The position numbers and the translations under genes are program-made. Below are positions 1-64,000 of a DNA stretch of 64,000 nt, in pieces. Source of the DNA: Aeromicrobium piscarium (lineage in GTDB: Bacteria; Actinomycetota; Actinomycetes; Propionibacteriales; Nocardioidaceae); the NCBI RefSeq assembly GCF_007421815.1, contig NZ_VLNT01000002.1, positions 268,634-332,633 of the forward strand. The letters run 5' to 3'. Each line of letters opens with the position of its first letter. The first letter of the stretch is position 1. The notes below the pieces were generated by a model. That model was not told the DNA's origin and did no database searches. It saw only the letters and a program-made list of their open reading frames with translations.

Positions 1-1285
1 GACTGGCGCCAGCGTCGAAATCATCATCGAATCCGCGGCCATCGTCACTCACTCGCAGCCGCAACCGCCCCCGAATCCGGTTGACAGCGACGGTCACCCG
101 GCCCTCCGGGCTCGTGAACGCGTGCTCGACCGCGTTCTGCAAGAGCTCCGAGAGCACCATGGCGAGCGAGGTCGCCACCTCCCCGGGCAGCAGTCCGAAA
201 CTCCCGATCCGCTCGGCCCGCACGGTCACCTGGTCGGCGAACTCCGGGATGGTGCGCAGCAACGTGTCCGCGACATCGTCGAAGGGCACCATCTCATCGA
301 AGGACTGGCTCAGCGTCTCGTGCACGAGCGCGATCGAGCCCACCCGCCGCTCCGCCTCCCGCAGGGCCTCCTTGGCCTCATCGGCGACGACCCGCCGGCT
401 CTGCAGGCGCAGGAGCGCGGCCACCGTCTGCAGGTTGTTCTTCACCCGGTGGTGGATCTCGCGGATGGTCGCCTCCTTGGAGACCAACTCCCGCTCGCGC
501 AGGCGCAGCTCGGTCACATCGCGCAGGAGCACCAGGTAGCCCTCGCGGTGACCCCCGCAGGTCAGCGGCACGATCTGCATCCGCAACGAGGCGTCCACGC
601 CTTCGACATCGGCGACCGACTCGGTGTCGCCGAACAACGCGGCGAAGCCGCGGTCCGTCGGGCGGTGGTGCAGCAGCTCGCTCGTGACCGCCACGAGATC
701 GGCTCCCACGAGATCGCTGCGCAGTCCGAGCCGCCGGTAGGCCGACATCGCATTGGGACTCACGAAACCGACCCGCCCGGACGCATCGGCGCGGATCAGC
801 CCGTCGCCGACCCGCAAGGTATCGGCGAGCTCCTCCGTGCCCGCGACGGGGAATCGCCCCTCGCGGACCATCTGCAACAGCACATCGCTCGTCTGCGCGT
901 AGGACTGCTCGAGCGCGCCGGGGAAACGACGTGCCTCGCGATAGCGGCGTTGTCCGAGCAGCGCGATGGTGCACCCCTCATAGCGCACCGGGATGGTCTC
1001 GACCTGCACCAGGACACCGTCGGGCAGCTGCTCCTCGCCCGGTGGCTCCTCACGCGGCACGAAGGAGCCGACGATGTCCTCCAGCAGGGTCGTGGGCCCG
1101 GTCGCGGGGCGGATCTGGGCCGCGGCCCACCAGCCCTTGCCCTCCACGTCGGCGACCCAGAGCACCAGGTCACAGAAGGCGAGATCGGCGATCATCTGCC
1201 ATCGCGCCACAAGCGCCTGGAGTCGCCCGGTCTCAGCGGCGGAGAGCGAGCTCTGCGAGTCGGCGATGTCCTCCAGCGTCGGCAC
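1..1285 (-). CDS. pdtaS: PdtaS-type sensor histidine kinase (3' end outside window)
   Basis: The frame reads leftward from a GTG at 1285, which an in-frame stop four codons upstream makes the only possible start, and runs open through base 1. About 428 codons are visible. The N-terminal half looks like the GAF plus PAS sensor of the PdtaS family. The HisKA_2 phosphoacceptor motif EIHHRVKNNLQTVAALL and the ATP-binding motifs SELLQNAVEHA and DDGRGFDDD follow. PdtaS is a soluble kinase that phosphorylates the RNA-binding antiterminator PdtaR. Its position near sigH and aroA matches the mycobacterial Rv3220c neighbourhood. Only the end of the ATPase domain is missing. Confidence 0.93.
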   Translation of the reverse strand, partial: MPTLEDIADSQSSLSAAETGRLQALVARWQMIADLAFCDLVLWVADVEGKGWWAAAQIRPATGPTTLLEDIVGSFVPREEPPGEEQLPDGVLVQVETIPVRYEGCTIALLGQRRYREARRFPGALEQSYAQTSDVLLQMVREGRFPVAGTEELADTLRVGDGLIRADASGRVGFVSPNAMSAYRRLGLRSDLVGADLVAVTSELLHHRPTDRGFAALFGDTESVADVEGVDASLRMQIVPLTCGGHREGYLVLLRDVTELRLRERELVSKEATIREIHHRVKNNLQTVAALLRLQSRRVVADEAKEALREAERRVGSIALVHETLSQSFDEMVPFDDVADTLLRTIPEFADQVTVRAERIGSFGLLPGEVATSLAMVLSELLQNAVEHAFTSPEGRVTVAVNRIRGRLRLRVSDDGRGFDDDFDAGAS

Positions 1286-1432
1286 GTCGTCAGCCTACTG
1301 CGCCCAACCGGCCAGTAACCTACGTCACATGAGCGAGCACAGCGCACCCATGACCACGATCTGCTCCGCACTCGTCGACCAGAGGCGGTTCCCATCGACG
1401 AATCGGGAGCACATCTCGGTACAGGTGGCGGC

Positions 1433-3103
1433 ATGAGCGAGCAGGAGATGCCCGAGCCGACGGGTCCGCACGGCGGCCACCACGCCCTGGACGTGGCACG
1501 CGCGCACGGCGTGACCACCATGTTCACCCTTTCCGGCGCCCACGTCTTCCCGATGTACGACGCCGCGGTGACGACCGACGATCCGATGCCGATCATCGAC
1601 GTGCGGCACGAACCCTCGGCCGTCTTCGCCGCCGAGGCGATCGGCAAGCTGACCCGCACTCCCGGGCTCGCCGTCCTGACCGCCGGGCCGGGCGTCACCA
1701 ATGGCGTGAGTCCGATCGCCCAGGCGCACTTCTCGGGCGCGCCGCTCGTCGTCGTCGGCGGCCGCGCGCCCGCGGCCACCTGGGGCAGCGGCACGCTGCA
1801 GGAGCTCGACCATCCCCCAATCGTGGAGTCGGTCACCAAGTCCGCGCGGACCGCCGGATCGCTCACCGAGATCGCGCCCGCCGTCGACGAGGCGTTCACC
1901 GCGGCCCGCGCCTCACACCGCGGACCGACCTTCGTCGACATCCCGATGGACGTGTTCTTCTCCAACGGCCCCGTCGAGCACATCGCCAGCGGAGAGGCCA
2001 CCGTGGTCGAACCAGATCCCGATGACATCGCGCGGGTCGCGGCCCTGCTCGCCCAGTCCCACCGCCCCGTCCTCGTCCTGGGTTCGGATGTCTGGTCCGA
2101 TCACGCCGACGAGGCGGCCCTACGCTTCGTCGAAGGCTCGGGAATCCCCGTCGTCGCCAATGGCATGGGTCGCGGTGTCGTGCCCGGCGGCCATCCGCTC
2201 CTGGTCACGAAGGCACGTTCACCAGCACTGGGCACCTGTGATCTGGCGATCGTGGCCGGCACACCCCTGGACTTCCGGCTCGGGTTCGGACGCTTCGGGG
2301 GCAAGGACGGCGCCCCGGCCGCCACGACCGTGCACCTGGCCGACTCCCCCGGGCAGGTGTCCTCCCACGCCGAGCTAGGTGCCTCTGCCGCCGGAGACCT
2401 CTGCACCCTCTTCGACGCCCTGCTCGAGGCATTGCAGTCGCAGCAGCGCCGACCGGACTGGAGCACCTGGACCGATCAGCTCCGGCAGACGGTCGCCGGC
2501 GCGGTCGAACGGGACAAGGCGCTACTCGGCGCCGAGGCCGATCCGATCCACCCGGCCCGCATCTACGGCGAGCTGCTCCCCCGGCTCGACGACGATGCCG
2601 TCGTGATCGGAGACGGCGGCGACTTCGTGTCCTTCGCCGGCAAGTTCGTCGAGCCGCGTCGCCCCGGTGGCTGGCTGGACCCGGGTCCGTACGGCTGCCT
2701 CGGTGCAGGACTCGGTGCCGCGATGGCGGCGCGCATCGCCCGTCCGAGCAGTCAGGTCGTCTTGCTGCTGGGCGATGGGGCCGCCGGCATGTCGCTCATC
2801 GATGTCGACACCCTGGTACGACACAATCTCCCGGTCGTGATGATCGTCGGCAACAACTCCGCTTGGGGGTTGGAGAAGGCCCCGATGCAGATGCTCTACG
2901 GCTACGACGTCGCCGCCGACCTCGCACCGAGCACTCGCTACGACCAGGTGGTGACGGCGCTGGGAGGCGGGGGTGAGATGGTCACCGATCCGCGCCAGAT
3001 CGGCCCTGCCATCGACCGGGCTTTCACCTCCGGCGTCCCCTATCTGGTCAACGTCATGACCGATGTCAACGCGCAGTACCCCCGCGCGACCATGGGCGTC
3101 TGA
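1433..3103 (+). CDS. Thiamine-diphosphate enzyme, acetolactate synthase-like
   Basis: This 556-residue protein has the three-domain build of the acetohydroxyacid synthase/IlvB superfamily. The cofactor-activating glutamate lies in DVRHEP (about residue 60), and GPGVTNG follows near 95. The C-terminal ThDP/Mg motif starts at GDGAAGMS and ends about 28 residues later at NN. Family members condense or decarboxylate 2-keto acids. No regulatory subunit gene (ilvN) is adjacent, so a role outside branched-chain amino acid synthesis (IlvG/IlvX-like, or oxalyl-CoA decarboxylase-like) is possible. The GNAT gene starts 14 bases downstream, probably in the same transcript. Confidence 0.85.
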   Translation: MSEQEMPEPTGPHGGHHALDVARAHGVTTMFTLSGAHVFPMYDAAVTTDDPMPIIDVRHEPSAVFAAEAIGKLTRTPGLAVLTAGPGVTNGVSPIAQAHFSGAPLVVVGGRAPAATWGSGTLQELDHPPIVESVTKSARTAGSLTEIAPAVDEAFTAARASHRGPTFVDIPMDVFFSNGPVEHIASGEATVVEPDPDDIARVAALLAQSHRPVLVLGSDVWSDHADEAALRFVEGSGIPVVANGMGRGVVPGGHPLLVTKARSPALGTCDLAIVAGTPLDFRLGFGRFGGKDGAPAATTVHLADSPGQVSSHAELGASAAGDLCTLFDALLEALQSQQRRPDWSTWTDQLRQTVAGAVERDKALLGAEADPIHPARIYGELLPRLDDDAVVIGDGGDFVSFAGKFVEPRRPGGWLDPGPYGCLGAGLGAAMAARIARPSSQVVLLLGDGAAGMSLIDVDTLVRHNLPVVMIVGNNSAWGLEKAPMQMLYGYDVAADLAPSTRYDQVVTALGGGGEMVTDPRQIGPAIDRAFTSGVPYLVNVMTDVNAQYPRATMGV

Positions 3104-3117
3104 CCCGGGGCCGCGGT

Positions 3118-3612
3118 ATGACACTGGAGATCCGCCGTCCGTCCGGCGACGAGCTCGTCGCGGCCGGACGGGTGGTGGTCGACGGCTACACGACCGACGG
3201 GCATCTCACCACCGGCGATGAGTACGGTAGCTGGCTGGCCGATGCGGCCGGACGTGCCGACGACGTCATCGTCGCCGTGCACGACGGCGCCGTCATCGGA
3301 TCGATCACCTGGTGCCCGCCGGGGTCACCGTATCGGGAGCTGGCGACGAGCGATGACGAGGGAGAGTTCCGCGCCCTCGCGGTCGACCCGGCTCATCGTG
3401 GTCGCGGAGCCGCCCGCGCGTTGGTCGGCCGCTGCCTCGACGAGGCCGCGGAACTCGGCCTGTCACGGATGTGGCTCTGCTCGATGCCGACGCAGACGAA
3501 AGCCCACCGGCTCTACGAGTCGATGGGCTTTCGCCGCGTGCCCGAGCGCGACTGGTCGCCACCGGACCCCCGTGGCATCTCCCTGTGGGCCTTCGTCCGC
3601 GAGATCGCCTGA
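3118..3612 (+). CDS. GNAT-family N-acetyltransferase
   Basis: The 164-residue product is a single GNAT domain. The acetyl-CoA pyrophosphate-binding loop (motif A) is visible as FRALAVDPAHRGRGAARALV at roughly residues 84-103, followed by motif B around HRLYESMGFRRVPE. Such enzymes move an acetyl group from acetyl-CoA to an amine. The substrate cannot be read from sequence. The gene follows the ThDP enzyme by 14 bases and is probably co-transcribed with it. Confidence 0.88.
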   Translation: MTLEIRRPSGDELVAAGRVVVDGYTTDGHLTTGDEYGSWLADAAGRADDVIVAVHDGAVIGSITWCPPGSPYRELATSDDEGEFRALAVDPAHRGRGAARALVGRCLDEAAELGLSRMWLCSMPTQTKAHRLYESMGFRRVPERDWSPPDPRGISLWAFVREIA

Positions 3613-3659
3613 GGTGACCTCGATCCAGCGCGGCGACGCCCCAGGTCCGGCGTACGAGC

Positions 3660-3713
3660 GGTGATCGAGTAGGCGCAGCGAACTCTGTGAGCACGTGCCG
3701 TATCGAGATCACC
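3660..3713. repeat. Palindromic intergenic repeat (GGTGATC...GATCACC type)
   Basis: The ends are GGTGATCGAGTAG (3660-3672) and CGTATCGAGATCACC (3699-3713), which pair imperfectly around a loop. The element lies between the convergent GNAT and fecB-like genes, where it could end transcription from both sides. There is no T-run after the stem. From memory, ends of this type (GGTGATC, CTCGATACG) recur in several actinobacterial genomes. Confidence 0.55.
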
Positions 3714-3736
3714 TTCCGTCGAAGGGACCGTCGGGT

Positions 3737-4699
3737 TCAGTTGCCGGTGAGCTCCTCGGCGGCGGCACGCAGATCCTCGACCTGCTTGTTCGCCCCGGCG
3801 AAGGTGTAGTTGGTTCCCGAGGTGATCGGGAAGGCGTGACCGGCCTTGACGGCGGGCAGCGCCTGGAAGGACGGCGAGTCGATCAGCTGCTGCACCGCGG
3901 GATCAGGCGTGCCGTCGATGCCGACATCGTAGAAGATCGCGTCCTGATCGGCCAGATCGGGCAGATTCTCCATCGCCAACTCGGTGACATAGCGCTCGGG
4001 GTTGTCGGTGTACGCCGGGTTGTATCCGAAGCCCGCCGCCGTGATGCGGTCGTAGAGCAGAGCCTTCGACGTATCGACCCAGATGGTGCCGTCCATGATG
4101 CCGAGCGAGGTGACCTGCAGGTCGGCGAGACCCTCGCCGTACTCGTTCTGGATGGCCGCGAGAGACTTCTCGAGCTCAGCCTGCTCGTCCTCGTAGTCGG
4201 TGCTCCTGCCGACGGCCTCGGCGACCAGCGGGTAGTTCGCCCAGACGTCCGTGGGCTCGGCGATCTTGAAGATGACGGTCGGCGCGATCTCGGACAGCTC
4301 GTCGTAGTCGATCGAGAGGCTGCCGTGGTCCATGCCGATGATGAGATCGGGATCGGCTTCGATGACCTTCTCGATGTCGACACCCTCATAGGAGCCGACC
4401 ACCGGGACATCGGCGACCTTGTCGAAGACCTCGGGCTCGAGCTCGGAGTCGATGAGCTCACCCTCCAGCTGTGCCACGGGAACGACGCCGAGATCCGCGA
4501 GCTCCGAGCCGGTCCGCCACAGGGCGATGACCCGCTGCGGCTCGGCCGGTACCTCGACCTGCTCGCCGGTGAAGGTCGACTCGACGGTGCGGGTGTCATC
4601 GGACGACGCGTCCTGCGACTCTCCGCCGCCGTCACCGCATGCGCTCAGGGCGATCGCCGCCGCCAGTGTCACGGCGCCGGCCTTCCAACTCGGTCTCAT
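3737..4699 (-). CDS. Iron-siderophore ABC transporter substrate-binding lipoprotein
   Basis: This 320-residue protein begins with a lipoprotein signal whose lipobox LSAC places the modified cysteine at residue 21. The remainder is a FecB/FhuD-type periplasmic-binding-protein class III fold, with TFTGEQVEVPAEPQRVIAL near residue 45 and a helical linker. It should sit on the outer face of the membrane and pass ferric siderophore to the FecCD permeases encoded divergently from 4758. An iron box at 4735-4753 lies 36 bases before the start and probably represses both directions when iron is plentiful. A purine-rich AAGAAGG ribosome site precedes the ATG. Confidence 0.93.
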   Translation of the reverse strand: MRPSWKAGAVTLAAAIALSACGDGGGESQDASSDDTRTVESTFTGEQVEVPAEPQRVIALWRTGSELADLGVVPVAQLEGELIDSELEPEVFDKVADVPVVGSYEGVDIEKVIEADPDLIIGMDHGSLSIDYDELSEIAPTVIFKIAEPTDVWANYPLVAEAVGRSTDYEDEQAELEKSLAAIQNEYGEGLADLQVTSLGIMDGTIWVDTSKALLYDRITAAGFGYNPAYTDNPERYVTELAMENLPDLADQDAIFYDVGIDGTPDPAVQQLIDSPSFQALPAVKAGHAFPITSGTNYTFAGANKQVEDLRAAAEELTGN

Positions 4700-4734
4700 G
4701 GGTGCCTTCTTCCGGGGTGTTCATCGACAGAGAC

Positions 4735-4753
4735 AACGGTGAGGCTAACCTAA
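4735..4753. promoter_or_regulatory. DtxR/IdeR-type iron box overlapping a -10 element
   Basis: AACGGTGAGGCTAACCTAA matches the DtxR/IdeR consensus TTAGGTTAGGCTAACCTAA at 15 of 19 positions, and the right half is perfect. It covers the -10 sequence TAACCT (4746-4751), which lies six bases before the GTG at 4758, so bound repressor would block polymerase directly. It sits between divergent iron-uptake genes and could silence both. Confidence 0.75.
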
Positions 4754-4757
4754 ATCC

Positions 4758-5789
4758 GTGAGCGCCGTGCATGCACCCCCTGTCGGGCGTTCGCGTACCC
4801 GTCGCCAGGCCGGTGCCACGGTCGTTCTCGCGGTGCTCCTAGCCGTCGCGATCGCGCTGAGCCTGTCCATCGGCGCACGGTCGATCCCACTCTCGACCGT
4901 GCTGGACGCCCTCCGCGGCTCCGCCAGCACGGCCGACGCGGTCGTCATCACGAGCCAGCGATTGCCACGCACCCTGCTGGGGCTCCTGGCGGGGCTGGCC
5001 TTCGGCATGGCCGGAGCCCTCATGCAAGGGCATACGCGCAACCCGCTGGCCGAACCCGGACTGTTCGGCGTGAACGCCGGTGCCGGTTTCGCGGTGGCGA
5101 TCATGGCCTTCGCGTTCGGTGTCAGCACGCCGATCGGCATCATCGGCGCGGCCCTCATCGGCGCGGCCCTCGCGTCCTTCCTCGTCTTCTTCCTCGGACT
5201 CGGCCATCTGCGCGGCGGAGCCCTGGTGATGCTGGCCGTCATCGGCACGACGGTCTCAGCGCTCCTCAGCTCGTTGACCTCGGGAATCGTGCTGCTGGAC
5301 CGGCAGAGCCTCGATGTCATGCGCTTCTGGGAGGTCGGCTCTCTCGCCGGGCGCGATACCTCCTATGTGCCGCTGCTCGCCGTGCTCATCGTGACCGGAG
5401 CCGTCGTCGCGATCGCCAACGGATTCTCCATCAACTCCCTCGGACTCGGTGAGGACGTCGCCCGCTCGCTCGGCGTCAGCATCATCGCGGCCCGGGTGCT
5501 CGGCATCATCGGCATCACCCTGCTGGCCGGTGCCGCGACGGCGGCCTGCGGTCCCGTCCTCTTCGTCGGACTCGTCGCTCCGCACGCGGCCCGGCTGATC
5601 AGCGGCCACGACTACCGCTGGCTCGTGCCACAGGCCGGCCTGATCGGCGCGGCGCTACTGCTGATCGCCGACACGATCGGGCGCGTCATCGCCTCTCCCG
5701 GCGAACTGCAGGTGGGCATCGTCATGTCCATCGTGGGTGCGCCAGTGCTGATCGCGATCACCCGACGCCGCAGGATGGTGGCTCTGTGA
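4758..5789 (+). CDS. FecCD-family iron-siderophore permease, subunit 1
   Basis: The 343-residue product has the roughly ten transmembrane helices of the BtuC/FecCD family. GLAFGMAGALMQGHTRNPLA at about residues 78-97 is the family signature near the first coupling region. The GTG start has no ribosome site but follows TAACCT by six bases, so the message is probably leaderless and iron-controlled. Its stop overlaps the next permease by four bases, which suggests translational coupling and a heterodimeric channel. Confidence 0.93.
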   Translation: MSAVHAPPVGRSRTRRQAGATVVLAVLLAVAIALSLSIGARSIPLSTVLDALRGSASTADAVVITSQRLPRTLLGLLAGLAFGMAGALMQGHTRNPLAEPGLFGVNAGAGFAVAIMAFAFGVSTPIGIIGAALIGAALASFLVFFLGLGHLRGGALVMLAVIGTTVSALLSSLTSGIVLLDRQSLDVMRFWEVGSLAGRDTSYVPLLAVLIVTGAVVAIANGFSINSLGLGEDVARSLGVSIIAARVLGIIGITLLAGAATAACGPVLFVGLVAPHAARLISGHDYRWLVPQAGLIGAALLLIADTIGRVIASPGELQVGIVMSIVGAPVLIAITRRRRMVAL

Positions 5790-6844
5790 GCACCGAGACG
5801 CGTACGGGATGGGCCATCGGGCCGGTCGGGACCCGCTGGCGGCGGCGCACCGCGATCGCCACCCTCGTCAGCATCCTGCTGCTGCTGGCGATGTGGTGGC
5901 TGACCATGACGACCGGCGCCCTGGCGATCAGTCCCGGCCGGGTCGTCGCGACGCTCACCGGCGGCGGAACCCGGATCGAGAACCTCGTCATCATCGACCG
6001 GCGCCTCTCGCGGCTGCTGGCCGGGTCCCTCATCGGCTTCTGCCTGGGCACGAGCGGCGCGCTCACGCAGACGATCACGCGCAATCCGATCGCCACCCCC
6101 GACATCCTGGGCGTCTCAGCCGGTGCCGGCACCTTCGCGGTCCTTGCCCTCGTGCGGCCGGAGACGACCGAACGACTGCTCGGGGTCTCCACCACCGTCG
6201 CGCTGGTCCCCGTCGCGATCCTCGGCGGCCTGATCACGACCGGGGTGATCCTGACCCTCGGATGGCGCGGTGGATTCGACGGCTACCGACTGGTGCTCGT
6301 CGGTCTGGGCATCAACGCCCTGGCCCTGGCCCTCACCTCGTGGCTACTCACCCGCGCGGAGGTCGAGGAGGCAAGCGTCGCCGTGCGATGGCTGGTCGGA
6401 TCCCTCGGCGGGGTGCGCATGGGTGACGTCGTCTACCTCGCTCCGATGGTGGTGCTCGCCGTCCTCGTCTGCCTGCGGCTCGCCGGCGGCCTCGGCGCCC
6501 TGAGGCTCGGCAGAGACATCGGCCAGGCGCTGGGAGTCTCCGCCGGCCGCACCGAGGCCGGCGCGCTCATCACGGCGGTCGCCCTCGTGTCGGTCGCCAC
6601 CGCCGCTGCGGGACCGATCGCCTTCGTGGCCTTCGTCGCGCCTCAGGTCGCCATGCGACTGTTCGGCACCGCCGGTCCCCCGCCCCTCGCCTCCGGCCTC
6701 GTCGGCGCCCTGCTGCTCGTCGGAGCGGACTTCCTCGCCGCGCGTCTACCGCTCGAGCTGCCGGTCGGTATCGTCACCTCGGTGCTGGGAGCCCCGGTCC
6801 TGCTGTACCTCATGACCCGACATCTGCGGAGGACCAGTGTCTGA
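5786..6844 (+). CDS. FecCD-family iron-siderophore permease, subunit 2
   Basis: This 352-residue polytopic membrane protein is a paralogue of the preceding gene, in the manner of FepD/FepG. The family signature reads GTSGALTQTITRNPIATPDI near residues 88-107, and GPIAFVAFVAPQVAM near the C-terminus is the conserved helix facing the ATPase. It starts with GTG inside the stop of the first permease and overlaps the ATPase gene by eight bases. The substrate is inferred from context as a ferric siderophore. Confidence 0.92.
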   Translation: MSTETRTGWAIGPVGTRWRRRTAIATLVSILLLLAMWWLTMTTGALAISPGRVVATLTGGGTRIENLVIIDRRLSRLLAGSLIGFCLGTSGALTQTITRNPIATPDILGVSAGAGTFAVLALVRPETTERLLGVSTTVALVPVAILGGLITTGVILTLGWRGGFDGYRLVLVGLGINALALALTSWLLTRAEVEEASVAVRWLVGSLGGVRMGDVVYLAPMVVLAVLVCLRLAGGLGALRLGRDIGQALGVSAGRTEAGALITAVALVSVATAAAGPIAFVAFVAPQVAMRLFGTAGPPPLASGLVGALLLVGADFLAARLPLELPVGIVTSVLGAPVLLYLMTRHLRRTSV

Positions 6845-7622
6845 CGTTCCCTTGCACGTCCGCGGGGTGACCGCCGGCTACACGTCGCGAACCGTGCTCC
6901 GCGACGTCGATCTGACGATCGACAGCGGCAAGATCACCACGATCATCGGTCCGAACGGCTGCGGCAAGTCCACCCTGCTGCGCACCATGGGTCGTCTGCT
7001 GCGCCCCACAACCGGGGACGTGACGCTGTTCGGCGACGCGGTCGGGTCTCTGCGCACCAGACAGATCGCCCAGCGCCTGGCGATCCTGCCGCAGAGTCCG
7101 GTGGCTCCCGAGGGGCTCACCGTCGCGGACCTCGCCGCGCGAGGGCGACAACCGCACCAGCCCTGGTACCGGCAGTGGTCGGCGGCCGACGAGGCGATCG
7201 CGGCCGAGGCGATGGAGGCGACCGGCGTCCTCGATCTCGCGGACCGTCCGCTCGACGAGCTCTCCGGCGGCCAGCGCCAGCGCGCCTGGATCGCGATGAC
7301 GCTCGCCCAGGAGACCCCGCTGCTCCTGCTCGACGAGCCCACGACGCATCTCGACCTGGCCCATGCCGTCGACGTGCTCGACCTCGTGGTCCGACTGCGC
7401 GAGCGCGGCAAGACGATCGTCCTCGTCCTGCACGATCTCGGCCTCGCCGCCCGCTACAGCGACCACATCGTGGTGATGAAGGAGGGCACGATCGTCACCG
7501 AGGGCGATCCCCTGTCGCTGCTGCGGCCGGAGCTGCTGCGGGAGGTCTTCGGCCTGCAGGCCCACGTCTTCGCCGACCCCGTCGACGGACTGCCCACCGT
7601 CGTGCCGACGAGCCATGCCTGA
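6837..7622 (+). CDS. ABC transporter ATPase for iron-siderophore import
   Basis: This 261-residue FepC/FecE-like ATPase is complete: Walker A GPNGCGKST, Q-loop near LPQSPVAPEG, signature LSGGQRQRAW, Walker B LLLLDEPTTHLD and switch histidine in LVLHDLG. It should power the FecCD pair encoded just upstream. It overlaps both neighbours by eight bases (upstream permease and downstream exporter), so importer and exporter genes share one transcript. Confidence 0.94.
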   Translation: MSDVPLHVRGVTAGYTSRTVLRDVDLTIDSGKITTIIGPNGCGKSTLLRTMGRLLRPTTGDVTLFGDAVGSLRTRQIAQRLAILPQSPVAPEGLTVADLAARGRQPHQPWYRQWSAADEAIAAEAMEATGVLDLADRPLDELSGGQRQRAWIAMTLAQETPLLLLDEPTTHLDLAHAVDVLDLVVRLRERGKTIVLVLHDLGLAARYSDHIVVMKEGTIVTEGDPLSLLRPELLREVFGLQAHVFADPVDGLPTVVPTSHA

Positions 7623-9288
7623 ACCGTCGGCCGCGCCGCGCACCGGCGCCGGAATGCTGCGGCAGACGATCCGCCGGCAGGGGCGACGGCTGCTGCTCGC
7701 CTATCCGCTCATCATCGCGTGGCAGCTCGGCGAGGCCCTCACCCCGGTCGTCATCGGACTCGTCGTCGATCACGGCATCGCCGGCGACGATCTGGGCCCG
7801 TTCCTGCTCTGGCTCGGCGTGCTGGCAGCGCTCATGGCCGGGTTCAGCCTCGCGTACCGCTTCGGCGGACGGCTGGGCTTCCGCAGCGTGCAGGAGGAAT
7901 CGCACACGCTCCGCGAGGAGATCGGCGGCCATGTGCTCGATCCTCGCGGGGCCGACACGGATCAGCTGCCCGGCGAGGTGCTCTCCCTCGCCACCGCCGA
8001 TGCGAACATGACCGGCATCGTGGTCCGGCAGTTCGGCTTCGCCCTCGGCTCGCTGACCGCGGTCGTCGTGATCGGGGTCTGGCTGCTGTGGACCGACTGG
8101 GTGATCGGCGTGCTCGTCATGCTCGGCATGCCGCTGACCGTGGCCCTCACTCAGCTCCTCGCTCCCGCTGTCGCGCGGCGCACCACGTCACAGCAGGCGA
8201 CGATCGCCCGTGCGGCCGGCGTTGCCAGCGACCTGATGGCCGGCCTCCGCCCCCTCAAGGGCGTGCACGGCGAGGACGTCGCCGCCGGGCGCTACGCGCG
8301 GGCGAGCCTCGACGCCCAGCGCGCGAGCATCACGATGGCGCGCTCATGGGGCGTCCTGTCGGGTGTGAGCTCAGGCCTCAGCACGCTCTTCCTCGGTATC
8401 GTCGCGGCCGTCGCCGGGATACGGGCGCTCGACGATGCGATCACCCTCGGACAGTTCATCGCCGTCGTGGGCGTCGCGCAATATCTCGCCGAGCCGATCG
8501 TCGCCCTCGGCGAGCTGACCGCTCAGGCGGCGGCCTCGCTCGCATCCGGGGCGCGGATCAGCCGCTTCCTGCACACACCCCCGCTCGTCCCCGAAGGTCC
8601 TGTCGAGCTCAACACGCCGGCTGACCGGCTGACCGTCGAGGAGCTGGACCTCACGGTGAAGGGCGGCGATCTCGTCACGATCGTCAGCGACGATCCCGCC
8701 TTCGACGCCGCGCTCATCGACACGCTGCACGGGACACGGCCGGGCGGCGGACGGGTCCTCCTCGGCGAGCACGAGCTGTCGGCGCTGAGCATCGCGTCGC
8801 GCCGCACCTCGATGCTCGTCGTGGACCACGGCGCCGATCTCTTCGAGGGCACCGTGCTCGACGCGATGGATCCCGACCGCGCGCTGTCGAGCGAGCAGCT
8901 CGACGTCGTGCTCGATGCCTCCGCGGCACACGATGTCATCGCGGCCCACGAGGACGGGCTCGACCACCACCTCCGCGCCAGTGGCGGCACGCTGTCCGGT
9001 GGACAACGCCAGCGGCTCGTCCTGGCGCGCTCGCTCGCGGCGGACCGGCCCGTGCTCGTGCTGCACGACCCGACCAGCGCGGTCGACGCCGTCACGGAGC
9101 AGCGGATCGCCGCCGGGCTCCGCTCCGTGCGAGCGGGACGCGCGACCCTCGTGCTGAGCTCAAGCCCGGCCCTCCTCGACGCCAGCGACCATGTGGTCGT
9201 CGTGCGGGCCGGTCGCGTCGCCGATCGCGGCACCCACCGCGACCTGCTCGCGCGCGACGACACCTACCGTGAGGCGGTCATCCGATGA
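7615..9288 (+). CDS. ABC exporter half-transporter with degenerate ATPase site (subunit A)
   Basis: This is a 557-residue fusion of a type-1 exporter membrane domain (about residues 1-320, six helices) and a nucleotide-binding domain. The ATPase domain is unusual. Where Walker A should be, the sequence reads TIVSDDPAFDAALIDTL with no GxxGxGKST, Walker B is VLVLHDPTSAVD with no catalytic Glu, and the switch histidine is missing (LVLSSSP). The signature LSGGQRQRLVLARSL is intact. It therefore supplies only its signature motif to a composite site shared with the next gene. The iron-uptake context suggests handling of siderophore, as in IrtAB or YbtPQ, but the direction of transport is unknown. 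Confidence 0.86.
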   Translation: MPEPSAAPRTGAGMLRQTIRRQGRRLLLAYPLIIAWQLGEALTPVVIGLVVDHGIAGDDLGPFLLWLGVLAALMAGFSLAYRFGGRLGFRSVQEESHTLREEIGGHVLDPRGADTDQLPGEVLSLATADANMTGIVVRQFGFALGSLTAVVVIGVWLLWTDWVIGVLVMLGMPLTVALTQLLAPAVARRTTSQQATIARAAGVASDLMAGLRPLKGVHGEDVAAGRYARASLDAQRASITMARSWGVLSGVSSGLSTLFLGIVAAVAGIRALDDAITLGQFIAVVGVAQYLAEPIVALGELTAQAAASLASGARISRFLHTPPLVPEGPVELNTPADRLTVEELDLTVKGGDLVTIVSDDPAFDAALIDTLHGTRPGGGRVLLGEHELSALSIASRRTSMLVVDHGADLFEGTVLDAMDPDRALSSEQLDVVLDASAAHDVIAAHEDGLDHHLRASGGTLSGGQRQRLVLARSLAADRPVLVLHDPTSAVDAVTEQRIAAGLRSVRAGRATLVLSSSPALLDASDHVVVVRAGRVADRGTHRDLLARDDTYREAVIR

Positions 9289-11000
9289 GCCGCGCGATCC
9301 TGCCGATCGCGGACCGACGCACGACCACGCGCCACGCGTGGGCGCTGCTGCGTTCCCATCGGGGACCGTTGACCGTGAGCGTCCTGTTGTTCGCCGTCGT
9401 CGGCTTCGCCGGGATCGTGCCGCCCTTCGTCTTGGGCTCGATCGTCGATGTCGTCAACTCCGGCGACGGCACCGCCCGCGAGGTGCTGACGCGCAGCGCG
9501 ATCATCGTCGGCGCCGCGATCGTCGGGGCAGTGGCCACCACGGGGTCCGCCGTGCTTCTCGCTCAAGCGGCGAATCCCGCACTGGCGCGCCTGCGCGAGG
9601 AGGTGCTGGACCGAGCGCTGCACCAGGACACCGAGCGATTGGAGGCCGCGGGCACAGGCGACCTCATGTCCCGGGTGGGCGACGATGTCCGACAGATCAG
9701 CGAGTCGCTCGACAACGCCATCCCCGAGTTCGTCCGCGCGGGTGTCGCTATCGCCTTCACCGCGATCGGGCTGTTCGCGCTCGACTGGCGACTAGCGCTC
9801 GCCGGACTGCTGGCAGCACCGTTCTATGTGTTCGCGCTGCGGTGGTACCTGCCCCGTTCGGCACCCTTCTACCGGCGTGAGCGGATCGCCCAGGGCGAGC
9901 GGGCCGAGGCGCTCGTCGCCGGTGTGCACGGCGCCGCCACATTGCGTGCGCTCGGCCGCGAGGCGGGCGCTCGCGGCCGCATCCACCATCATTCGCGCGC
10001 GACGCTCAGCCAGGCCGTGCAGGTCTTCGCGCTGCTCACGCGCCTCTTCGGCCGCATCAACTTCGCCGAATGGGTCGGCCTGACCGCCGTGCTGACGACC
10101 GGATTCCTCCTCGTCCGCGCCGATGCCATCACGATCGGCGCGGCGACGGCAGCCGCGCTGTACTTCCACCGGCTGTTCAATCCCATCGGCGCCGTCTTGA
10201 TGATCTTCGACCAGATCCAGTCCTCGGGCGCATCGCTGGCCCGACTCGTCGGTGTGCTCGAGCTACCGTCACCGACACCCGAGCAGCCGCACGAGGGATC
10301 TCCCGTGGTGCGGCTGGACGGTGTCTCCCACCGCTATGGAGACGGTCCCGAGGTCGTCCGTGATGTCGACCTGGAGATCGCACCGGGTGAGCACGTGGCG
10401 CTCGTCGGTTCGACCGGTGCCGGCAAGTCGACGCTGGCGGCGATCGTCGCCGGGCACGTGGAGCCGTGCTCGGGCGAACGCGACGTGCGTGGTCGCTTGA
10501 CCCTCGTGTCCCAGGACGTGCATGTGTTCGCCGCGACCGTCCGCGACAACATCACCCTCGCCGCGGCGGGCCTCGACGATGACGGCGTCTGGGCGGCGAT
10601 GCGCACCGCTCGGTGCGCGGAATGGGTCGGCGGGCTCCCCAACGGCCTCGACACCCGCGTCGGCCACCTCGGGCATCCGCTCACCACCGCACAGGGGCAA
10701 CAGCTCGCTCTGGCCCGGTTGGCGGCGCACGACCCGCAGATCGTGGTGCTCGACGAGGCGACGGCCGAGGCGGGTTCGTCGGGCGCCCGGCTCCTCGACG
10801 ATGCCGCCCACGCGGTGATCGCGGGACGTTCCGCGCTCATCGTCGCCCACCGACTCAGCCAGGCCCGGGAGGCCGACCGCATCCTCGTCATGGAGCACGG
10901 CCGCATCGTGGAGGCCGGGACCCACGACGCTCTCGTCGCCGCCGGCGGCCACTACGCCGAGCTCTGGGAGGCCTGGAGCGCCCCCACCCTCGCCGACTGA
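9285..11000 (+). CDS. ABC exporter half-transporter with degenerate signature (subunit B)
   Basis: This 571-residue partner overlaps subunit A by four bases. It has a membrane domain (about 1-320) and an ATPase domain with intact Walker A GSTGAGKST, Walker B IVVLDEAT and switch histidine IVAHRLSQ. Its signature is replaced by LTTAQGQQLALARL. Combined with subunit A, one canonical ATP site forms (Walker A and B from this subunit, signature from the partner) and one site is dead. This is an extreme form of the asymmetry known in heterodimeric exporters such as TM287/288. Confidence 0.88.
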   Translation: MSRAILPIADRRTTTRHAWALLRSHRGPLTVSVLLFAVVGFAGIVPPFVLGSIVDVVNSGDGTAREVLTRSAIIVGAAIVGAVATTGSAVLLAQAANPALARLREEVLDRALHQDTERLEAAGTGDLMSRVGDDVRQISESLDNAIPEFVRAGVAIAFTAIGLFALDWRLALAGLLAAPFYVFALRWYLPRSAPFYRRERIAQGERAEALVAGVHGAATLRALGREAGARGRIHHHSRATLSQAVQVFALLTRLFGRINFAEWVGLTAVLTTGFLLVRADAITIGAATAAALYFHRLFNPIGAVLMIFDQIQSSGASLARLVGVLELPSPTPEQPHEGSPVVRLDGVSHRYGDGPEVVRDVDLEIAPGEHVALVGSTGAGKSTLAAIVAGHVEPCSGERDVRGRLTLVSQDVHVFAATVRDNITLAAAGLDDDGVWAAMRTARCAEWVGGLPNGLDTRVGHLGHPLTTAQGQQLALARLAAHDPQIVVLDEATAEAGSSGARLLDDAAHAVIAGRSALIVAHRLSQAREADRILVMEHGRIVEAGTHDALVAAGGHYAELWEAWSAPTLAD

Positions 11001-11020
11001 CAGCCCGACTCGCCTCGGCC

Positions 11021-11141
11021 GGTGGCGGTAGGTGGTCAACCTCTCGCCACCGTTGGCGGTACATCGGCAACCTCATGACGACTCGATGAGGTTGACCGCG
11101 TACCGCCGCTGGCGAGGAAGGGTTGAGCACGCACCGCCACC
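11021..11141. repeat. 121-bp foldback element
   Basis: Two arms of about 56 bases (11021-11076 and 11086-11141) are inverted copies around the nine-base loop GACGACTCG. Outer ends GGTGGCGGT/ACCGCCACC and inner ends CAACCTCAT/ATGAGGTTG pair perfectly, with a shifted, mismatched stretch between. It lies between the exporter and the thioesterase gene and contains no start-SD pair. It is far longer than a normal terminator. Confidence 0.7.
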
Positions 11142-11180
11142 GAGTTCGCCGGGGCGTCCTCAGACCACTAAGGTCGCACC

Positions 11181-11549
11181 ATGGCCAGCACCGTGACCCA
11201 TGTCGTGACCGCCGAGCACACCGCCCGGGCGGTCGGCAGCGGGGATCTGGAGGTCCTCGGGACCCCCGTCGTGATCGCCTGGCTGGAGGAGGCGACCTGC
11301 GCGGTCCTCGATATCGACGAGCGGCAGACGAGCGTCGGCACGCGGATCGAGGTCGACCACCGTGCTCCGAGCGCGGTCGGAGCGACCATCACGGCCACCG
11401 CCTCCCTCGCCCATCAGGACGGCCGGCTCCACCGCTTCCAGGTCGCCGCCCACGACGAGCACGGCACCCTCGTGGCCGCCGGCGAGATCCGGCGCATCGT
11501 CGTGGACCGGGAGCGATTCAACGCCCGTGTCCCCGATGTGGGAAACTAG
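11181..11549 (+). CDS. Hotdog-fold thioesterase (FlK-like)
   Basis: The 122-residue protein is a single hotdog domain resembling the fluoroacetyl-CoA thioesterase FlK and related small acyl-CoA thioesterases. Recognisable parts are VVIAWLEEATCAVLD near residues 30-44 and VGTRIEVDHRAPSAVGATI near 52-70. Such enzymes hydrolyse a CoA or carrier-protein thioester in the cytosol; the substrate is unknown. The start follows TAAGGT (11169-11174) by six bases with no ribosome site, so it is probably leaderless. bL37 follows 31 bases downstream. Confidence 0.8.
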   Translation: MASTVTHVVTAEHTARAVGSGDLEVLGTPVVIAWLEEATCAVLDIDERQTSVGTRIEVDHRAPSAVGATITATASLAHQDGRLHRFQVAAHDEHGTLVAAGEIRRIVVDRERFNARVPDVGN

Positions 11550-11580
11550 GACACCGAAGCGTCGAGATCAGGAGGACCTC

Positions 11581-11655
11581 ATGGGTAAGACCGGCCGCAA
11601 GCGCCGCGCGCGTCGCAAGAAGAACGCGAACCACGGCAAGCGCCCCAACGCGTGA
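11581..11655 (+). CDS. Ribosomal protein bL37 (24 residues)
   Basis: This very short gene starts at ATG 11581, with an AGGAGG-type ribosome site about five bases upstream, and ends at TGA 11653-11655. The product begins MGKTGRKRRARRKKN and ends NHGKRPNA, 24 residues in all and mostly Arg/Lys. Length, basic composition and the C-terminus NHGKRPN match bL37, the small 50S protein found in mycobacterial ribosome structures. In actinobacteria it often lies close to sigH/rsrA, as here. A strong hairpin terminator follows. Confidence 0.88.
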   Translation: MGKTGRKRRARRKKNANHGKRPNA

Positions 11656-11670
11656 GTCGTCACTGACGTC

Positions 11671-11700
11671 CGAGAGCCCCACCCCCGGTGGGGCTCTCGG
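11671..11700 (+). terminator. Hairpin terminator after bL37
   Basis: CGAGAGCCCCACC and GGTGGGGCTCTCG (11671-11699) pair perfectly around a short CCC loop 15 bases after the bL37 stop. There is no T-run, as is common in high-GC actinobacteria. It separates bL37 from the iron-controlled flavoprotein gene. Confidence 0.8.
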
Positions 11701-11704
11701 CATG

Positions 11705-11723
11705 TGAGGGTAGCCTTACTCGC
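11705..11723. promoter_or_regulatory. Putative weak iron box and -10 element
   Basis: TGAGGGTAGCCTTACTCGC matches the DtxR/IdeR consensus at 12 of 19 positions. It covers a -10 sequence TAGCCT (11711-11716), seven bases before the ATG at 11724. It is weaker than the box at 4735, but the product is a siderophore-interacting protein, so iron control is expected. Confidence 0.5.
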
Positions 11724-13538
11724 ATGCCACGACTACGCCGCGATGTCGAGATGTTCCCCATCAGCCTGCGCGAGCTGGAGGTGGCCGCCGTCCACGACGT
11801 GACGCCGGGCATGCGGCGCATCACCTTGCGCGGCGAGCAGCTGCGCGCCTTCACCACGCCCGACGGCATCGACGTCCCGGAGCTGCGCAACGACGGCTTC
11901 GATGATCACGTCAAGGTCTTCGTTCCCGGCGCGGGCGAGGAGCGGCCGGTGCTCCCGGTACAGGTCGAGGGCCACCTGGACTGGAAGGCACCTGACACCC
12001 GGCCGATCGCCAAGGACTACACTCCGCGACGCTGGGATCCCGAGGCCGGGGAGCTCGACCTGGATTTCGTCCGCCACGAGGCCGGCTTCGCCACTCGCTG
12101 GGCCGAGAACGTCCGCGTCGGCGACTCGGCCTGGATCGCGGGTCCGAAGATGTCCTCCGCAGTCCCCCACGATGTCGACTGGCTGCTCATCGCCGGCGAC
12201 GAGACGGCCCTTCCGGCCATCGGACGACTGCTGGAGGAACTGGACCCCTCTGTGCCGGCGACGGTGTTCGTCGAAGTCGCCGAGGCAGGCCATGAGCAGG
12301 AACTGCGGGTGGGGCCCAACACGGAGCTCACCTGGCTGCATCGCGACGGCGCGGAGCCCGGCACCACCGATCTGTTGGAGAAGGCGATCCGCGAGCTGGA
12401 CTGGCGCCCGGGCGATGCCTACTGCTGGGTGGCCGGCGAGGCCGCGACGCTCAAGCCGATCCGTGCCCACCTGGTCCACGAGCGTCAGGTCCCGCGCGAC
12501 TGCCTCGATCTGACCGGGTACTGGCGCCGTACCGAGGTGACCACCGACGACTCCGGCGTCCCGACCGACGATGTCGCCGATGACGAACGCATCGCCCGCC
12601 ACGAGCGCCTCCACGAGCTCACCGATCTGACGACACCGTTCGCGATCCGGGTCGCCGTCACCACCGGCGTGATCGAGGCGCTCGACGCCGAGCCGCGGTC
12701 GGCCGAGACCCTCGCCTCCCGGCTGGGTCTCCACGCCCCTTCACTGCGAGCCCTGCTCGACGTACTGGTCGCCGAGCAGATCGCCACGTTCGAGGCGGGA
12801 GTCTACGGACTCGACCTGATGGGGTCCGAGATGGCCGGGGACGGGCATTCCCTCGAGGAGTACCGCCTCGACGGCATCGAGGCGATGCTCCACCTGAGCA
12901 TCGCCGATCTCCCCGATGTCATCGTGAACGGCCGACCGACCCGCACGGTGGCCGAGCGCACCGCGGACGCCCCCGACCTCGTCGCGTCCCTGCGGCGGTT
13001 GGGCGAGGAGAACACCCAGTGGGTGGCACCGTCGATCGCTCAACGCCATGACTGGACTCGCTATGAGCACGTCGTCGCGCTCGGCCCGGGGGCGGGTCAC
13101 GTGCTCGAAGCGGTGCTGCGGCAGGCGCCGGACATCACGGCGACGCTCGTGGGCCTGCCGTCCGAGCTCGAGGTCGTCTTCGCCGAATCGCTGACTCAGG
13201 CCGGGCGAGTGACGGCCCATCGCGCGCATCCGCTCGCCCCGCTCTCGGTCACCGGCGACGTGGTCCTGACGGTGGATCTCCTGAAGACTCTCGCCGATGC
13301 GGACGCGGCGTTGGCGCTCGGCCAGTTCACGGCGCCGCGGATCGTGCTCGTCGAACGAGTGGCCGACGACCCCCACGATCACGAGGAGGCCGCCGCACAG
13401 CTCCTGCACTGGTGCGCTCACGGAACGGGTCTGCGCGACGAGGCGTCACTGCGCGCCCTCGTCGCGGACTCGCCGTACACGATCGTCGACGAACGCGACG
13501 CGGGCTGGGGCGTGCGCCTCTACACCCTCACCCGCTGA
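11724..13538 (+). CDS. Siderophore-interacting flavoprotein fused to methyltransferase-like domain
   Basis: The 604-residue product has two parts. Residues 1 to about 275 are a siderophore-interacting protein (ViuB/YqjH type), with RRWDPEAGELDLDFVRH, WVAGEAATLKPIR and the terminal LTGYWRR. These proteins bind FAD and reduce ferric siderophore in the cytosol to free iron. Residues from about 295 to the end resemble a small-molecule methyltransferase: a winged-helix dimerisation part (AIRVAVTTGVIEAL, LASRLGL) and a Rossmann-like part with a glycine-rich VVALGPGAGHVLEAV. SIPs alone are usually 250-300 residues. I chose ATG 11724 because the upstream GTG at 11688 lies inside a terminator and a -10 sits seven bases before 11724. 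Confidence 0.87.
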   Translation: MPRLRRDVEMFPISLRELEVAAVHDVTPGMRRITLRGEQLRAFTTPDGIDVPELRNDGFDDHVKVFVPGAGEERPVLPVQVEGHLDWKAPDTRPIAKDYTPRRWDPEAGELDLDFVRHEAGFATRWAENVRVGDSAWIAGPKMSSAVPHDVDWLLIAGDETALPAIGRLLEELDPSVPATVFVEVAEAGHEQELRVGPNTELTWLHRDGAEPGTTDLLEKAIRELDWRPGDAYCWVAGEAATLKPIRAHLVHERQVPRDCLDLTGYWRRTEVTTDDSGVPTDDVADDERIARHERLHELTDLTTPFAIRVAVTTGVIEALDAEPRSAETLASRLGLHAPSLRALLDVLVAEQIATFEAGVYGLDLMGSEMAGDGHSLEEYRLDGIEAMLHLSIADLPDVIVNGRPTRTVAERTADAPDLVASLRRLGEENTQWVAPSIAQRHDWTRYEHVVALGPGAGHVLEAVLRQAPDITATLVGLPSELEVVFAESLTQAGRVTAHRAHPLAPLSVTGDVVLTVDLLKTLADADAALALGQFTAPRIVLVERVADDPHDHEEAAAQLLHWCAHGTGLRDEASLRALVADSPYTIVDERDAGWGVRLYTLTR

Positions 13539-13540
13539 GT

Positions 13541-13618
13541 GTGGGGGTACCTCCCACGAGCGCAGCGAGTAGGGGGAACGTTTGGACGGTGACATCGGGC
13601 GTTCGACCGTCCAAACGT
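13541..13618. repeat. Two hairpins between convergent genes
   Basis: GTGGGGGTACCTCCCAC (13541-13557) is a near-palindrome directly after the preceding stop. ACGTTTGGACGGT (13578-13590) and ACCGTCCAAACGT (13606-13618) form a perfect 13-base stem with a 15-base loop. The pair lies between the convergent flavoprotein and anti-sigma genes and may act as a bidirectional terminator. Confidence 0.65.
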
Positions 13619-13655
13619 CACACTCACCGAGGACTCACGCTCAACGAGAAGACGG

Positions 13656-13922
13656 TCAGTCGGCTTGTTCGCGGAACTCGACGTGGACGGTGCGGATCGA
13701 CAGCAGGACACGCTCGCGCAGGGGCGGCGGCGCCGTCTCGCTGCACGAGCGCGAGAGCAACGCCTTGACGAGCACATCGATCTCGTACTCGGTCAGGCAG
13801 TCGCGGCAGTTGTCGATATGCGCCTGGATCTGCTCGCAGCTGGCGTCCTCGAGTTCATGGTCGATGAACAGGTAGAGCTTCTGGAGCGCTTCCGTGCACT
13901 CGGGTCCGTCGCACTGGCTCAT
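13656..13922 (-). CDS. rsrA: Zinc-binding anti-sigma factor, RsrA/RshA type
   Basis: The 88-residue protein has the ZAS zinc motif His-x3-Cys-x2-Cys as HIDNCRDC (His35, Cys39, Cys42), with further cysteines at 4, 9 and 29. RsrA/RshA holds SigR/SigH inactive under reducing conditions. Thiol oxidation forms a disulfide, expels zinc and frees the sigma factor. It lies 70 bases downstream of sigH on the same strand, as in streptomycetes and mycobacteria. Confidence 0.93.
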   Translation of the reverse strand: MSQCDGPECTEALQKLYLFIDHELEDASCEQIQAHIDNCRDCLTEYEIDVLVKALLSRSCSETAPPPLRERVLLSIRTVHVEFREQAD

Positions 13923-13992
13923 GCCGCCACCGCCTCACGGGAAAGAACACTAGGCCGATGGCGGCATTCCTCAGTACCCATCGTTCGCTCGC

Positions 13993-14649
13993 TCATGCGT
14001 CGTCACCCGCCTTCGCGACGGCCATGCCGCGGCCCCGGGCGTAGTCGGTCAGCATCTCGCGCAACTGGCGACGGCCACGGTGCAGGCGCGACATCACGGT
14101 GCCGATGGGCGTGTCCATGATCTCGGCGATCTCCTTGTACGGGAAACCCTCGACATCGGCGAGATAGACCGCGTAACGGAAGTCCTCCGGCAGCGCCTGG
14201 AGCGCCTCCTTGACGTCGCTGTCAGGCATCCGCTCGAGGGCCTCCATCTCCGCGGACTTCAGTCCGCTCGACGTGTGCGCCTCCGCGGCGGCTACCTGCC
14301 AGTCCTCGATCTCCTCGGTGACCTGCTGCGGCTGACGCTGCTTCTTGCGGTACGAGTTGATGTAGGTATTGGTCAGGATCCGGTACAGCCAGGCCTTGAG
14401 ATTGGTGCCGGGCTTGAACTGGTGGAACGAGCTGAACGCCTTGGCGTAGGTCTCCTGGACGATGTCCTCGGCATCGGCGGGATTGCGCGTCATGCGCAGC
14501 GCCGCCGAGTACAGCTGATCCAGGAACGGCAGAGCATCGGCCTCGAACCGCGCTTGGCGCTGTTCGGGGGTTTCCTCGTTGAGTACGACGTCGTCGGTGG
14601 CCATCTCCTCGAAGTCTACGGGGATCGGCCTCTCAGGACACGCGAGCAT
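13993..14649 (-). CDS. sigH: ECF sigma factor SigH/SigR (thiol-oxidative stress)
   Basis: The 218-residue sigma factor has region 2 around [20 protein letters not shown] and [19 protein letters not shown], and region 4 around [20 protein letters not shown]. It should direct polymerase to thioredoxin, mycothiol and protease genes after disulfide stress. A perfect SigH-type promoter lies just upstream, so it is autoregulated. ATG 14649 has AGGAGG six bases before it. A second in-frame ATG at 14604, also preceded by purines, would give a protein 15 residues shorter. Confidence 0.94.
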
Positions 14650-14671
14650 CGACTACCTCCTCTGCAGCAAC

Positions 14672-14697
14672 AACGCGCGGACCCGCCGGCCTATTCC
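14672..14697 (-). promoter_or_regulatory. SigH/SigR autoregulatory promoter
   Basis: On the minus strand, GGAAT (14697-14693), exactly 18 bases, then GTT (14674-14672) match the SigR/SigH consensus GGAAT-N18-GTT perfectly. The start point should fall near 14665, just before the AGGAGG that serves ATG 14649. The -35 lies in the final codons of yedK. Confidence 0.88.
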
Positions 14698-15401
14698 GCC
14701 GCGACCGGCTCGACCAGTTCGGGACCGTTGTTGCGCACGTTGTTGACCGCGAGCGAGACCGGCCAGGCGTCGAGCACCCCGGGCGTGGCGGGGACGAGTT
14801 CCGGCAGCAGCTGTGCGCCGGGCACGTCGCGATCCAGCCAGTCGTCACCGATGCCGGAGGGAACCAGCAGCGGAGCGCGGTCGTGCAGCCGTCCGTCGTC
14901 ACCCTCCGCCGACGTGGTCAGGATGCTGTAGCTGAGCACCCAGGTGCCCTCCGGGTCCTTCCAGAACTCGTAGATCCCGGCGAGCCCGAGTCCTGCACCT
15001 TCCCGGCCGGTGAGGTAGAAGGGCTGCTTGCGCGGTTTCGCTCCATCGGCACCGGCCTGGGGCTGATACCACTCGTAGAACCCGTCGGCGGGCACCACGG
15101 CACGACGAGAGGCGAAGGCCCTCCGGAAGGACGGCTTCTCCGCGACGGTCTCAGAGCGGGCGTTGATGAGCTTGTTGCCGATAGAGGGGTCCTTGGCCCA
15201 GGAGGGGATCAGTCCCCAGCGCGCCGTCACGACCTCTCGCCAGGATCCCGACTCGTCCCGCCGGCCCACGATGAGAGGCTCAGGCTTGGTGGGCGCGGCG
15301 TTGTAGTCCGCCTCGGCCTCGACGTGCAGGTCGCCCAGTCTCGCCTCGAAGTCCCGTTCCAGTTGCGACGACGTTCGTGACGTCGCGTATCGGCCGCACA
15401 T
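14691..15401 (-). CDS. yedK: SOS response-associated peptidase, YedK/HMCES family
   Basis: The 236-residue protein begins MCGRYA, placing the essential cysteine at residue 2 after Met removal. The conserved NAAPTKP, FYEWYQP and RLHDRAPLLVP follow. YedK forms a covalent crosslink with abasic sites in single-stranded DNA and protects them during replication. Its end overlaps the sigH promoter. Its position between sigH and aroA matches Rv3226c in mycobacteria. No LexA box is obvious at its start. Confidence 0.93.
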   Translation of the reverse strand: MCGRYATSRTSSQLERDFEARLGDLHVEAEADYNAAPTKPEPLIVGRRDESGSWREVVTARWGLIPSWAKDPSIGNKLINARSETVAEKPSFRRAFASRRAVVPADGFYEWYQPQAGADGAKPRKQPFYLTGREGAGLGLAGIYEFWKDPEGTWVLSYSILTTSAEGDDGRLHDRAPLLVPSGIGDDWLDRDVPGAQLLPELVPATPGVLDAWPVSLAVNNVRNNGPELVEPVAAE

Positions 15402-15435
15402 GTCGTCATGGTGCCAGCCCCATCCAGCGAGTCGC

Positions 15436-15464
15436 CTGACGGATGTGGAGTCCTTGCCTAGGAT
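15436..15464 (+). promoter_or_regulatory. Candidate housekeeping promoter
   Basis: CTGACG (15436-15441) and TAGGAT (15459-15464) are spaced 17 bases apart, a fair match to the -35/-10 consensus. It points toward the gene at 15497. Confidence 0.5.
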
Positions 15465-15496
15465 GAGAGGCAGACGACGCCGACCCCGGGGACAGT

Positions 15497-16948
15497 ATGA
15501 GAGCCGACGACGCCCAGCGCACTTCGCAGCGCAGCGATGAGGCGTTGGTCAGTGCTGCCCAGGCGGGGGACGCCACCGCTTACTCAGCGCTCTTCGATCG
15601 TCACCGCCCGGCTGTCGAGCATCTCGCGGTCTGCCTGACCCGTGAGCGAGCCTCCGAGGCGCTCGTCGGCACCGTGTTCGCCGAAGGGCTGTCCCGCGTG
15701 CTCGCCGGAGAGGCCGACGATGCGGCGATCCGCCCATGGCTGCTCGGACTCACGCTCGATGCCCACGGCGCGGCGTCTCCCGACTCCGCGGCGTCGCGTG
15801 CCTGGCAGAGCCTGACACCGGTTCATCGCACGGTCCTCTGGCACACGGTCGTCGAGGAGGCTCCGGCCGCCGAGACGGCCCTCGTGGCCGGCGTCCGGCC
15901 CCAAGAGATCCCCGCGCTCCGGGCCGGAGCGGAGACCGCCCTGCGGACGGCCTATCTCACTCGCCAGCGCGAGGATGCCGCCGCCCTGCATGCGCGCACC
16001 CATCTGGACGATCTCTCGGCCCACGCCGACGCGTGCGCCACGTGCCTCGGCCTGTGGTGGGCCGTCGAGGACCTCACCCATGCCCACGAGCTGGCCGCAG
16101 CGACCCTCGGGCCCGTGGCGGGACGCTACCTGCGCGAGCCCACCTCACGGCGCGCCGCTCCTGTGCGTCCGCGCTGGGTGCCCGCGGTTCTCATCGCCAC
16201 CGCCGCCACCCTCCTGGCGGCCACGAGCGCGGGCGCGCTCGCAGTCGCCCAGTGGGGTCCTTCCAGCGTCCCCACCGCGTGGGGTGGTCTTCCGTCCGTG
16301 CCGAGCGCCAGCGCCTCTCCCACACCGGATCCCGAGACCCCTGAGGAGCCCACGCCGGAGAGCACCGAACCCACCACGGCCGAGCCCTCGCCGGACGACG
16401 AGGACACGCCCGAACCCTCGACCGAAGCCCCTGCGCCCTCGACACAGCCACCCGATGCTCCTCCACCGAGCGCGCCGCCCGCCGCCATGGGCGTCGGCTT
16501 CGCCTTCGGCGATCCGGACCGGCTCGCCGAAGGCGGCCAGCGCCTCGTCCGCATGAATCTGCAGTTGGTCGGCGAGCAGGCCTCGCCGGGCGCCCGACAG
16601 GTCACGGTGCGCTTCGATATCGACACGACCTTCAGGTTCTCCGGCGCCTCCGGCCTCTCCTGCGCCCCGTCCTCGAGTGCAGTGACCTGCACCCGGACGC
16701 TGCGGCCCGGTGAGACCGCTCGGGCCTCGGTGACGGTGGTCGCCGATGAGGTCCGTGGCCGGGCCCACGTGTGGTCGAGCGATACGTCGGGATCGCCGCG
16801 CGGCCACTCCTTCTCCTTCGGCCCGTGGGCCGGCGGGGAGACCCCACCGCCCAAGCCCGGGCCCGTCCCCGAGGACACCCCCGGGCCCAGCGGCGGCGAC
16901 GCCCCGACCTCGGGTGATGACGACACGCGTCGTCCAACCACGGAGTGA
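15497..16948 (+). CDS. ECF sigma-like protein fused to zinc finger, membrane helix and outer domain
   Basis: This 483-residue protein joins several modules. Residues 15-75 resemble sigma region 2 (ALVSAAQAGDATAYSALFDR), and about 105-155 resemble region 4. An anti-sigma-like His-x3-Cys-x2-Cys follows as HADACATC (176-183). A membrane helix lies at about 228-250, then a Pro/Glu/Thr-rich linker (about 260-330), an Ig/CARDB-like outer domain (about 333-440) and a second Pro-rich tail. It looks like a sigma factor and its membrane anti-sigma in one chain, perhaps released by proteolysis or sensing the envelope. Region 4 is poorly conserved, so DNA binding is uncertain. Confidence 0.72.
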   Translation: MRADDAQRTSQRSDEALVSAAQAGDATAYSALFDRHRPAVEHLAVCLTRERASEALVGTVFAEGLSRVLAGEADDAAIRPWLLGLTLDAHGAASPDSAASRAWQSLTPVHRTVLWHTVVEEAPAAETALVAGVRPQEIPALRAGAETALRTAYLTRQREDAAALHARTHLDDLSAHADACATCLGLWWAVEDLTHAHELAAATLGPVAGRYLREPTSRRAAPVRPRWVPAVLIATAATLLAATSAGALAVAQWGPSSVPTAWGGLPSVPSASASPTPDPETPEEPTPESTEPTTAEPSPDDEDTPEPSTEAPAPSTQPPDAPPPSAPPAAMGVGFAFGDPDRLAEGGQRLVRMNLQLVGEQASPGARQVTVRFDIDTTFRFSGASGLSCAPSSSAVTCTRTLRPGETARASVTVVADEVRGRAHVWSSDTSGSPRGHSFSFGPWAGGETPPPKPGPVPEDTPGPSGGDAPTSGDDDTRRPTTE

Positions 16949-17020
16949 CCCCGCCACGGCGACGGATGAGCGACTCAGGTCGCGGATGCCGGGCTCGTCC
17001 GGGTGCGGTAAGAATGACCT

Positions 17021-17506
17021 ATGACGCTTCTGCGCACCGTAGCCCGGCCCATGCTCGCCACTATGTTCGTCTACGGCGGCACGATGGCGCTGCGCAACGC
17101 CTCCGCGATGGCTCCCAAGGTCGAGCCGATCGCGGACGCGGCGCGCTCGATCGCCCCTGCCGCCCCCATCTCGGCCACGAACCTCGTCCGGCTCAATGCC
17201 GCCGTGCACGTCGCCGCCGGACTGGCCTTGGCCACCGGGCGCTTCCCGCGCGCGAGCGCCCTGGCGCTCGCGGCGACGATGCCCGCCACCACAGCAGTGG
17301 GACACCAGTTCTGGAACGAGACGGATCCGGATGCGCGACGCAACCAGGCGATCCACTTCGCCAAGAACGTCTCGATGACCGGTGGTCTGCTGTTGTCGAC
17401 CCTCGACCCTGACCCCAAGAAGCGCTGGATCGGCGCCCGTGCCAAGAAGAAGGTGGTCGACACCGGGCACGCCATCGCCGATCAGGTCGATGACCTGCGG
17501 AGCTGA
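17021..17506 (+). CDS. DoxX family membrane protein
   Basis: The 161-residue protein has DoxX features: RPMLATMFVYGGTMALRN near the N-terminus, LVRLNAAVHVAAGLALATGR in the middle and HFAKNVSMTGGLLL in the last helix, giving about four membrane segments. DoxX proteins are linked to quinone- and redox-stress functions, as in the mycobacterial membrane oxidoreductase complex. A TAAGAA box six bases before the ATG suggests a leaderless message. aroA starts three bases after its stop. Confidence 0.85.
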   Translation: MTLLRTVARPMLATMFVYGGTMALRNASAMAPKVEPIADAARSIAPAAPISATNLVRLNAAVHVAAGLALATGRFPRASALALAATMPATTAVGHQFWNETDPDARRNQAIHFAKNVSMTGGLLLSTLDPDPKKRWIGARAKKKVVDTGHAIADQVDDLRS

Positions 17507-17509
17507 GGC

Positions 17510-18772
17510 GTGACCGACTGGCCCGCTCCCGTTCGCAGCCGGCCCCTCGAGGCCGATGTCACCATCCCGGGCTCGAAGTCGCTCACCAACCGCGTACTCG
17601 TCCTCGCCGCGCTCGGCGAGGACGAGTCGCGTGTCGAGCGACCTCTCGTCTCGCGCGACACCGACCTCATGGCCGCGGCACTTGAATCGCTCGGGGCCCA
17701 GATCGAGCGCCAGGCACAGCAGTGGACCATCCGTCCCATCGAGTTCGGGGATGCCCCAGTCGAGATCGATTGCGGCCTGGCCGGTACCGTCATGCGCTTC
17801 GTTCCTCCCGTCGCGGCCCTCGGACACGCCCCGGTGACCTTCGACGGCGACCCTCGGGCGCGCGAACGGCCGATGACAGGCACCATCGCCGGCGTGCGAG
17901 CCCTCGGCGCGGAGGTCGATGACCACGACCGAGCCAGCCTCCCCTTCACCGTGCGTCCGCAGCCGGATGCCCGAGGCGGCGAGATCGCGATCGATGCATC
18001 GGCATCGAGTCAGTTCGTCTCGGCACTGCTTCTCGTCGGCGCACGGTTTCCCGACGGGCTGCGGATCCGGCATATCGGCGATGCCCTCCCCTCGCAGCCT
18101 CATATCGAGATGACCATCACCCAGCTGCGCGAGCGCGGCGTGCGGGTCGATGCCGAGACCTCCAGCTGGACCGTCCATCCCGGTCTGATCGCCGCACGGG
18201 ACGTGACGATCGAGCCCGACCTGTCGAATGCCGGGCCCTTCGTCGCAGCGGCCCTGGTCACGGGCGGGAGGGTTCGCGTCCACCAGTGGCCCGAGGACAC
18301 CGACCAGGCCGGCGATGCCTGGCGGTGGATCGTTCCCGCCTTCGGAGGCTCGGTGCATCGCGACGACGACGCCCTGGTGTTCTCGAGCGACACCGCACTC
18401 ACAGGCGTGGATCTGGATCTCCACGATGTCGGCGAGCTGACGCCGGTGGTCGCGGCGCTCGCGGCCCTGGCCGACGGCCCCTCGACGCTACGAGGGATCG
18501 CCCATCTCCGGGGGCACGAGACCGACCGACTCGCCGCGCTCGCCACCGAGATCAACGCCCTCGGAGGTGAGGTCACCGAGACCGCCGACGGCCTGCGCAT
18601 CGTGCCGCGGCCGCTGCACGCAGGGGTCTTCGGCACCTACCACGATCACCGCATGGCCCACGCCGCGGCGGTGCTGGGGCTCGCGGTCCCCGGTCTGGTG
18701 GTGGCGGACATCGAGACCACGGCGAAGACGTACCCGGACTTCCCCGCCGACTGGACGGAGCTGTGCCGATGA
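17510..18772 (+). CDS. aroA: 3-phosphoshikimate 1-carboxyvinyltransferase (EPSP synthase)
   Basis: The 420-residue enzyme transfers enolpyruvate from PEP to shikimate 3-phosphate, the sixth step of the shikimate pathway. The PEP-site PGSKSLTNR (about 20-28), the GTVMRFVPP loop, DPRARERPM, and LRGHETDRLAAL and DHRMAHAAA near the C-terminus are all present. It starts with GTG right after doxX and overlaps rsgA by four bases. The same aroA-rsgA pairing is seen in mycobacteria. Confidence 0.96.
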   Translation: MTDWPAPVRSRPLEADVTIPGSKSLTNRVLVLAALGEDESRVERPLVSRDTDLMAAALESLGAQIERQAQQWTIRPIEFGDAPVEIDCGLAGTVMRFVPPVAALGHAPVTFDGDPRARERPMTGTIAGVRALGAEVDDHDRASLPFTVRPQPDARGGEIAIDASASSQFVSALLLVGARFPDGLRIRHIGDALPSQPHIEMTITQLRERGVRVDAETSSWTVHPGLIAARDVTIEPDLSNAGPFVAAALVTGGRVRVHQWPEDTDQAGDAWRWIVPAFGGSVHRDDDALVFSSDTALTGVDLDLHDVGELTPVVAALAALADGPSTLRGIAHLRGHETDRLAALATEINALGGEVTETADGLRIVPRPLHAGVFGTYHDHRMAHAAAVLGLAVPGLVVADIETTAKTYPDFPADWTELCR

Positions 18773-19758
18773 CTCGTCGCGAGCGCGACGAGCACGAGGC
18801 CTATGACCGCCCCCGGCGGCGTGGGAGCCGCCCGCGCACCAAGGAGCGCCCGGACTACGACGATGCCGCGGTGGCCCAGGTGGTCACGATCGATCGTGGC
18901 CGCTACACCCTCGACCTCGACGGCGGCCCCGTCACGGCGATGAAGTCACGGCCGCTGGGCAGGCAGGGCGTTGTCGTCGGAGACGAGGTGCGAGTGGTGG
19001 GCGATCTCTCCGGACGTGACGGTACGCTCGCGCGGATCGTCGAGGTCCTCCCTCGCCGCACCGTGCTGCGCCGTACGGCGGACGACGACGAAGCCCTCGA
19101 GCGGGTGGTCGTCGCGAATGCCGACCAGCTGGTGATCGTCCAGGCCCTCGCCGACCCTCCCCCGCGCGCCGGGCTCATCGATCGATGCCTGGTCGCCGCC
19201 TACGATGCCGGGATCGAGCCCCTGGTCTGCTTCACCAAGGCCGACCTCGGCTCCCCCGAGGAGATGCTCACGCTGCTCGACCCGCTCGACGTCCGGGTCG
19301 TCGTGACCCATCGTGGTGGCGATCTCGATGAGCTGCGAACCCTGTTGCGCGATCGCACGAGCGTGCTCGTCGGGCACAGCGGCGTCGGCAAGTCCACGCT
19401 GGTCAACGCCCTCGTGCCCCAGGCGGCCCGCGCGACCAGCCATGTCAACGAGGTCACCGGCCGGGGGCGCCACACCTCCACCTCCGCGCAACTGCTGCGG
19501 CTGCCGTTCCCGGGGTCGATCATCGACACGCCCGGGATCCGCTCGTTCGGGCTGCGGCATGTGGAGACCGATCACATCATCCGTGCCTTCGACGATCTCG
19601 ATGCCGTGGCGCGCGACTGTCCACGAGGATGCACGCATCTGGCCGAGGAGCCCGAGTGCGCACTCGACGTGGCGATCGCCGCCGGCGAGCTGCCTCGTGC
19701 CCGGGTGGAGTCCTTCCGCCGCATCCTGTCCAGTCGATCGCTCGCCACCGACTACTGA
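18769..19758 (+). CDS. rsgA: Small-subunit maturation GTPase RsgA
   Basis: The 329-residue protein is a circularly permuted GTPase. An OB-like domain (about 30-100) is followed by G4 CFTKADL, G1 GHSGVGKST and G3 DTPGIRSFG, and the C-terminal zinc motif CPRGCTHLAEEPEC. RsgA acts late in 30S assembly at the decoding centre. The ATG overlaps the aroA stop (ATGA). The N-terminal 25 residues are basic and disordered, as in other actinobacterial RsgA. Confidence 0.95.
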   Translation: MTRRERDEHEAYDRPRRRGSRPRTKERPDYDDAAVAQVVTIDRGRYTLDLDGGPVTAMKSRPLGRQGVVVGDEVRVVGDLSGRDGTLARIVEVLPRRTVLRRTADDDEALERVVVANADQLVIVQALADPPPRAGLIDRCLVAAYDAGIEPLVCFTKADLGSPEEMLTLLDPLDVRVVVTHRGGDLDELRTLLRDRTSVLVGHSGVGKSTLVNALVPQAARATSHVNEVTGRGRHTSTSAQLLRLPFPGSIIDTPGIRSFGLRHVETDHIIRAFDDLDAVARDCPRGCTHLAEEPECALDVAIAAGELPRARVESFRRILSSRSLATDY

Positions 19759-19772
19759 CGCCTGACGCCATT

Positions 19773-19827
19773 GGGCGGTGCGTCATCCCGCACCCGAGGG
19801 CCTGATCTGCGTGCTGACGCACCGCCC
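19773..19827. repeat. GGGCGGTG-type palindrome
   Basis: GGGCGGTGCGTCATCCCGCA (19773-19792) pairs with its inverted copy at 19808-19827 at 18 of 20 positions, with a 15-base loop. The outer GGGCGGTG end is shared with the elements at 37217 and 38086. It lies 14 bases after the rsgA stop and ahead of hisN. Confidence 0.72.
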
Positions 19828-19873
19828 ACCTGCCTTCGCGCGGGCCGCCCGGGCGTTTCGTTACGCTGAGCCC

Positions 19874-20731
19874 ATGGCCACCCCGTACTTGGACGACCTG
19901 CGTCTCGCGCACGTGCTGGCCGACTCGGCCGACAACCTCAGCATGGACCGTTTCGGCGCGGTCGATCTCAGCGTCTCAACCAAGCCCGACCTGACCTATG
20001 TGACGGAGTCCGACCGAGCGGTCGAGGCGACGATTCGACGCACCCTCGCCTCTGCCCGCAGCCGCGATATCGTGCTGGGTGAGGAGGAAGGCGAGACCGA
20101 GGGCACCGCTTCCTCCTCCGAGCGGCGCTGGATCATCGACCCGATCGACGGCACCTCGAACTTCGTGCGAGGCGTGCCGGTGTGGGCGACCCTCATCGCG
20201 CTGGAAGAGGCGGGCGAGATCGTCGTGGGCTGCGTCTCCGCACCCGCCCTCGGCCGCCGCTGGTGGGCTTCGAAGGCCGGCGGCGCGCACACAGGCAAGT
20301 CACTGTTGAGCTCGCGTCAGATCGAGGTCTCGCAGGTGACCGACCTCGCGAACTCCTCGATCTCCTACTCCTCGCTAGGCGGTTGGGCCGATATCGGCAA
20401 GCAGGTCGAGTTCCTCGAACTCCTCTCGCGGGCGTGGCGCACGCGGGCCTACGGCGACTTCTGGTCGTACATGCTGCTCGCCGAGGGCGCCGTCGACGTC
20501 GCCGCCGAGCCCGAGCTGAACCTGTGGGACATGGCCGCACTCGACGTCATCGTGCGAGAGGCCGGCGGCACCTTCACCGGGCTGGACGGCCACCCGGGGC
20601 CCTGGGGCGGAAACGCACTGGCCACGAACGGTCGCCTGCACGACGCCTCGATGGCGTTCGTCGGCTACTTCCCCGATGACGAGCCCGACCCGGAGGACAA
20701 CGTGCGCCACCTCGACTTCGGTCGACACTAA
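19874..20731 (+). CDS. hisN: Histidinol-phosphatase, inositol monophosphatase type
   Basis: The 285-residue enzyme has the FIG/IMPase metal motifs GEEEG, WIIDPIDGTSNF (about 100-111) and the C-terminal LNLWDMAALDVIVREAGG. HisN removes phosphate from L-histidinol phosphate in histidine synthesis of actinobacteria. The close fit to actinobacterial HisN supports this over a generic inositol phosphatase. ATG 19874 lies six bases after TACGCT and is probably leaderless. An upstream in-frame start at 19778 falls inside the palindrome and was rejected. Confidence 0.9.
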   Translation: MATPYLDDLRLAHVLADSADNLSMDRFGAVDLSVSTKPDLTYVTESDRAVEATIRRTLASARSRDIVLGEEEGETEGTASSSERRWIIDPIDGTSNFVRGVPVWATLIALEEAGEIVVGCVSAPALGRRWWASKAGGAHTGKSLLSSRQIEVSQVTDLANSSISYSSLGGWADIGKQVEFLELLSRAWRTRAYGDFWSYMLLAEGAVDVAAEPELNLWDMAALDVIVREAGGTFTGLDGHPGPWGGNALATNGRLHDASMAFVGYFPDDEPDPEDNVRHLDFGRH

Positions 20732-20891
20732 GAGGTTCCCCCAGTAGGGGTGGTGTTGCGAGCGCCGCAGCCGTGGGATGCTCCGCAAGGCGCAGGCTCG
20801 CTGGCAGGCTTGGACGCCTTCCGAGAGACTGCACCGTAGCGGAGCGCCCACGGGGTGGCGCGCAGTAGCCACCCCTACTGGCGGAACCTCT
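20731..20891. repeat. 161-bp structured inverted-repeat element
   Basis: Terminal 23-base arms at 20731-20753 and 20869-20891 are inverted copies with one mismatch. The left arm begins at the last base of the hisN stop. Inside, CCGTGGGATGCTCCGC and GCGGAGCGCCCACGG pair with two extra bases on one side, and AAGGCG/CGCCTT forms an inner stem. The whole segment can fold as one long stacked hairpin. It has no good ORF. It may be a MITE-like repeat, a structured RNA or a large terminator. Confidence 0.65.
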
Positions 20892-20940
20892 AACTCCATC
20901 ATGTGATCTGAGCTACACTCGCTGCACCCGGAGGTGTTCC

Positions 20941-21372
20941 ATGCGAGTCAACGATGTCCTGACCTCGAAGGGAAGCGACGAGGTCTTCACCATCAGTCCC
21001 GATGCCAGCGTGTCGCAACTGCTCGACGTGCTCGCCGAGCTCAATATCGGCGCGCTGGTCGTCCGCCGCGATGACGATGACGCGATCGCCGGTATCGTGT
21101 CCGAGCGCGATATCGTGCGCAAGCTGCGGGGCGTGGAGGATCCGCGCACCGCGACCGTGGCCACGATCATGTCCGAGCAGATCCAGGTCTGCTCACCGGA
21201 GACCCCGCTGGCCGAGCTCACCGCCACGATGACCGAGTACCGGGTCCGCCACGTCCCCGTCGTCGACGACGGGCGACTGGTGGGGCTGGTGAGCATCGGC
21301 GATGCCGTGAAGTACCGCATGGACCAGTTGCAGTTCGAGCGCGACCAGCTCGAACAGTACGTCCAGGGCTGA
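20941..21372 (+). CDS. CBS-domain pair protein
   Basis: The 143-residue protein consists of two CBS domains forming one Bateman module: about 1-65 (SQLLDVLAELNIGALVV, GIVSERDIVRKL) and 72-135 (LAELTATMTEYRVRHVPVV, LVGLVSIGDAVK). No enzyme domain is attached. Such proteins bind adenosine nucleotides and act as sensors, but the partner is unknown. A -10 TACACT precedes it, and GGAGGTG is a strong ribosome site. Confidence 0.92.
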   Translation: MRVNDVLTSKGSDEVFTISPDASVSQLLDVLAELNIGALVVRRDDDDAIAGIVSERDIVRKLRGVEDPRTATVATIMSEQIQVCSPETPLAELTATMTEYRVRHVPVVDDGRLVGLVSIGDAVKYRMDQLQFERDQLEQYVQG

Positions 21373-21421
21373 ATCCCGTGTTCTCGATCACTTCTCTTGT
21401 CGTCGACACTATTTCGATATA

Positions 21422-21436
21422 TCGTTAACGTAACGA
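21422..21436. promoter_or_regulatory. Candidate PadR operator
   Basis: TCGTTA-ACG-TAACGA is a perfect six-base inverted repeat with a three-base spacer, in an AT-rich stretch unlike its surroundings. It lies 22 bases before padR and ahead of the AAAGGAGGT ribosome site, so it may mediate autorepression. Confidence 0.6.
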
Positions 21437-21458
21437 CGATACGAAAGGAGGTCCCCCC

Positions 21459-22034
21459 ATGGGACCCCACGACACCCCTGGACGCGCACCACGCCGTCCG
21501 TTCAATCCCCACGAGATGGACCAACATCTCGAACACCTCGCCCGCTTCGGATTCGGAGGTCCGCGAGGCCGCCGAGGACGCGGGGGCCGGAGAGGACGCG
21601 GGGGCGATGTCCGCGCGGCCGTCCTGTTACTCCTCGAGGAGTCGCCCATGCACGGCTACCAGCTCATCACCGAGATCGGCGAACGCAGCGAGGGCGAATG
21701 GACACCCAGCCCCGGCTCGGTCTATCCGGTCCTCCAACAGCTCGAGGACGAAGGACTCATCACCTTCGAACGCGTGGAGGGTCGCAAGAGCGCGCAGCTC
21801 ACCGAGGCCGGCCGCGCCTACCTCGAGGAGCATCGCGAGACCTTCGGTACGCCGTGGCAGGTGGCCGAGGAACGGGGCGGGCAGCCCGCACGCGAGTCCG
21901 CCGAGTCCCTGCGGTCGCTAATCGGCGCCTGGACGCAGGTCATGCAGGCAGGAACGGACGAGCAGCGCCAGCAGGCCTCCGAGATCCTCGCGGATGCCCG
22001 CAAGTCGCTGTACCGCGTCCTCGCCGACGCATGA
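21459..22034 (+). CDS. PadR-family transcriptional regulator
   Basis: The 191-residue protein has a Gly/Arg-rich N-terminal extension (about 28-48) and the PadR winged helix from VRAAVLLLLEESPMHGYQLI through GSVYPVLQQLEDEGLI. The C-terminal helical part (about 130-191) is the dimerisation region. PadR repressors respond to small aromatic or drug ligands and usually control a nearby transporter, but none is adjacent here. Its stop overlaps the next start (ATGA). Confidence 0.9.
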   Translation: MGPHDTPGRAPRRPFNPHEMDQHLEHLARFGFGGPRGRRGRGGRRGRGGDVRAAVLLLLEESPMHGYQLITEIGERSEGEWTPSPGSVYPVLQQLEDEGLITFERVEGRKSAQLTEAGRAYLEEHRETFGTPWQVAEERGGQPARESAESLRSLIGAWTQVMQAGTDEQRQQASEILADARKSLYRVLADA

Positions 22035-22435
22035 CGGCGCGACGCGTCCGGATCCCCGACGACGAGCTGAACTGGAAGTTCACTCGCTCGTCGGGGCCCG
22101 GCGGCCAGCATGTCAACACCAGCGACACCCGGGTCGAGTTGCGCTGGTCGCTGGAGGACAGCACGGCCCTCGACGAGGCCGAGAAGGACCGCGTGCGCGA
22201 GCGGCTGCGCTCCCGTCTGCGGGACGGTGCCATCACGGTCGTGTCCTCCCAGTACCGTTCGCAGCACCGTAACCGCGAGGCAGCCCGAGCTCGCCTGATC
22301 GCGCTCGTGGAAGCGGCGATCACACCGGCCAAGCGCCGTCGCCCGACACGGGTCTCCAAGGCCGCCGATCAACGCCGGCTCGATGCCAAACGGCGCCGCG
22401 GCGACATCAAGCGTCAGCGCCGTATGGAACCCTGA
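22031..22435 (+). CDS. arfB: ArfB/YaeJ-like peptidyl-tRNA hydrolase
   Basis: The 134-residue protein carries the release-factor GGQ motif in SSGPGGQHVNTSDTRVE (about 20-36) and a basic C-terminal tail rich in Arg/Lys. ArfB enters the A site of stalled ribosomes and hydrolyses peptidyl-tRNA without a stop codon, with the tail reading the empty mRNA channel. The start overlaps the padR stop. The longer upstream reading frame is a shadow of padR. Confidence 0.88.
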   Translation: MTARRVRIPDDELNWKFTRSSGPGGQHVNTSDTRVELRWSLEDSTALDEAEKDRVRERLRSRLRDGAITVVSSQYRSQHRNREAARARLIALVEAAITPAKRRRPTRVSKAADQRRLDAKRRRGDIKRQRRMEP

Positions 22436-22440
22436 GTCCC

Positions 22441-23307
22441 ATGCCAGCCCTTCGCTTGCGCGGTCGCGAGGTCGAGCGCGATCGCGCTCTGGTCATGGCG
22501 ATCGTCAACCGCACACCGGATTCGTTCTTCGATCGCGGCGCCACCTTCGAGCCGTCACGCGCCATCGACGCGGTCGCCCGGGCGATCGACGAGGGCGCCG
22601 ACATCGTGGACATCGGCGGCGTCAAGGCGGGCACAGGCGACGAGGTCACGGTCGCCGAGGAGATCAGCCGCACCGTGCCCTTCATCGCGACGGTGCGCGA
22701 ACGCTTCCCCGAGGTGGCGATCAGCATCGACACCTGGCGGGCCGAGGTCGGCGATGCCGCCGCACAGGCCGGGGCGGATCTGCTCAACGACACCTGGGCG
22801 GGTGTCGACCCGGCTCTGGGAGTGGTCGCGGCCGACCACGGCTGCGGCTATGTGTGCTCCCATACCGGCGGCGTCCGCCCTCGCACCGATCCGATCCGTG
22901 CCCGGTACGACGATGTCGTCGCCGACGTGATCGACGAGACCACGGCGGCAGCGGAGCGTCTCGCGGGACTCGGCGTCCCGCGCGAGGGCATCCTCATCGA
23001 CCCGACCCATGACTTCGGCAAGAACACGTTCCACGGGCTCGAGCTCCTGCGCAGGACCGACGAGCTGGCCGCGACGGGCTGGCCCGTGCTCATGGCGTTG
23101 AGCCGTAAGGACTTCGTCGGCGAGACCCTCGACCTCGGCGTCGGGGACCGGCTCGAGGGCACCCTGGCGGCGACGGCGATCGCGGCGTGGAAGGGCGCGG
23201 CGGTCTTCCGGGCCCATGACATCGTCGCGACCCGGCGAGTCCTCGAGATGATCGCGACGCTGCGCGGTGAACGCCCTGTCGCCCGCCCACGCCGCGGTCT
23301 CGCTTGA
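22441..23307 (+). CDS. folP2: Dihydropteroate synthase homologue, FolP2 type
   Basis: The 288-residue TIM-barrel protein has DHPS landmarks: IVNRTPDSFFDRG (about 21-33), SIDTWRAEV, LLNDTWAG and LSRKDFVGE. The usual GGESTRPG loop is replaced by GGVKAGTGDEV, as in the FolP2 paralogue of mycobacteria, whose DHPS activity is doubtful. It starts five bases after arfB and is probably in that transcript. Whether it makes dihydropteroate or has another role cannot be judged; no folB or folK is adjacent. Confidence 0.85.
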   Translation: MPALRLRGREVERDRALVMAIVNRTPDSFFDRGATFEPSRAIDAVARAIDEGADIVDIGGVKAGTGDEVTVAEEISRTVPFIATVRERFPEVAISIDTWRAEVGDAAAQAGADLLNDTWAGVDPALGVVAADHGCGYVCSHTGGVRPRTDPIRARYDDVVADVIDETTAAAERLAGLGVPREGILIDPTHDFGKNTFHGLELLRRTDELAATGWPVLMALSRKDFVGETLDLGVGDRLEGTLAATAIAAWKGAAVFRAHDIVATRRVLEMIATLRGERPVARPRRGLA

Positions 23308-23358
23308 CCCAGGGCGGTCCTGCCCTCCCCACGCGCGGCCTCGTCCCCGAGGCAGCCT

Positions 23359-23411
23359 GACGGAGGATGTGTCTTCGTGGCGGCTGTAGCAACCGAGTCA
23401 CATCCGCCGTC
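23359..23411. repeat. Hairpin between convergent genes
   Basis: GACGGAGGATGTG (23359-23371) and CACATCCGCCGTC (23399-23411) pair at 12 of 13 positions around a 27-base loop. The site lies between folP2 and the convergent crotonase gene and may stop transcription from both sides. Confidence 0.6.
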
Positions 23412-23435
23412 GCCCGGCACACACCATGCGGGCCG

Positions 23436-24203
23436 TCAGCGTTTGAGGAAGCGGGCGATGTGGTCTCCGGCCTCCTCGGTCGCGACGATCGAGGAGATCG
23501 ACTCGGCCTCGGCCTCGAGATGCGCGGAGAGCGGGCGCTCCCACGACGACCGCACCAATCGGCGGGCCTGGCCGATCGCCGTCATCGGACGATCGGCCAA
23601 CGATCCCGCCACCTCGGCCACCGTCGCGTCCAGCGCGTCGTCGGCGCAGAGGCGGCCGACGATCCCCCAGTCCCGCGCTTCCGTCGCCGGGAGCGGCCGC
23701 CCCGACACGATCAGGTCGAGAGCCCGCTGCTGACCGACCGCCCGCGGCAGCAGCCAGGACATCCCGCCATCGGGAGTCAGACCGACCGACGTGTAGGCGG
23801 TGACGAACTTCGCCGACTCGGTGGCCACCACGAGGTCGGCCCCCAGCGCGAAGGAGAAGCCGATCCCCGCCGCGGCTCCCTGGACGGCGACGATCAGCGG
23901 CTTCGGTAGAACCTGCATCGCCTCGACCGCACGGTGCGCGGAGTCCACCAGCTCACGCAGATAGGCACTGCGATCGTCCTCGCCCACCATCGCCGCGAGG
24001 TCGCCGCCGGCACAGAACACCCGGCCGTTGCCCCGCAGCACCACGGCACGCACGCGCTCGTCGGCGCCCATCGCCTCCACCGCGGCCTCCAGGGCGCGCG
24101 ACGTCGGCAGATCGAGGGCATTGGCATCCGTGGGGCGGTCGAAGGTTACGTAACCAACGGCCCCCTCCACGGTCGTCGTCACTGTCGGTCGGTCATCGTT
24201 CAT
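23436..24203 (-). CDS. Enoyl-CoA hydratase/isomerase (PaaG-like crotonase)
   Basis: The 255-residue crotonase has the oxyanion-hole motifs RVFCAGGDL and GAAAGIGFSFALGADL. Neither catalytic glutamate of classical hydratases is present: Ser118 and Thr138/Ser139 occupy those positions. The segment GLTPDGGMSWLLPRAVG resembles PaaG-type isomerases, which use the Asp of PDGG. A double-bond isomerase is therefore more likely than a hydratase. Its ATG overlaps the stop of the TetR gene, so the two are co-transcribed. Confidence 0.88.
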   Translation of the reverse strand: MNDDRPTVTTTVEGAVGYVTFDRPTDANALDLPTSRALEAAVEAMGADERVRAVVLRGNGRVFCAGGDLAAMVGEDDRSAYLRELVDSAHRAVEAMQVLPKPLIVAVQGAAAGIGFSFALGADLVVATESAKFVTAYTSVGLTPDGGMSWLLPRAVGQQRALDLIVSGRPLPATEARDWGIVGRLCADDALDATVAEVAGSLADRPMTAIGQARRLVRSSWERPLSAHLEAEAESISSIVATEEAGDHIARFLKR

Positions 24204-24793
24204 CGGTGTCGTCCTTCCTGGGCGCCGGCCGTCAAGAGGGCGGCGAGTTGGTGATAGGCCGAGGCATCGTCGAGGCCGGTCAGTGCCTCGATCTCCCCGC
24301 GATGGATGGCTTCCATGAGCTGGCCCGCCACGGCACCGGCGAAGGCCGAGGTCAGCGGGCCGGGCGCGTCGTCGATCGCCCGCACGAGCTGCTGAACCCG
24401 CCGCGCGGCGTACTGGGTGTTCTGCCGATAGATGTCCCCCGCCGGGTCGAAAGCATCGAGATCGGCGAAGAACCGCGGGGAGGCAGGGCGCAGCTGTGCC
24501 GCGATCGCCTCCAGGTAGAGGCTCACCGCCTGCGGGCTCTCCTCCCGGCCGGCAATGGCGTCCTCGACCCTTTCGGTCGCGCGGCGGAAGAAGGCGCGGA
24601 CTGCGGTGACGATGATGCGCTCCTTGCTCCCCGCGATGGCGTAGAGCGTCGACTTGGAGCAGCGCAGGCGGGCGGCGAGATCCGCCATGCCGAAACGGAG
24701 GAAGCCCTCGGCGAGGTAGAGAGCGATGAGGTCCTCGACGAGTGCCTGGCGAGCGCTCTCGCCTCGACCTCGCGACACCGTCTCGCTGTTCAC
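24200..24793 (-). CDS. TetR-family regulator
   Basis: The 197-residue protein has an N-terminal TetR helix-turn-helix (FLRFGMADLAARLRCSKSTL, about 31-50) and an all-helical ligand domain. GTG 24793 is the likely start. The same frame stays open far upstream, but that part opposes the acyl-CoA dehydrogenase gene and is a shadow. The gene is divergent from the dehydrogenase by 60 bases and in operon with the crotonase, so it probably represses both, perhaps released by an acyl-CoA. Confidence 0.85.
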   Translation of the reverse strand: MNSETVSRGRGESARQALVEDLIALYLAEGFLRFGMADLAARLRCSKSTLYAIAGSKERIIVTAVRAFFRRATERVEDAIAGREESPQAVSLYLEAIAAQLRPASPRFFADLDAFDPAGDIYRQNTQYAARRVQQLVRAIDDAPGPLTSAFAGAVAGQLMEAIHRGEIEALTGLDDASAYHQLAALLTAGAQEGRHR

Positions 24794-24808
24794 GTCGGCG
24801 AGAGTACC

Positions 24809-24841
24809 CGATACAGTTCCGGAGTACTGTTCCCGGTATCG
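24809..24841. promoter_or_regulatory. Candidate TetR operator region
   Basis: CGATAC (24809-24814) and GTATCG (24836-24841) are inverted copies 21 bases apart. Between them are two direct copies of a GTTCCSGG-like word (AGTTCCGG and TGTTCCCGG). The region sits in the 60-base divergent spacer and is relatively AT-rich. Confidence 0.5.
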
Positions 24842-24853
24842 AAAGGGGTCGCC

Positions 24854-25987
24854 GTGCCCGCCGAACGGATGCTGCCCACGACAGAAGCAGAGGACCTGAT
24901 CGGCCTCACCCGTCGTATCGTCGACGAGCAGCTGCGCCCCGTCGTCGACTCCCACGAGCGCCAGGGCACCTTTCCGCGCGACACCTTCCGAACCCTCGGC
25001 CGAGCGGGCCTGCTCGGACTCCCCTATCCCGAGGAGTACGGCGGTGGCGGCCAGCCCTATGAGGTCTACCTCCAGGTGCTCGAGGAGATCGGCACCGCGT
25101 GGGCCTCGGTCGGGGTGGGAACGAGCGTGCACGCACTGTCGTGCTTCGGCCTGTTCACCGCGGGCACGCAGGACCAGCGGGAGCGCTGGCTTCCCGACAT
25201 GCTCGGCGGCGAACTGCTCGGCGCCTACTGCCTCTCGGAGGCCCACGCCGGCTCGGACCCCGCAGCCATGCGCACCACGGCCCGGCGCGCGGGAGACGAG
25301 TACGTCATCGATGGCGCCAAGGCCTGGACCACGCACGGCGGCCAGGCCGACTTCTACAAGGTGATGGCCAAGACCGACGCAGGCATCACCTGCTTCCTCG
25401 TGCCTGCCGACGCCGACGGACTCAACGCGGACCCGCCCGAGGACAAGATGGGCCTGATGGGCTCGACCACGGCGACGATGCTGTTCGACGGCGTGAGGAT
25501 CCCCGTCGAGCGCCGCCTCGGCGACGAGGGACAGGGGCTGTCCATCGCGCTGGCCGGCCTGGACGCCGGACGCCTGGGAATCGCGGCAGTCGCGACCGGA
25601 GTGGCCCAGGGCGCACTGGACGTCGCCATCTCCTACGCCAAGGAACGCGAGACCTTCGGCAAGCCGATCATCGACCACCAGGGACTCACCTTCGTCCTCG
25701 CCGACATGGCCGCCGCGGTGGAGTCGGCCCGGGCGACCTATCTCGCGGCCGCCCGGCGACGCGACGCGGGACTCCCCTTCGGACAGCAGGCCTCGATCGC
25801 CAAGCTCGTCGCGACCGACAACGCGATGAAGGTGACCACCGACGCCGTCCAGGTCCTCGGCGGAGCCGGTTACACGCGCGACTTCCCCGTCGAGCGCTAC
25901 ATGCGCGAGACCAAGATCATGCAGATTTTCGAAGGCACCAATCAGATCCAACGCCTCGTCATCGGACGCGGGCTGAAGAAGCAGTAG
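24854..25987 (+). CDS. Acyl-CoA dehydrogenase
   Basis: The 377-residue flavoenzyme has the family motifs YCLSEAHAGSDPAAM (about 127-141), the FAD-binding KAWTTHG, and the C-terminal RYMRETKIMQIFEGTNQIQR containing the catalytic glutamate (IFEGT). It oxidises an acyl-CoA to the trans-2-enoyl-CoA. GTG 24854 follows AAAGGGG by five bases. With the divergent TetR-crotonase pair it forms a small fatty or branched acyl-CoA degradation unit. Confidence 0.94.
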   Translation: MPAERMLPTTEAEDLIGLTRRIVDEQLRPVVDSHERQGTFPRDTFRTLGRAGLLGLPYPEEYGGGGQPYEVYLQVLEEIGTAWASVGVGTSVHALSCFGLFTAGTQDQRERWLPDMLGGELLGAYCLSEAHAGSDPAAMRTTARRAGDEYVIDGAKAWTTHGGQADFYKVMAKTDAGITCFLVPADADGLNADPPEDKMGLMGSTTATMLFDGVRIPVERRLGDEGQGLSIALAGLDAGRLGIAAVATGVAQGALDVAISYAKERETFGKPIIDHQGLTFVLADMAAAVESARATYLAAARRRDAGLPFGQQASIAKLVATDNAMKVTTDAVQVLGGAGYTRDFPVERYMRETKIMQIFEGTNQIQRLVIGRGLKKQ

Positions 25988-26059
25988 TCCGACCGGCCTG
26001 CGAGCGCTTGGCCACCGTGGTCTCCTGGACCTACGGCCATTCACTGAGGAGGTTCCATC

Positions 26060-26200
26060 ATGACCGATCCGTTGATCGAGCCCGCGGCGGCCGAGGACGT
26101 CGCCGAACAGCATGAGGACGTCTGGGAGGACGAGGAGCCCGATCAGGTCGTGCTCCCCGACGAAGAGCGCCCTGTCCCCCTCGACGAACCCGAGAGCTGA
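26060..26200 (+). CDS. Small acidic protein (46 residues), unknown
   Basis: This short frame has a strong ribosome site GAGGAGG shortly before ATG 26060. It encodes 46 residues from MTDPLIEPAAAEDV to LDEPES, of which about a third are Asp/Glu, with no predicted structure. The TGA at 26198-26200 lies just before a palindrome. The ribosome site and biased composition support translation, but no family was recognised. Confidence 0.6.
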   Translation: MTDPLIEPAAAEDVAEQHEDVWEDEEPDQVVLPDEERPVPLDEPES

Positions 26201-26215
26201 GCCGCTCCCCCGCAG

Positions 26216-26266
26216 GCGGTGAGCTGTCCCGCGCTTCGTGCCCCCACCTGCGGGACGGCTCACCGC
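26216..26266. repeat. GCGGTGA-type palindrome
   Basis: GCGGTGAGCTGTCCCGC (26216-26232) pairs with GCGGGACGGCTCACCGC (26250-26266) at 16 of 17 positions around a 17-base loop. The GCGGTGA end resembles the repeats at 37217 and 38086. It lies between the small acidic gene and the convergent small membrane protein. Confidence 0.68.
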
Positions 26267-26337
26267 TCGCGTCCGACGACGCGAACGAGCTCAGCGGGGG
26301 TGAAGCGTGCCCGGTCGTTGCCGTCTTCGCCGGCTCG

Positions 26338-26499
26338 TCAGAGGATCGTGACGGCCGTGAACGCGATGAACGCCGAGCCCGTCAGAGCGGTGAGTGCTCC
26401 CCCGGCGAACACCAGTCCGTCCTTATGCTTGCGGCGCCCGATCACGAGGGTGGCGATCCCCACAGCGAGCAACAGGACCAACCGCACTGCGACGGGCAT
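26338..26499 (-). CDS. Small membrane protein, two helices
   Basis: The 53-residue product starts at ATG 26499 with GGAGG four to five bases upstream. It consists of two hydrophobic segments, AVRLVLLLAVGIATLVIG (4-21) and GLVFAGGALTALTGSAFIAF (28-47), joined by the basic turn RRKHKD. A hairpin in the membrane with the loop inside is predicted. No function is recognised. Confidence 0.65.
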   Translation of the reverse strand: MPVAVRLVLLLAVGIATLVIGRRKHKDGLVFAGGALTALTGSAFIAFTAVTIL

Positions 26500-26610
26500 T
26501 TTTCCTCCGATACGAGAACAAATTGACGTGATGTCATCCATGATGAGGCATCGGCCGCCAGAACCCGTCATCGGCGCGATTTGATCTGTGTCACATCCGG
26601 AGATCGCCCG

Positions 26611-27744
26611 TCAACGAGACCGCCCGGCTCCCCGTAGAACGCTCTCGGGCGCCACCGCGTCGACCCCGAGCGCCTCACCCACAGCCGGTTGCGTGAGCTC
26701 GCCGGCATGCACGTTCAACCCCGCGGCGAATCCCTTGTCGGCTTCGAGGGCGGCGAGCCATCCGTCGCGCGCGAGCCGCTGGACATACGGCAGCGTGACG
26801 TTGGTGAGAGCCATGGTCGACGTGCGGGGCACCGAGCCCGGCATGTTGGCCACACAATAGAAGACGGAATCGTGGACGCGGAACGTCGGATCGTCGTGCG
26901 TGGTGGGCCGCGAGTCCTCGAAGCAGCCACCCTGGTCGATCGAGATGTCCACCAGTACCGTGCCGGACCGAAGCCGGGCCACCAGCTCGTTGCTGACCAG
27001 CGTCGGCGCCTTGGCACCGGGCACGAGCACCGCCCCGATGACGAGATCGGCGTCGAGCAGCCGCTCCTCGATCACCTGGGGATTGGACGCGAGGGTCGTG
27101 AGACGACCACCGAACTGCTCGTCGAGCTCCCGCAGCCGCGGCAGCGACAGATCGAGCACCGTCACCCTGGCGCCCATCCCGAGGGCTATGGTCGCCGCAT
27201 GGGTACCGGAGACGCCTCCTCCGAGAACGACGACCTCCGCCGGCTGGACCCCGGGGACACCACCGAGCAGCACACCTCGGCCGCCGGCGGGAGCCATCAG
27301 GTGGTAGGCGCCGACCTGCGCGGCGAGGCGTCCGGCCACCTCGGACATCGGCGCCAGCAGCGGCAGGCCGCCGTCCGGCCCCTCGACCGTCTCGTAGGCG
27401 ATGGCGGTCGTGCCGCTCGCCATGAGCGCCTCAGCGGTATCGCGATCCGCGGCCAGATGCAGGTAGGTGAACAGCACCTGGCCGGCCCGCAGCCGGTCGT
27501 ACTCGGCGGCCACCGGCTCCTTGACCTTGAGCAGCAGCTCGGCCTCTTCCCAGACATCCGTGGCCGTCTCGTACAGCCGGGCACCACTCGCGCGGTACTC
27601 GTCATCGGCGAAGTGCGAGCCCTCTCCTGCCCCGGCCTCCACGATCACCTCATGGCCGTCAGCCACCAGCGTGGCAGCACCCGCCGGCGTCAGCGCCACA
27701 CGGTCCTCGTGATTCTTCAACTCCGTGACGACGCCGACTCGCAT
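26611..27744 (-). CDS. ald: Alanine dehydrogenase
   Basis: The 377-residue enzyme interconverts L-alanine with pyruvate and ammonium using NAD. Characteristic parts are [20 protein letters not shown], the substrate-binding lysine in LLKVKEP (about 73-79), the histidine in YLHLAAD, the NAD-binding [14 protein letters not shown] (about 170) and [10 protein letters not shown] near the C-terminus. Length and motifs are full. It stands alone, divergent from the NTF2-like gene at 27798. Confidence 0.96.
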
Positions 27745-27797
27745 GCAGCAACATCATCAGACCTGAGAGCGCCGCGCAACCGCGCTACGGTCGATCT

Positions 27798-28166
27798 ATG
27801 GACGCGACGCTGGAGGAACTGCTGACCCTCGAACGCGTGGGCTGGGACGCCCTGTGTTCGAGCTCTGGAGCCGGCTTCTACGGGGACCTGATGACCGAGG
27901 ACGGCGTGATGGTCCTCGCGGACGGTTCGGTGTTCGACCGTGCGGCCGTCGTGACCTCGCTCGACGGCGCCCCGGCGTGGGACGAGTACACGATCGACGA
28001 TCCCCGATTGGTCCGGGTGGGCGACGAGGCTGCCCTCGTCTATGCCGCGGAAGCCCGGCGCGGTGACACCACCTTCGTCGCGCGGATGTCGAGCGTCTAC
28101 GTCCACGAGGGCGACCGCTGGCGGCTGGCGCTGTATCAGCAGACGCCCACGGGCGCCGCAGGCTGA
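27798..28166 (+). CDS. NTF2-like protein (SnoaL/DUF4440 type)
   Basis: The 122-residue protein is a single cone-shaped NTF2-like domain. TLEELLTLERVGWDAL opens the fold, and FVARMSSVYVHEGDRWRLAL (about 93-112) is its typical last strands. Members range from ketosteroid isomerases to binding proteins, so no reaction can be named. TACGGT lies six bases before the ATG, pointing to a leaderless message. Confidence 0.8.
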   Translation: MDATLEELLTLERVGWDALCSSSGAGFYGDLMTEDGVMVLADGSVFDRAAVVTSLDGAPAWDEYTIDDPRLVRVGDEAALVYAAEARRGDTTFVARMSSVYVHEGDRWRLALYQQTPTGAAG

Positions 28167-28194
28167 CGCACCGTCCTGCGAAGCGGGCGGTGTG
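28167..28194 (+). terminator. Short hairpin after the NTF2-like gene
   Basis: CGCACCGTCC (28167-28176) pairs with GGGCGGTGTG (28185-28194) at most positions around an eight-base loop, directly after the stop. The end word GGGCGGTG matches other repeats in this window. Confidence 0.45.
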
Positions 28195-28241
28195 GCCCTA
28201 CGGTCGAAGAGAGCCATCACCGATCCTGAGGAGGACTCCCT

Positions 28242-29063
28242 ATGGCGACCATCGACGCGGCGGGCACCACCCTGGCCTATGAGGACACCGGCGGCGACGG
28301 GCGTCCCGTCGTCCTGATCCACGGCTGGCCGCTGAGCGGCGCGTCCTGGTCCGGCCAGGTGCCCGCCCTCACCGACGCCGGCTACCGCGTCATCACCTAC
28401 GATCGCCGCGGTTTCGGTGCCTCCAGCAAGCCCGATGACGGCTACGACTACGACACCTTCGCCGCCGATCTTGCCGCCCTGCTGGACTCACTCGATCTCA
28501 CCGACGCGACTCTCGTCGGCTTCTCGATGGGTGGCGGCGAGGTGGCTCGCTACCTCGGGCGCCACGGATCGCAGAGGGTCCGCTCGGCGGTGTTCGCCGG
28601 TGCCGTGCCCCCGTACCTACTGATCACCGGCGACAATCCCCACGGCGGCCTCCAGGACAGCGACGTCCAGGAGATGATCGACGGCATCGCGGAGGACCGC
28701 GAGGGCTTTCTGAACGACTTCAGCGTGACCTTCTTCTCCGCCGATGACGAGCTCAAGGTCAGCGACGACCAGCGCAAACAGGCCTTCGCGCTCTCCGCGC
28801 CGGCGAGCGACGCGGCCATCCAGGGATGCATCGATGCCTTCGGCCGCACCGACTTCCGGGCGGACTTGGAGCGGATCGACGTCCCGGCACTCGTGATCCA
28901 CGGCGACGCGGATGCCATCGTGCCCTTCGAGGTCTCGGGCAAGCGGACCGCCGAACTGGTCGATGACGCCGAACTTCAGGTGATCGACGGTGGCCCGCAC
29001 GGCTTCACCGTGAGCCATGCGGACGATTTCAACGCCGCGCTCGTGGGCTTCCTCGCACGCTGA
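28242..29063 (+). CDS. Alpha/beta hydrolase (arylesterase/haloperoxidase-like)
   Basis: The 273-residue enzyme has the catalytic serine in GFSMGGGE (Ser95), the acid in HGDADAIVP and the histidine in GGPHGF. The oxyanion region is LIHGWPLSGASW, and YDRRGFGASS is typical of the non-haem chloroperoxidase/arylesterase group. These cytosolic enzymes hydrolyse esters and can make peracids in vitro; the natural substrate is unknown. GAGGAGG forms a strong ribosome site. Confidence 0.9.
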   Translation: MATIDAAGTTLAYEDTGGDGRPVVLIHGWPLSGASWSGQVPALTDAGYRVITYDRRGFGASSKPDDGYDYDTFAADLAALLDSLDLTDATLVGFSMGGGEVARYLGRHGSQRVRSAVFAGAVPPYLLITGDNPHGGLQDSDVQEMIDGIAEDREGFLNDFSVTFFSADDELKVSDDQRKQAFALSAPASDAAIQGCIDAFGRTDFRADLERIDVPALVIHGDADAIVPFEVSGKRTAELVDDAELQVIDGGPHGFTVSHADDFNAALVGFLAR

Positions 29064-29078
29064 ACCCTCGTAGCGTGG

Positions 29079-29138
29079 CGGACCGATGATGATGCGCCGT
29101 GGTCGCTCCGGCCGCCGTAACGCATCATCCTCGGTCCG
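29079..29138. repeat. Palindromic element
   Basis: CGGACCGATGATGATGCG (29079-29096) is repeated inverted at 29121-29138 with one mismatch in 18 and a 24-base loop. It lies between the hydrolase stop and the DUF817 gene. Confidence 0.68.
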
Positions 29139-29163
29139 ATGCCGGTCCGGCTAGCCTGGGCCG

Positions 29164-30033
29164 ATGCGCGACGACCACCCGTCCGACGATCTGACAGCCG
29201 TCGAACGACGCCTCCATCAGTGGGCTAACGCGCTACTGGCCGACGCACCAGCGGACGGCGCCCGGGCGAAGCTGGTCGAGTTCCTCGTCTTCGGCGCCAA
29301 ACAGGCCTGGGCCTGCGTCTTCGGCGCCGCGATGCTGGTCCTCATCATGGCCGCGCGGCTGTGGTATCCCGATGACGCCGCGCTCGCTCGCAATGACTTC
29401 CTCGTCATCACCGCGGTGGCGATCCAGGTGACGATGATCGCGACGAAGCTCGAGACCGGACGCGAGCTCATCGTCATCATCATGTTCCATGTCGTCGGCA
29501 CGGCGATGGAGCTGTTCAAGACCGATGTCGGCTCGTGGGAGTACCCCGGGGAGGGCGCGCTGCACCTGGGCGCCGTTCCCCTCTACACGGGATTCATGTA
29601 CGCGGCCGTGGGCTCCTATCTCGTGCGCGTCTACCGTCTCTCGGATCTGCGCTTCGATCGCTACCCGCCTCGCTGGATCACCTCGGTGCTGGCCGTGCTG
29701 ATCTACGCCAACTTCTTCACCCACCACTACGTCTACGACCTCCGTTGGTTCCTGGTCGCGGCCGTCTTGGCGCTGTACGCCCCCACGGTAATGCACTTCC
29801 GGGTGTTCCGAGGCGTGCACAGGATGCCCGTGCTCGTGGCCTTCGTGGGCGTTGCCTTCTTCATCTGGGTCGCCGAGAACATCGGCACGGCCTCGGGCGC
29901 CTGGCTCTACCCGACGCAGGTCGACGACTGGCACCTTGTGTCGCTCAACAAGATGGTGTCGTGGTTCCTGCTGATGATCATCTCGGTGGTGATGGTCACC
30001 TGGGTCGACAAGCCGAGGCCTCCCGAACGCTGA
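29164..30033 (+). CDS. DUF817 family membrane protein
   Basis: The 289-residue protein has about eight membrane helices and the features of DUF817: LVEFLVFGAKQAWACVFGA near residue 40, GSWEYPGEGALHLGAVPLYT in the middle, and NIGTASGAWLYPTQVDDWHL near 241-260. The conserved Trp, His and Glu residues inside helices suggest a cofactor or substrate site, but the family is uncharacterised. TAGCCT lies six bases before the ATG, consistent with a leaderless message. Confidence 0.9.
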   Translation: MRDDHPSDDLTAVERRLHQWANALLADAPADGARAKLVEFLVFGAKQAWACVFGAAMLVLIMAARLWYPDDAALARNDFLVITAVAIQVTMIATKLETGRELIVIIMFHVVGTAMELFKTDVGSWEYPGEGALHLGAVPLYTGFMYAAVGSYLVRVYRLSDLRFDRYPPRWITSVLAVLIYANFFTHHYVYDLRWFLVAAVLALYAPTVMHFRVFRGVHRMPVLVAFVGVAFFIWVAENIGTASGAWLYPTQVDDWHLVSLNKMVSWFLLMIISVVMVTWVDKPRPPER

Positions 30034-30070
30034 GCACACGGACCCCAGCCAGCCCACCACCCGGTCCAGA

Positions 30071-30132
30071 TACCGCGAGTGGTGCACATTCGCCCCGAAT
30101 CCGCCGAGGGCGAATCTGCACCACTCGCGGTA
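30071..30132. repeat. Palindromic repeat, family B (copy 1)
   Basis: Two 25-base arms (30071-30095 and 30108-30132) are inverted copies with a single mismatch around a 12-base loop. The arm begins TACCGCGAGTGGTGCACATT. A second copy of the same element lies at 45824-45880. It sits between the convergent DUF817 and hydrolase genes. Confidence 0.8.
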
Positions 30133-30160
30133 CCACCATCACGCGCGCTGGACGCCGCGG

Positions 30161-30991
30161 CTACCGAGGGGCGGCGGCGTCGGCGAGGCGGGACATCGCT
30201 TCTGCGATCGGGCGTCCGAACATCACCGCGTCATTGTGTCCCACGCCGTCGAGCACGAGCTCCTCATGCAGGTTGGCCGTCGATGCGGCGACCTCGACGC
30301 TCAGCGCGGACGGAACGATATCGTCATCGGTCCCGTGGACGACCGTGACGGGAACATCGGACTCTGCCAGGTACTCCGCGACGGGGAACCGATCGCGCAG
30401 CAGTGCGGCGCCCGGCCATCCGTAGTGTTCCCGGGCGACCGCCGCGAAATCGGTGAACGGCGAGCGCAACAGGACTCCCGCCGGCGGATGCGTGCTCTGC
30501 AAGCGGGCCACGACCCCGGTGCCGATCGACTCCCCCAGATAGAGCGTCCGCTCGGGAACGAAGCCCTCGTTCGCGAGCGCCTCCACGGCGGCGACCGCAT
30601 CGCGGGCGAGCCCGTCCTGCGAGGGGCTCCCCTCGTTGCCGCCGTAGCCGCGGTAATCCAGGAGCAGGACGGTGAAGCCCTCCCCGGCCAGGTGGCGTGC
30701 GATGCCGAGGCGTCCCTCACGGTTGCCGCCGTTGCCGGGGGCATAGAGCACTGCCGCCTCACGGTCGGCTGCCGCGTCGGGAGGGATGAGCCAGGCATCA
30801 AGCTTCACGCCATCGCTCGCGGTGAAGGCGAGATCGCGACCGCCCTCGACCGCTTGGGCTGCCGGGCCGACCGGCGTCGTATCGGGCACGAAGACCAGGG
30901 ACCGCTGCAAGGCCCAGGCGAGCGCCACCGCCCCACCGGCAGCAGCGACGATCGTCGCGATCACGGCCGCCAGTCGTCGCCTGCTGGTCAT
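30161..30991 (-). CDS. Membrane-anchored alpha/beta hydrolase (BEM46-like)
   Basis: The 276-residue protein starts with a signal anchor (about 6-30), so the enzyme likely faces outside. The nucleophile is Ser155 in GESIGTG, the acid lies in GTDDDIVP and the histidine in GHND. YAPGNGGNREGR and DYRGYGGNEGSPS are typical of the ABHD13/BEM46 group. The substrate is unknown. ATG 30991 begins just before the hydrophobic segment; the frame farther upstream covers another gene and was not included. Confidence 0.86.
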   Translation of the reverse strand: MTSRRRLAAVIATIVAAAGGAVALAWALQRSLVFVPDTTPVGPAAQAVEGGRDLAFTASDGVKLDAWLIPPDAAADREAAVLYAPGNGGNREGRLGIARHLAGEGFTVLLLDYRGYGGNEGSPSQDGLARDAVAAVEALANEGFVPERTLYLGESIGTGVVARLQSTHPPAGVLLRSPFTDFAAVAREHYGWPGAALLRDRFPVAEYLAESDVPVTVVHGTDDDIVPSALSVEVAASTANLHEELVLDGVGHNDAVMFGRPIAEAMSRLADAAAPR

Positions 30992-31010
30992 CGTTCCATC
31001 GTCGCAGGTG

Positions 31011-31178
31011 TCACAACCGCCGGGGGCTGCACCGCAATTCGTCGACCTGCTCTCCCCCATCGCAGCGCAGGAGCGCGATGACCATCTCGCCGCTGAGCTG
31101 ACCGTCGTCGAGCACGCTCCAGGTTCCGCCGAACTGCTCCCATCGCCGCAGCACCGCCGACACGTCCGTGTCCTCCAT
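31011..31178 (-). CDS. Small conserved-looking protein (55 residues)
   Basis: The frame from ATG 31178 encodes 55 residues, including VLRRWEQFGGTWSVL (10-24) and VIALLRCDGGEQVDELRC. Short proteins with a W-x2-x-GGTW start and an RCDGGEEVDR core are, from memory, common in actinobacteria and of unknown function. It lies 19 bases upstream of the hydrolase on the same strand and is divergent from arsR. Longer upstream reading is a shadow of arsR. Confidence 0.62.
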   Translation of the reverse strand: MEDTDVSAVLRRWEQFGGTWSVLDDGQLSGEMVIALLRCDGGEQVDELRCSPRRL

Positions 31179-31225
31179 CCCCCCATGGTCGCACGACCGG
31201 ACCTTGACGGGGCCCGGCGATCGAG

Positions 31226-31248
31226 TAATATACAACCAAATGGTTGTA
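31226..31248. promoter_or_regulatory. ArsR operator and leaderless promoter overlapping the start codon
   Basis: TACAACCAAATGGTTGTA (31231-31248) is a perfect eight-base inverted repeat with a two-base centre. The arsR ATG (31240-31242) is inside it. TAATAT (31226-31231) is a good -10 placed eight bases before the ATG. Bound repressor would therefore cover -10, start point and start codon together. Confidence 0.85.
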
Positions 31249-31575
31249 CGTATTGGGCTGACCGATGACGAGGTGGACCGGATCTTCCGGGCCCTCGCCG
31301 ACGCGACCCGACGCGACATCGTCCGCCGGACCCTCACCGGCCCGGCGAGCGTGTCGCACCTCGCCGCCACCTATGACATGTCCTTCGCCGCCGTGCAGAA
31401 GCACGTGGCCGTTCTCGAAGGGGCCGGTCTCGTGACCAAAGAGCCCCAAGGACGCACACGACTCGTGCGCGCCAATCCCGAGACACTTCACCACGCTCAG
31501 CGGCTCCTGGACTCCTATGAGCGGATCTGGCGCGGCCGGATCGCTCGCCTCGACGCCCTCCTCGAGGACGACTGA
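31240..31575 (+). CDS. ArsR-family regulator of an SRPBCC partner
   Basis: The 111-residue winged-helix repressor has RIFRALADATRRDIVRRTL (about 13-31) and the recognition helix around MSFAAVQKHVAVLEGAGLV. No metal-binding cysteines are present, so it is not a classic metal sensor. Regulators of this type are usually paired with an AHSA1/SRPBCC protein, as in the next gene, which may bind the inducer. It probably represses both through the palindrome at its own start. Confidence 0.9.
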   Translation: MVVRIGLTDDEVDRIFRALADATRRDIVRRTLTGPASVSHLAATYDMSFAAVQKHVAVLEGAGLVTKEPQGRTRLVRANPETLHHAQRLLDSYERIWRGRIARLDALLEDD

Positions 31576-31594
31576 CCACAGAGAAAGGCCCATC

Positions 31595-32572
31595 ATGCCC
31601 ATCACCTCCGTCGAGAAGGATCCCGGCGCCCTCACCATCACCGTCACCGCCGAGTTCGAGGTGCCCCTCCGCCGACTCTGGGATGCCTACGCCGATCCGC
31701 GCCAGCTCGAGCGCTTCTGGGGACCTCCGACCTATCCGGCGACCTTCGTGCGCCACGACTTCGCCGAGGGAGGCCGCTCGGACTACTACATGACCGGCCC
31801 GGAGGGCGACAAGTCGGCGGGATTCTGGGAGTTCCTCAGCGTCGATGAGCTGACGTCCTTCGAAGTACGCGACGGCTTCTCAGCCGACGACGGCACTCCG
31901 GATCCGTCCATGCCCAGCATGCGCATGGTCTTCTCCTTCGATGAGACACCCACCGGTTCTCGCGTCACGACCACCACCCACTTCGGCTCCGCCGACGAGC
32001 TCGAGCAGCTCCTCGCGATGGGCATGGATGAGGGCATGCGCCTGGCCATGGGACAGATGGACGAGGTGCTCGCCGACCTCACCTCCTTCACCGCGGGCGA
32101 CGGCACGCGAACCCAGATCATCAGCGATACCCTCGTGCGGGTGAGCCGGGTGATCCGCGGCTCGGTCGAGCAGGTGTGGCGAGCCCATCACGACCCCGAG
32201 CTGCTGCGGCGGTGGCTCCTCGGCCCCGACGGCTGGCGCATGGCCACCTGCGAGGTCGCCGCGAACGTGGGCGACACCTACGTGTACGAGTGGGAGACGC
32301 TCGAGGGTGAGCATCGGTTCGGCTTCACCGGTGAACTCCTCGCATCGGCCTCCCCCTACCGCGAGGTCACGACCGAGCAGATGATCGGCGTGGACGGACC
32401 GAGCACCACCAACGAGCTCACCCTCACGCCAGTCGAGGACGGCACCCTGCTGTCAATCCTCATCACCTACCCGAACGCGGAGCTCCGCGACCAGATCCTC
32501 GCCACCGGGATGACCGACGGCATGGAAGCCAGCTATGCACGACTCGAGGAACAGGTCCTGACAGCCGTCTGA
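31595..32572 (+). CDS. Tandem SRPBCC (AHSA1-like) protein
   Basis: The 325-residue protein contains two SRPBCC/AHSA1 domains: about 10-165 (FEVPLRRLWDAYADPRQLER, FWGPPTYPATF) and about 178-325 (RVIRGSVEQVWRAHHDPELL, RRWLLGPDGW). Each forms a deep hydrophobic ligand cavity. Most relatives paired with ArsR have one domain, so this is a duplication or fusion. It follows arsR by 19 bases in the same operon. The ligand is unknown. Confidence 0.88.
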   Translation: MPITSVEKDPGALTITVTAEFEVPLRRLWDAYADPRQLERFWGPPTYPATFVRHDFAEGGRSDYYMTGPEGDKSAGFWEFLSVDELTSFEVRDGFSADDGTPDPSMPSMRMVFSFDETPTGSRVTTTTHFGSADELEQLLAMGMDEGMRLAMGQMDEVLADLTSFTAGDGTRTQIISDTLVRVSRVIRGSVEQVWRAHHDPELLRRWLLGPDGWRMATCEVAANVGDTYVYEWETLEGEHRFGFTGELLASASPYREVTTEQMIGVDGPSTTNELTLTPVEDGTLLSILITYPNAELRDQILATGMTDGMEASYARLEEQVLTAV

Positions 32573-32679
32573 CGAGGCCGCGCATCGCGACCGACGGAGG
32601 CAAGCAGACGGGCGCTCGAGCGCGCTATGCTGCCCGGAAGAGGGCTCATCCGGGCAGCATCGGCAACGAGGAGATTCCA

Positions 32680-33117
32680 GTGACCAAGACGATCGTGGTG
32701 GGCGTCGACGACAGCGAGAGCGCATCCGCCGCCGCCCGAAAGGCAGCCGAACTCGCACTCGCCTTCGGCGGCGAGCTGCACGTCCTGTCCGCCTACGGCA
32801 AGTTCGAGGCCGAGACCTTCCGCAGCGGTAGCGAGGAGATCCACTTCACCACCGAGAAGGATGCCAGCGACGTCGCGTCCTCGGTCGTGGCAGAGCTCCG
32901 CCGCGACTTCCCTGGGCTGACCCTGTCCTACTCGCCCCTCGAAGGAAAGCCCGGTGAGGCACTCGTGCAGGCGGCCGAACGGCTCGATGCCGACGTGATC
33001 GTCGTGGGCAACAAGCGGGTCCAGGGCATCGCGCGCGTGCTGGGCAGCATCGCGCGCGACGTGGCCGCCCACGCCCCGTGCGATGTCTACATCGCGCACA
33101 CGCACCAGCGACGCTGA
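32680..33117 (+). CDS. Universal stress protein, UspA family
   Basis: The 145-residue protein is one Usp domain: TIVVGVDDSESASAAARKAA at the start and DADVIVVGNKRVQGIARVLG with GSIARDVAAHAPCDVYI at the end, the ATP-binding form of the fold. Such dimers bind ATP in stress or slow growth. GTG 32680 follows GAGGAG by six bases. A -10 TATGCT and a GCCCGG-rich hairpin lie upstream. Confidence 0.92.
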   Translation: MTKTIVVGVDDSESASAAARKAAELALAFGGELHVLSAYGKFEAETFRSGSEEIHFTTEKDASDVASSVVAELRRDFPGLTLSYSPLEGKPGEALVQAAERLDADVIVVGNKRVQGIARVLGSIARDVAAHAPCDVYIAHTHQRR

Positions 33118-33121
33118 CGGT

Positions 33122-34402
33122 TCAGCCTCGCCGTACGCCCTCGGAGGATCGGGGCTCGGCCGAGGGCAGATGGGCCCGCCAGGCGAAGGCCACGATCAAC
33201 AGGCAGCCGGTGGCCACGAGCGCACCCGCACCGAACATCTGGGGGTAGCTCCACTGCACGGCGAGCGCGGCGAGCACCACGGGGGCGAAGAAGCCGAGAT
33301 AGGTCAACGAGTAGTACACGGCCGTTAGCCCGGCGAGGTCGTCGGGGCGCGCGATGCGCTGGACCTCGCTCAGGCTCGCGACGAGCGCGAGTCCGTAGCC
33401 CGCACCCAGTACGGCGGCCGCCGCGATCGTCGTCACCAGATCCAGCCGGGCCGCTGCCACCGCTCCGAGCGCCATGCCGACCGCGACGATGGTCATCGCG
33501 ATCACCGAGGCCCGTGCGCTGTCGCTGGTGTCGATGAGCCGGCCGAGCACCTGGATCCCGACGCCGCAGCCGAGCCCGAGCACCGTCAGAGCCCCGGCGA
33601 AGGCGACGGCTCGCCCGGTGACCTGATCCATCATGAGCGCCGGCAGCACCGCGTAGGCCGAGGCCGCGCATCCGAAGACCCAGGGGGCGACGGGGACGAC
33701 GACCCGCCAGAAGCGCCGGTGCGCCGCGGCAGGGACCTTCAGATCATCGATCAGGCGACTGGGTGACACCGTCTCCCGCGGCCGGGTCTCCGGAACGACC
33801 AAGAGCCAGAGTCCGCCGCCGAGAGCGAGCAGGGCGTGCAGGACATAGGCCAGATGGGTCGGCCACGGCGCCCACTGCGCCAGGCCGGCGGCGACCCCCG
33901 CGCCCAGCAGGAACCCGAGGGTCAGGGAGAGGCCCGCACGGCGCGCACCGGCGGAGGAATCGATGTTCGCGCCCTGTCGTGCGGCGCTATCGGTCAGCTC
34001 CTTGACCCAGGTCGTCCCGATCGCCATCACCAGGCCGAGCGCCACGCCGCACAGCACGCGTCCCAGCGCGAGCACGACTGCCGATGTCTCTCCGAGTGCG
34101 AGCACGAGGGAACCCGCGACCGCGATCGGGGCCGCCGGCAGGAGCATCGGGCGGCGACCGTAGCGATCCGACAGCGGGCCACCGAGCAGCAGCGCCGGGA
34201 CGATGCCGAGCACATAGGCGGCCAGGAGGGCGTCGACCGTCACGGTCGAGAAATCGCTGACCTCGCGATACATGACGAGCAGCGGGGTGAACTCGTTGCC
34301 GCCCCAGGCGACCACGAGCATGACCGCCGCTACCGGCCACCACGAGCGGGACCCGACGGTCGACGCCGGCTGCTGGACGGTCACCTCGGCCGTCCTGCTC
34401 AC
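33122..34402 (-). CDS. Major facilitator superfamily transporter
   Basis: The 426-residue protein has twelve predicted helices. The MFS motif between helices 2 and 3 is GGPLSDRYGRRPMLL (about 74-88), and VLGLGCGVGIQVLGRLID marks the second half. Its GTG overlaps the stop of the GntR gene, so regulator and transporter are one unit. The substrate is not evident; a small organic acid would fit the FCD-type regulator. Confidence 0.9.
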   Translation of the reverse strand: MSRTAEVTVQQPASTVGSRSWWPVAAVMLVVAWGGNEFTPLLVMYREVSDFSTVTVDALLAAYVLGIVPALLLGGPLSDRYGRRPMLLPAAPIAVAGSLVLALGETSAVVLALGRVLCGVALGLVMAIGTTWVKELTDSAARQGANIDSSAGARRAGLSLTLGFLLGAGVAAGLAQWAPWPTHLAYVLHALLALGGGLWLLVVPETRPRETVSPSRLIDDLKVPAAAHRRFWRVVVPVAPWVFGCAASAYAVLPALMMDQVTGRAVAFAGALTVLGLGCGVGIQVLGRLIDTSDSARASVIAMTIVAVGMALGAVAAARLDLVTTIAAAAVLGAGYGLALVASLSEVQRIARPDDLAGLTAVYYSLTYLGFFAPVVLAALAVQWSYPQMFGAGALVATGCLLIVAFAWRAHLPSAEPRSSEGVRRG

Positions 34403-35055
34403 AGGCCCGCCCTCGCGTCGTCGAGATGCTCGCCGATGAGCCGCTCGAAGGCGGCGGGGTCGCGCTGCTCTATCGCATCGAGCAGTGCCCGATGCCCTTG
34501 CACGAAGACGGTGACACGGCTGGCATCCCAGCGAACGCTGTGGGCGATCATGCGCTGCTGCCGCTCGCGCAGACCGACTGAGAATCGCCGCAGCACCTCG
34601 TTGCCGCCCGCCTCCACGATCTCCTGGTGGAAGCGTGCGTCGAGGGCCGCGTAGCCGGCCAGGTCGCCGTCCAGCACTGCCCCTTCCTGGGCGGCGAGCA
34701 GCTCGCTCAACAGCTCCACGAGACGCCGGTGGGCGGCGGGAGGCAGCTCTGTGGCCGTCCGACCCGCGTGGGTCTCGACGAGCAGTCGCGCCTCGAGCAC
34801 GTCATCGGCCTCCACCGCGCTGACCGGCACCACGAGCGCGCCACGTTTCGGGAAGAGGCGCAACAGTCCCTCGGCCTCCAATCTCAAGAAGGCCTCGCGC
34901 ACCGGGGTCCGGCTGATGCCCAGCTGCGCCGAGATCTCGCCCTCGCTGGTCATGCTGCCGCCCACGAGCTCTCCGCTCAGCAGCCTCTCCTTCACGACCC
35001 GATAGGCACGCTCGGTCACCGGCACTGTCTCAACCTGCATAGATACATCTTGCAT
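34399..35055 (-). CDS. GntR-family regulator, FCD (FadR-type) subclass
   Basis: The 218-residue protein has a winged helix (ISAQLGISRTPVREAFLRLE, about 41-60) and a helical FCD ligand domain. The usual metal-binding Asp/His positions are visible as DARFHQEI and GHRALLDAI. It likely controls itself and the MFS gene. ATG 35055 and ATG 35040 both lie inside an inverted repeat, so the true start is uncertain by five codons. Confidence 0.9.
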   Translation of the reverse strand: MQDVSMQVETVPVTERAYRVVKERLLSGELVGGSMTSEGEISAQLGISRTPVREAFLRLEAEGLLRLFPKRGALVVPVSAVEADDVLEARLLVETHAGRTATELPPAAHRRLVELLSELLAAQEGAVLDGDLAGYAALDARFHQEIVEAGGNEVLRRFSVGLRERQQRMIAHSVRWDASRVTVFVQGHRALLDAIEQRDPAAFERLIGEHLDDARAGL

Positions 35056-35059
35056 CTAT
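35039..35059. promoter_or_regulatory. GntR operator over its own start codons
   Basis: ATAGAT (35039-35044) and ATCTAT (35054-35059) are inverted copies nine bases apart, in an AT-rich island. Both candidate GntR start codons fall inside, and the divergent gene at 35102 begins 43 bases away. This points to autorepression and perhaps control of both directions. Confidence 0.6.
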
Positions 35060-35101
35060 CACGTCGTGGCATCATCAGCGGGGCATGGGAGACTGCGGGT
35101 G

Positions 35102-35854
35102 ATGGAGTACCAACGCTTTCGCATGGATCCCCGCCTGGCGGGAGCTATAGGACCGATCGCCTCCGAACCGGCCGGGCAAGACCTTATGGAGCGGCTGAGA
35201 TCACTGGTCGAGACCGCTTCCCCCTCTCCCGCTGGTAAGCATCTGACCGTGGCTGTCAGCGCCTACCAGCACCTCCTCGAGCACGTCGGCGACGGCGGAC
35301 TCACCCTGACCGGCGCGAACTACCTCAAGCCCTCAGATGTTCGGGTGATCGCGGACGGACTGCCCTCGATGGCCGAGTGGATCTTTCCCATCACCCGAGA
35401 AGTGAACGTGCTCCCGGTCCACGGATTCCGGGTCTCCGCCGAAAGGCTGGGACTGGTCCGTCGTCGGCAGGGATCGCTGTCGCTCACCCGAGCCGGGCGG
35501 GATGCCCGCAACGACCCGCGTCTCCTTTGGGACCGCCTGCGGCAACGACTCCTCCCCACCGCCCCGGCTTTCGACGTGGCCGCCGGGGCCATCGTGGCTC
35601 TCCACCTGGCCACCACACCCCGCTTCGCCATCGACTCCCAGGACATCTCCCACATACTCACGGCCCTGGGGTGGGCGCATGCGGGTGGCCGTCCCGTCCT
35701 CGCGAGCGACGTGATCGCCGTTCGCAACACCCTCTGGGACTGCGTCGGGAATGTCGGTCCGTGGGCGGGAACGCGGTGGGAGCGGCGCCTCAGCCAGGAC
35801 GCGGTGTCGTTGATCCGTGACGCACTCGTCACGCAGGTGCCCCTCGAGGGCTGA
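35102..35854 (+). CDS. Hypothetical protein, divergent from gntR
   Basis: The 250-residue protein is soluble and mostly helical. The stretch LTLTGANYLKPSDVRVIADG (about 67-86), followed by AERLGLVRRRQGSLSLTRAG, resembles a helix-wing module seen after pRiA4b ORF-3-like domains, but that domain is absent. The second half (about 150-250) is unlike anything I know. ATG 35102 was chosen over an earlier ATG at 35066 because the latter overlaps the gntR control region. Function is unknown. Confidence 0.65.
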   Translation: MEYQRFRMDPRLAGAIGPIASEPAGQDLMERLRSLVETASPSPAGKHLTVAVSAYQHLLEHVGDGGLTLTGANYLKPSDVRVIADGLPSMAEWIFPITREVNVLPVHGFRVSAERLGLVRRRQGSLSLTRAGRDARNDPRLLWDRLRQRLLPTAPAFDVAAGAIVALHLATTPRFAIDSQDISHILTALGWAHAGGRPVLASDVIAVRNTLWDCVGNVGPWAGTRWERRLSQDAVSLIRDALVTQVPLEG

Positions 35855-35885
35855 ACCGATGATCACCAACCTCTAGGCTCGCCGC

Positions 35886-36569
35886 ATGGCCATCGTTCTG
35901 CTCGTCCGGCACGGCCGGACCACCGCCAACTCCGCGGGCATCCTGGCGGGCCGCTCCCCCGGCGTCCTCCTCGACGAGACCGGGCACGATCAGGCGACCC
36001 GGATGGGGCAGCGGCTCGCCGACGCCCCGCTCGTCCGCGTGGTGACGAGCCCCTTGGAACGGTGCCGTGAGACATCGCAGGCGATCCTCGATCACCAGGA
36101 GATCGCCGTGGACCTGATCGCGGACGAGGCGATCACCGAATGCGACTACGGACGATGGCAGGGACGGGCGCTGAAGGAGCTGGCCGGCGAACCGCTGTGG
36201 TCGACCGTGCAGGCACAGCCCTCGGCGGCGGTATTCCCCGAGGGAGAGTCGCTGGCCGCGATGCAGGCACGCGCGGTCGCGGCAGTGCGCCGCATCGACG
36301 CCGCCGTGGAGGCCGAGCACGGCCCCGGCGCGGTCTGGGCGGCCGTCTCGCACGGCGACATCATCAAGTCGGTCCTCGCCGACGCCCTCGGCATGCACCT
36401 GGACCTGTTCCAGCGACTGCATGTCGATCCGGCCTCCGTCTCGATCGTCCGGTACGGCCGACAACGTCCCGATGTCGTCTGCAGCAACTCCTCGGCGGGC
36501 GACCTGGGATGGCTGCGAGGTGCCGGTGAGGCGGGGGACGCACCGGTCGGCGGCGGTGCGGGCCGCTAG
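35886..36569 (+). CDS. Histidine-phosphatase superfamily protein, MSMEG_4193 family
   Basis: The 227-residue protein has the phosphohistidine motif LLVRHGRTTAN (about 5-15), the second arginine in SPLERCRETSQ, ECDYGRWQG, and the catalytic histidine in VSHGDIIKS. This matches the MSMEG_4193/Rv2135c group, annotated as phosphomutase-like but of unknown substrate. It is the first gene of a trio (with DUF3090 and SCO1664) often seen near mshC in actinobacteria. TAGGCT lies six bases before the ATG, suggesting a leaderless message. Confidence 0.9.
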   Translation: MAIVLLVRHGRTTANSAGILAGRSPGVLLDETGHDQATRMGQRLADAPLVRVVTSPLERCRETSQAILDHQEIAVDLIADEAITECDYGRWQGRALKELAGEPLWSTVQAQPSAAVFPEGESLAAMQARAVAAVRRIDAAVEAEHGPGAVWAAVSHGDIIKSVLADALGMHLDLFQRLHVDPASVSIVRYGRQRPDVVCSNSSAGDLGWLRGAGEAGDAPVGGGAGR

Positions 36570-36629
36570 CGGCCCTCGGCCCCGACTCGGACCTCGCGAG
36601 TTTCCCCGGCCACGCTCTAGGCTGGAGAC

Positions 36630-37190
36630 ATGGCGACGGTGGTGCACGACTTCGATTGGCCGGACCGGCTCGTGGTGGGAACAGTCGGGCCTCCCGGGCA
36701 TCGCACGTTCTACCTGCAGGCTCGCGACGGTGAACGACTGATGAGCGTCGGCCTGGAGAAGGAGCAGTCGGCCGTACTCGCCGATCGTCTCGACGAACTG
36801 CTCGACGAGCTCATGTCGATGGACGGCAATCCCGCCAGCATCCCGGCCACCGCTCCGGACGGCCTCGACGATCACGCTCCCCTCGAGGAGCCGGTCGAGG
36901 AGCAGTTCCGCGTGGGTCTGATGACGCTGGGATGGGACCCGAGCACGGCCCAGGTGGTGATCGAGGCCCATCCTCTCGTCGAGATCGAGGGGGATCCCGC
37001 GGCCATGCCCGCCCCCGATCCCGAGGACTCCCCCGAGGTGCTCCAGGTGCGCATCCCCGTGGGAGCAGCCCGATCCTTCAGCAAGCGCACGCGCGAGATC
37101 GTGCTCGCCGGACGGCCGTTCTGCCCGCTGTGCCTCGGCCCCATCGACCCGGAGGGCCACGAATGCCCCCAGGTCGGGGAGTTCGAGTAA
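36630..37190 (+). CDS. DUF3090 family protein
   Basis: The 186-residue protein matches DUF3090 (TIGR03847). It has FDWPDRLVVGTVGPPGHRTF at the start, RIPVGAARSFSKRTREIVLA near 140, and a C-terminal zinc-ribbon-like CPLCLGPIDPEGHECP with two CxxC/HxC pairs. The function is unknown; it travels with the MSMEG_4193 and SCO1664 families. TAGGCT lies six bases before the ATG. Confidence 0.92.
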   Translation: MATVVHDFDWPDRLVVGTVGPPGHRTFYLQARDGERLMSVGLEKEQSAVLADRLDELLDELMSMDGNPASIPATAPDGLDDHAPLEEPVEEQFRVGLMTLGWDPSTAQVVIEAHPLVEIEGDPAAMPAPDPEDSPEVLQVRIPVGAARSFSKRTREIVLAGRPFCPLCLGPIDPEGHECPQVGEFE

Positions 37191-37216
37191 GAGGCACGGC
37201 CGCCTTCCGCCCGAAT

Positions 37217-37302
37217 GGGCGGTGATTTACGCACCTCTCGCCGCCCGTGAGAGGTGCGCAGGTCACCGCCCCGGGACGTGAGGGGTGCGTAAATCACCGC
37301 CC
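37217..37302. repeat. Three-part palindromic repeat, family A
   Basis: A forward unit GGGCGGTGATTTACGCACCT (first 20 of 23 bases, 37217-37239) is followed by two inverted units at 37249-37271 and 37280-37302. The forward unit can pair with either. It differs from the third by one base and from the second by four. This gives two alternative hairpins. A two-unit relative lies at 38086-38140, so the units flank the G5-domain gene on both sides. Confidence 0.8.
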
Positions 37303-37436
37303 ACGGGGAAAGGTGAGACGTTGTTCAGGGCCCCGCCCGACTGAGCCTTTCGGACTAGTAAGTCCGCTCCGAAAGCGCCATTGTCACTGCGAGTTACACC
37401 GCGAGACCATCGTCCGGGATCGATCGAGGAGATGAC

Positions 37437-38072
37437 GTGAAGCAGTGGTTCTTGTCCCATACCGTCGGTCAGCGGATGGGATTGAGCGCGGGTGCCGCGC
37501 TCATCGCTCTGGTGACCCTGGCCGCCGGCGCGGGAGCGATCGCGCCCCAGGAGACCGAACCATCACCCACCAGGGCGACCGCATCGGCCAGCCCGTCGCC
37601 CACCGCGCCGAAACCGGTAGTCCTCCACCGCACCGAGACGATCACCGAGGAGATCTCCTTCGACAGCAGCACCGTCGAGGACAGTGATCTCGAGGTCGGA
37701 CAGACCCGCGTTCAGACCGCAGGCGTGCCGGGACAGCTCGAACGTACCTTCCGCGTCACGCACACCGATGGCGAAGAGACGGCCCGCGAGCAGGTATCCG
37801 AACGGGTCGTCACCGAGCCGGTGCACGAGGTTATCGCACACGGCACTCGCCAACCGGCCCCGCCTCCGCCGCCGGAGCCCGCGGCACCGGCGCCGGCCAC
37901 CTGCCCGAATGGGACCTACGTCAACTCTGCGGGCAATTCGGTCTGCCGCCCCCACGAGAGCGACCAGGCGCCGGCGGGTGCCACCGCCCGCTGCCAGGAC
38001 GGGACCTACAGCCATAGCCAGAGCCGCCGCGGGACCTGTTCGGGCCACGGAGGCGTCGCCGCCTGGCTCTGA
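37437..38072 (+). CDS. Secreted G5-domain and DUF3761 protein
   Basis: The 211-residue protein has a signal/anchor at about 15-35, a Thr/Ser/Pro-rich linker, and a G5 domain (about 60-138, from KPVVLHRTETITEEI to HEVIAHGT). A proline-rich hinge follows, then a cysteine-rich DUF3761 C-terminus (CPNGTYVNSAGNSVCRP, RRGTCSGHGGVAAWL). G5 domains bind peptidoglycan sugars in Rpf and other wall proteins, so a cell-wall location is likely. GTG 37437 has AGGAG about seven bases upstream. It interrupts the DUF3090/SCO1664 pair and has repeats on both sides, suggesting insertion. Confidence 0.85.
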   Translation: MKQWFLSHTVGQRMGLSAGAALIALVTLAAGAGAIAPQETEPSPTRATASASPSPTAPKPVVLHRTETITEEISFDSSTVEDSDLEVGQTRVQTAGVPGQLERTFRVTHTDGEETAREQVSERVVTEPVHEVIAHGTRQPAPPPPPEPAAPAPATCPNGTYVNSAGNSVCRPHESDQAPAGATARCQDGTYSHSQSRRGTCSGHGGVAAWL

Positions 38073-38085
38073 CCCATTCATCGCT

Positions 38086-38140
38086 GGGCGGTGACCTGCG
38101 CACCTTTCGCCAGCCGTGAGAGGTGCGCGGGTCACCGTGC
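38086..38140. repeat. Palindromic repeat, family A (second site)
   Basis: GGGCGGTGACCTGCGCACCT opens the left arm (38086-38108), and the inverted arm is 38118-38140. The arms match the units at 37217-37302 closely, especially the second unit. It follows the G5 gene and precedes the SCO1664 family gene. Confidence 0.78.
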
Positions 38141-38169
38141 CGCGGCCGGGGAGTCCTACCATGGGCGCC

Positions 38170-38937
38170 ATGGTCGAGTCGTCCGATGTCGCTCCTGAGC
38201 TGGTCCTCGAAGGGCGCATCCTGCCCGCCTCGAATGCCACCTTCTACGGGCATCTCGGCGACACCCCCGTCGTCTACAAGCCGGTGGCGGGCGAGCGGCC
38301 GTTGTGGGATTTCCCCGGCGCCGTGCTGGCACATCGGGAGATCGCCGCGCGACTCGTGTCCGAGACCCTCGGATGGGACATCGTGCCGCCGACCTGGCTC
38401 GGTGACGGTCCGCACGGCGAAGGGATGATCCAGATCTGGCAGGAGACGGATCCGGCACAGGAACCGGTCACCATCGTGCCGGCCGGCGAGGTTCCCGAGT
38501 CCGGGTGGAAGCACGTGCTCGACGGGGTGGACGCCGACGAGCAGCCGGTCTCCGTCATCCACGAGGACTCCGCGGCGCTACGGCGCATGGCGGTCTTCGA
38601 TGTGCTCGTCAACAATGCCGACCGCAAGGGGGGCCACGTCCTCGCGATGCCCGGCGGGCACCGTCACGGCGTCGACCACGGACTCACCTTCCACACGGAA
38701 CCGAAGCTGCGCACGGTGTTGTGGGGGTGGATCGGCGAACCGCTGACCGATGACGAGCGAGCCGGTGCCGCCCGGGTGCTCGCCGCCCTCGACGGCGAAC
38801 TCGGAGCCCGCATCCGCGAGCTGCTCGCTGAGCCGGAGATCGACGCCTTGCGGCACCGTGTCGACAGCCTGTGCCAAGCCGGCCGGTTCCCGTCCCCCGT
38901 GGGAGAGATGCCGCCGGTCCCCTGGCCGCCGTTCTGA
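38170..38937 (+). CDS. SCO1664 family protein (PI3/4-kinase-like fold)
   Basis: The 255-residue protein matches the SCO1664 family (TIGR03843), distantly related to phosphatidylinositol 3/4-kinases. Visible parts are [28 protein letters not shown] with the probable ATP-binding lysine, [18 protein letters not shown] (catalytic-loop-like) and [10 protein letters not shown] (DFG-like metal site). The substrate is unknown. ATG 38170 was chosen because TACCAT lies seven bases before it; ATG 38161 is also possible. Confidence 0.88.
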
Positions 38938-38971
38938 GCACGGCGGGCGAGACGCGCGGTACCGTAAACCT

Positions 38972-39313
38972 GTGAGCAGGATCTTCACCATGAGCTTCGC
39001 CTCCGTCTATCCGCTCTACCTCGCCAAGGTCGAGCGGAAGGGCCGCACGAAGGCCGAGCTCGACGCGGTGATCGAGTGGCTGACGGGATTCGACGAGGGC
39101 GAGCTGCAGCATCATCTCGACGCCGAGACGACCTTCGAGGAGTTCTTCGCCGACGCGCGGCTGAACTCTGCTGTCTCGCTCATCACGGGCGTGGTGTGCG
39201 GCGTGCGCGTCGAGGAGATCGAGGATCCCCTGATGCAGAAGATCCGCTACCTCGACAAGCTGGTCGACGAGCTGGCCAAGGGCAAAGCCCTCGAGAAGGT
39301 CCTTCGGGCCTGA
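38972..39313 (+). CDS. DUF2200 family protein
   Basis: The 113-residue cytosolic protein matches DUF2200: [20 protein letters not shown] at the start, [12 protein letters not shown], and [19 protein letters not shown] at the C-terminus. The family is widespread and uncharacterised. GTG 38972 is preceded by TACCGT at a six-base distance with no ribosome site, consistent with a leaderless message. The longer frame upstream overlaps SCO1664 and was rejected. Confidence 0.9.
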
Positions 39314-39408
39314 GGCGTTGAGTCAGCGTCCATCCCCAGATTAAAGAGGCGGGCCACCATCCATCCTCCTCGCGAAACGACGCCGTCTCACCGCTCTCTG
39401 CGCGCTCA

Positions 39409-40593
39409 TCAGGCTCGTGGATCCGGCTCGGCGTGCACCTGCCGGCCCCGCGCCAGGACCAGGCTCGGCGAACGCAGGTGACGCAGGTCGTCCCGGGGAT
39501 CGCCAGTGGCCAAGAGCAGATCCGCGGAGGCGCCGGGGTGCAGCACACCGACCGTTCCGCCTAGGCCCAGCAGATCGGCATTGGCCACTGTCGCGGCACG
39601 GAGAGCCGCGGTGTTGTCCAGGCCGGCCTCGGTCAACGCCAGCAGCTCGGGCAGGATCTGACCGTGGGGAAAGTGGCGCCCTGAGTCACTGCCGACGCCG
39701 ATCCGCACGCCGGCCCGCAACGCGCGGGCGAGGGAGTCGATCTTGGACTGGTAGAGCCGCGTCGCATTCTCGGCGATGCGGGCATCCCAGCCGTCGACAT
39801 TGTCGGCAATCCGCCGGTACACCGCTTGAGTGGGCACCAGGACCGTGTCGCTGTTCCGCAGCGCCTCGATGCCGTCGTCGTCCAGAAGGGCGGCGTGCTC
39901 CACCGAAGTCACTCCCAGCCCGACCGCCAGCACGACAGCCGCGGACGAATGGGCGTGGACGGCCACGGGGACGTCGACGGCCTGCGCCTCGGTGACGAGG
40001 GCCTCGATCTCATCCGGCCGTAGCTGCATCGCGTCGGGACGCTCGTCGACATTGGCCGATCCTCCCGTCAACATGATCTTGATGAGGTCGGCACCAGCGC
40101 CGATCTGCTCGCGCACCGCCTTACGCGCCTCATAGGGGCCGTCGACCGGGCGGCCGAAGTAGTGGATGTGACCGCCGGTGGCGACGATGGGCTTGCCCGC
40201 GGCGAGGATCCGCGGGCCGGGCACGTCGCCGCGTTCGATCGCGTCGCGCAGTTCGAGGTCGACATGCTGGTGTCCGCCGAGGTCACGACACGTGGTGACA
40301 CCACCTGCGAGGGTCTGCTGAGCGGCGCGCGCCGACAGGAACGGGCTCGGCGGGTAGAACGCGTCGACCTCGGGAGCCTCCACGTGCAGCGTCAGATGAC
40401 TGTGGGCGTCGATCAGTCCGGGGACCACCCACCCACCGTCGACGCTCACCCGCCGCTCGTTCTCGCGAGGACTCGCCGTCGCGGTCGGCTCCACCGCGAC
40501 CACCGTCCCGTCCTCGATGAGGAGGTCGTGGCCGGTCACCGCCTCCGTGGTGTCCAGCAGCAGGGCGTCGGCTCCGGTCAGTCGGGTCAGCAA
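39409..40593 (-). CDS. Amidohydrolase (imidazolonepropionase/prolidase-like)
   Basis: The 394-residue metal-dependent hydrolase has HxH in DAHSHLTLH (about 67-75), a probable carboxylated lysine in LIKIMLTGG, histidines in VHAHS and SVEHAALLD, and the active-site Asp in GVGSDSG. Relatives cleave cyclic amides or peptides such as Xaa-Pro. I chose TTG 40593 because GAGGAG lies just upstream and the fold begins there. It is the last gene of the importer operon and probably acts on the imported compound. Confidence 0.86.
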   Translation of the reverse strand: MLTRLTGADALLLDTTEAVTGHDLLIEDGTVVAVEPTATASPRENERRVSVDGGWVVPGLIDAHSHLTLHVEAPEVDAFYPPSPFLSARAAQQTLAGGVTTCRDLGGHQHVDLELRDAIERGDVPGPRILAAGKPIVATGGHIHYFGRPVDGPYEARKAVREQIGAGADLIKIMLTGGSANVDERPDAMQLRPDEIEALVTEAQAVDVPVAVHAHSSAAVVLAVGLGVTSVEHAALLDDDGIEALRNSDTVLVPTQAVYRRIADNVDGWDARIAENATRLYQSKIDSLARALRAGVRIGVGSDSGRHFPHGQILPELLALTEAGLDNTAALRAATVANADLLGLGGTVGVLHPGASADLLLATGDPRDDLRHLRSPSLVLARGRQVHAEPDPRA

Positions 40594-40657
40594 GTGGTCT
40601 CCTCGATATCGGTGATGGTCCGCTCCCAGTCGGGAACGGGGTGACCTGGGTGGGTTC

Positions 40658-41773
40658 TCAAGGCAGGATCCGTGTCGCGGCCGTCGGCCAGGAGACGGCA
40701 CGGACACTGCCGCGTGGATGATCGGTCGCGAGGGAGCGCGGGCCGCGGACCGACAGAGCGGTGCCGTCGTCGGTGCGCAGCCGCAGTTCCGAGGCCGAGC
40801 CGAGGAACGAGACCGTCTCCACCGTGGCGTCGAGGATCCCGGTACCCGGCTCGGACATGGTGGTGTCCTCGGGACGGACGATGACCACGGCCTCCGCGCC
40901 GAGCGCGAGGACCGCTCCCGGGCCCGCGGTCCCCGATACGGCGATGCCCGAGCTCAGGGTCACGATGACGGCGTCGCGCCTCGTCTCCGCGACCGTGCCC
41001 TCCAAGAGATTCGCCGCGCCGATGAAGCCGGCGACGAACCTGGTCGCGGGATTCTCATAGATTTCCTGGGGTGTGCCAACCTGCTCCAGGCGGCCGTCGT
41101 TCATGACCGCGACCTGGTCGGCGATTGCCATCGCCTCCTCCTGATCGTGGGTGACGAAGACGGCCGTGATCGCGAGCTCCTGTTGGAGCCGTCGCAGCTC
41201 GGTGCGGGTGGAGGTGCGCAGTTGCGCGTCGAGGGCCGAGAACGGCTCGTCGAGCAGCAGCACCGAGGGATTGAGGATGAGGGCACGACCGACGGCCACG
41301 CGCTGCGCCTGTCCTCCGGACAGCGCGGCCGGACGCCGATCGGCCAGATGGCTCAACCCGAGCAGTTCGAGCATCTCCCCTACCCGGTCGGCCCGGTCGC
41401 GTTTGCCGATCTTGCGTCTGCGCAGCCCGTAGGCGAGGTTGCCGGCCACCGTCATGTGCGGGAACAGGGCGTAGTGCTGGAACACCATGGCGGTGTCGCG
41501 CCGGTGCGGCGGCACCCCGGCGATGTCGTGCCCGCGCAGGTGGATCTGCCCCTCGGTGCTGTCGACGAATCCGCCGAGCATCCGCAAGGTCGTGGTCTTG
41601 CCACAGCCCGACGGGCCCAGCAGCGCCGTGAGGCTGCCGCGCGGTATGTCGAGGGTGAGGTCGTCGACGGCCTTCACCTGTCCATAGCGCTTCGTGACGC
41701 CCCGGATCGACAGCTCGGTCTCGGGGGACTCGCCCTGCGCTGCGGCAGGGGCGGCCGGGTCGATGGCAGACAC
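40658..41773 (-). CDS. ABC importer ATPase, PotA-like
   Basis: The 371-residue ATPase has Walker A GPSGCGKTT, signature LSGGQAQRVAVGRAL, Walker B VLLLDEPFSALD and switch histidine FVTHDQEEA, followed by a TOBE domain (about 270-371). This is the PotA/FbpC class of the spermidine/putrescine/iron importers. GTG 41773 abuts the stop of the upstream permease. It is part of the operon starting at 45588. Confidence 0.93.
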   Translation of the reverse strand: MSAIDPAAPAAAQGESPETELSIRGVTKRYGQVKAVDDLTLDIPRGSLTALLGPSGCGKTTTLRMLGGFVDSTEGQIHLRGHDIAGVPPHRRDTAMVFQHYALFPHMTVAGNLAYGLRRRKIGKRDRADRVGEMLELLGLSHLADRRPAALSGGQAQRVAVGRALILNPSVLLLDEPFSALDAQLRTSTRTELRRLQQELAITAVFVTHDQEEAMAIADQVAVMNDGRLEQVGTPQEIYENPATRFVAGFIGAANLLEGTVAETRRDAVIVTLSSGIAVSGTAGPGAVLALGAEAVVIVRPEDTTMSEPGTGILDATVETVSFLGSASELRLRTDDGTALSVRGPRSLATDHPRGSVRAVSWPTAATRILP

Positions 41774-42586
41774 TCAGTCCTCCTGGGGTGTGGTGCTGGG
41801 AACGGTCGGGGTGAAGCGGGCCGTGATCAGCTGTCCCACGACCATGAAGGCGGCGGTGAGGACCAGCAGCATGGTGGACACCGCTCCGACGGTGGGGTCC
41901 AGGCCGAACTGGACATTGCTGTAGATCTGCATCGGCAGGGTCGGCGCCGACGGCGGTGCCAGGAACAGCGCGAGGACGAGCTCGTCGAAGGAGATGAGGA
42001 ACGCGAGGCCGAAGCTGACCAGGACCGTCGGTGCCAGGATCGGCACGGTGATGGTCCGGGCCGTCGTCAGGGCGGACGCTCCGAGGTCCGCGGCGGCCTC
42101 GTTCAGCGACGCGTCGAGCTGTTCGATCACCGGCAGAGCGGTGCGGATGACATAGGGGATGGTGATCACCAGATGCCCGGCGACCAGTCGCCAGATGCCC
42201 GGCGGGCCCCAAACGGTGGCGAAGAAGATGAGCAGGGCCACGGCGAAGACGAGGGTCGGCATGATGAGCGGGGACAGGAAGAAGGCGCCGATGAGACCCG
42301 ATCCACGCAGTCGGTAGCGCCCCAGGGCATAGGCCGCGAGGAGTCCGATGACGGTCGCCGCCAGCGCCGACACCACGCCGACCCACAGGCTGGTGTAGAA
42401 GGTCGACCAGTACACGCCATCGGACAGCGCCCGGCCGAACCATTCGAAGGTGAAGCCCTGGGGCGGGAACCGCAGGTAGCTGGTGGCGCCGAAGCTCGCG
42501 ATGGCGACGATGACCAGCGGGGCGAGCAGGAAGACGTAGATGGCGGTGTTGGTGACCCGCAGGGTGGTGCGGACGGAACGGTTCAT
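41774..42586 (-). CDS. ABC importer permease, PotC-like
   Basis: The 270-residue permease has six helices and the EAA coupling loop LNEAAADLGASALTTARTIT (about 162-181). It matches the PotC half of polyamine-type importers. ATG 42586 overlaps the upstream permease by four bases. The long upstream frame in the same phase covers PotB and was not used. Confidence 0.91.
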   Translation of the reverse strand: MNRSVRTTLRVTNTAIYVFLLAPLVIVAIASFGATSYLRFPPQGFTFEWFGRALSDGVYWSTFYTSLWVGVVSALAATVIGLLAAYALGRYRLRGSGLIGAFFLSPLIMPTLVFAVALLIFFATVWGPPGIWRLVAGHLVITIPYVIRTALPVIEQLDASLNEAAADLGASALTTARTITVPILAPTVLVSFGLAFLISFDELVLALFLAPPSAPTLPMQIYSNVQFGLDPTVGAVSTMLLVLTAAFMVVGQLITARFTPTVPSTTPQED

Positions 42587-43488
42587 CGTTCGCTCCCTCG
42601 TGCCGCCGCCGACTCCCCGGACAACAGCCGGGTCTGGACGAGCACGACGATCCCGGTGATGACCAGCAGCACGACCGCGAACGCGGCAGCGCGCGGGTAG
42701 TTCACCAGGGAGATCGCTTGCTGGTAGATGGTGGTGGCGACCACCTGGACACGTGCCCCGCCGATCAGCGCGGGCGTCACGTAGGTGGAGATGGCCAGCG
42801 AGAACACCAGCAGCGAGCCGCCCAGCAGGCCTCCCTTGGACAGGGGCAGCAGGACCCGGGTGAAAACCGCGATGGGTCCGTCGCCAAGATCCTGTGCCGC
42901 CTCCTCCAATGCCACCGGGATGTTGCGGATCACGCCTTGCAGGGTCAGCACCATGAACGGGAGCAGCACCTGGGTGAGGGCGATGATGACACCGGCCTGA
43001 CTCCCGATCAGGGTGACATCGGCCCCGAACCAGGAGAAGAAGGTCGATATCGGCCCGGTCTCGTAGAAAATGACCTGCCATCCGAAGGTCCGGATGACCG
43101 CGCTGGTCAGCAACGGGAAGAGGGTCAGCGCGACGAGCAGCCCCTTGAACCGCGAGGTCGACCGGCTCAGCTGGTAGGCCAGCGGGAAGCCCAGGACGGC
43201 GCAGGCGGCGGCGACGAGCGCGGCGATCCAGATCGAGCGCCAAATGATGCCGAGCGCGAACCGGTCCCCCAGGACGGCCTCATAGTGCTCGGTGGTCACC
43301 GCCACGCCGTCGGGCGAGATGGACTGCGCGAGGAGCCCGGCCTGCGGGACGACGAAGACGAGCAGGTACAGCACCGCGCCGGGGATCAACAGCAGCCACG
43401 GGGTCGGTGAGATCCGGCGTCGCTTGGTCGAGGTCACCGGTCCGCCGCGCGCGGACTCGGGTGGGCTCGTGGAGGTCGGGGTGCTCAC
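42583..43488 (-). CDS. ABC importer permease, PotB-like
   Basis: The 301-residue permease has a Ser/Pro-rich cytosolic tail (about 1-28) and six helices. The EAA loop is ALEEAAQDLGDGPIAVFTRV. It pairs with the PotC-like protein to form the channel. GTG 43488, seven bases after the binding-protein stop, is the likely start; the longer frame to 43563 overlaps that gene. Confidence 0.9.
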   Translation of the reverse strand: MSTPTSTSPPESARGGPVTSTKRRRISPTPWLLLIPGAVLYLLVFVVPQAGLLAQSISPDGVAVTTEHYEAVLGDRFALGIIWRSIWIAALVAAACAVLGFPLAYQLSRSTSRFKGLLVALTLFPLLTSAVIRTFGWQVIFYETGPISTFFSWFGADVTLIGSQAGVIIALTQVLLPFMVLTLQGVIRNIPVALEEAAQDLGDGPIAVFTRVLLPLSKGGLLGGSLLVFSLAISTYVTPALIGGARVQVVATTIYQQAISLVNYPRAAAFAVVLLVITGIVVLVQTRLLSGESAAARGSER

Positions 43489-43495
43489 GGGCGCC

Positions 43496-44590
43496 TCAGA
43501 GGGTGGCGATCTCGCGATTGAAGCGTTCGGTCCACTCGGGACGCTGTTCGGCGATCGCCTCACGATCGAGCATGTTCAGCCCGTCGAGCGCCTCCTGTCC
43601 CACCGGCACCTCGTCGGCCACCTCGCCGGACAGCTCGGTATCCGGGTTGACCGGGATCCAGCGCAGCTGCTCGGCGAGCTGCGCCTGGGCGTCCGGCTGC
43701 AGCGCGGCCTGGACGACCGCCTGGGCCGTCGAGACATTGGGTGAGCCGTCGGCGATCACATGGGTGATGAGGTTGGCGGGGCTGCCCTCCTCCGGCGTGG
43801 CGAACGCCACCGGCAGCCCGGCCTCGGCGGTGCGGAAGGCATTGGACGAGTCGTAGGGCATGAGCCACACCCCGCCCTGGGAGAACAGGGTCTGCATCTC
43901 GGCGGCGGACTGGAAGATCTGGGCGTGGGCGGCGATCTCGGCGAGCGCCTCGAAGCCGGGATCGATGTCGGTCTCGGAGCCACCGTACGCGTAGGCCAGC
44001 ATCACGAGGAAGTCGACGCCGTAGCCGCTGGTGATATTGGGGAAGGCGATGTGTCCGCGGTACTCGGGCCGCAGGAAGTCCCGGTAGCTGGTGGGCGCCT
44101 CGGAGATCTGCTCGGTGTCGTAGACGATCCCCTCGGGGATCACGGCGACCGCGGCCCACTGGCCGTCGGGGTCGACGAACTGGCTGTCGACGTCCACGCC
44201 GAGGTCGCCGATATCGGTGCTCAGCCCCTGTGCCTTCGCGCTGCTCTCCTGACCGCCGGAGAACTGGAACATGTCGATCTCGGGACTGCCCTTCTGCGCG
44301 AGCATCCGGGCCAGGGCATCGTCAGACTGGAGCGTCACCTCGGTGACGCGCGTGCCGTGCTCCTGGCCGAACGGTCCGTAGACGATCTTGTTGTAGATCT
44401 CCTGGGTCGTGCCGCCGAAGGCGGTCACCGCGAGGGCTCCGGCCATTCCCTCGGAGCCACCGGAACCGCTGCCGCTCGAAGAGTCCCGGCTACCGGGCAC
44501 CGAGCATGCGGCGAGCGCGAGACTGCCGAGGACACCGCCGAGGAAGAGGCGGCGCGAGGGCATGGCTTCGTGGGGAGGGCGAGTGGTCAT
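43496..44590 (-). CDS. ABC importer substrate-binding lipoprotein, PotD-like
   Basis: The 364-residue protein has a twin-arginine-like signal SRRLFLGG with lipobox cysteine 29 (ALAACS), then a type-2 binding fold: AVTAFGGTTQEIYNKIVYG (about 54-72) and WAAVAVIPEGIVYDTEQI. It resembles the spermidine/putrescine and ferric-ion binding class. Key polyamine-binding acids could not be confirmed, so another small cation or amide is possible. The start overlaps the Lrp stop (ATGA). Confidence 0.88.
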   Translation of the reverse strand: MTTRPPHEAMPSRRLFLGGVLGSLALAACSVPGSRDSSSGSGSGGSEGMAGALAVTAFGGTTQEIYNKIVYGPFGQEHGTRVTEVTLQSDDALARMLAQKGSPEIDMFQFSGGQESSAKAQGLSTDIGDLGVDVDSQFVDPDGQWAAVAVIPEGIVYDTEQISEAPTSYRDFLRPEYRGHIAFPNITSGYGVDFLVMLAYAYGGSETDIDPGFEALAEIAAHAQIFQSAAEMQTLFSQGGVWLMPYDSSNAFRTAEAGLPVAFATPEEGSPANLITHVIADGSPNVSTAQAVVQAALQPDAQAQLAEQLRWIPVNPDTELSGEVADEVPVGQEALDGLNMLDREAIAEQRPEWTERFNREIATL

Positions 44591-45588
44591 TGCCGTGCTC
44601 CTTTAAGGGTCAGCTGCCAGGACCGCTTGAGGACCTGGATCTCGGGGGTGATGCTGGCGTCGGTGATGTCCTCGATGCCGGCGATGTCCTCGGTCAAGAA
44701 CGGGTAGATCGACTCGTAGTCGCGCAGGGCCGCTCGTCCGATGAGCTGGTGCTCACCGGACGCGGCGACGAGGTACTTGACGGCCGGGTGCTCGGCGAGG
44801 CGCGTCGCGGCCGCGGTCAGCCCGGCCGGGGACACCTTGCACCACAGCATGATCTCCTCGGGCAGGCCGAGGGCCGAGGGCTGGACGAGGGTGCGGAACC
44901 GTATCCGGCCCGTGCTCAAGAGGGCATCCATCCGACGCGAGACGGTGGCTTGACTGGTGTCGAGGGCGGAGGCAACCTCGCCGTAATTGCGTCGGCCGTC
45001 CTGTGACAGCTGGCCCATGATCGCGTGGTCGAGGTCGTCCAGTCCGCCCTGATCGGCGGTCGAGGCCGTCGCCTCGAAGGTCGGCACCTTCCGAGGGCGC
45101 AGCACCGCGCTCGCCTCCGCGGGCAACGCGCCCGGGTCCCAGTCGTGGATGCCGCGGAACGTGCGCAGCACCGGATAGTGATCGACGCGGTCGACGAGGG
45201 TCGGATCGGCCAGCACCGGGCCTCCGATGTCGAGCAGCCCGGCACGGCCGTCGACGACGAACTCCGCGACGACATCGGTGCCACCACTGACGGTGGTGAC
45301 GAACCGGACATCGTCGCGGGCGGCCATCGCCGCACCGACCTCGGCCGTCCTGCCGGGGCGGCAGCGGATGCCCACGAGGGCCGGCGTTCCCAGGCCGCAC
45401 AGGAGGACGTCGACGACGCCGACCACCCGCACGATGCCGGAGTCCAGCAGACGCTGAGCGCGCCGCGCCACCGTCGTCTCGGTGGAGTCCACGGCGACCG
45501 CCACGGCCTTCCAGGTGGCGCGGCCGTTGAGCTGCAGGGCCGCGACGATGGCGCGATCCAGGCTGGAGAGCTCCCCGCTGTTGTGCAT
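44587..45588 (-). CDS. Duplicated Lrp/AsnC-family regulator
   Basis: The 333-residue protein is two Lrp units in one chain. Each has a helix-turn-helix (LDRAIVAALQLNGRATWKAV, and LDDLDHAIMGQLSQDGRRNY near 190) and a RAM ligand domain. The usual Lrp is about 150 residues. It is the first gene of the importer operon and so is likely autoregulated and responsive to the imported compound. The ATG lies eight bases after a strong -10, suggesting a leaderless message. Confidence 0.92.
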   Translation of the reverse strand: MHNSGELSSLDRAIVAALQLNGRATWKAVAVAVDSTETTVARRAQRLLDSGIVRVVGVVDVLLCGLGTPALVGIRCRPGRTAEVGAAMAARDDVRFVTTVSGGTDVVAEFVVDGRAGLLDIGGPVLADPTLVDRVDHYPVLRTFRGIHDWDPGALPAEASAVLRPRKVPTFEATASTADQGGLDDLDHAIMGQLSQDGRRNYGEVASALDTSQATVSRRMDALLSTGRIRFRTLVQPSALGLPEEIMLWCKVSPAGLTAAATRLAEHPAVKYLVAASGEHQLIGRAALRDYESIYPFLTEDIAGIEDITDASITPEIQVLKRSWQLTLKGARQ

Positions 45589-45596
45589 AGCACTCA

Positions 45597-45625
45597 GTTC
45601 TACTGCATGAAATCACCATTGACAA
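45597..45625 (-). promoter_or_regulatory. Promoter of the Lrp-importer operon
   Basis: On the minus strand TTGTCA (45625-45620) and TAGAAC (45602-45597) are 17 bases apart. The start point would fall at or next to the ATG at 45588. Just upstream, TTGCATATAGTTGCA (45646-45660 region) contains repeated TTGCA words in an AT-rich tract and may bind the regulator. Confidence 0.72.
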
Positions 45626-45995
45626 GATCGTGAACGAAAGAAATCTGCAACTATATGCAAGTGACGTATGGAAACATCATCGCAAGGTTGGCCTCTAGGA
45701 CCACGAGCAGGCAGACGTAAGGCCGGCTGTCCCCTACGGACACCCCTTCTGGGACCGGAGCGATGAGGACGCTGAGTGACCCTGGTCCCGCTCGACGGGA
45801 TCCCTAGGGAAGCCCGTGTCCGTCGAGTGGTGCATATTCACCCTCATCCGGGCCGATCGAGGGCGAATCCGCACCACTCGCGGTGGTTCGCAGCTCATCG
45901 GACCGCGGGAGCGGGGGAAGGTGTTACGGTCCGGTATGCCGAGATCGCCGTGCCCGCTCCTGTGGGCGCCACCTACGGGTGACGACTCCCTCTCC
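45626..45995. other. Intergenic region without a convincing gene
   Basis: About 370 bases separate the Lrp promoter from the fdhD stop. The first 60 are AT-rich and probably regulatory. The rest holds the family B palindrome at 45824-45880 and GC-rich sequence. Short frames here (such as 45776-45982, plus strand) have no ribosome site or recognisable product. Confidence 0.6.
45824..45880. repeat. Palindromic repeat, family B (copy 2)
   Basis: CGAGTGGTGCATATTCACCC opens a 22-base arm (45824-45845) that pairs with 45859-45880 at 19 of 22 positions. Both arms closely match the element at 30071-30132. The two sites are 15.7 kb apart. Confidence 0.78.
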
Positions 45996-46844
45996 TCATG
46001 TTGGAGCGGACAGCTCGAGGATGCGGTCGGATCGGGTGTAGACGTTCATCGAGTCCCCGCGCAGGAAGCCGACCAGCGTCAACCCCGCGTCCTCGGCCAG
46101 TTCGACCGCGAGCGACGAGGGTGCCGAGACGGCGGCGAGGATGGGCACGCCCGCCATGACGCACTTCTGCACGAGCTCGAAGCTCGCCCGTCCCGAGACC
46201 TGCAGCACCGCCCCTCGCAACGGAACCCGGTCGTTCAGCAGTGCCCACCCGATGACCTTGTCGACGGCATTGTGACGGCCGACGTCCTCGCGCACCACCA
46301 ACAGCTCGCCGGTCCCCGCCTCGAACAGCGCGGCCGCGTGCAGACCCCCGGTCTTGTCGAACACCGCCTGTCGCGCCCTGAGCTCGTCGGGGAATCGCAC
46401 GAGTCGATGCACGTCCAACGGGGCAGGGTCGTCGGCGATCTCGAAGTCCGATTCCGTCGCGACCGCGTCGATGCTCGCCTTGCCGCACACGCCGCACGAA
46501 CTCGTGGTGTAGAAGGCCCGTGCGATGTCGGGATCCGGTGGCTCGACCCCCGGCGCGAGAGCGATGTCGAGCACGTTGTACGTGTTCTCGACGCCGCCGC
46601 TTCCCGGCCCACCGCAGTGGATGGCCGAGCGGAACTGCTCGCCGGCGGAAACCACTCCCTCGGAGACGAGGAACCCGGCGGCGAGCTCGACATCGTGGCC
46701 GGGCGTGCGCATCGTCACCGCCAGCGGTGTCCCGCCCACCCGGATTTCCAGCGGCTCCTCCACCGCCAGCGAGTCCGGACGGACCCGAGGCTCACCACCG
46801 ACGGTCAGCTTCGTCGTCCGCCACCGCCTCGTGATCGAGCCCAC
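45996..46844 (-). CDS. fdhD: Formate dehydrogenase accessory sulfurtransferase FdhD
   Basis: The 282-residue protein carries the persulfide-carrying SSCGVCGK (about 115-122), with [14 protein letters not shown] and [13 protein letters not shown] typical of FdhD. It passes sulfur from IscS to the bis-MGD cofactor so that formate dehydrogenase becomes active. It follows the molybdoenzyme by five bases and clearly serves it. Confidence 0.96.
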
Positions 46845-46849
46845 GACGA

Positions 46850-49162
<2,313 letters not shown>

Positions 49163-49205
49163 CACCATCGCCTCTCGTACGTCGTCTGATACCCGGACGG
49201 GCCGC

Positions 49206-49706
49206 TCACCCGTGCGGCCATGTGGGCGCACGCGGCGCAGTCGCCTCGGGCTGCTGCACACGGCCCTCGTGGATCGTGCCGCGCCAGGCCCCACCGGCCT
49301 CGCCGATGCCTTCGATGAAGTCCTTGAAGGCCCCGAGCTCCTGTCGCAGAGCGCGCTCGACGATGCCCCGGAACGGTCCGCTCCTCCCCGAGATGAGACG
49401 GATCCGCACCGAGACCCGCGTGCGGCCCTCCGTGACCTCGGAGAAGACCACCTCGCCCTCGTGGGTCGGGTACGCGTCGAGACTCCGCCAGCGCAGGCTC
49501 TCGTCGGGATGCTGTTCGAGGATCTCAGCGTGGAAGTCCCGGTGCAGCGGGCCGACGCCGATGCGCCAGCGGGTGACCGTGGGGCTCACATGGTCGACCG
49601 CCCGCACCGCGGACATGAACCGGGGAAAGCTCTCGAACTGCGTCCACTGGTCATAGGCGGTGCGCCGGGGAACCTCGATGTCGGTGTGCGCCTCGATCAT
49701 GACCAT
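49206..49706 (-). CDS. SRPBCC (polyketide cyclase-like) protein
   Basis: The 166-residue protein is a START/SRPBCC domain: TDIEVPRRTAYDQWTQFESF (about 7-26), FPRFMSAVRAVDHVS and WRSLDAYPTHEGEVVFSEV. It should bind a hydrophobic ligand in a central cavity. ATG 49706 follows GGAGG by six bases. It lies 43 bases upstream of the molybdoenzyme and is probably in the same transcript, though a functional link is not obvious. Confidence 0.86.
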   Translation of the reverse strand: MVMIEAHTDIEVPRRTAYDQWTQFESFPRFMSAVRAVDHVSPTVTRWRIGVGPLHRDFHAEILEQHPDESLRWRSLDAYPTHEGEVVFSEVTEGRTRVSVRIRLISGRSGPFRGIVERALRQELGAFKDFIEGIGEAGGAWRGTIHEGRVQQPEATAPRAPTWPHG

Positions 49707-49814
49707 CCTGCGCCTCCGATCCTGTGCCGTCGGCGGCCGACGGGCCACATCGTTACGGACGCCTTCATCGTAACCGAAACGACGACCTCCGCTCGGGCGA
49801 CGCCGGGGACGTCC

Positions 49815-50369
49815 TCACTGTCCGACCCGGCCGTCGATGCACTCGCGGAGCAGGTCCGCGTGGCCGCAGTGCCGGGCGTATTCCTCGACCCGGTGGACCC
49901 ACAGCTCACGCACCGAGGTCCCATCGTCGCCGAACCGCTCGCCGAGGTCCGTGAGTGCCAGCAGCGCCGCATCCGTCGCCTCCTGCTCGCGGGCGAGATC
50001 GACATAGGCCGCCTCGACCACCGCCGGGTCGGCGACGGCCCCGTCGAAGTCCCCGTCCTTGGGCCCGTAGAGCCGCTCCTGCGGGGTGGTGAACCAGCCG
50101 AGCCAGTCGCGCTCCACCTCGGCGAGGTGGCGCAGCAGGCCGAGCAACGACATCGTCGACGGAGGCACCGAGCGACGCGCGAGCTGCTCGGCATCGAGTC
50201 CGTCGCACTTCATCACGAGTGTCAGCCGGTAGCCGTCGAGGAAGTCGCGCAGGGTGGCCAGCTCGCCGTCGGGGCTCGCCCCGTCCTTGTCGCGGGGATC
50301 ATCGTCCGGGTCGACCCACATGTCCTCATAGGTGGTGGCGCGGCTCCAGCGGCCGGGGACTTCTGTCAT
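49815..50369 (-). CDS. DinB/DUF664 family protein
   Basis: The 184-residue protein has the DUF664 (mycothiol-dependent DinB) pattern: LATLRDFLDGYRLTLVMKCD, MSLLGLLRHLAEVERDW with the first metal His, and HRVEEYARHCGHADLLRE with the other two. Such four-helix proteins bind one metal and often transfer thiols in actinobacteria. The substrate is unknown. ATG 50369 gives a natural N-terminus for the family. Confidence 0.88.
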   Translation of the reverse strand: MTEVPGRWSRATTYEDMWVDPDDDPRDKDGASPDGELATLRDFLDGYRLTLVMKCDGLDAEQLARRSVPPSTMSLLGLLRHLAEVERDWLGWFTTPQERLYGPKDGDFDGAVADPAVVEAAYVDLAREQEATDAALLALTDLGERFGDDGTSVRELWVHRVEEYARHCGHADLLRECIDGRVGQ

Positions 50370-50452
50370 CGTGCCATCGTCCTCGTCCCGGCCGTCCAGC
50401 ACAATCCCTCGCGCCGAGCGATGACGTCGGAGGGATGCGGCAGGCTGAGCCC

Positions 50453-50845
50453 ATGACCAGCTACGTCTCCCACACGTCGGTCGACTGTGCCGACGCCTAT
50501 ACCCTCGCCATCTTCTGGCAACGCGTGCTCGGCTACACCGAACTGCCCGACGAGCCACTGCGGCCCGATGACGACGAATGCCTGATCGTCGATCCCGAGA
50601 CGGGACATCAGATCCTCTTCATCGAGGTCCCGGAGCCGAAGTCCGTCAAGAACCGCATCCACTTCGACCTGCGCCCGCGCGAGGGGACTCGCGATGCCGA
50701 GCTCGAACGGCTCCTCGAGATCGGCGCCACGCAGGTCGCCGATCATCGAGGCCAGTACGGCCCGGGTACCGGGTGGGTCATCCTGGCCGATCCGGAGGGC
50801 AACGAGTTCTGCATCCTGCGGTCCGAGGCCGAGATCGACATCTGA
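50453..50845 (+). CDS. VOC-family (glyoxalase-like) protein
   Basis: The 130-residue protein has paired beta-alpha-beta-beta-beta units: SVDCADAYTLAIFWQRVLGY (about 9-28) and HFDLRPREGTRDAELERLLE, ending VILADPEGNEFCILR. This form is the common actinobacterial glyoxalase/bleomycin-resistance-like fold. Function is unknown. CAGGCT six bases before the ATG could serve a leaderless message. Confidence 0.88.
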   Translation: MTSYVSHTSVDCADAYTLAIFWQRVLGYTELPDEPLRPDDDECLIVDPETGHQILFIEVPEPKSVKNRIHFDLRPREGTRDAELERLLEIGATQVADHRGQYGPGTGWVILADPEGNEFCILRSEAEIDI

Positions 50846-50864
50846 GGGGCCCCCGCGGAGATCT

Positions 50865-52103
50865 TCAGCGGTGGATGACGGTGTGCGTCTCTGTCTCGGC
50901 GATGATCCGTCCGTCGCGCACCACCCAGCGCGGTGCCGCGTGGTCGCGCAGCAGATCCACCACCCGTTCGGCGGTGTGCACGCAGAGATCCGCCGGGGCA
51001 CCGGTCTCGATGCGGTGCTGCTCGATGCCGAGCACGGTGGCCGCGCGGTCGGTGATCAGCTCGATCAGGCGGATCTGGTCGGGACCGGAAAGGAACCGCA
51101 GCAGGTGCGCGGCGAGGAAGGCCACCTCGAGCATGTTGTTGCGGCCGAAGGGGTAGTACGCGTCCTCGATGTCGTCCTGTCCGAGCGCCACCGCGAGGCT
51201 GTCGTCGAGGAACTCCCGTACCGGCAGGTGCAGCGGCCCGGTGTGCGGGTCGGAGACGAAACCGAGGCCTGCACGCCTCGCCAGCTCCGTGAGGCGCTGC
51301 ACCGACGGCGTCGGGTACACCCCGAGCGCTCGGGCATGACAGGCCACGCCGCGGCCTTGCAGCCCGTGATCGATCATCGCCTCGGCGAGCATCTCGGTCG
51401 TGCGGAGCGCGGGGTCGCCGGCATCGTCGACCAGCATCGCCACCCGATGGCCGCCGCTGGCGGCGAGACGGCACGCCCACTCGACGTGGGCTCGCGCATC
51501 TCGGTCGGTGCTCTCGATCCAGGGGATGCCGCCGACGACATCGGCGCCGAGCCGCATGGCCTCCTCACAGAGCTCGGCCGCTCCGGGGTCCCGGAGGAGC
51601 CCGTCCTGCGGGAAGGCCACGACCTGAAGATCCAGGAGATCGCGATACTCCTCGCGCACCGCGAGCACGGACTCGATGCCCTCCAGGCCGGCGGCGGTGT
51701 CGACGTCCACGAAGGCCTGCAGGTGCAACGTGCCGTGGCGGACCGCCTCATCGAGGGCGCGGCGCACGTTCGGCATGATCCACGACCTGTCGTAGTGCCG
51801 CTTGACGGCCGAGGCGTCCCCCACGATCGAGCTGAGCGCCTGATCCATGGCCCCCGAGGTATAGGCCGACAACGCACCGTCGCCGGCCAGCGGCAGCGTG
51901 TAGACCTTCTCCAGGTGCAGGTGACCGTTGACGAAGGAGGGCGTGACGAGGGCTCCGCCGGCATCGATGGTGCGTGCGGCGTCACCGGAGAACGGCTCTT
52001 CCGCCTCCTGGATGAAGCGGTAGCGGCCGCCGCCGATGCCGATGGTGACGACGCGGCCGTCGAGCAGGCGGGCGTTCTGGATCAGCAGGTCGATCTCGGT
52101 CAT
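50865..52103 (-). CDS. Cytosine deaminase-like amidohydrolase
   Basis: The 412-residue metal hydrolase has the metal-binding GHLHLEK (about 60-66), a third histidine in VACHARAL, and the Asp in ALGQDDIEDAYYP. This is the CodA/cytosine-deaminase group of amidohydrolases, which deaminate pyrimidines or related N-heterocycles. ATG 52103 has GGAGA five bases upstream; ATG 52118, overlapping the OsmC stop, is possible. It is co-transcribed with osmC and faces a GntR regulator. Confidence 0.86.
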   Translation of the reverse strand: MTEIDLLIQNARLLDGRVVTIGIGGGRYRFIQEAEEPFSGDAARTIDAGGALVTPSFVNGHLHLEKVYTLPLAGDGALSAYTSGAMDQALSSIVGDASAVKRHYDRSWIMPNVRRALDEAVRHGTLHLQAFVDVDTAAGLEGIESVLAVREEYRDLLDLQVVAFPQDGLLRDPGAAELCEEAMRLGADVVGGIPWIESTDRDARAHVEWACRLAASGGHRVAMLVDDAGDPALRTTEMLAEAMIDHGLQGRGVACHARALGVYPTPSVQRLTELARRAGLGFVSDPHTGPLHLPVREFLDDSLAVALGQDDIEDAYYPFGRNNMLEVAFLAAHLLRFLSGPDQIRLIELITDRAATVLGIEQHRIETGAPADLCVHTAERVVDLLRDHAAPRWVVRDGRIIAETETHTVIHR

Positions 52104-52114
52104 GATGTCTCCGT

Positions 52115-52582
52115 TCATCGGGCGAACTCGACGGTCTCGGTGAGCCTGAGGCCGCGGCGCAGGGTGTTGCCGACCGGGCAGGTCTCCACGCCGTGGGTCA
52201 GGAGGGTGCGCTGTTCCTCGGTGAGATCGCCGTGGATGGTGATCGCGGCGATGATCCGGGAGATCCGCAGCTCCCGCTCCCCCGGGTCGAGCGGACCGGA
52301 GGTGGGACGGTTGACGCGCAGCGAGAGACGGATCGCGGCACGGTCGTAGTCGAAGCCGTGCTGACGGGCCACGCCGCGCAGCGTCCCGGCGATGCAGCCG
52401 CCGAGGGCGGAGAGGATCAGCCCGAAGGGATTGGGACCGATGCCCTCACCCTCGAACTCCCGGGGCTCGTCGATCACCACGGAATGCTCGCCCCCGATCA
52501 CGGCCATCGAGGCGAAGCCGTCGAGGCTCTGGACGACGACATCGCGGTTGGCCGAGGCGGCGTTCTGGTCGGTATCGGTCAT
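52115..52582 (-). CDS. OsmC-family peroxidase-like protein
   Basis: The 155-residue protein has the two redox cysteines of the family in SALGGCIAGTLRG (about 59-71) and VETCPVGNTLRRG (about 132-144). OsmC/Ohr proteins reduce organic peroxides using dithiols. The fold is complete. It begins just inside a double GntR operator and is the first gene of the operon with the deaminase. Confidence 0.9.
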   Translation of the reverse strand: MTDTDQNAASANRDVVVQSLDGFASMAVIGGEHSVVIDEPREFEGEGIGPNPFGLILSALGGCIAGTLRGVARQHGFDYDRAAIRLSLRVNRPTSGPLDPGERELRISRIIAAITIHGDLTEEQRTLLTHGVETCPVGNTLRRGLRLTETVEFAR

Positions 52583-52603
52583 GATCCCTCCTCGCTGACG
52601 ACA

Positions 52604-52641
52604 ACCTGTCTGACAGGTAACGTACTACCTATCTGACAGGT
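52604..52641. promoter_or_regulatory. Two tandem GntR operators
   Basis: ACCTGTC-T-GACAGGT (52604-52618) is a perfect palindrome. ACCTATC-T-GACAGGT (52627-52641) is a second copy with one change. Their centres are 23 bases apart, about two helical turns. They lie between the divergent osmC and gntR genes, and the second ends 12 bases before the gntR -10 TAAGGT (52654-52659). Confidence 0.88.
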
Positions 52642-52665
52642 TGGCCAGAGCGATAAGGTGACCGA

Positions 52666-53397
52666 GTGACCAGTGAGACCGCGCGGGATCGACAGCCTCC
52701 ACTCGACGAGCGGCTGGAGGAGTTGTGGGCGGAGGCCGCCCGAGACGGACGTCGTCTTCCCGGCGAGCCCGCGCTCGCCGCCGCGCTGTCCAGCAGCCGA
52801 CCGGCCGTGCGCGAGGCGCTGATCCGCCTCGAGGAACGCGGGTACATCCATCGCCGCAAGGGAGCCGACACCACGGTCAACGCCTCACTCCTGGACATTC
52901 CCGCCCGATTCGATCGACGGGTGGAGGAGTCCGCGTTGATCCGTGCCATGGGTCAGACCCCACAGCTGGATGTGCTGGACGTGCAGCGGACGCGGATCAC
53001 CCTCGACGAGGCCGAGGCCTACGACCTGAGGCCCGGCACCGAGGTGCTGCGGGTGCACAAGCGCTGGACCGCCGATGGCGTCCCCGCACTGCTCGCCCAC
53101 GACTCGGTCCCGATCACCGGGGCCGTCGACCCCGAGACGATCGACCCGGAGCAGCCGATGGTCGACATCGCCGTGACCCTCGCGGGAGCCCGGGCCGAGT
53201 GGGAGGTGGTCTGGCCCACCGCCACGGCACTCGACGAGGCCGACGCGGCCCACGCCTCGCGCCCCGCCGGCGAACCGGTGCTGACCTTGGAAGTCAGCGG
53301 CATGTCACCGACCCGCGGGGTCTGCTACTGGACCACCGAGCATCATCTGAGCGGTGCCTTCCGCTATGCGATGGTCCGCCGCGCCGACTGGCGCTGA
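52666..53397 (+). CDS. GntR-family regulator, HutC/UTRA subclass
   Basis: The 243-residue protein has a GntR winged helix (LAAALSSSRPAVREALIRLE, about 40-59, and GYIHRRKGADTTV) and a UTRA ligand domain (about 85-240). GTG 52666 lies six bases after TAAGGT, so it is probably leaderless. The double palindrome just upstream should be its own operator and should control the osmC-deaminase operon. Confidence 0.92.
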   Translation: MTSETARDRQPPLDERLEELWAEAARDGRRLPGEPALAAALSSSRPAVREALIRLEERGYIHRRKGADTTVNASLLDIPARFDRRVEESALIRAMGQTPQLDVLDVQRTRITLDEAEAYDLRPGTEVLRVHKRWTADGVPALLAHDSVPITGAVDPETIDPEQPMVDIAVTLAGARAEWEVVWPTATALDEADAAHASRPAGEPVLTLEVSGMSPTRGVCYWTTEHHLSGAFRYAMVRRADWR

Positions 53398-53453
53398 TCG
53401 GTCACCTGCCCCTCGGACCCGAGTCCCCGACGCATCGACGACGGCGACCCTCG

Positions 53454-54113
53454 TCAGCGCCCGATGATGACCACCGCGGGCCGGTGCCCCAGATCGGCCT
53501 GCAAGTACTTGAGCCGGACGGCATCGCCCGTCTTCAGGTTCCCCGAGACGGTCTGGCTGGTCCAGCGGGTCTGCCCCGCTGAGTCCGTGAAACGGATCGT
53601 CACGCGCGTCACGTCCTGATAATTCAGCGAATAGCGGTGCGTACGTGTCACGCGGCCCTCGGCGAGCACGCCGCTGCGCTGGACTCGCGCACGTAGGCGA
53701 GCCCCGTCGCGCACCTTCCGGGCGATGACCTCGGTCGACAGCAACGCGACGACACCGGCGATGACGAAGACCAATCCGAGAACCGAGAGATCGCCGGCGC
53801 GCTGCCACTGCCCGCCGGTCATCCCCGCCCCCAAGGCGATGAAGTATCCCGCGAGCGGCATGAACAGGGATCGACCCTCGAACTCCTCGGAGTCGACACC
53901 GAACTGGTACAGGAATACACCGAGGATCAGGAGCGGGATCGACACGGTGCTGGCGACGAGCGAGAGCGCGGCCGGCGTCGAGCCGACGGCCCCACCCAGA
54001 TCCCAGGCACCGAAGCCGGCGGAAAGGACTGCGACGGTCCAACAGAGATACGCGGCACCGCGGCGCGTCGAACCGCGGTTCCACCAGCGGCTGGAGGGAT
54101 CGATCAGGCTCAT
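53454..54113 (-). CDS. Membrane protein with DUF3592-like domain
   Basis: The 219-residue protein has about four membrane helices (roughly 20-40, 50-70, 84-102, 108-128) and a C-terminal beta-rich domain (about 140-219: RVTRTHRYSLNYQDVTRVTI, TGDAVRLKYLQADLGHRPAV) resembling DUF3592. The function is unknown. No clear ribosome site precedes ATG 54113. It lies 50 bases downstream of the AEC transporter on the same strand. Confidence 0.72.
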   Translation of the reverse strand: MSLIDPSSRWWNRGSTRRGAAYLCWTVAVLSAGFGAWDLGGAVGSTPAALSLVASTVSIPLLILGVFLYQFGVDSEEFEGRSLFMPLAGYFIALGAGMTGGQWQRAGDLSVLGLVFVIAGVVALLSTEVIARKVRDGARLRARVQRSGVLAEGRVTRTHRYSLNYQDVTRVTIRFTDSAGQTRWTSQTVSGNLKTGDAVRLKYLQADLGHRPAVVIIGR

Positions 54114-54163
54114 CGAGGAGGAACTCTATCGCTTGATGCCCCGACCCGGGGCAGGGCCGAGAC

Positions 54164-55081
54164 TCAGGTGAGCGCGACGAGAGCCAGCATGCACGGCATC
54201 GTGATGACCGAGAGCAGCGTCTGCACGCCCGTGATGGAGGCCGTCAGCCGGCCATCGCCGCCCAGCCGAACCGCCAGCACATAGGCGGAGGGAGCAGCAG
54301 GCAGGGCGCTCACCAGCACGAGGCAGTCACGCACCACCGTGTCGACATCGAGATGAAGCGTCACGATGATCGCGATGGTGGGCAACACTAGGAGCTTGAG
54401 GGTCGAGGCGATCGCGATGGCCACCAGATCCGGGCCTCGCAGCTGCCACTGCAGCGCCGTGCCGGTCAGGATCGCGCCGCACACCACGGCCGGTCCGGCG
54501 AGCATCGAGAACACCGGCTCAGCGAGGCTCGGCACTCCCCCGGCGAGGTTCAACGCCACGCCTCCCAGACACCCGAGGATCAGCGGATTGCCCGCCATCT
54601 CGCGCGCCACCGCACGGATCGCGCTCGCCCCACTGCGCGCTTGATAGGCGGCCAGAGTCCCGACCGACAAGGCGTTGACCACGGGCACCATCACCGCGGC
54701 GGTCACGGCGAAGCCCGCCGTTCCTGCGGCACCGTGCAGAGCGCTGGAGTAGGCCAGCCCGAGATAGGCGTTGAACCGGATCGAGCCCTGGAGTACCGCT
54801 CCAGTGGCCGGCTCGTCCTGCCGCATCGGTGCCCGCAGCAACACGAGGGCCGCCGCCACGACGACCGTCGGAAGCCCCAGCGCCAGCAGGATCGGCGGGA
54901 ACGCCCCCGCCCGCAGCTCGGCCGCGCCGATCGCCGAGGCGATCATCGCCGGAGTGAAGCAGTAGTACGTGAGCCATTCCAAGCCACGCCACGCGGACAC
55001 CGGCCCGACGACCCGCCGCGCCCCCGCGCCCAAGGCGATGGCGAGCACCACCGGCACGACGGCCGAACCGACGACGCTCAC
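54164..55081 (-). CDS. AEC-family transporter (auxin efflux carrier type)
   Basis: The 305-residue protein has about ten helices in two inverted halves, with PVVLAIALGAGARRVVG and LTYYCFTPAMIASAIGAAEL at the start and NPLILGCLGGVALNL in the middle. The family moves organic acids such as malate or malonate. It starts with GTG 55081, 100 bases downstream of the AhpD-like gene, and could export or import an acid used by the large operon upstream. Confidence 0.88.
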   Translation of the reverse strand: MSVVGSAVVPVVLAIALGAGARRVVGPVSAWRGLEWLTYYCFTPAMIASAIGAAELRAGAFPPILLALGLPTVVVAAALVLLRAPMRQDEPATGAVLQGSIRFNAYLGLAYSSALHGAAGTAGFAVTAAVMVPVVNALSVGTLAAYQARSGASAIRAVAREMAGNPLILGCLGGVALNLAGGVPSLAEPVFSMLAGPAVVCGAILTGTALQWQLRGPDLVAIAIASTLKLLVLPTIAIIVTLHLDVDTVVRDCLVLVSALPAAPSAYVLAVRLGGDGRLTASITGVQTLLSVITMPCMLALVALT

Positions 55082-55181
55082 GGCAGGCGGCGGCGCCCGA
55101 GGACGACACCGCGACGGAACAGCGGCACCCGCTGCTCCGTCGCGGTGAAGCCCGGCGACCCATGCACCATGGACCGAGTGC

Positions 55182-55511
55182 TCAGCCGGCGTCCTCGTCG
55201 AAGAACTTCCAGGCGACCATCCCGTGGGTCATCGCACCGCCCGATCGCAACGCGCTGGCGATGTGGATCACCCGGGCCAGTTCCTCCTCGGTCACGCCGG
55301 CCGATCGCGCGGCGACACTATGGCTGTGGATGCAGTGCGGGCACTGCGTCGTGAAGGCCACACCGAGGGCGATCATCTCCGTCGTGCGCGCGTCCAGCGG
55401 CGAGCTGTCGCCTCGCAGCACCTCCTCGTGGTAGGCCGAGTAGGCGGCGAACGCATCGGGATCGGCCTTGCGGATGTCCTTGGCGTACTGGCGGTCGGTG
55501 AGCTCGTACAT
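55182..55511 (-). CDS. AhpD/carboxymuconolactone decarboxylase-like protein
   Basis: The 109-residue helical protein has the redox motif TTQCPHCIHSHSVAARSAG (CxxC with a nearby His), as in AhpD-like and CMD-family proteins. These act as peroxidase partners or thiol-disulfide enzymes and trimerise. ATG 55511 has AGGAG in the final codons of the cupin gene, so the two are translationally linked. Its role may be to reduce or protect a thiol intermediate. Confidence 0.9.
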   Translation of the reverse strand: MYELTDRQYAKDIRKADPDAFAAYSAYHEEVLRGDSSPLDARTTEMIALGVAFTTQCPHCIHSHSVAARSAGVTEEELARVIHIASALRSGGAMTHGMVAWKFFDEDAG

Positions 55512-55513
55512 GG

Positions 55514-56095
55514 TCACTTCTCCTCGTCGTTGTCGGTGGGCCAGGTCGAGACGAACCAGGACTGGTCGCCCGTCTCGGGGTCGTAGGAACGGCGCTCCAG
55601 CCGACCGATGTCACGTCCGTAGACGTGGATGCCGACGCACGGGACGTCCCCGTCGTTCCAGACCTGGTGGACGTCGTCGTCGATCGTGCAGCAGACGGTC
55701 ACCTGTCCCGGCGACCAGACGGCCTGGTCGAGTGCGCTCAACGGCACGCCCTCTCGCTGTGGCTTCTCGTACTGGCGTTCGGTCTCCTGACCGGAGTAGA
55801 TGCCGACGACACCCCAGGTCTCGTGTCCGTGCACCGGCGTACCCTGGGCGACATTCCAGACCGCGCTGGCGATGCTGAGATCGTCGTCCTCGCTCACATA
55901 GAGCGGGTACATGATGTAGCGCTCCTCCTGGGGACGGCGCAGCTCCTCGGGCAGGTCGAACCCGGCATCGAGCACCTGGGTCAGGTCGCGGGCGATCTCC
56001 TGGGTCAGCCGCTGCTCGTCATCGGTGTTCCGGATGCGTTCGCGGCAGCGTTCAGCGAACTCGGCGATCTCGGGTGGGCATTGTGTGGCAAGCAT
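55514..56095 (-). CDS. Cupin thiol dioxygenase (cysteine dioxygenase family)
   Basis: The 193-residue cupin has the iron ligands of thiol dioxygenases: His89 and His91 in TPVHGHETWG and His143 in DDVHQVWN. His157 and Tyr159 in GIHVYG match the second-sphere His-Tyr of CDO and 3-mercaptopropionate dioxygenase. A glycine (Gly155) replaces the usual serine of that triad. The family oxidises thiols such as cysteine, 3-mercaptopropionate or mercaptosuccinate to sulfinates. Being among CoA-transferase and crotonase genes, it more likely acts on a mercapto-acid than on cysteine. This assignment rests on motif reading only. Confidence 0.78.
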   Translation of the reverse strand: MLATQCPPEIAEFAERCRERIRNTDDEQRLTQEIARDLTQVLDAGFDLPEELRRPQEERYIMYPLYVSEDDDLSIASAVWNVAQGTPVHGHETWGVVGIYSGQETERQYEKPQREGVPLSALDQAVWSPGQVTVCCTIDDDVHQVWNDGDVPCVGIHVYGRDIGRLERRSYDPETGDQSWFVSTWPTDNDEEK

Positions 56096-56134
56096 GTGTC
56101 CTGCTTCTCCTTCGCTTTCGGTAGTGGTCAGCGG

Positions 56135-57403
56135 TCAGGCGCGGCCCTCGTCGGGTGTGGTGGCTCCCACCAGCACGACGGTGTTGCCGAACACCTCCTC
56201 ACCACGTCCCATCTGGGCGTGAACGGCGGGCAGGTCGGTGAAGGGCACGACCCTGCCGACGCATGGGTCCACCACCCCTGCGCGGACCAGCTCGTTGTAG
56301 GCGTACGCCTGCGTGTCGTTGGTGCCGTGGGATCCCTGCAGTCGCTTCTGGCGGGTCCAGTGGTAGCGCAGGTCGACCATGGCGTCGAAGCCCGTGGTCC
56401 CGGCGCAGATGACGATCATGCCGCCGGGGCGGCAGAGGAAGACGCTGGTCGGAATGGTGGCGGCTCCGGGATGCTCGAAGACGATGGCCGGGTCTTCGCG
56501 ACTACCGGCGATCTCCCACAGCTTCTTGCCGAATCTGCGCGCCTCGGAGGACCATGCCTTCTGCCCCTCCGCATCGTCGACCCGCGGCGGAACACCCCAG
56601 TGGGTGAACTCCGAGCGGTTGATATAGCCGATGGCTCCGTACTTCATGGCGAAGGCGCCGCGCTCGTCGTCCGACACCACCGCGACCGCCCGTCCGCCGG
56701 CCGCCCGGACCAGCTGGGAGGCCTGGGTGCCCAGACCCCCCGAGCCGCCCCAGACCAGCACGAGGTCACCGTCGAGCACCTCATTGCCGGCCCAGCCGTG
56801 GAGCATGCGGTAGGCGGTGGTGCCGACCAGCGTCGGAGCCGCCGCCTCGGCCCAGGAGAGATGGTCGGCCTTCGGCATCAGCTGGTGCGACTGCACGCGG
56901 GCGAACTGGCCGAAGGAGCCGTAGTTGGTGTCGTATCCCCAGATCTTGGCCGAGGGCGCGATCATCGGGTCACGTCCGGCGGCGATCCACGGATCGTCGG
57001 CGTCCCAGACGCCCGGATGGACGACGACATGGTCGCCGATCTGCCAGTCGGTCACCGCGTCACCAACGGCATAGACGATGCCGGACGCGTCGGAGCCGCC
57101 GATGTGGAAGTCCTCCGACTCGCCACGCTTGCCGCGCACCGCCACCTGGTCGACGGGATATCCGCGCGCCGCCCAGACATTGTTGTAGTTGACGCCCGCC
57201 GCCATCACACCGACGAGGACCTCGTCGGGACCGATCGCGGGTGTGGGCACCGTCTCGGGCACGAAGGCCGTGGCCGGATCGCCGTATCTCTCCGGGCGTA
57301 CCACCTGGGCATGCATCGTCGCGGGGATCTCGCCCACCGGCGGCAGTGCGCCGATCTCGGTCGCGGTCGTCGTCGGGTTCGCGACGGATGTTCGCTCGTC
57401 CAT
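56135..57403 (-). CDS. Crotonyl-CoA carboxylase/reductase-like MDR enzyme
   Basis: The 422-residue medium-chain dehydrogenase/reductase resembles crotonyl-CoA carboxylase/reductase. It has VNYNNVWAARGYP (about 71-83), GSFGQFARVQSHQLMPK, the NADPH motif VLVWGGSGGLGTQ (about 210) and QGSHGTNDTQAYAYNEL. CCR reduces an enoyl-CoA with NADPH, with or without adding CO2. Some relatives are plain acrylyl-CoA reductases, and sequence reading cannot decide here. It follows the CoA-transferase by 16 bases. Confidence 0.86.
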   Translation of the reverse strand: MDERTSVANPTTTATEIGALPPVGEIPATMHAQVVRPERYGDPATAFVPETVPTPAIGPDEVLVGVMAAGVNYNNVWAARGYPVDQVAVRGKRGESEDFHIGGSDASGIVYAVGDAVTDWQIGDHVVVHPGVWDADDPWIAAGRDPMIAPSAKIWGYDTNYGSFGQFARVQSHQLMPKADHLSWAEAAAPTLVGTTAYRMLHGWAGNEVLDGDLVLVWGGSGGLGTQASQLVRAAGGRAVAVVSDDERGAFAMKYGAIGYINRSEFTHWGVPPRVDDAEGQKAWSSEARRFGKKLWEIAGSREDPAIVFEHPGAATIPTSVFLCRPGGMIVICAGTTGFDAMVDLRYHWTRQKRLQGSHGTNDTQAYAYNELVRAGVVDPCVGRVVPFTDLPAVHAQMGRGEEVFGNTVVLVGATTPDEGRA

Positions 57404-57419
57404 GGGTCTCTCCTCTGGC

Positions 57420-58634
57420 TCAGTGATCGTGGGTCGCCCAGCGGCGCAATTGCTCTCCGTGCTCGTCGAGCAGCGGCGCGGGACGGTGTCGTTGTCCTGG
57501 TGCCTCGTCGTCCCAGCGGATCGGACTGCCGGGCACCTTCAGGGGGCCCAGCCGGGGGTCGTCCAGATCGGCGACGAGCCCCTGTGAGATGACCTGAGGG
57601 TCGGCATAGACGTCCTCGAGCGTGCGGATCACGCCGGTGGGGACGCCGACGCCCTCCAGCTCGTCGGTCCACTCCTGGGCGGGGCGGGTGCCGAATGCCG
57701 CCTCGACGAGGGCATCGAGTTCGCCTTCGTGCTCGCGCCGCGCCTCATTGGTCGCGAACCGCGGGTCATCGGCGTCGATCCCGACCGCGGGCGCGAAGCG
57801 GTTCCATAGGCTCTGATTGCCGACGGCGATCTGCACCAGCTCCCCGTCGGAGCAGCGGTAGGCGCCGTACGGGGACACCGTCGGATGGCTGTTCCCGGAG
57901 GCCTCCGGGAGGTCCTTGCCGAGCAGCCACCGGGTGCCCTGGAAGGTGTGCATACCGATCAGGCTGCCGAGCAAGGATGTATGGACGACCCGGCCGCGCC
58001 CGGTGCGATGCCGCTCGTCGAGCGCCGCGAGCGCACCGATGACGCCGAACATGCCGGCGGACAGATCCGCGATCGGCACGCCGACCTTAGTGGGTTGCCC
58101 CGCATCGGGGCCGGTCATGCTCATCAGGCCGGCCTCGCCCTGGATGATCTGGTCGTATCCGGCGCGCTGCGCCGAGGGACCGTCATGCCCGAAGCCACTG
58201 ATCGAGACGACGATCAGCCGGGGATTCGCGTCCTGGAAGATCCGATGCCCCAGGCCGAGCCGGTCGAGCACACCGGGACGGAAGTTCTCCACCAGGATGT
58301 CCGCCTTGCGGACCAGGCCCTGTAAGACCTCACGGTCATCGGCATCGCGCAGATCGAGCCCGATCGACTCCTTGTTGCGGTTGACGGACAGGAAGTAGGT
58401 GCTGGTGCGCCCCTCCCCGGTGCCGACGAAGGGGGGCCCCCAACCACGCGTCTCGTCCCCGATCCCGGGCCGTTCGACCTTGATGACCCGGGCCCCGAGA
58501 TCCCCCAGCAGCATCGCCGCGTAGGGGCCGGTGAGCACGCGCGACAGGTCCAGCACGGTGAGGCCCTCCAAGGGCCCGCCGCCGTCATCTCGCGAGGAGT
58601 CCGGGGGCGACTCCCTCGCGTTCGGGGAGGTCAC
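57420..58634 (-). CDS. CaiB/BaiF family III CoA-transferase
   Basis: The 404-residue enzyme has LTVLDLSRVLTGPYAAMLLG (about 25-44), the CoA-binding NRNKESIGLDLRD, and the catalytic aspartate Asp190 in GVPIADLSAGM. Family III enzymes move CoA between carboxylic acids through an aspartyl intermediate. GTG 58634 overlaps the crotonase stop (GTGA). The acid substrate is unknown. Confidence 0.92.
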   Translation of the reverse strand: MTSPNARESPPDSSRDDGGGPLEGLTVLDLSRVLTGPYAAMLLGDLGARVIKVERPGIGDETRGWGPPFVGTGEGRTSTYFLSVNRNKESIGLDLRDADDREVLQGLVRKADILVENFRPGVLDRLGLGHRIFQDANPRLIVVSISGFGHDGPSAQRAGYDQIIQGEAGLMSMTGPDAGQPTKVGVPIADLSAGMFGVIGALAALDERHRTGRGRVVHTSLLGSLIGMHTFQGTRWLLGKDLPEASGNSHPTVSPYGAYRCSDGELVQIAVGNQSLWNRFAPAVGIDADDPRFATNEARREHEGELDALVEAAFGTRPAQEWTDELEGVGVPTGVIRTLEDVYADPQVISQGLVADLDDPRLGPLKVPGSPIRWDDEAPGQRHRPAPLLDEHGEQLRRWATHDH

Positions 58635-59371
58635 GCGCCCACCCAGTTCGGCTGGCGCTTCTCCGCCCGCGCCGCGAGGGCCTCGGCGTAGTCCTTGCTG
58701 TCGTTGACAGTGGACAGGTTGTAGCGCGTACGCGCGGCGCGCTCGGAGGGCGAACGCAGGACGGAGTCCTCGCAGTCCTGCCGCAAGCGCTGCACGACGA
58801 GCGGAGCGCTGTCGGCGAGGCGGCGTGCCCACGCCGTGGCCAGCTCGAGATGCTCGCCATAGGGCACGCAGCGGTTGACCATGCCGATCTCATAGGCACG
58901 CTCGCCGGACATCGGCTCGCCCAGCAGCAGGAACTCCATCGCGTGCTTGAGCGGGACCCGGGCCGCCAGGCCGGCCGAGATGCCACCGGTGAAGCCGATC
59001 ATCGCCTCCGGATACAGGAACCGGGTCGTGTCGGCGGCGACGATCAGGTCGCAATGCTGGGCGAGGACATAGCCACCGCCGATCACATGTCCGTGCACCG
59101 CGGCGACGAGCGGCTTGTCGAGCTCGAAGCCGACATGGGGCACGGCGCGGAAGAGATCCATGGGATTGTCGTCGAGATCCGCGCCCGCCGAGAAGGCGCG
59201 CTCACCTGCCCCCGTGAGCACGGCCGCCCGGTCCGAGGAGTCCCGGAATCGGATCAGCGCCTGTTCGAGATCGGCGACCAGGGCCGTGTTGAGGGCGTTG
59301 AGCTTCTCGGGGCGGTTGAGGGTGATGATCGCGACGCCCTCGTCGGACGTGTAGCTGACGGTGTTGCTCAT
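58631..59371 (-). CDS. Enoyl-CoA hydratase/isomerase family protein (crotonase 1 of operon)
   Basis: The 246-residue crotonase has the oxyanion-hole regions RAFSAGADLDD and GHVIGGGYVLAQHCDL. Of the two catalytic glutamates, the first is replaced by Val102 and the second is kept as Glu122 (YPEAMIG). A hydratase using only one acid, an isomerase, or a DmdD/hydrolase-like reaction are all possible. It overlaps both CoA-transferase genes by four bases, which makes it part of the same pathway. ATG 59371 has GGAGAG at six bases. Confidence 0.9.
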   Translation of the reverse strand: MSNTVSYTSDEGVAIITLNRPEKLNALNTALVADLEQALIRFRDSSDRAAVLTGAGERAFSAGADLDDNPMDLFRAVPHVGFELDKPLVAAVHGHVIGGGYVLAQHCDLIVAADTTRFLYPEAMIGFTGGISAGLAARVPLKHAMEFLLLGEPMSGERAYEIGMVNRCVPYGEHLELATAWARRLADSAPLVVQRLRQDCEDSVLRSPSERAARTRYNLSTVNDSKDYAEALAARAEKRQPNWVGA

Positions 59372-60678
59372 CGTGTTCTCTCCATCACTTGAGTGCTTGC
59401 AGGTCTCGTGGCCACGGCGAGGTCCTCCGGTACGCCGATGACGCCGCGTTCGCGACATCGGCGCACCTCGGCCTCGGACATGCCGAGCCGTTCGCGCAGG
59501 ACATCGTCGGTATCGGCGTCCAGGACGGGGGCTGCCGCGCGGGGAGCGCATCGTCGGCCGTCGATCGTCAGGGGAAGCCCCGGATAGTGGTGGCGGCCCA
59601 CACGGGGGTGATCGAGCTCGACGAGGAAGCCGCGATGCAGATCGGGATCCTCGTAGACCTCGGCCGCCGTGTTCACGGGCGCCGCGGCCACACCGTTCTC
59701 CTGCATCCGATGGGCCAGCTCTGCGACGTCCGCCTCCTGGCGCAACACCCAGGTCGCGATGATGTCGAGGACCCGTGAGGAGGAGTCCCTCGCCTGCTCG
59801 ACGGTCCGGTAGGCACCGAGCGCGTCACCGGCTTGGTCATCGAGCAGCGCACACAGGCGCTCCCACGCCTCCTGGTCGTGGACCGACAGCGCCAGCCAAC
59901 GCCCGTCCTGGGCGACGAACATGCCCTGCACGGGGATCCGGGCATCGGCGTTGAGCTCCTCGGCCACCTCCTCACCGCGTGAGGCGGCGAGGAGGTACTC
60001 GCCGTGCAGCGGGATCATCGCATCGCGCTGGATGACCTCGATGCAGCTGCCCCGTCCGGTTCGCCGCCAGTGCGCGATCGCCGAGGTCGCGGCGGTGGCC
60101 GCGGCCAGACCGGCGATGGGGTCGCTCAGGGCGAAGCCGGTGAGCAGCGGCTCCTTCCCGTCTCCGGTGAGGAAGGCCGAACCGCTCATGGCATCGAACT
60201 GGGCGCCGTACGCCTGGAGCCCGGCCATGGGACCGCTGCGCCCGTATCCGGTCATCTCGATGAGGCTGATGTCGGGACGCCGCTCGCAGAGGGCTGCGTA
60301 TCCCAGGCCCATCCGGTCGAGCACGCCGGGGCGGAAGTTGGCCATGACGAGGTGGGATCGCTCGGCCAGCAGCAACGCCAGTTCCAGTCCCTCGGGGTCT
60401 TTGAGATCGAGCACGATATCGCGCTTGTCGGTGTTGACGGTGTTGAACCAGGCATTGCGGTTCCACGGATCAGGACCGTAGTCCTGGTCGGGATAGCGGC
60501 TGCGGGCGTCGGCGGTGCCCGTTCCCCGCAGGAAGTCGCGGCGATGCGCGCCTTCGATCTTGATCACCTCGGCGCCGAGTCCGGCGAGGAGGCGGGTGGC
60601 GCTCGGACCGGACCACACGTGGGTCAGGTCAAGCACCCGGATGCCGCTGAGCGGCAGCGAACGCTGTGCATCGGTCAT
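59368..60678 (-). CDS. CaiB/BaiF family III CoA-transferase, catalytic
   Basis: The 436-residue enzyme has IRVLDLTHVWSGPSATRLLA (about 13-32), NTDKRDIVLDLKDPEG, NFRPGVLDRMGLGY and the catalytic Asp186 in GFALSDPIAGL. It overlaps the shorter CaiB-like protein upstream by four bases and may form a heterodimer with it. The substrate is unknown; succinyl-CoA or acetyl-CoA would be usual donors. ATG 60678 has GGGAG at five bases. Confidence 0.92.
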   Translation of the reverse strand: MTDAQRSLPLSGIRVLDLTHVWSGPSATRLLAGLGAEVIKIEGAHRRDFLRGTGTADARSRYPDQDYGPDPWNRNAWFNTVNTDKRDIVLDLKDPEGLELALLLAERSHLVMANFRPGVLDRMGLGYAALCERRPDISLIEMTGYGRSGPMAGLQAYGAQFDAMSGSAFLTGDGKEPLLTGFALSDPIAGLAAATAATSAIAHWRRTGRGSCIEVIQRDAMIPLHGEYLLAASRGEEVAEELNADARIPVQGMFVAQDGRWLALSVHDQEAWERLCALLDDQAGDALGAYRTVEQARDSSSRVLDIIATWVLRQEADVAELAHRMQENGVAAAPVNTAAEVYEDPDLHRGFLVELDHPRVGRHHYPGLPLTIDGRRCAPRAAAPVLDADTDDVLRERLGMSEAEVRRCRERGVIGVPEDLAVATRPASTQVMERTR

Positions 60679-61625
60679 GGTGTCTCCCTCACGTGATAGG
60701 CGAGGCCGGCCAGGGCGACCTCGCGGCCGTCGACGACCTGACGGGTCAGCACCTCGTTGTCGAAGAGGCTGGCGTCGGCCAGGGCGTCGGCGAGCTCGTA
60801 ACAGGGAGCGACCGCCACCGAGGCGGCGTCCGCTGCCCGCACGGCCTCGCTGACGGTGCGGTTCTCGGTCCACGTCTGGATGAGCCGGCCGAGCTCGTCG
60901 GCGTGGGCGAAGCGCGACCCGATGGCGGTGAAGCGCGGGTCATCGGGATCGACGAGGTCGCCCAGCAGCTTCGCCTGGTCCGCCCAGGAGCCCCCCGCGT
61001 AGACGCACAGGTAGCCGTCCACGCACGCGGCGACGAACCGGGGTCCGGACTGCTCGACCGTCGTGGCGGTCCCGTTGTATGCGTACTGCGTGGTGCCGTA
61101 GGGCAGGAGGGCCGTGACCACCTCGTCGTTGGCGACGCGGACCCGCGGATGCGTCGGCGCCGCGGGGGGCTCGACCCCCAGCATCGAGACGATCGCCGTA
61201 TACAGGTAGGTGCCGGCCAGGTACTGGAAGCGGCGGCCGAAGCCGTAGACCGGTGTTCCGTCGGAGGTCCTCGTGTAGTTCGTGCTGCCACCGACCGACG
61301 CCAGCACCATCTCCGAGGGACTCCAGTCGGCGCGGGAGCCGGTGTGCGTGAACGGGTCGACGGTCCCGGTGACGACCTGCGGTGCGATGTCCTCCCAGGG
61401 GGAGTCGGGGTCGCCGATGACGATGTCGTAGTCGCGCGAGGGCGCGCCGCTCGGCCGCTTGCCGTGGTCGAGATAGTCCTCCACGGCGTCCGCGAGCTCC
61501 TCCCCTCGCGCGGCCGGTGCGTAGTCGACCCTCGCCCCCGCGAGCGACAGGAGCCGGCCGCAGTAGCGGATCGCGGGAGACTGCCCCGTTTCGAGGACGG
61601 CGAGGTGTGTCAGCAGCTGGTTCAC
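60675..61625 (-). CDS. Short CaiB-like protein lacking the catalytic aspartate
   Basis: The 316-residue protein keeps the CaiB pattern from about residue 85 (TGTVDPFTHTGSRADWSPSE, VLASVGGSTNYTRTSDGTPV). Where the catalytic Asp should be, it has Gln134 in GRRFQYLAGTY. It is also about 90 residues shorter than active enzymes, with an N-terminus that lacks the GPYA-type loop. It may be a structural partner of the active CoA-transferase encoded next, giving a heteromer with one active subunit type. A pseudo-enzyme that binds CoA is an alternative. Confidence 0.74.
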   Translation of the reverse strand: MNQLLTHLAVLETGQSPAIRYCGRLLSLAGARVDYAPAARGEELADAVEDYLDHGKRPSGAPSRDYDIVIGDPDSPWEDIAPQVVTGTVDPFTHTGSRADWSPSEMVLASVGGSTNYTRTSDGTPVYGFGRRFQYLAGTYLYTAIVSMLGVEPPAAPTHPRVRVANDEVVTALLPYGTTQYAYNGTATTVEQSGPRFVAACVDGYLCVYAGGSWADQAKLLGDLVDPDDPRFTAIGSRFAHADELGRLIQTWTENRTVSEAVRAADAASVAVAPCYELADALADASLFDNEVLTRQVVDGREVALAGLAYHVRETP

Positions 61626-62401
61626 GACGGGTGCCCCGCGATCCGTAGCGCCGCCTCCTGCAGGGCCGGGAGCAGCTCGTCCTGTCGCGCCAGCGTGCGT
61701 TCGGTGGGACCGGAGAAGCCGAGGGCGGCCACCGGGAGCATGTTGGCATCAAAGAGCGGAACGGCCATACCCGAGACATCTGACCGCCATTCGCCGCGGT
61801 TGACCGCGAAGCCCTGCGAACGGATCTCGGTGAGGGCCTCCATGAGTCGCTCACCCTGCGACACGGTGGTCGGCGTGTGCGGTTCGAGCCCCGCCTCGAT
61901 GACGTTCTGGACCTCATCGGATGTCTGGTACGCCAGTAGTGCCTTGCCGGTGGCCACGCAGTACGCGGGGGCCCGTCCGCCGAGTCTCGTGTACGAGCCG
62001 ATCGGCTGCCAGCCGTCAGCCTTGTCGATGTAGACCGCCTCGCGATCATGGTAGATGGCCAGGTGGACGCTCTCGCCGTACTTGTCGGCGAGAGCGCGTA
62101 CCTCGCGGCCGGCCGCCATCCGGATCTCCGAGGGAGCCAAGGTGCCGACTCCGAGCTCCCAGAGGCGGGGCGTGAGCCGATAGACCTTGTCGTCGAGGCC
62201 GTCCCGTTGGATCAGACCATGTGCGAGCAGCGTCTGGACCAGTCGATAGGCCGTCGATCGGTTCAGTCCGAGCGCGTCACCGACCGCGCGAGCGCTGCGC
62301 GGTCGCGCGGCGAGGAGCTCCAGCACCTCGATGCCGCGCCCCAGCGTCTGCGCGTAGGGGCCCTCGACCGTCTCTCCCGTTCCGTTCGTCTCCACCATCA
62401 T
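61622..62401 (-). CDS. IclR-family regulator
   Basis: The 259-residue protein has an IclR winged helix (AVGDALGLNRSTAYRLVQTL, about 39-58) and an IclR effector domain (YGESVHLAIYHDREAVYIDK, about 109-128). It lies inside the operon with four-base overlaps on both sides, so it is made along with the enzymes and likely acts as a ligand-responsive control of the whole unit. Confidence 0.93.
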   Translation of the reverse strand: MMVETNGTGETVEGPYAQTLGRGIEVLELLAARPRSARAVGDALGLNRSTAYRLVQTLLAHGLIQRDGLDDKVYRLTPRLWELGVGTLAPSEIRMAAGREVRALADKYGESVHLAIYHDREAVYIDKADGWQPIGSYTRLGGRAPAYCVATGKALLAYQTSDEVQNVIEAGLEPHTPTTVSQGERLMEALTEIRSQGFAVNRGEWRSDVSGMAVPLFDANMLPVAALGFSGPTERTLARQDELLPALQEAALRIAGHPS

Positions 62402-63150
62402 CGCCGCCTTCCTGTTCGATCTCGAAATGCCGTCATCCGCTGCGCGAGTCCCGGGGTCATCGACTCCTCCAGCAACTCCAGGTCGCTCTGGGCGGGCCGG
62501 TCCCGGCGGACGGCCCGGGTCAGCCCGGCGATGCCCACGACCGAGCTACCGGCGGCACCGACGACGGCCCCTGCGGTCGACTCCAGCTGGTCGGACTCGA
62601 CGAGCTGAGTGAGGAGACCGACGTCGAGGGCGCGTCGCGCGGACAGCTTCGCTCCGGTCAGCGCGAGACCCTGAGCGATCGCCGGAGACGTCTCCTGGGC
62701 GAGTCGGCGCGTCCCCAGCAGGAGGCCGAACTGCGGGCCCGGGAAACGGAATGTGGTACGCGGACTGCCGATCCGGTGGTCGCAGGCCAGCGCCAGATCG
62801 GCCCCCGCTCCCACCGCGTCACCGTCCAGGACCGCGACCGTCACCAGGGGTGCCTGGTAGAGATCGGTGAGCAGACCCTGGATCTCACGGAACTGCCTGC
62901 GCAGTGTCTCGTCATCGGCGTGGTCGATCTGCCGCAGGTCCATCCCCGCGGCGAAGGCCGGACCGGTGGAGGTCATCACCAGCGCGGCTCGCTCCTCGGC
63001 GACGGCGCTCTCCACGGCCCGACGGAGAGCTCGGACGGTCTCGGGCGAGAGCGCGTTCCTGGTCGCCGGGGAATCGAGTTCCAGATGCACCGCCGATCCC
63101 TCGCCGGTCATCCGCACCTTCACCGGTGCCGCGTCTTCGAGCGTGGTCAT
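62398..63150 (-). CDS. Enoyl-CoA hydratase/isomerase family protein (crotonase 2 of operon)
   Basis: The 250-residue crotonase has PAFAAGMDLRQ and DGDAVGAGADLALACDH at the oxyanion sites. Both classical glutamates are missing (Asp118 and Gly138 at these positions), so the chemistry probably differs from hydration. ATG 63150 overlaps the binding-protein stop; ATG 63159 is also possible. The segment after residue 170 is Ala/Gly-rich and less conserved. Confidence 0.85.
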   Translation of the reverse strand: MTTLEDAAPVKVRMTGEGSAVHLELDSPATRNALSPETVRALRRAVESAVAEERAALVMTSTGPAFAAGMDLRQIDHADDETLRRQFREIQGLLTDLYQAPLVTVAVLDGDAVGAGADLALACDHRIGSPRTTFRFPGPQFGLLLGTRRLAQETSPAIAQGLALTGAKLSARRALDVGLLTQLVESDQLESTAGAVVGAAGSSVVGIAGLTRAVRRDRPAQSDLELLEESMTPGLAQRMTAFRDRTGRRR

Positions 63151-64000
63151 GGCGTCCATCCCTGCGCCTGTTCGACGATCGCATCGATGTCGAGGTCCTC
63201 GGCGGCCTCCTTGGCGGCCTCCATCCCGTCGATCTGCTCGACCGGGACTGCCTGGTCGATGAGCCCGTGCTCGACGAAGAAGGCGATCGAGTCCTCCAAG
63301 GCCTGCTCGTCCAGGTAGCCCACGAGGTCGTCGGACCCCGGTGCGGCGTCGGCGGCCCAGCGGGTCTCGACGATCGGCAGGGTGTCCTGGACCGCCTGTT
63401 CCTCATCTCCCTTCGGCGCCTGCGACGGGTAGGCCTTCCAGTGCATGCGGATGGCCGCCTCGGGGTTGGCATCGGCGAAGACCTTGCCCTCGTTGAAGGC
63501 ACGGAGGAAGGCGGCGACCTCCTCAGGATGCTCCTCGAGGAACTCCGTCGTCGTGGCGATGCCGAGCGTGCCGCTCAGATCGTCCAACGGTGAGGCCAGG
63601 GAACGGAGCGGCTCACCGTAGAGCTGCTCGACGACTCCCAAGGGGCCGTCGTAGGTGGCGTAGGCGTCGATCTGCCCCGCCTGGAGCGCTTGCGCCGCCT
63701 GCGCGCCGATACCGACCTCGAGCCACTTGACCTCGTTCTCGGGGTCGATACCCGAGGAGGACAAAGCGGCCCGGCCGAACAGATAGGAGGCCGAGGACTT
63801 GCTCTGGCTGCCCACGGTCTTGCCCACGAGATCGTCGACGGTCTGGATATCGGAGTCCTCCGGCACCACGGTGCGCCAGACATTGTCGGCGCCGAGGCTG
63901 ATGACCTTGATCCGGTCGTCGGAGGCCGCGGCCTGGTAGAAGGCCGTCGATCCGCCGTTGACGATGTCGAAATTGCCCGTCAACAGTCCTTGAACGCTGG
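63147..64000 (-). CDS. NrtT/SsuA-type ABC substrate-binding protein (5' end outside window)
   Basis: The visible 284 codons are the C-terminal part of an NMT1/THI5-like binding protein: LTGNFDIVNGGSTAFYQAAA, DNVWRTVVPEDSDIQTVDD and IGAQAAQALQAGQIDAYATY. The class imports sulfonates, taurine, nitrate or similar small molecules. The reading frame stays open to base 64000, so signal peptide and start lie outside. It is the first visible gene of the operon and so probably supplies its substrate. Confidence 0.86.
   Translation of the reverse strand, partial: SVQGLLTGNFDIVNGGSTAFYQAAASDDRIKVISLGADNVWRTVVPEDSDIQTVDDLVGKTVGSQSKSSASYLFGRAALSSSGIDPENEVKWLEVGIGAQAAQALQAGQIDAYATYDGPLGVVEQLYGEPLRSLASPLDDLSGTLGIATTTEFLEEHPEEVAAFLRAFNEGKVFADANPEAAIRMHWKAYPSQAPKGDEEQAVQDTLPIVETRWAADAAPGSDDLVGYLDEQALEDSIAFFVEHGLIDQAVPVEQIDGMEAAKEAAEDLDIDAIVEQAQGWTP

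Follow-up and report, generated by a model that had tools for sequence, protein, structure and literature searches.

The fusion gene and its neighbourhood

The window analysed here, a stretch of 64,000 nucleotides from Aeromicrobium piscarium, contains on its forward strand an open reading frame (15497-16948) with an ATG start and no internal stops, which encodes a protein of 483 aa. It is part of the gene order SRAP (-), fusion (+), DoxX and aroA, which is conserved across Aeromicrobium and establishes positional orthology between the short form found in the window and the long form found in most species of the genus, where an intact ECF sigma lies between SRAP and doxX-aroA. The features of the locus, in window coordinates, are as follows.

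13656-13922, minus strand: RsrA/RshA-type anti-sigma gene (TIGR03988, E 1e-24)
13993-14649, minus strand: SigR/SigH-type thiol-stress sigma factor gene (TIGR02947, E 5e-106)
14691-15401, minus strand: SRAP (SOS response associated peptidase) gene, conserved upstream neighbour
15402-15496, no strand: 95-bp gap between SRAP and the fusion, from which the partner gene and promoter of long-form loci (~800-1600 bp) are absent
15497-16948, plus strand: whole gene, short form, a fusion of degenerate ECF sigma, anti-sigma zinc finger, membrane helix, Pro/Glu linker and beta domain (483 aa)
15530-15766, plus strand: sigma2 remnant, residues 12-90, with the fold of regions 2.1/2.2 retained and the acidic residues of 2.2 gone
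15764-15802, plus strand: deletion site, residues 90-102, without region 2.4 and the sigma2-sigma4 linker (~29 residues relative to long forms)
15788-15976, plus strand: sigma4 remnant, residues 98-160, a helix-turn-helix with a degenerate recognition helix
15989-16072, plus strand: anti-sigma zinc-finger core, residues 165-192, with H165/H169 and H176-x3-C180-x2-C183
16082-16135, plus strand: equivalent of helix 4 of the anti-sigma domain (ASDI), residues 196-213, still present (AlphaFold and alignment; role of helix 4 from PMC7406223)
16178-16252, plus strand: membrane helix, residues 228-252 (hydropathy)
16253-16480, plus strand: Pro/Glu/Ser/Thr-rich linker, residues 253-328
16487-16831, plus strand: outer beta-sandwich, residues 331-445, with conserved Cys389/Cys398 (AlphaFold strands, Foldseek)
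17021-17506, plus strand: DoxX-family gene, conserved downstream neighbour
17510-18772, plus strand: aroA, conserved downstream neighbour

The union of sigma-type segments, anti-sigma zinc finger, membrane helix and outer beta domain after a Pro/Glu linker in one chain, as read in the initial annotation, was confirmed by alignment, AlphaFold and hydropathy. A single hydrophobic segment was found, with its hydropathy maximum at residues 232-250, and the AlphaFold model (built on an alignment of 26 relatives) is of low confidence in the region holding the membrane helix and linker, after which it places a beta-sandwich at 333-445. The closest folds to the outer domain in Foldseek are adhesin and CBM2-type cellulose-binding domains (E 2e-4 to 9e-4). 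The transmembrane helix and Pro-rich extracytoplasmic extension are those of the ECF48/52/53 kind of fusion. ECF sigma/anti-sigma fusions of that kind have already been described in Actinobacteria, for example SCO4117 (PMC8999054, PMC5826349), thus the architecture, which had been regarded as unusual, is present yet not in itself new. Likewise, the adjoining thiol-stress sigma factor locus is as had been stated, a SigR-RshA pair, but its link with the fusion is only positional and is common to long forms.

Homology of the N-terminal part to sigma factors was recovered by profile and structure. Pfam gave no hit to the window protein with the E cutoff relaxed to 10, nor to its three close orthologues (E 0.1), and NCBIfam gave only weak partial matches to ECF sigma models over residues 4-88 of the window protein (best E 6e-6), while a profile of the four short-form orthologues picked out ECF sigma chains among PDB entries (E 3e-4). 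The initial annotation would have abandoned its reading had a sigma fold been missing from residues 1-155; in the AlphaFold model, residues 11-160 form a two-domain sigma fold, with four sigma2 helices and a sigma4 helix-turn-helix (HTH) at block-mean pLDDT of ~84-97. An ECF sigma2 domain at the N-terminus is thus identified by the PDB profile match, the fold model and the alignment to long forms. In Foldseek the sigma part matched SigW/RsiW, AlgU/MucA, CnrH and BldN with probability 1.0, but with E of only 3e-3 to 9e-3, whereas ECF sigma matches to the long-form model start at 6e-7. Judged from these weaker matches, the modelled sigma fold is present but eroded, and both sigma regions are degenerate; the region 2- and region 4-like segments of the initial annotation hold as to sigma2 homology and two-domain fold, though not as intact regions with a Pfam domain. 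The confident sigma4 HTH in the model may be partly borrowed, since long forms make up most of the underlying alignment. Net charge of the sigma part was dropped as a discriminator of short and long forms, being the same in both.

Losses in the short form

Close orthologues of the window protein were found in 4 of the 49 genomes of the genus, the window's included, and each represents a different species. A search of genome contigs with the window protein returned as its sole match an 82% relative from Aeromicrobium sp. PE09-221 (NZ_MIJB01000009.1). Long forms linked to SRAP are not confined to Aeromicrobium: other genera of its family carry them, as does a genus with genomes of 8-9 Mb from another family of the order. 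In the SRAP tree the four short-form species constitute one clade (99/93) that is nested among long-form Aeromicrobium; therefore the short form and its losses are derived. The window's own genome (G000) also carries two full-type ECF fusions in tandem (L126, G000:C2:75000-92000) and a third at G000:C1:8015-9418.

The sequences were compared within a set of 82 distinct fusions (73 long-type, 4 short and 5 from the genus g26). Long forms, at 530-600 aa, have normal-looking sigma2, linker, sigma4 and zinc finger, followed by a hydrophobic region, a Pro-rich linker and the same outer domain as the short form. The residue that we take to be equivalent to sigma70 D403, numbering being assigned by motif in sigma region 2.2, is Asp in 73 of 73 long-type fusions and that of E407 is acidic in 70 of 73, yet neither is so in any of the four short forms; the window protein reads SEALVGTVF where the long form has ADDLVSEAF. 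The four short forms have 27 aa between the end of region 2.3 and sigma4, against 30-35 for the five g26 genomes and 48-65 (mostly 56) for the 73 others, and the sigma2 helix at residues 78-90 of the window protein is cut back relative to its long-form counterpart (78-98). Lys and Arg in the 30-aa stretch of region 2.4 number mostly 5-9 in long-type fusions versus 1-2 in short ones. In the window protein and G031 the recognition helix of sigma4 is degenerate, being still full-length though altered; in G036 and G022, 13 of its residues are missing. By sequence, none of the short forms retains an intact region 2.2, region 2.4 and sigma4 recognition helix.

In the anti-sigma part, HADACATC occupies residues 176-183 (H176-A-D-A-C180-A-T-C183), exactly where it had been placed, and the H-x3-C-x2-C signature is invariant in 26 of 26 aligned relatives; of the residues by which the initial annotation proposed to judge its reading, those of the zinc site are therefore conserved, while the region 4 recognition helix is degenerate or deleted in short forms. 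Pfam zf-HC2 has no match in short forms. Helix 1 of ASDI is mostly deleted, and the Cys that in a full ASDI precedes the His by 26 residues is absent (spacing 13 vs 26), so that helix 1 plus a first zinc ligand ~26 residues before the motif is not found. The corresponding AlphaFold helices are 164-168 and 170-176 in the window protein and 193-206 and 212-224 in the long form; helices 181-192 and 196-213 follow in the window protein. H165, H169, H176, C180 and C183 are all invariant within the short-form clade. Either H165 or H169 could substitute for the missing Cys ligand in the predicted zinc site, and the short-form protein is expected to bind zinc. In a coevolution analysis of ECF/anti-sigma pairs, the surface by which sigma4 binds DNA is matched with ASDI helix 1, and the surface by which sigma2 binds polymerase with helix 4 (PMC7406223), thus the lost pieces form a matched pair, and sigma2 and helix 4 are what remains.

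The losses extend to the flanking DNA. Long-form loci (for example, L012, L011, L018 and L041) carry between SRAP and the fusion a divergent gene whose product, of ~205-235 aa, contains a GGDEF-like C[EH]DPLT.L motif; neither Pfam nor NCBIfam named it above threshold, and as GGDEF_2 of Pfam matched only at E 0.09 the name GGDEF-like is tentative. It was present, and divergent every time, in 77 of 77 long-form spans (55 distinct), and is likely a functional partner or target of the long-form fusion. It is absent from the SRAP-fusion spans (96-154 bp) of the four short forms and was not found anywhere in their genomes, whereas three long-form controls matched at E 1e-31 or better. Upstream of long-form fusions, and reading toward the fusion gene, stands the motif GDRACG-N16-RTGACG, in 48 of the 55 distinct spans under the strict pattern and in 54 with relaxed ends, with a spacer of exactly 16 and none at other spacers from 10 to 23. 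In a first set of 45 regions it occurred in 40, against a mean of 0.08 of 45 after shuffling. GRRAC as first box is the expected form of an ECF -35 element. The motif (for example, in the L026, L018 and L064 spans) is a probable ECF autopromoter, and it was found in none of the four short forms. A GTGACG-N17-GTGACG in G036, possibly a promoter remnant, was set aside, its spacer departing from the otherwise exact 16. No sigma-70 promoter was found when the DNA upstream of the window gene was scanned; a TAnnAT-like hexamer, seen by eye at the same position in the four short forms, is recorded with no claim attached.

A genome-wide search found between one and three additional copies of the ECF motif in each long-form genome and none in reversed-pattern controls. 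As the contexts of these further matches look mixed, no regulon is claimed. Motif copies with a similar spacer (GAGACG...GTTACG.ATCRTGACGCG-like) occur in three long-form genomes (L147, L150 and G032:C2:185761) and are possibly a shared second target.

Selection and the role of the short form

The short-form gene is under purifying selection and does not behave as a pseudogene: whole-gene dN/dS is 0.17 between G000 and G031 and 0.22 between G036 and G022. For the same two pairs, respectively, it is lowest in the zinc finger (0.04 and 0.08), followed by values of 0.04 and 0.17 in the membrane helix, 0.14 and 0.16 in sigma2, and 0.12 and 0.21 in the beta domain, and is highest among folded parts in sigma4 (0.39 and 0.25). 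The zinc finger is thus constrained about equally to, or more than, the outer domain, and sigma4 is the weakest folded part. By bootstrap, zinc finger plus helix 4 are more constrained than sigma4 in G000-G031 (P 0.007), but not clearly so in G036-G022 (0.31); sigma4 itself has a dN/dS of less than 1, with an interval that overlaps the intervals of other domains.

From these losses and constraints we infer that the short form has lost transcriptional activity: it is very likely no longer a promoter-specific sigma. The reading we favour, with good probability, is that of a dismantled ECF switch whose zinc-finger/membrane/beta-sandwich half, plus a sigma2 stub, has been kept for a non-promoter role; that this role is one of a cytoplasmic interaction module is less certain than the loss of promoter-specific function. 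The ancestral long form would have been an ECF sigma tethered to the membrane and restrained by the zinc finger of its own chain; once released (by proteolysis, from the likeness to ECF48/52/53), it would activate its own GDRACG-N16-RTGACG promoter beside the divergent GGDEF-like gene. One Aeromicrobium clade then lost both promoter and partner gene, and its chain shed the parts of sigma for RNA polymerase binding (2.2), -10 recognition (2.4 plus linker) and -35 recognition (4.2), together with anti-sigma helix 1, which normally covers sigma4. The sigma2 fold, H-x3-C-x2-C, helix 4, membrane helix and outer beta domain remain under selection, as a sigma2 stub presumably packed on a zinc-bearing helix pair and connected via a single membrane helix to an outer beta-sandwich that may bind glycans. 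The output side was dismantled and the input side retained, and the most likely role is that of a membrane-bound protein-interaction module, not a transcription initiator. Against this reading stand the confident sigma4 HTH of the model, with the reservation given above, the full-length though altered sigma4 helix of two of the four short forms, the sigma4 dN/dS of less than 1, and the small size of the clade, at four species.

A special case of the interaction-module reading is a trans-acting inhibitor, in which the stub, freed of its own sigma4, restrains another ECF sigma, for example SigR or one of the intact fusions encoded elsewhere in its genome. Conservation is highest in the anti-sigma part, sigma-fold domains have a precedent in protein binding (PhyR), and candidate clients are at hand, with three other full-type fusions in G000 and at least one in every short-form genome; however, the deleted ASDI helix 1 is the contact to a client sigma4, and we regard this case as rather unlikely. 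We give a similarly low probability to the outer beta-sandwich alone being what matters, with the protein acting as a membrane-anchored envelope or glycan-binding protein and its cytoplasmic part being a passive relic. Conservation of the beta domain in long and short forms (dN/dS 0.12-0.21) and the CBM2-like fold match (E 5e-4) agree with such a protein, but a passive relic would hardly explain zinc finger, helix 4 and membrane helix being constrained about equally to, or above, the beta domain, nor five His and Cys residues (H165, H169, H176, C180, C183) being invariant in the clade.

One option of the initial annotation, a sigma awaiting proteolytic release, is probably wrong for this copy, as core-binding residues, region 2.4 with linker, the -35 helix, promoter and partner gene are gone. 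An active membrane-held ECF sigma, released by proteolysis and directing RNA polymerase to different promoters, would fit the predicted sigma fold, the weak but real sigma2 profile match and the release mechanism proposed for ECF48/52/53 (PMC8999054), yet it would have to function without the acidic core-binding residues of 2.2, region 2.4 plus linker and a recognition helix, 13 residues of which are deleted in two orthologues, and without autopromoter and partner gene; we consider it very improbable. A pseudogene on its way out, suggested by stepwise losses and by sigma4 being the least constrained folded domain, is at least as improbable, given that the frame stays open over ~465-483 aa in four species whose proteins share 43-82% identity and that overall dN/dS is 0.17 and 0.22.

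Membrane proteins that join an ECF sigma to its anti-sigma are widespread among Actinobacteria but poorly understood. The Aeromicrobium clade amounts to a natural dismantling experiment, in which the promoter and partner gene disappeared along with the surfaces that bind DNA and polymerase and the covering anti-sigma helix, and the sensor half stayed; and the concrete promoter and GGDEF-like partner gene of the intact relatives make signal, target and release directly testable. If the favoured reading is true, this is a rare case of a sigma fold retained for a purpose other than promoter recognition.

Known systems and a second truncated lineage

Among the nearest described systems is ECF52, of which SCO4117 of Streptomyces coelicolor is, per its description, the first characterised member (PMC5826349). 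It likewise joins ECF sigma, zinc finger, membrane helix, Pro-rich region and an outer carbohydrate-binding domain in one chain, and autoregulation has been proposed for it as for the long form here (PMC5826349); however, its own sigma part is intact and its neighbour is atrA, whereas the short form is without core-binding residues, 2.4, 4.2 and anti-sigma helix 1. Actinobacterial ECF48 and ECF53 share the C-terminal fusion, with a zinc finger and one or two membrane helices, and are thought to be activated by proteolysis (PMC8999054), but they are described as functional sigma factors. In IutY of Pseudomonas putida (ECF243), also a sigma fused to a membrane anti-sigma, proteolysis by Prc and RseP frees the IutY sigma (PMC8999054); unlike the short form it is a working sigma, in a siderophore system, with another periplasmic part. 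Class I anti-sigma domains (RsrA/RshA, RsiW, ChrR) have in common with the short form H-x3-C-x2-C, helices 3 and 4 and the link to a membrane helix, but not its lack of most of helix 1 and of the Cys 26 residues before the His. PhyR of Alphaproteobacteria resembles the favoured reading in that a sigma-fold domain serves protein binding, not promoter recognition, yet it is a soluble response regulator that binds NepR and has neither zinc finger nor membrane part; against the window protein its NCBIfam model matched only at a sub-threshold E of 0.18, and Pfam found no receiver domain. Among the papers searched, there was no account of a degenerate or decommissioned fused ECF.

A second case comes from the five genomes (L082-L086) of g26, a Propionibacteriales genus of family f2 with small genomes, whose fusions are without region 2.4, linker and most of the 2.2 acidic residues. 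Their sigma4 is more normal, and four of five keep the full zinc-finger spacing. At the loci checked for context they are not beside SRAP, thus they were treated as a separate case rather than as additional short forms. Full-type relatives exist in other genera of f2 (L087, L088), and the g26 truncation looks like an independent loss. A broader proposition, that a sigma lineage has turned from promoter recognition to a membrane-bound, zinc-finger-coupled interaction module (a 'pseudo-sigma') and that fused ECF systems tend that way, as g26 would illustrate, is tentative, and we rate its probability at somewhat short of even.

Partial erosion was also seen in the fusions L008/L039 (G052) and L027/L040 (G049), where region 2.2 reads AEDLLVLVY and AEDLTSLAY, basic residues are few in 2.4, and sigma4 is canonical; these are possible intermediate stages.
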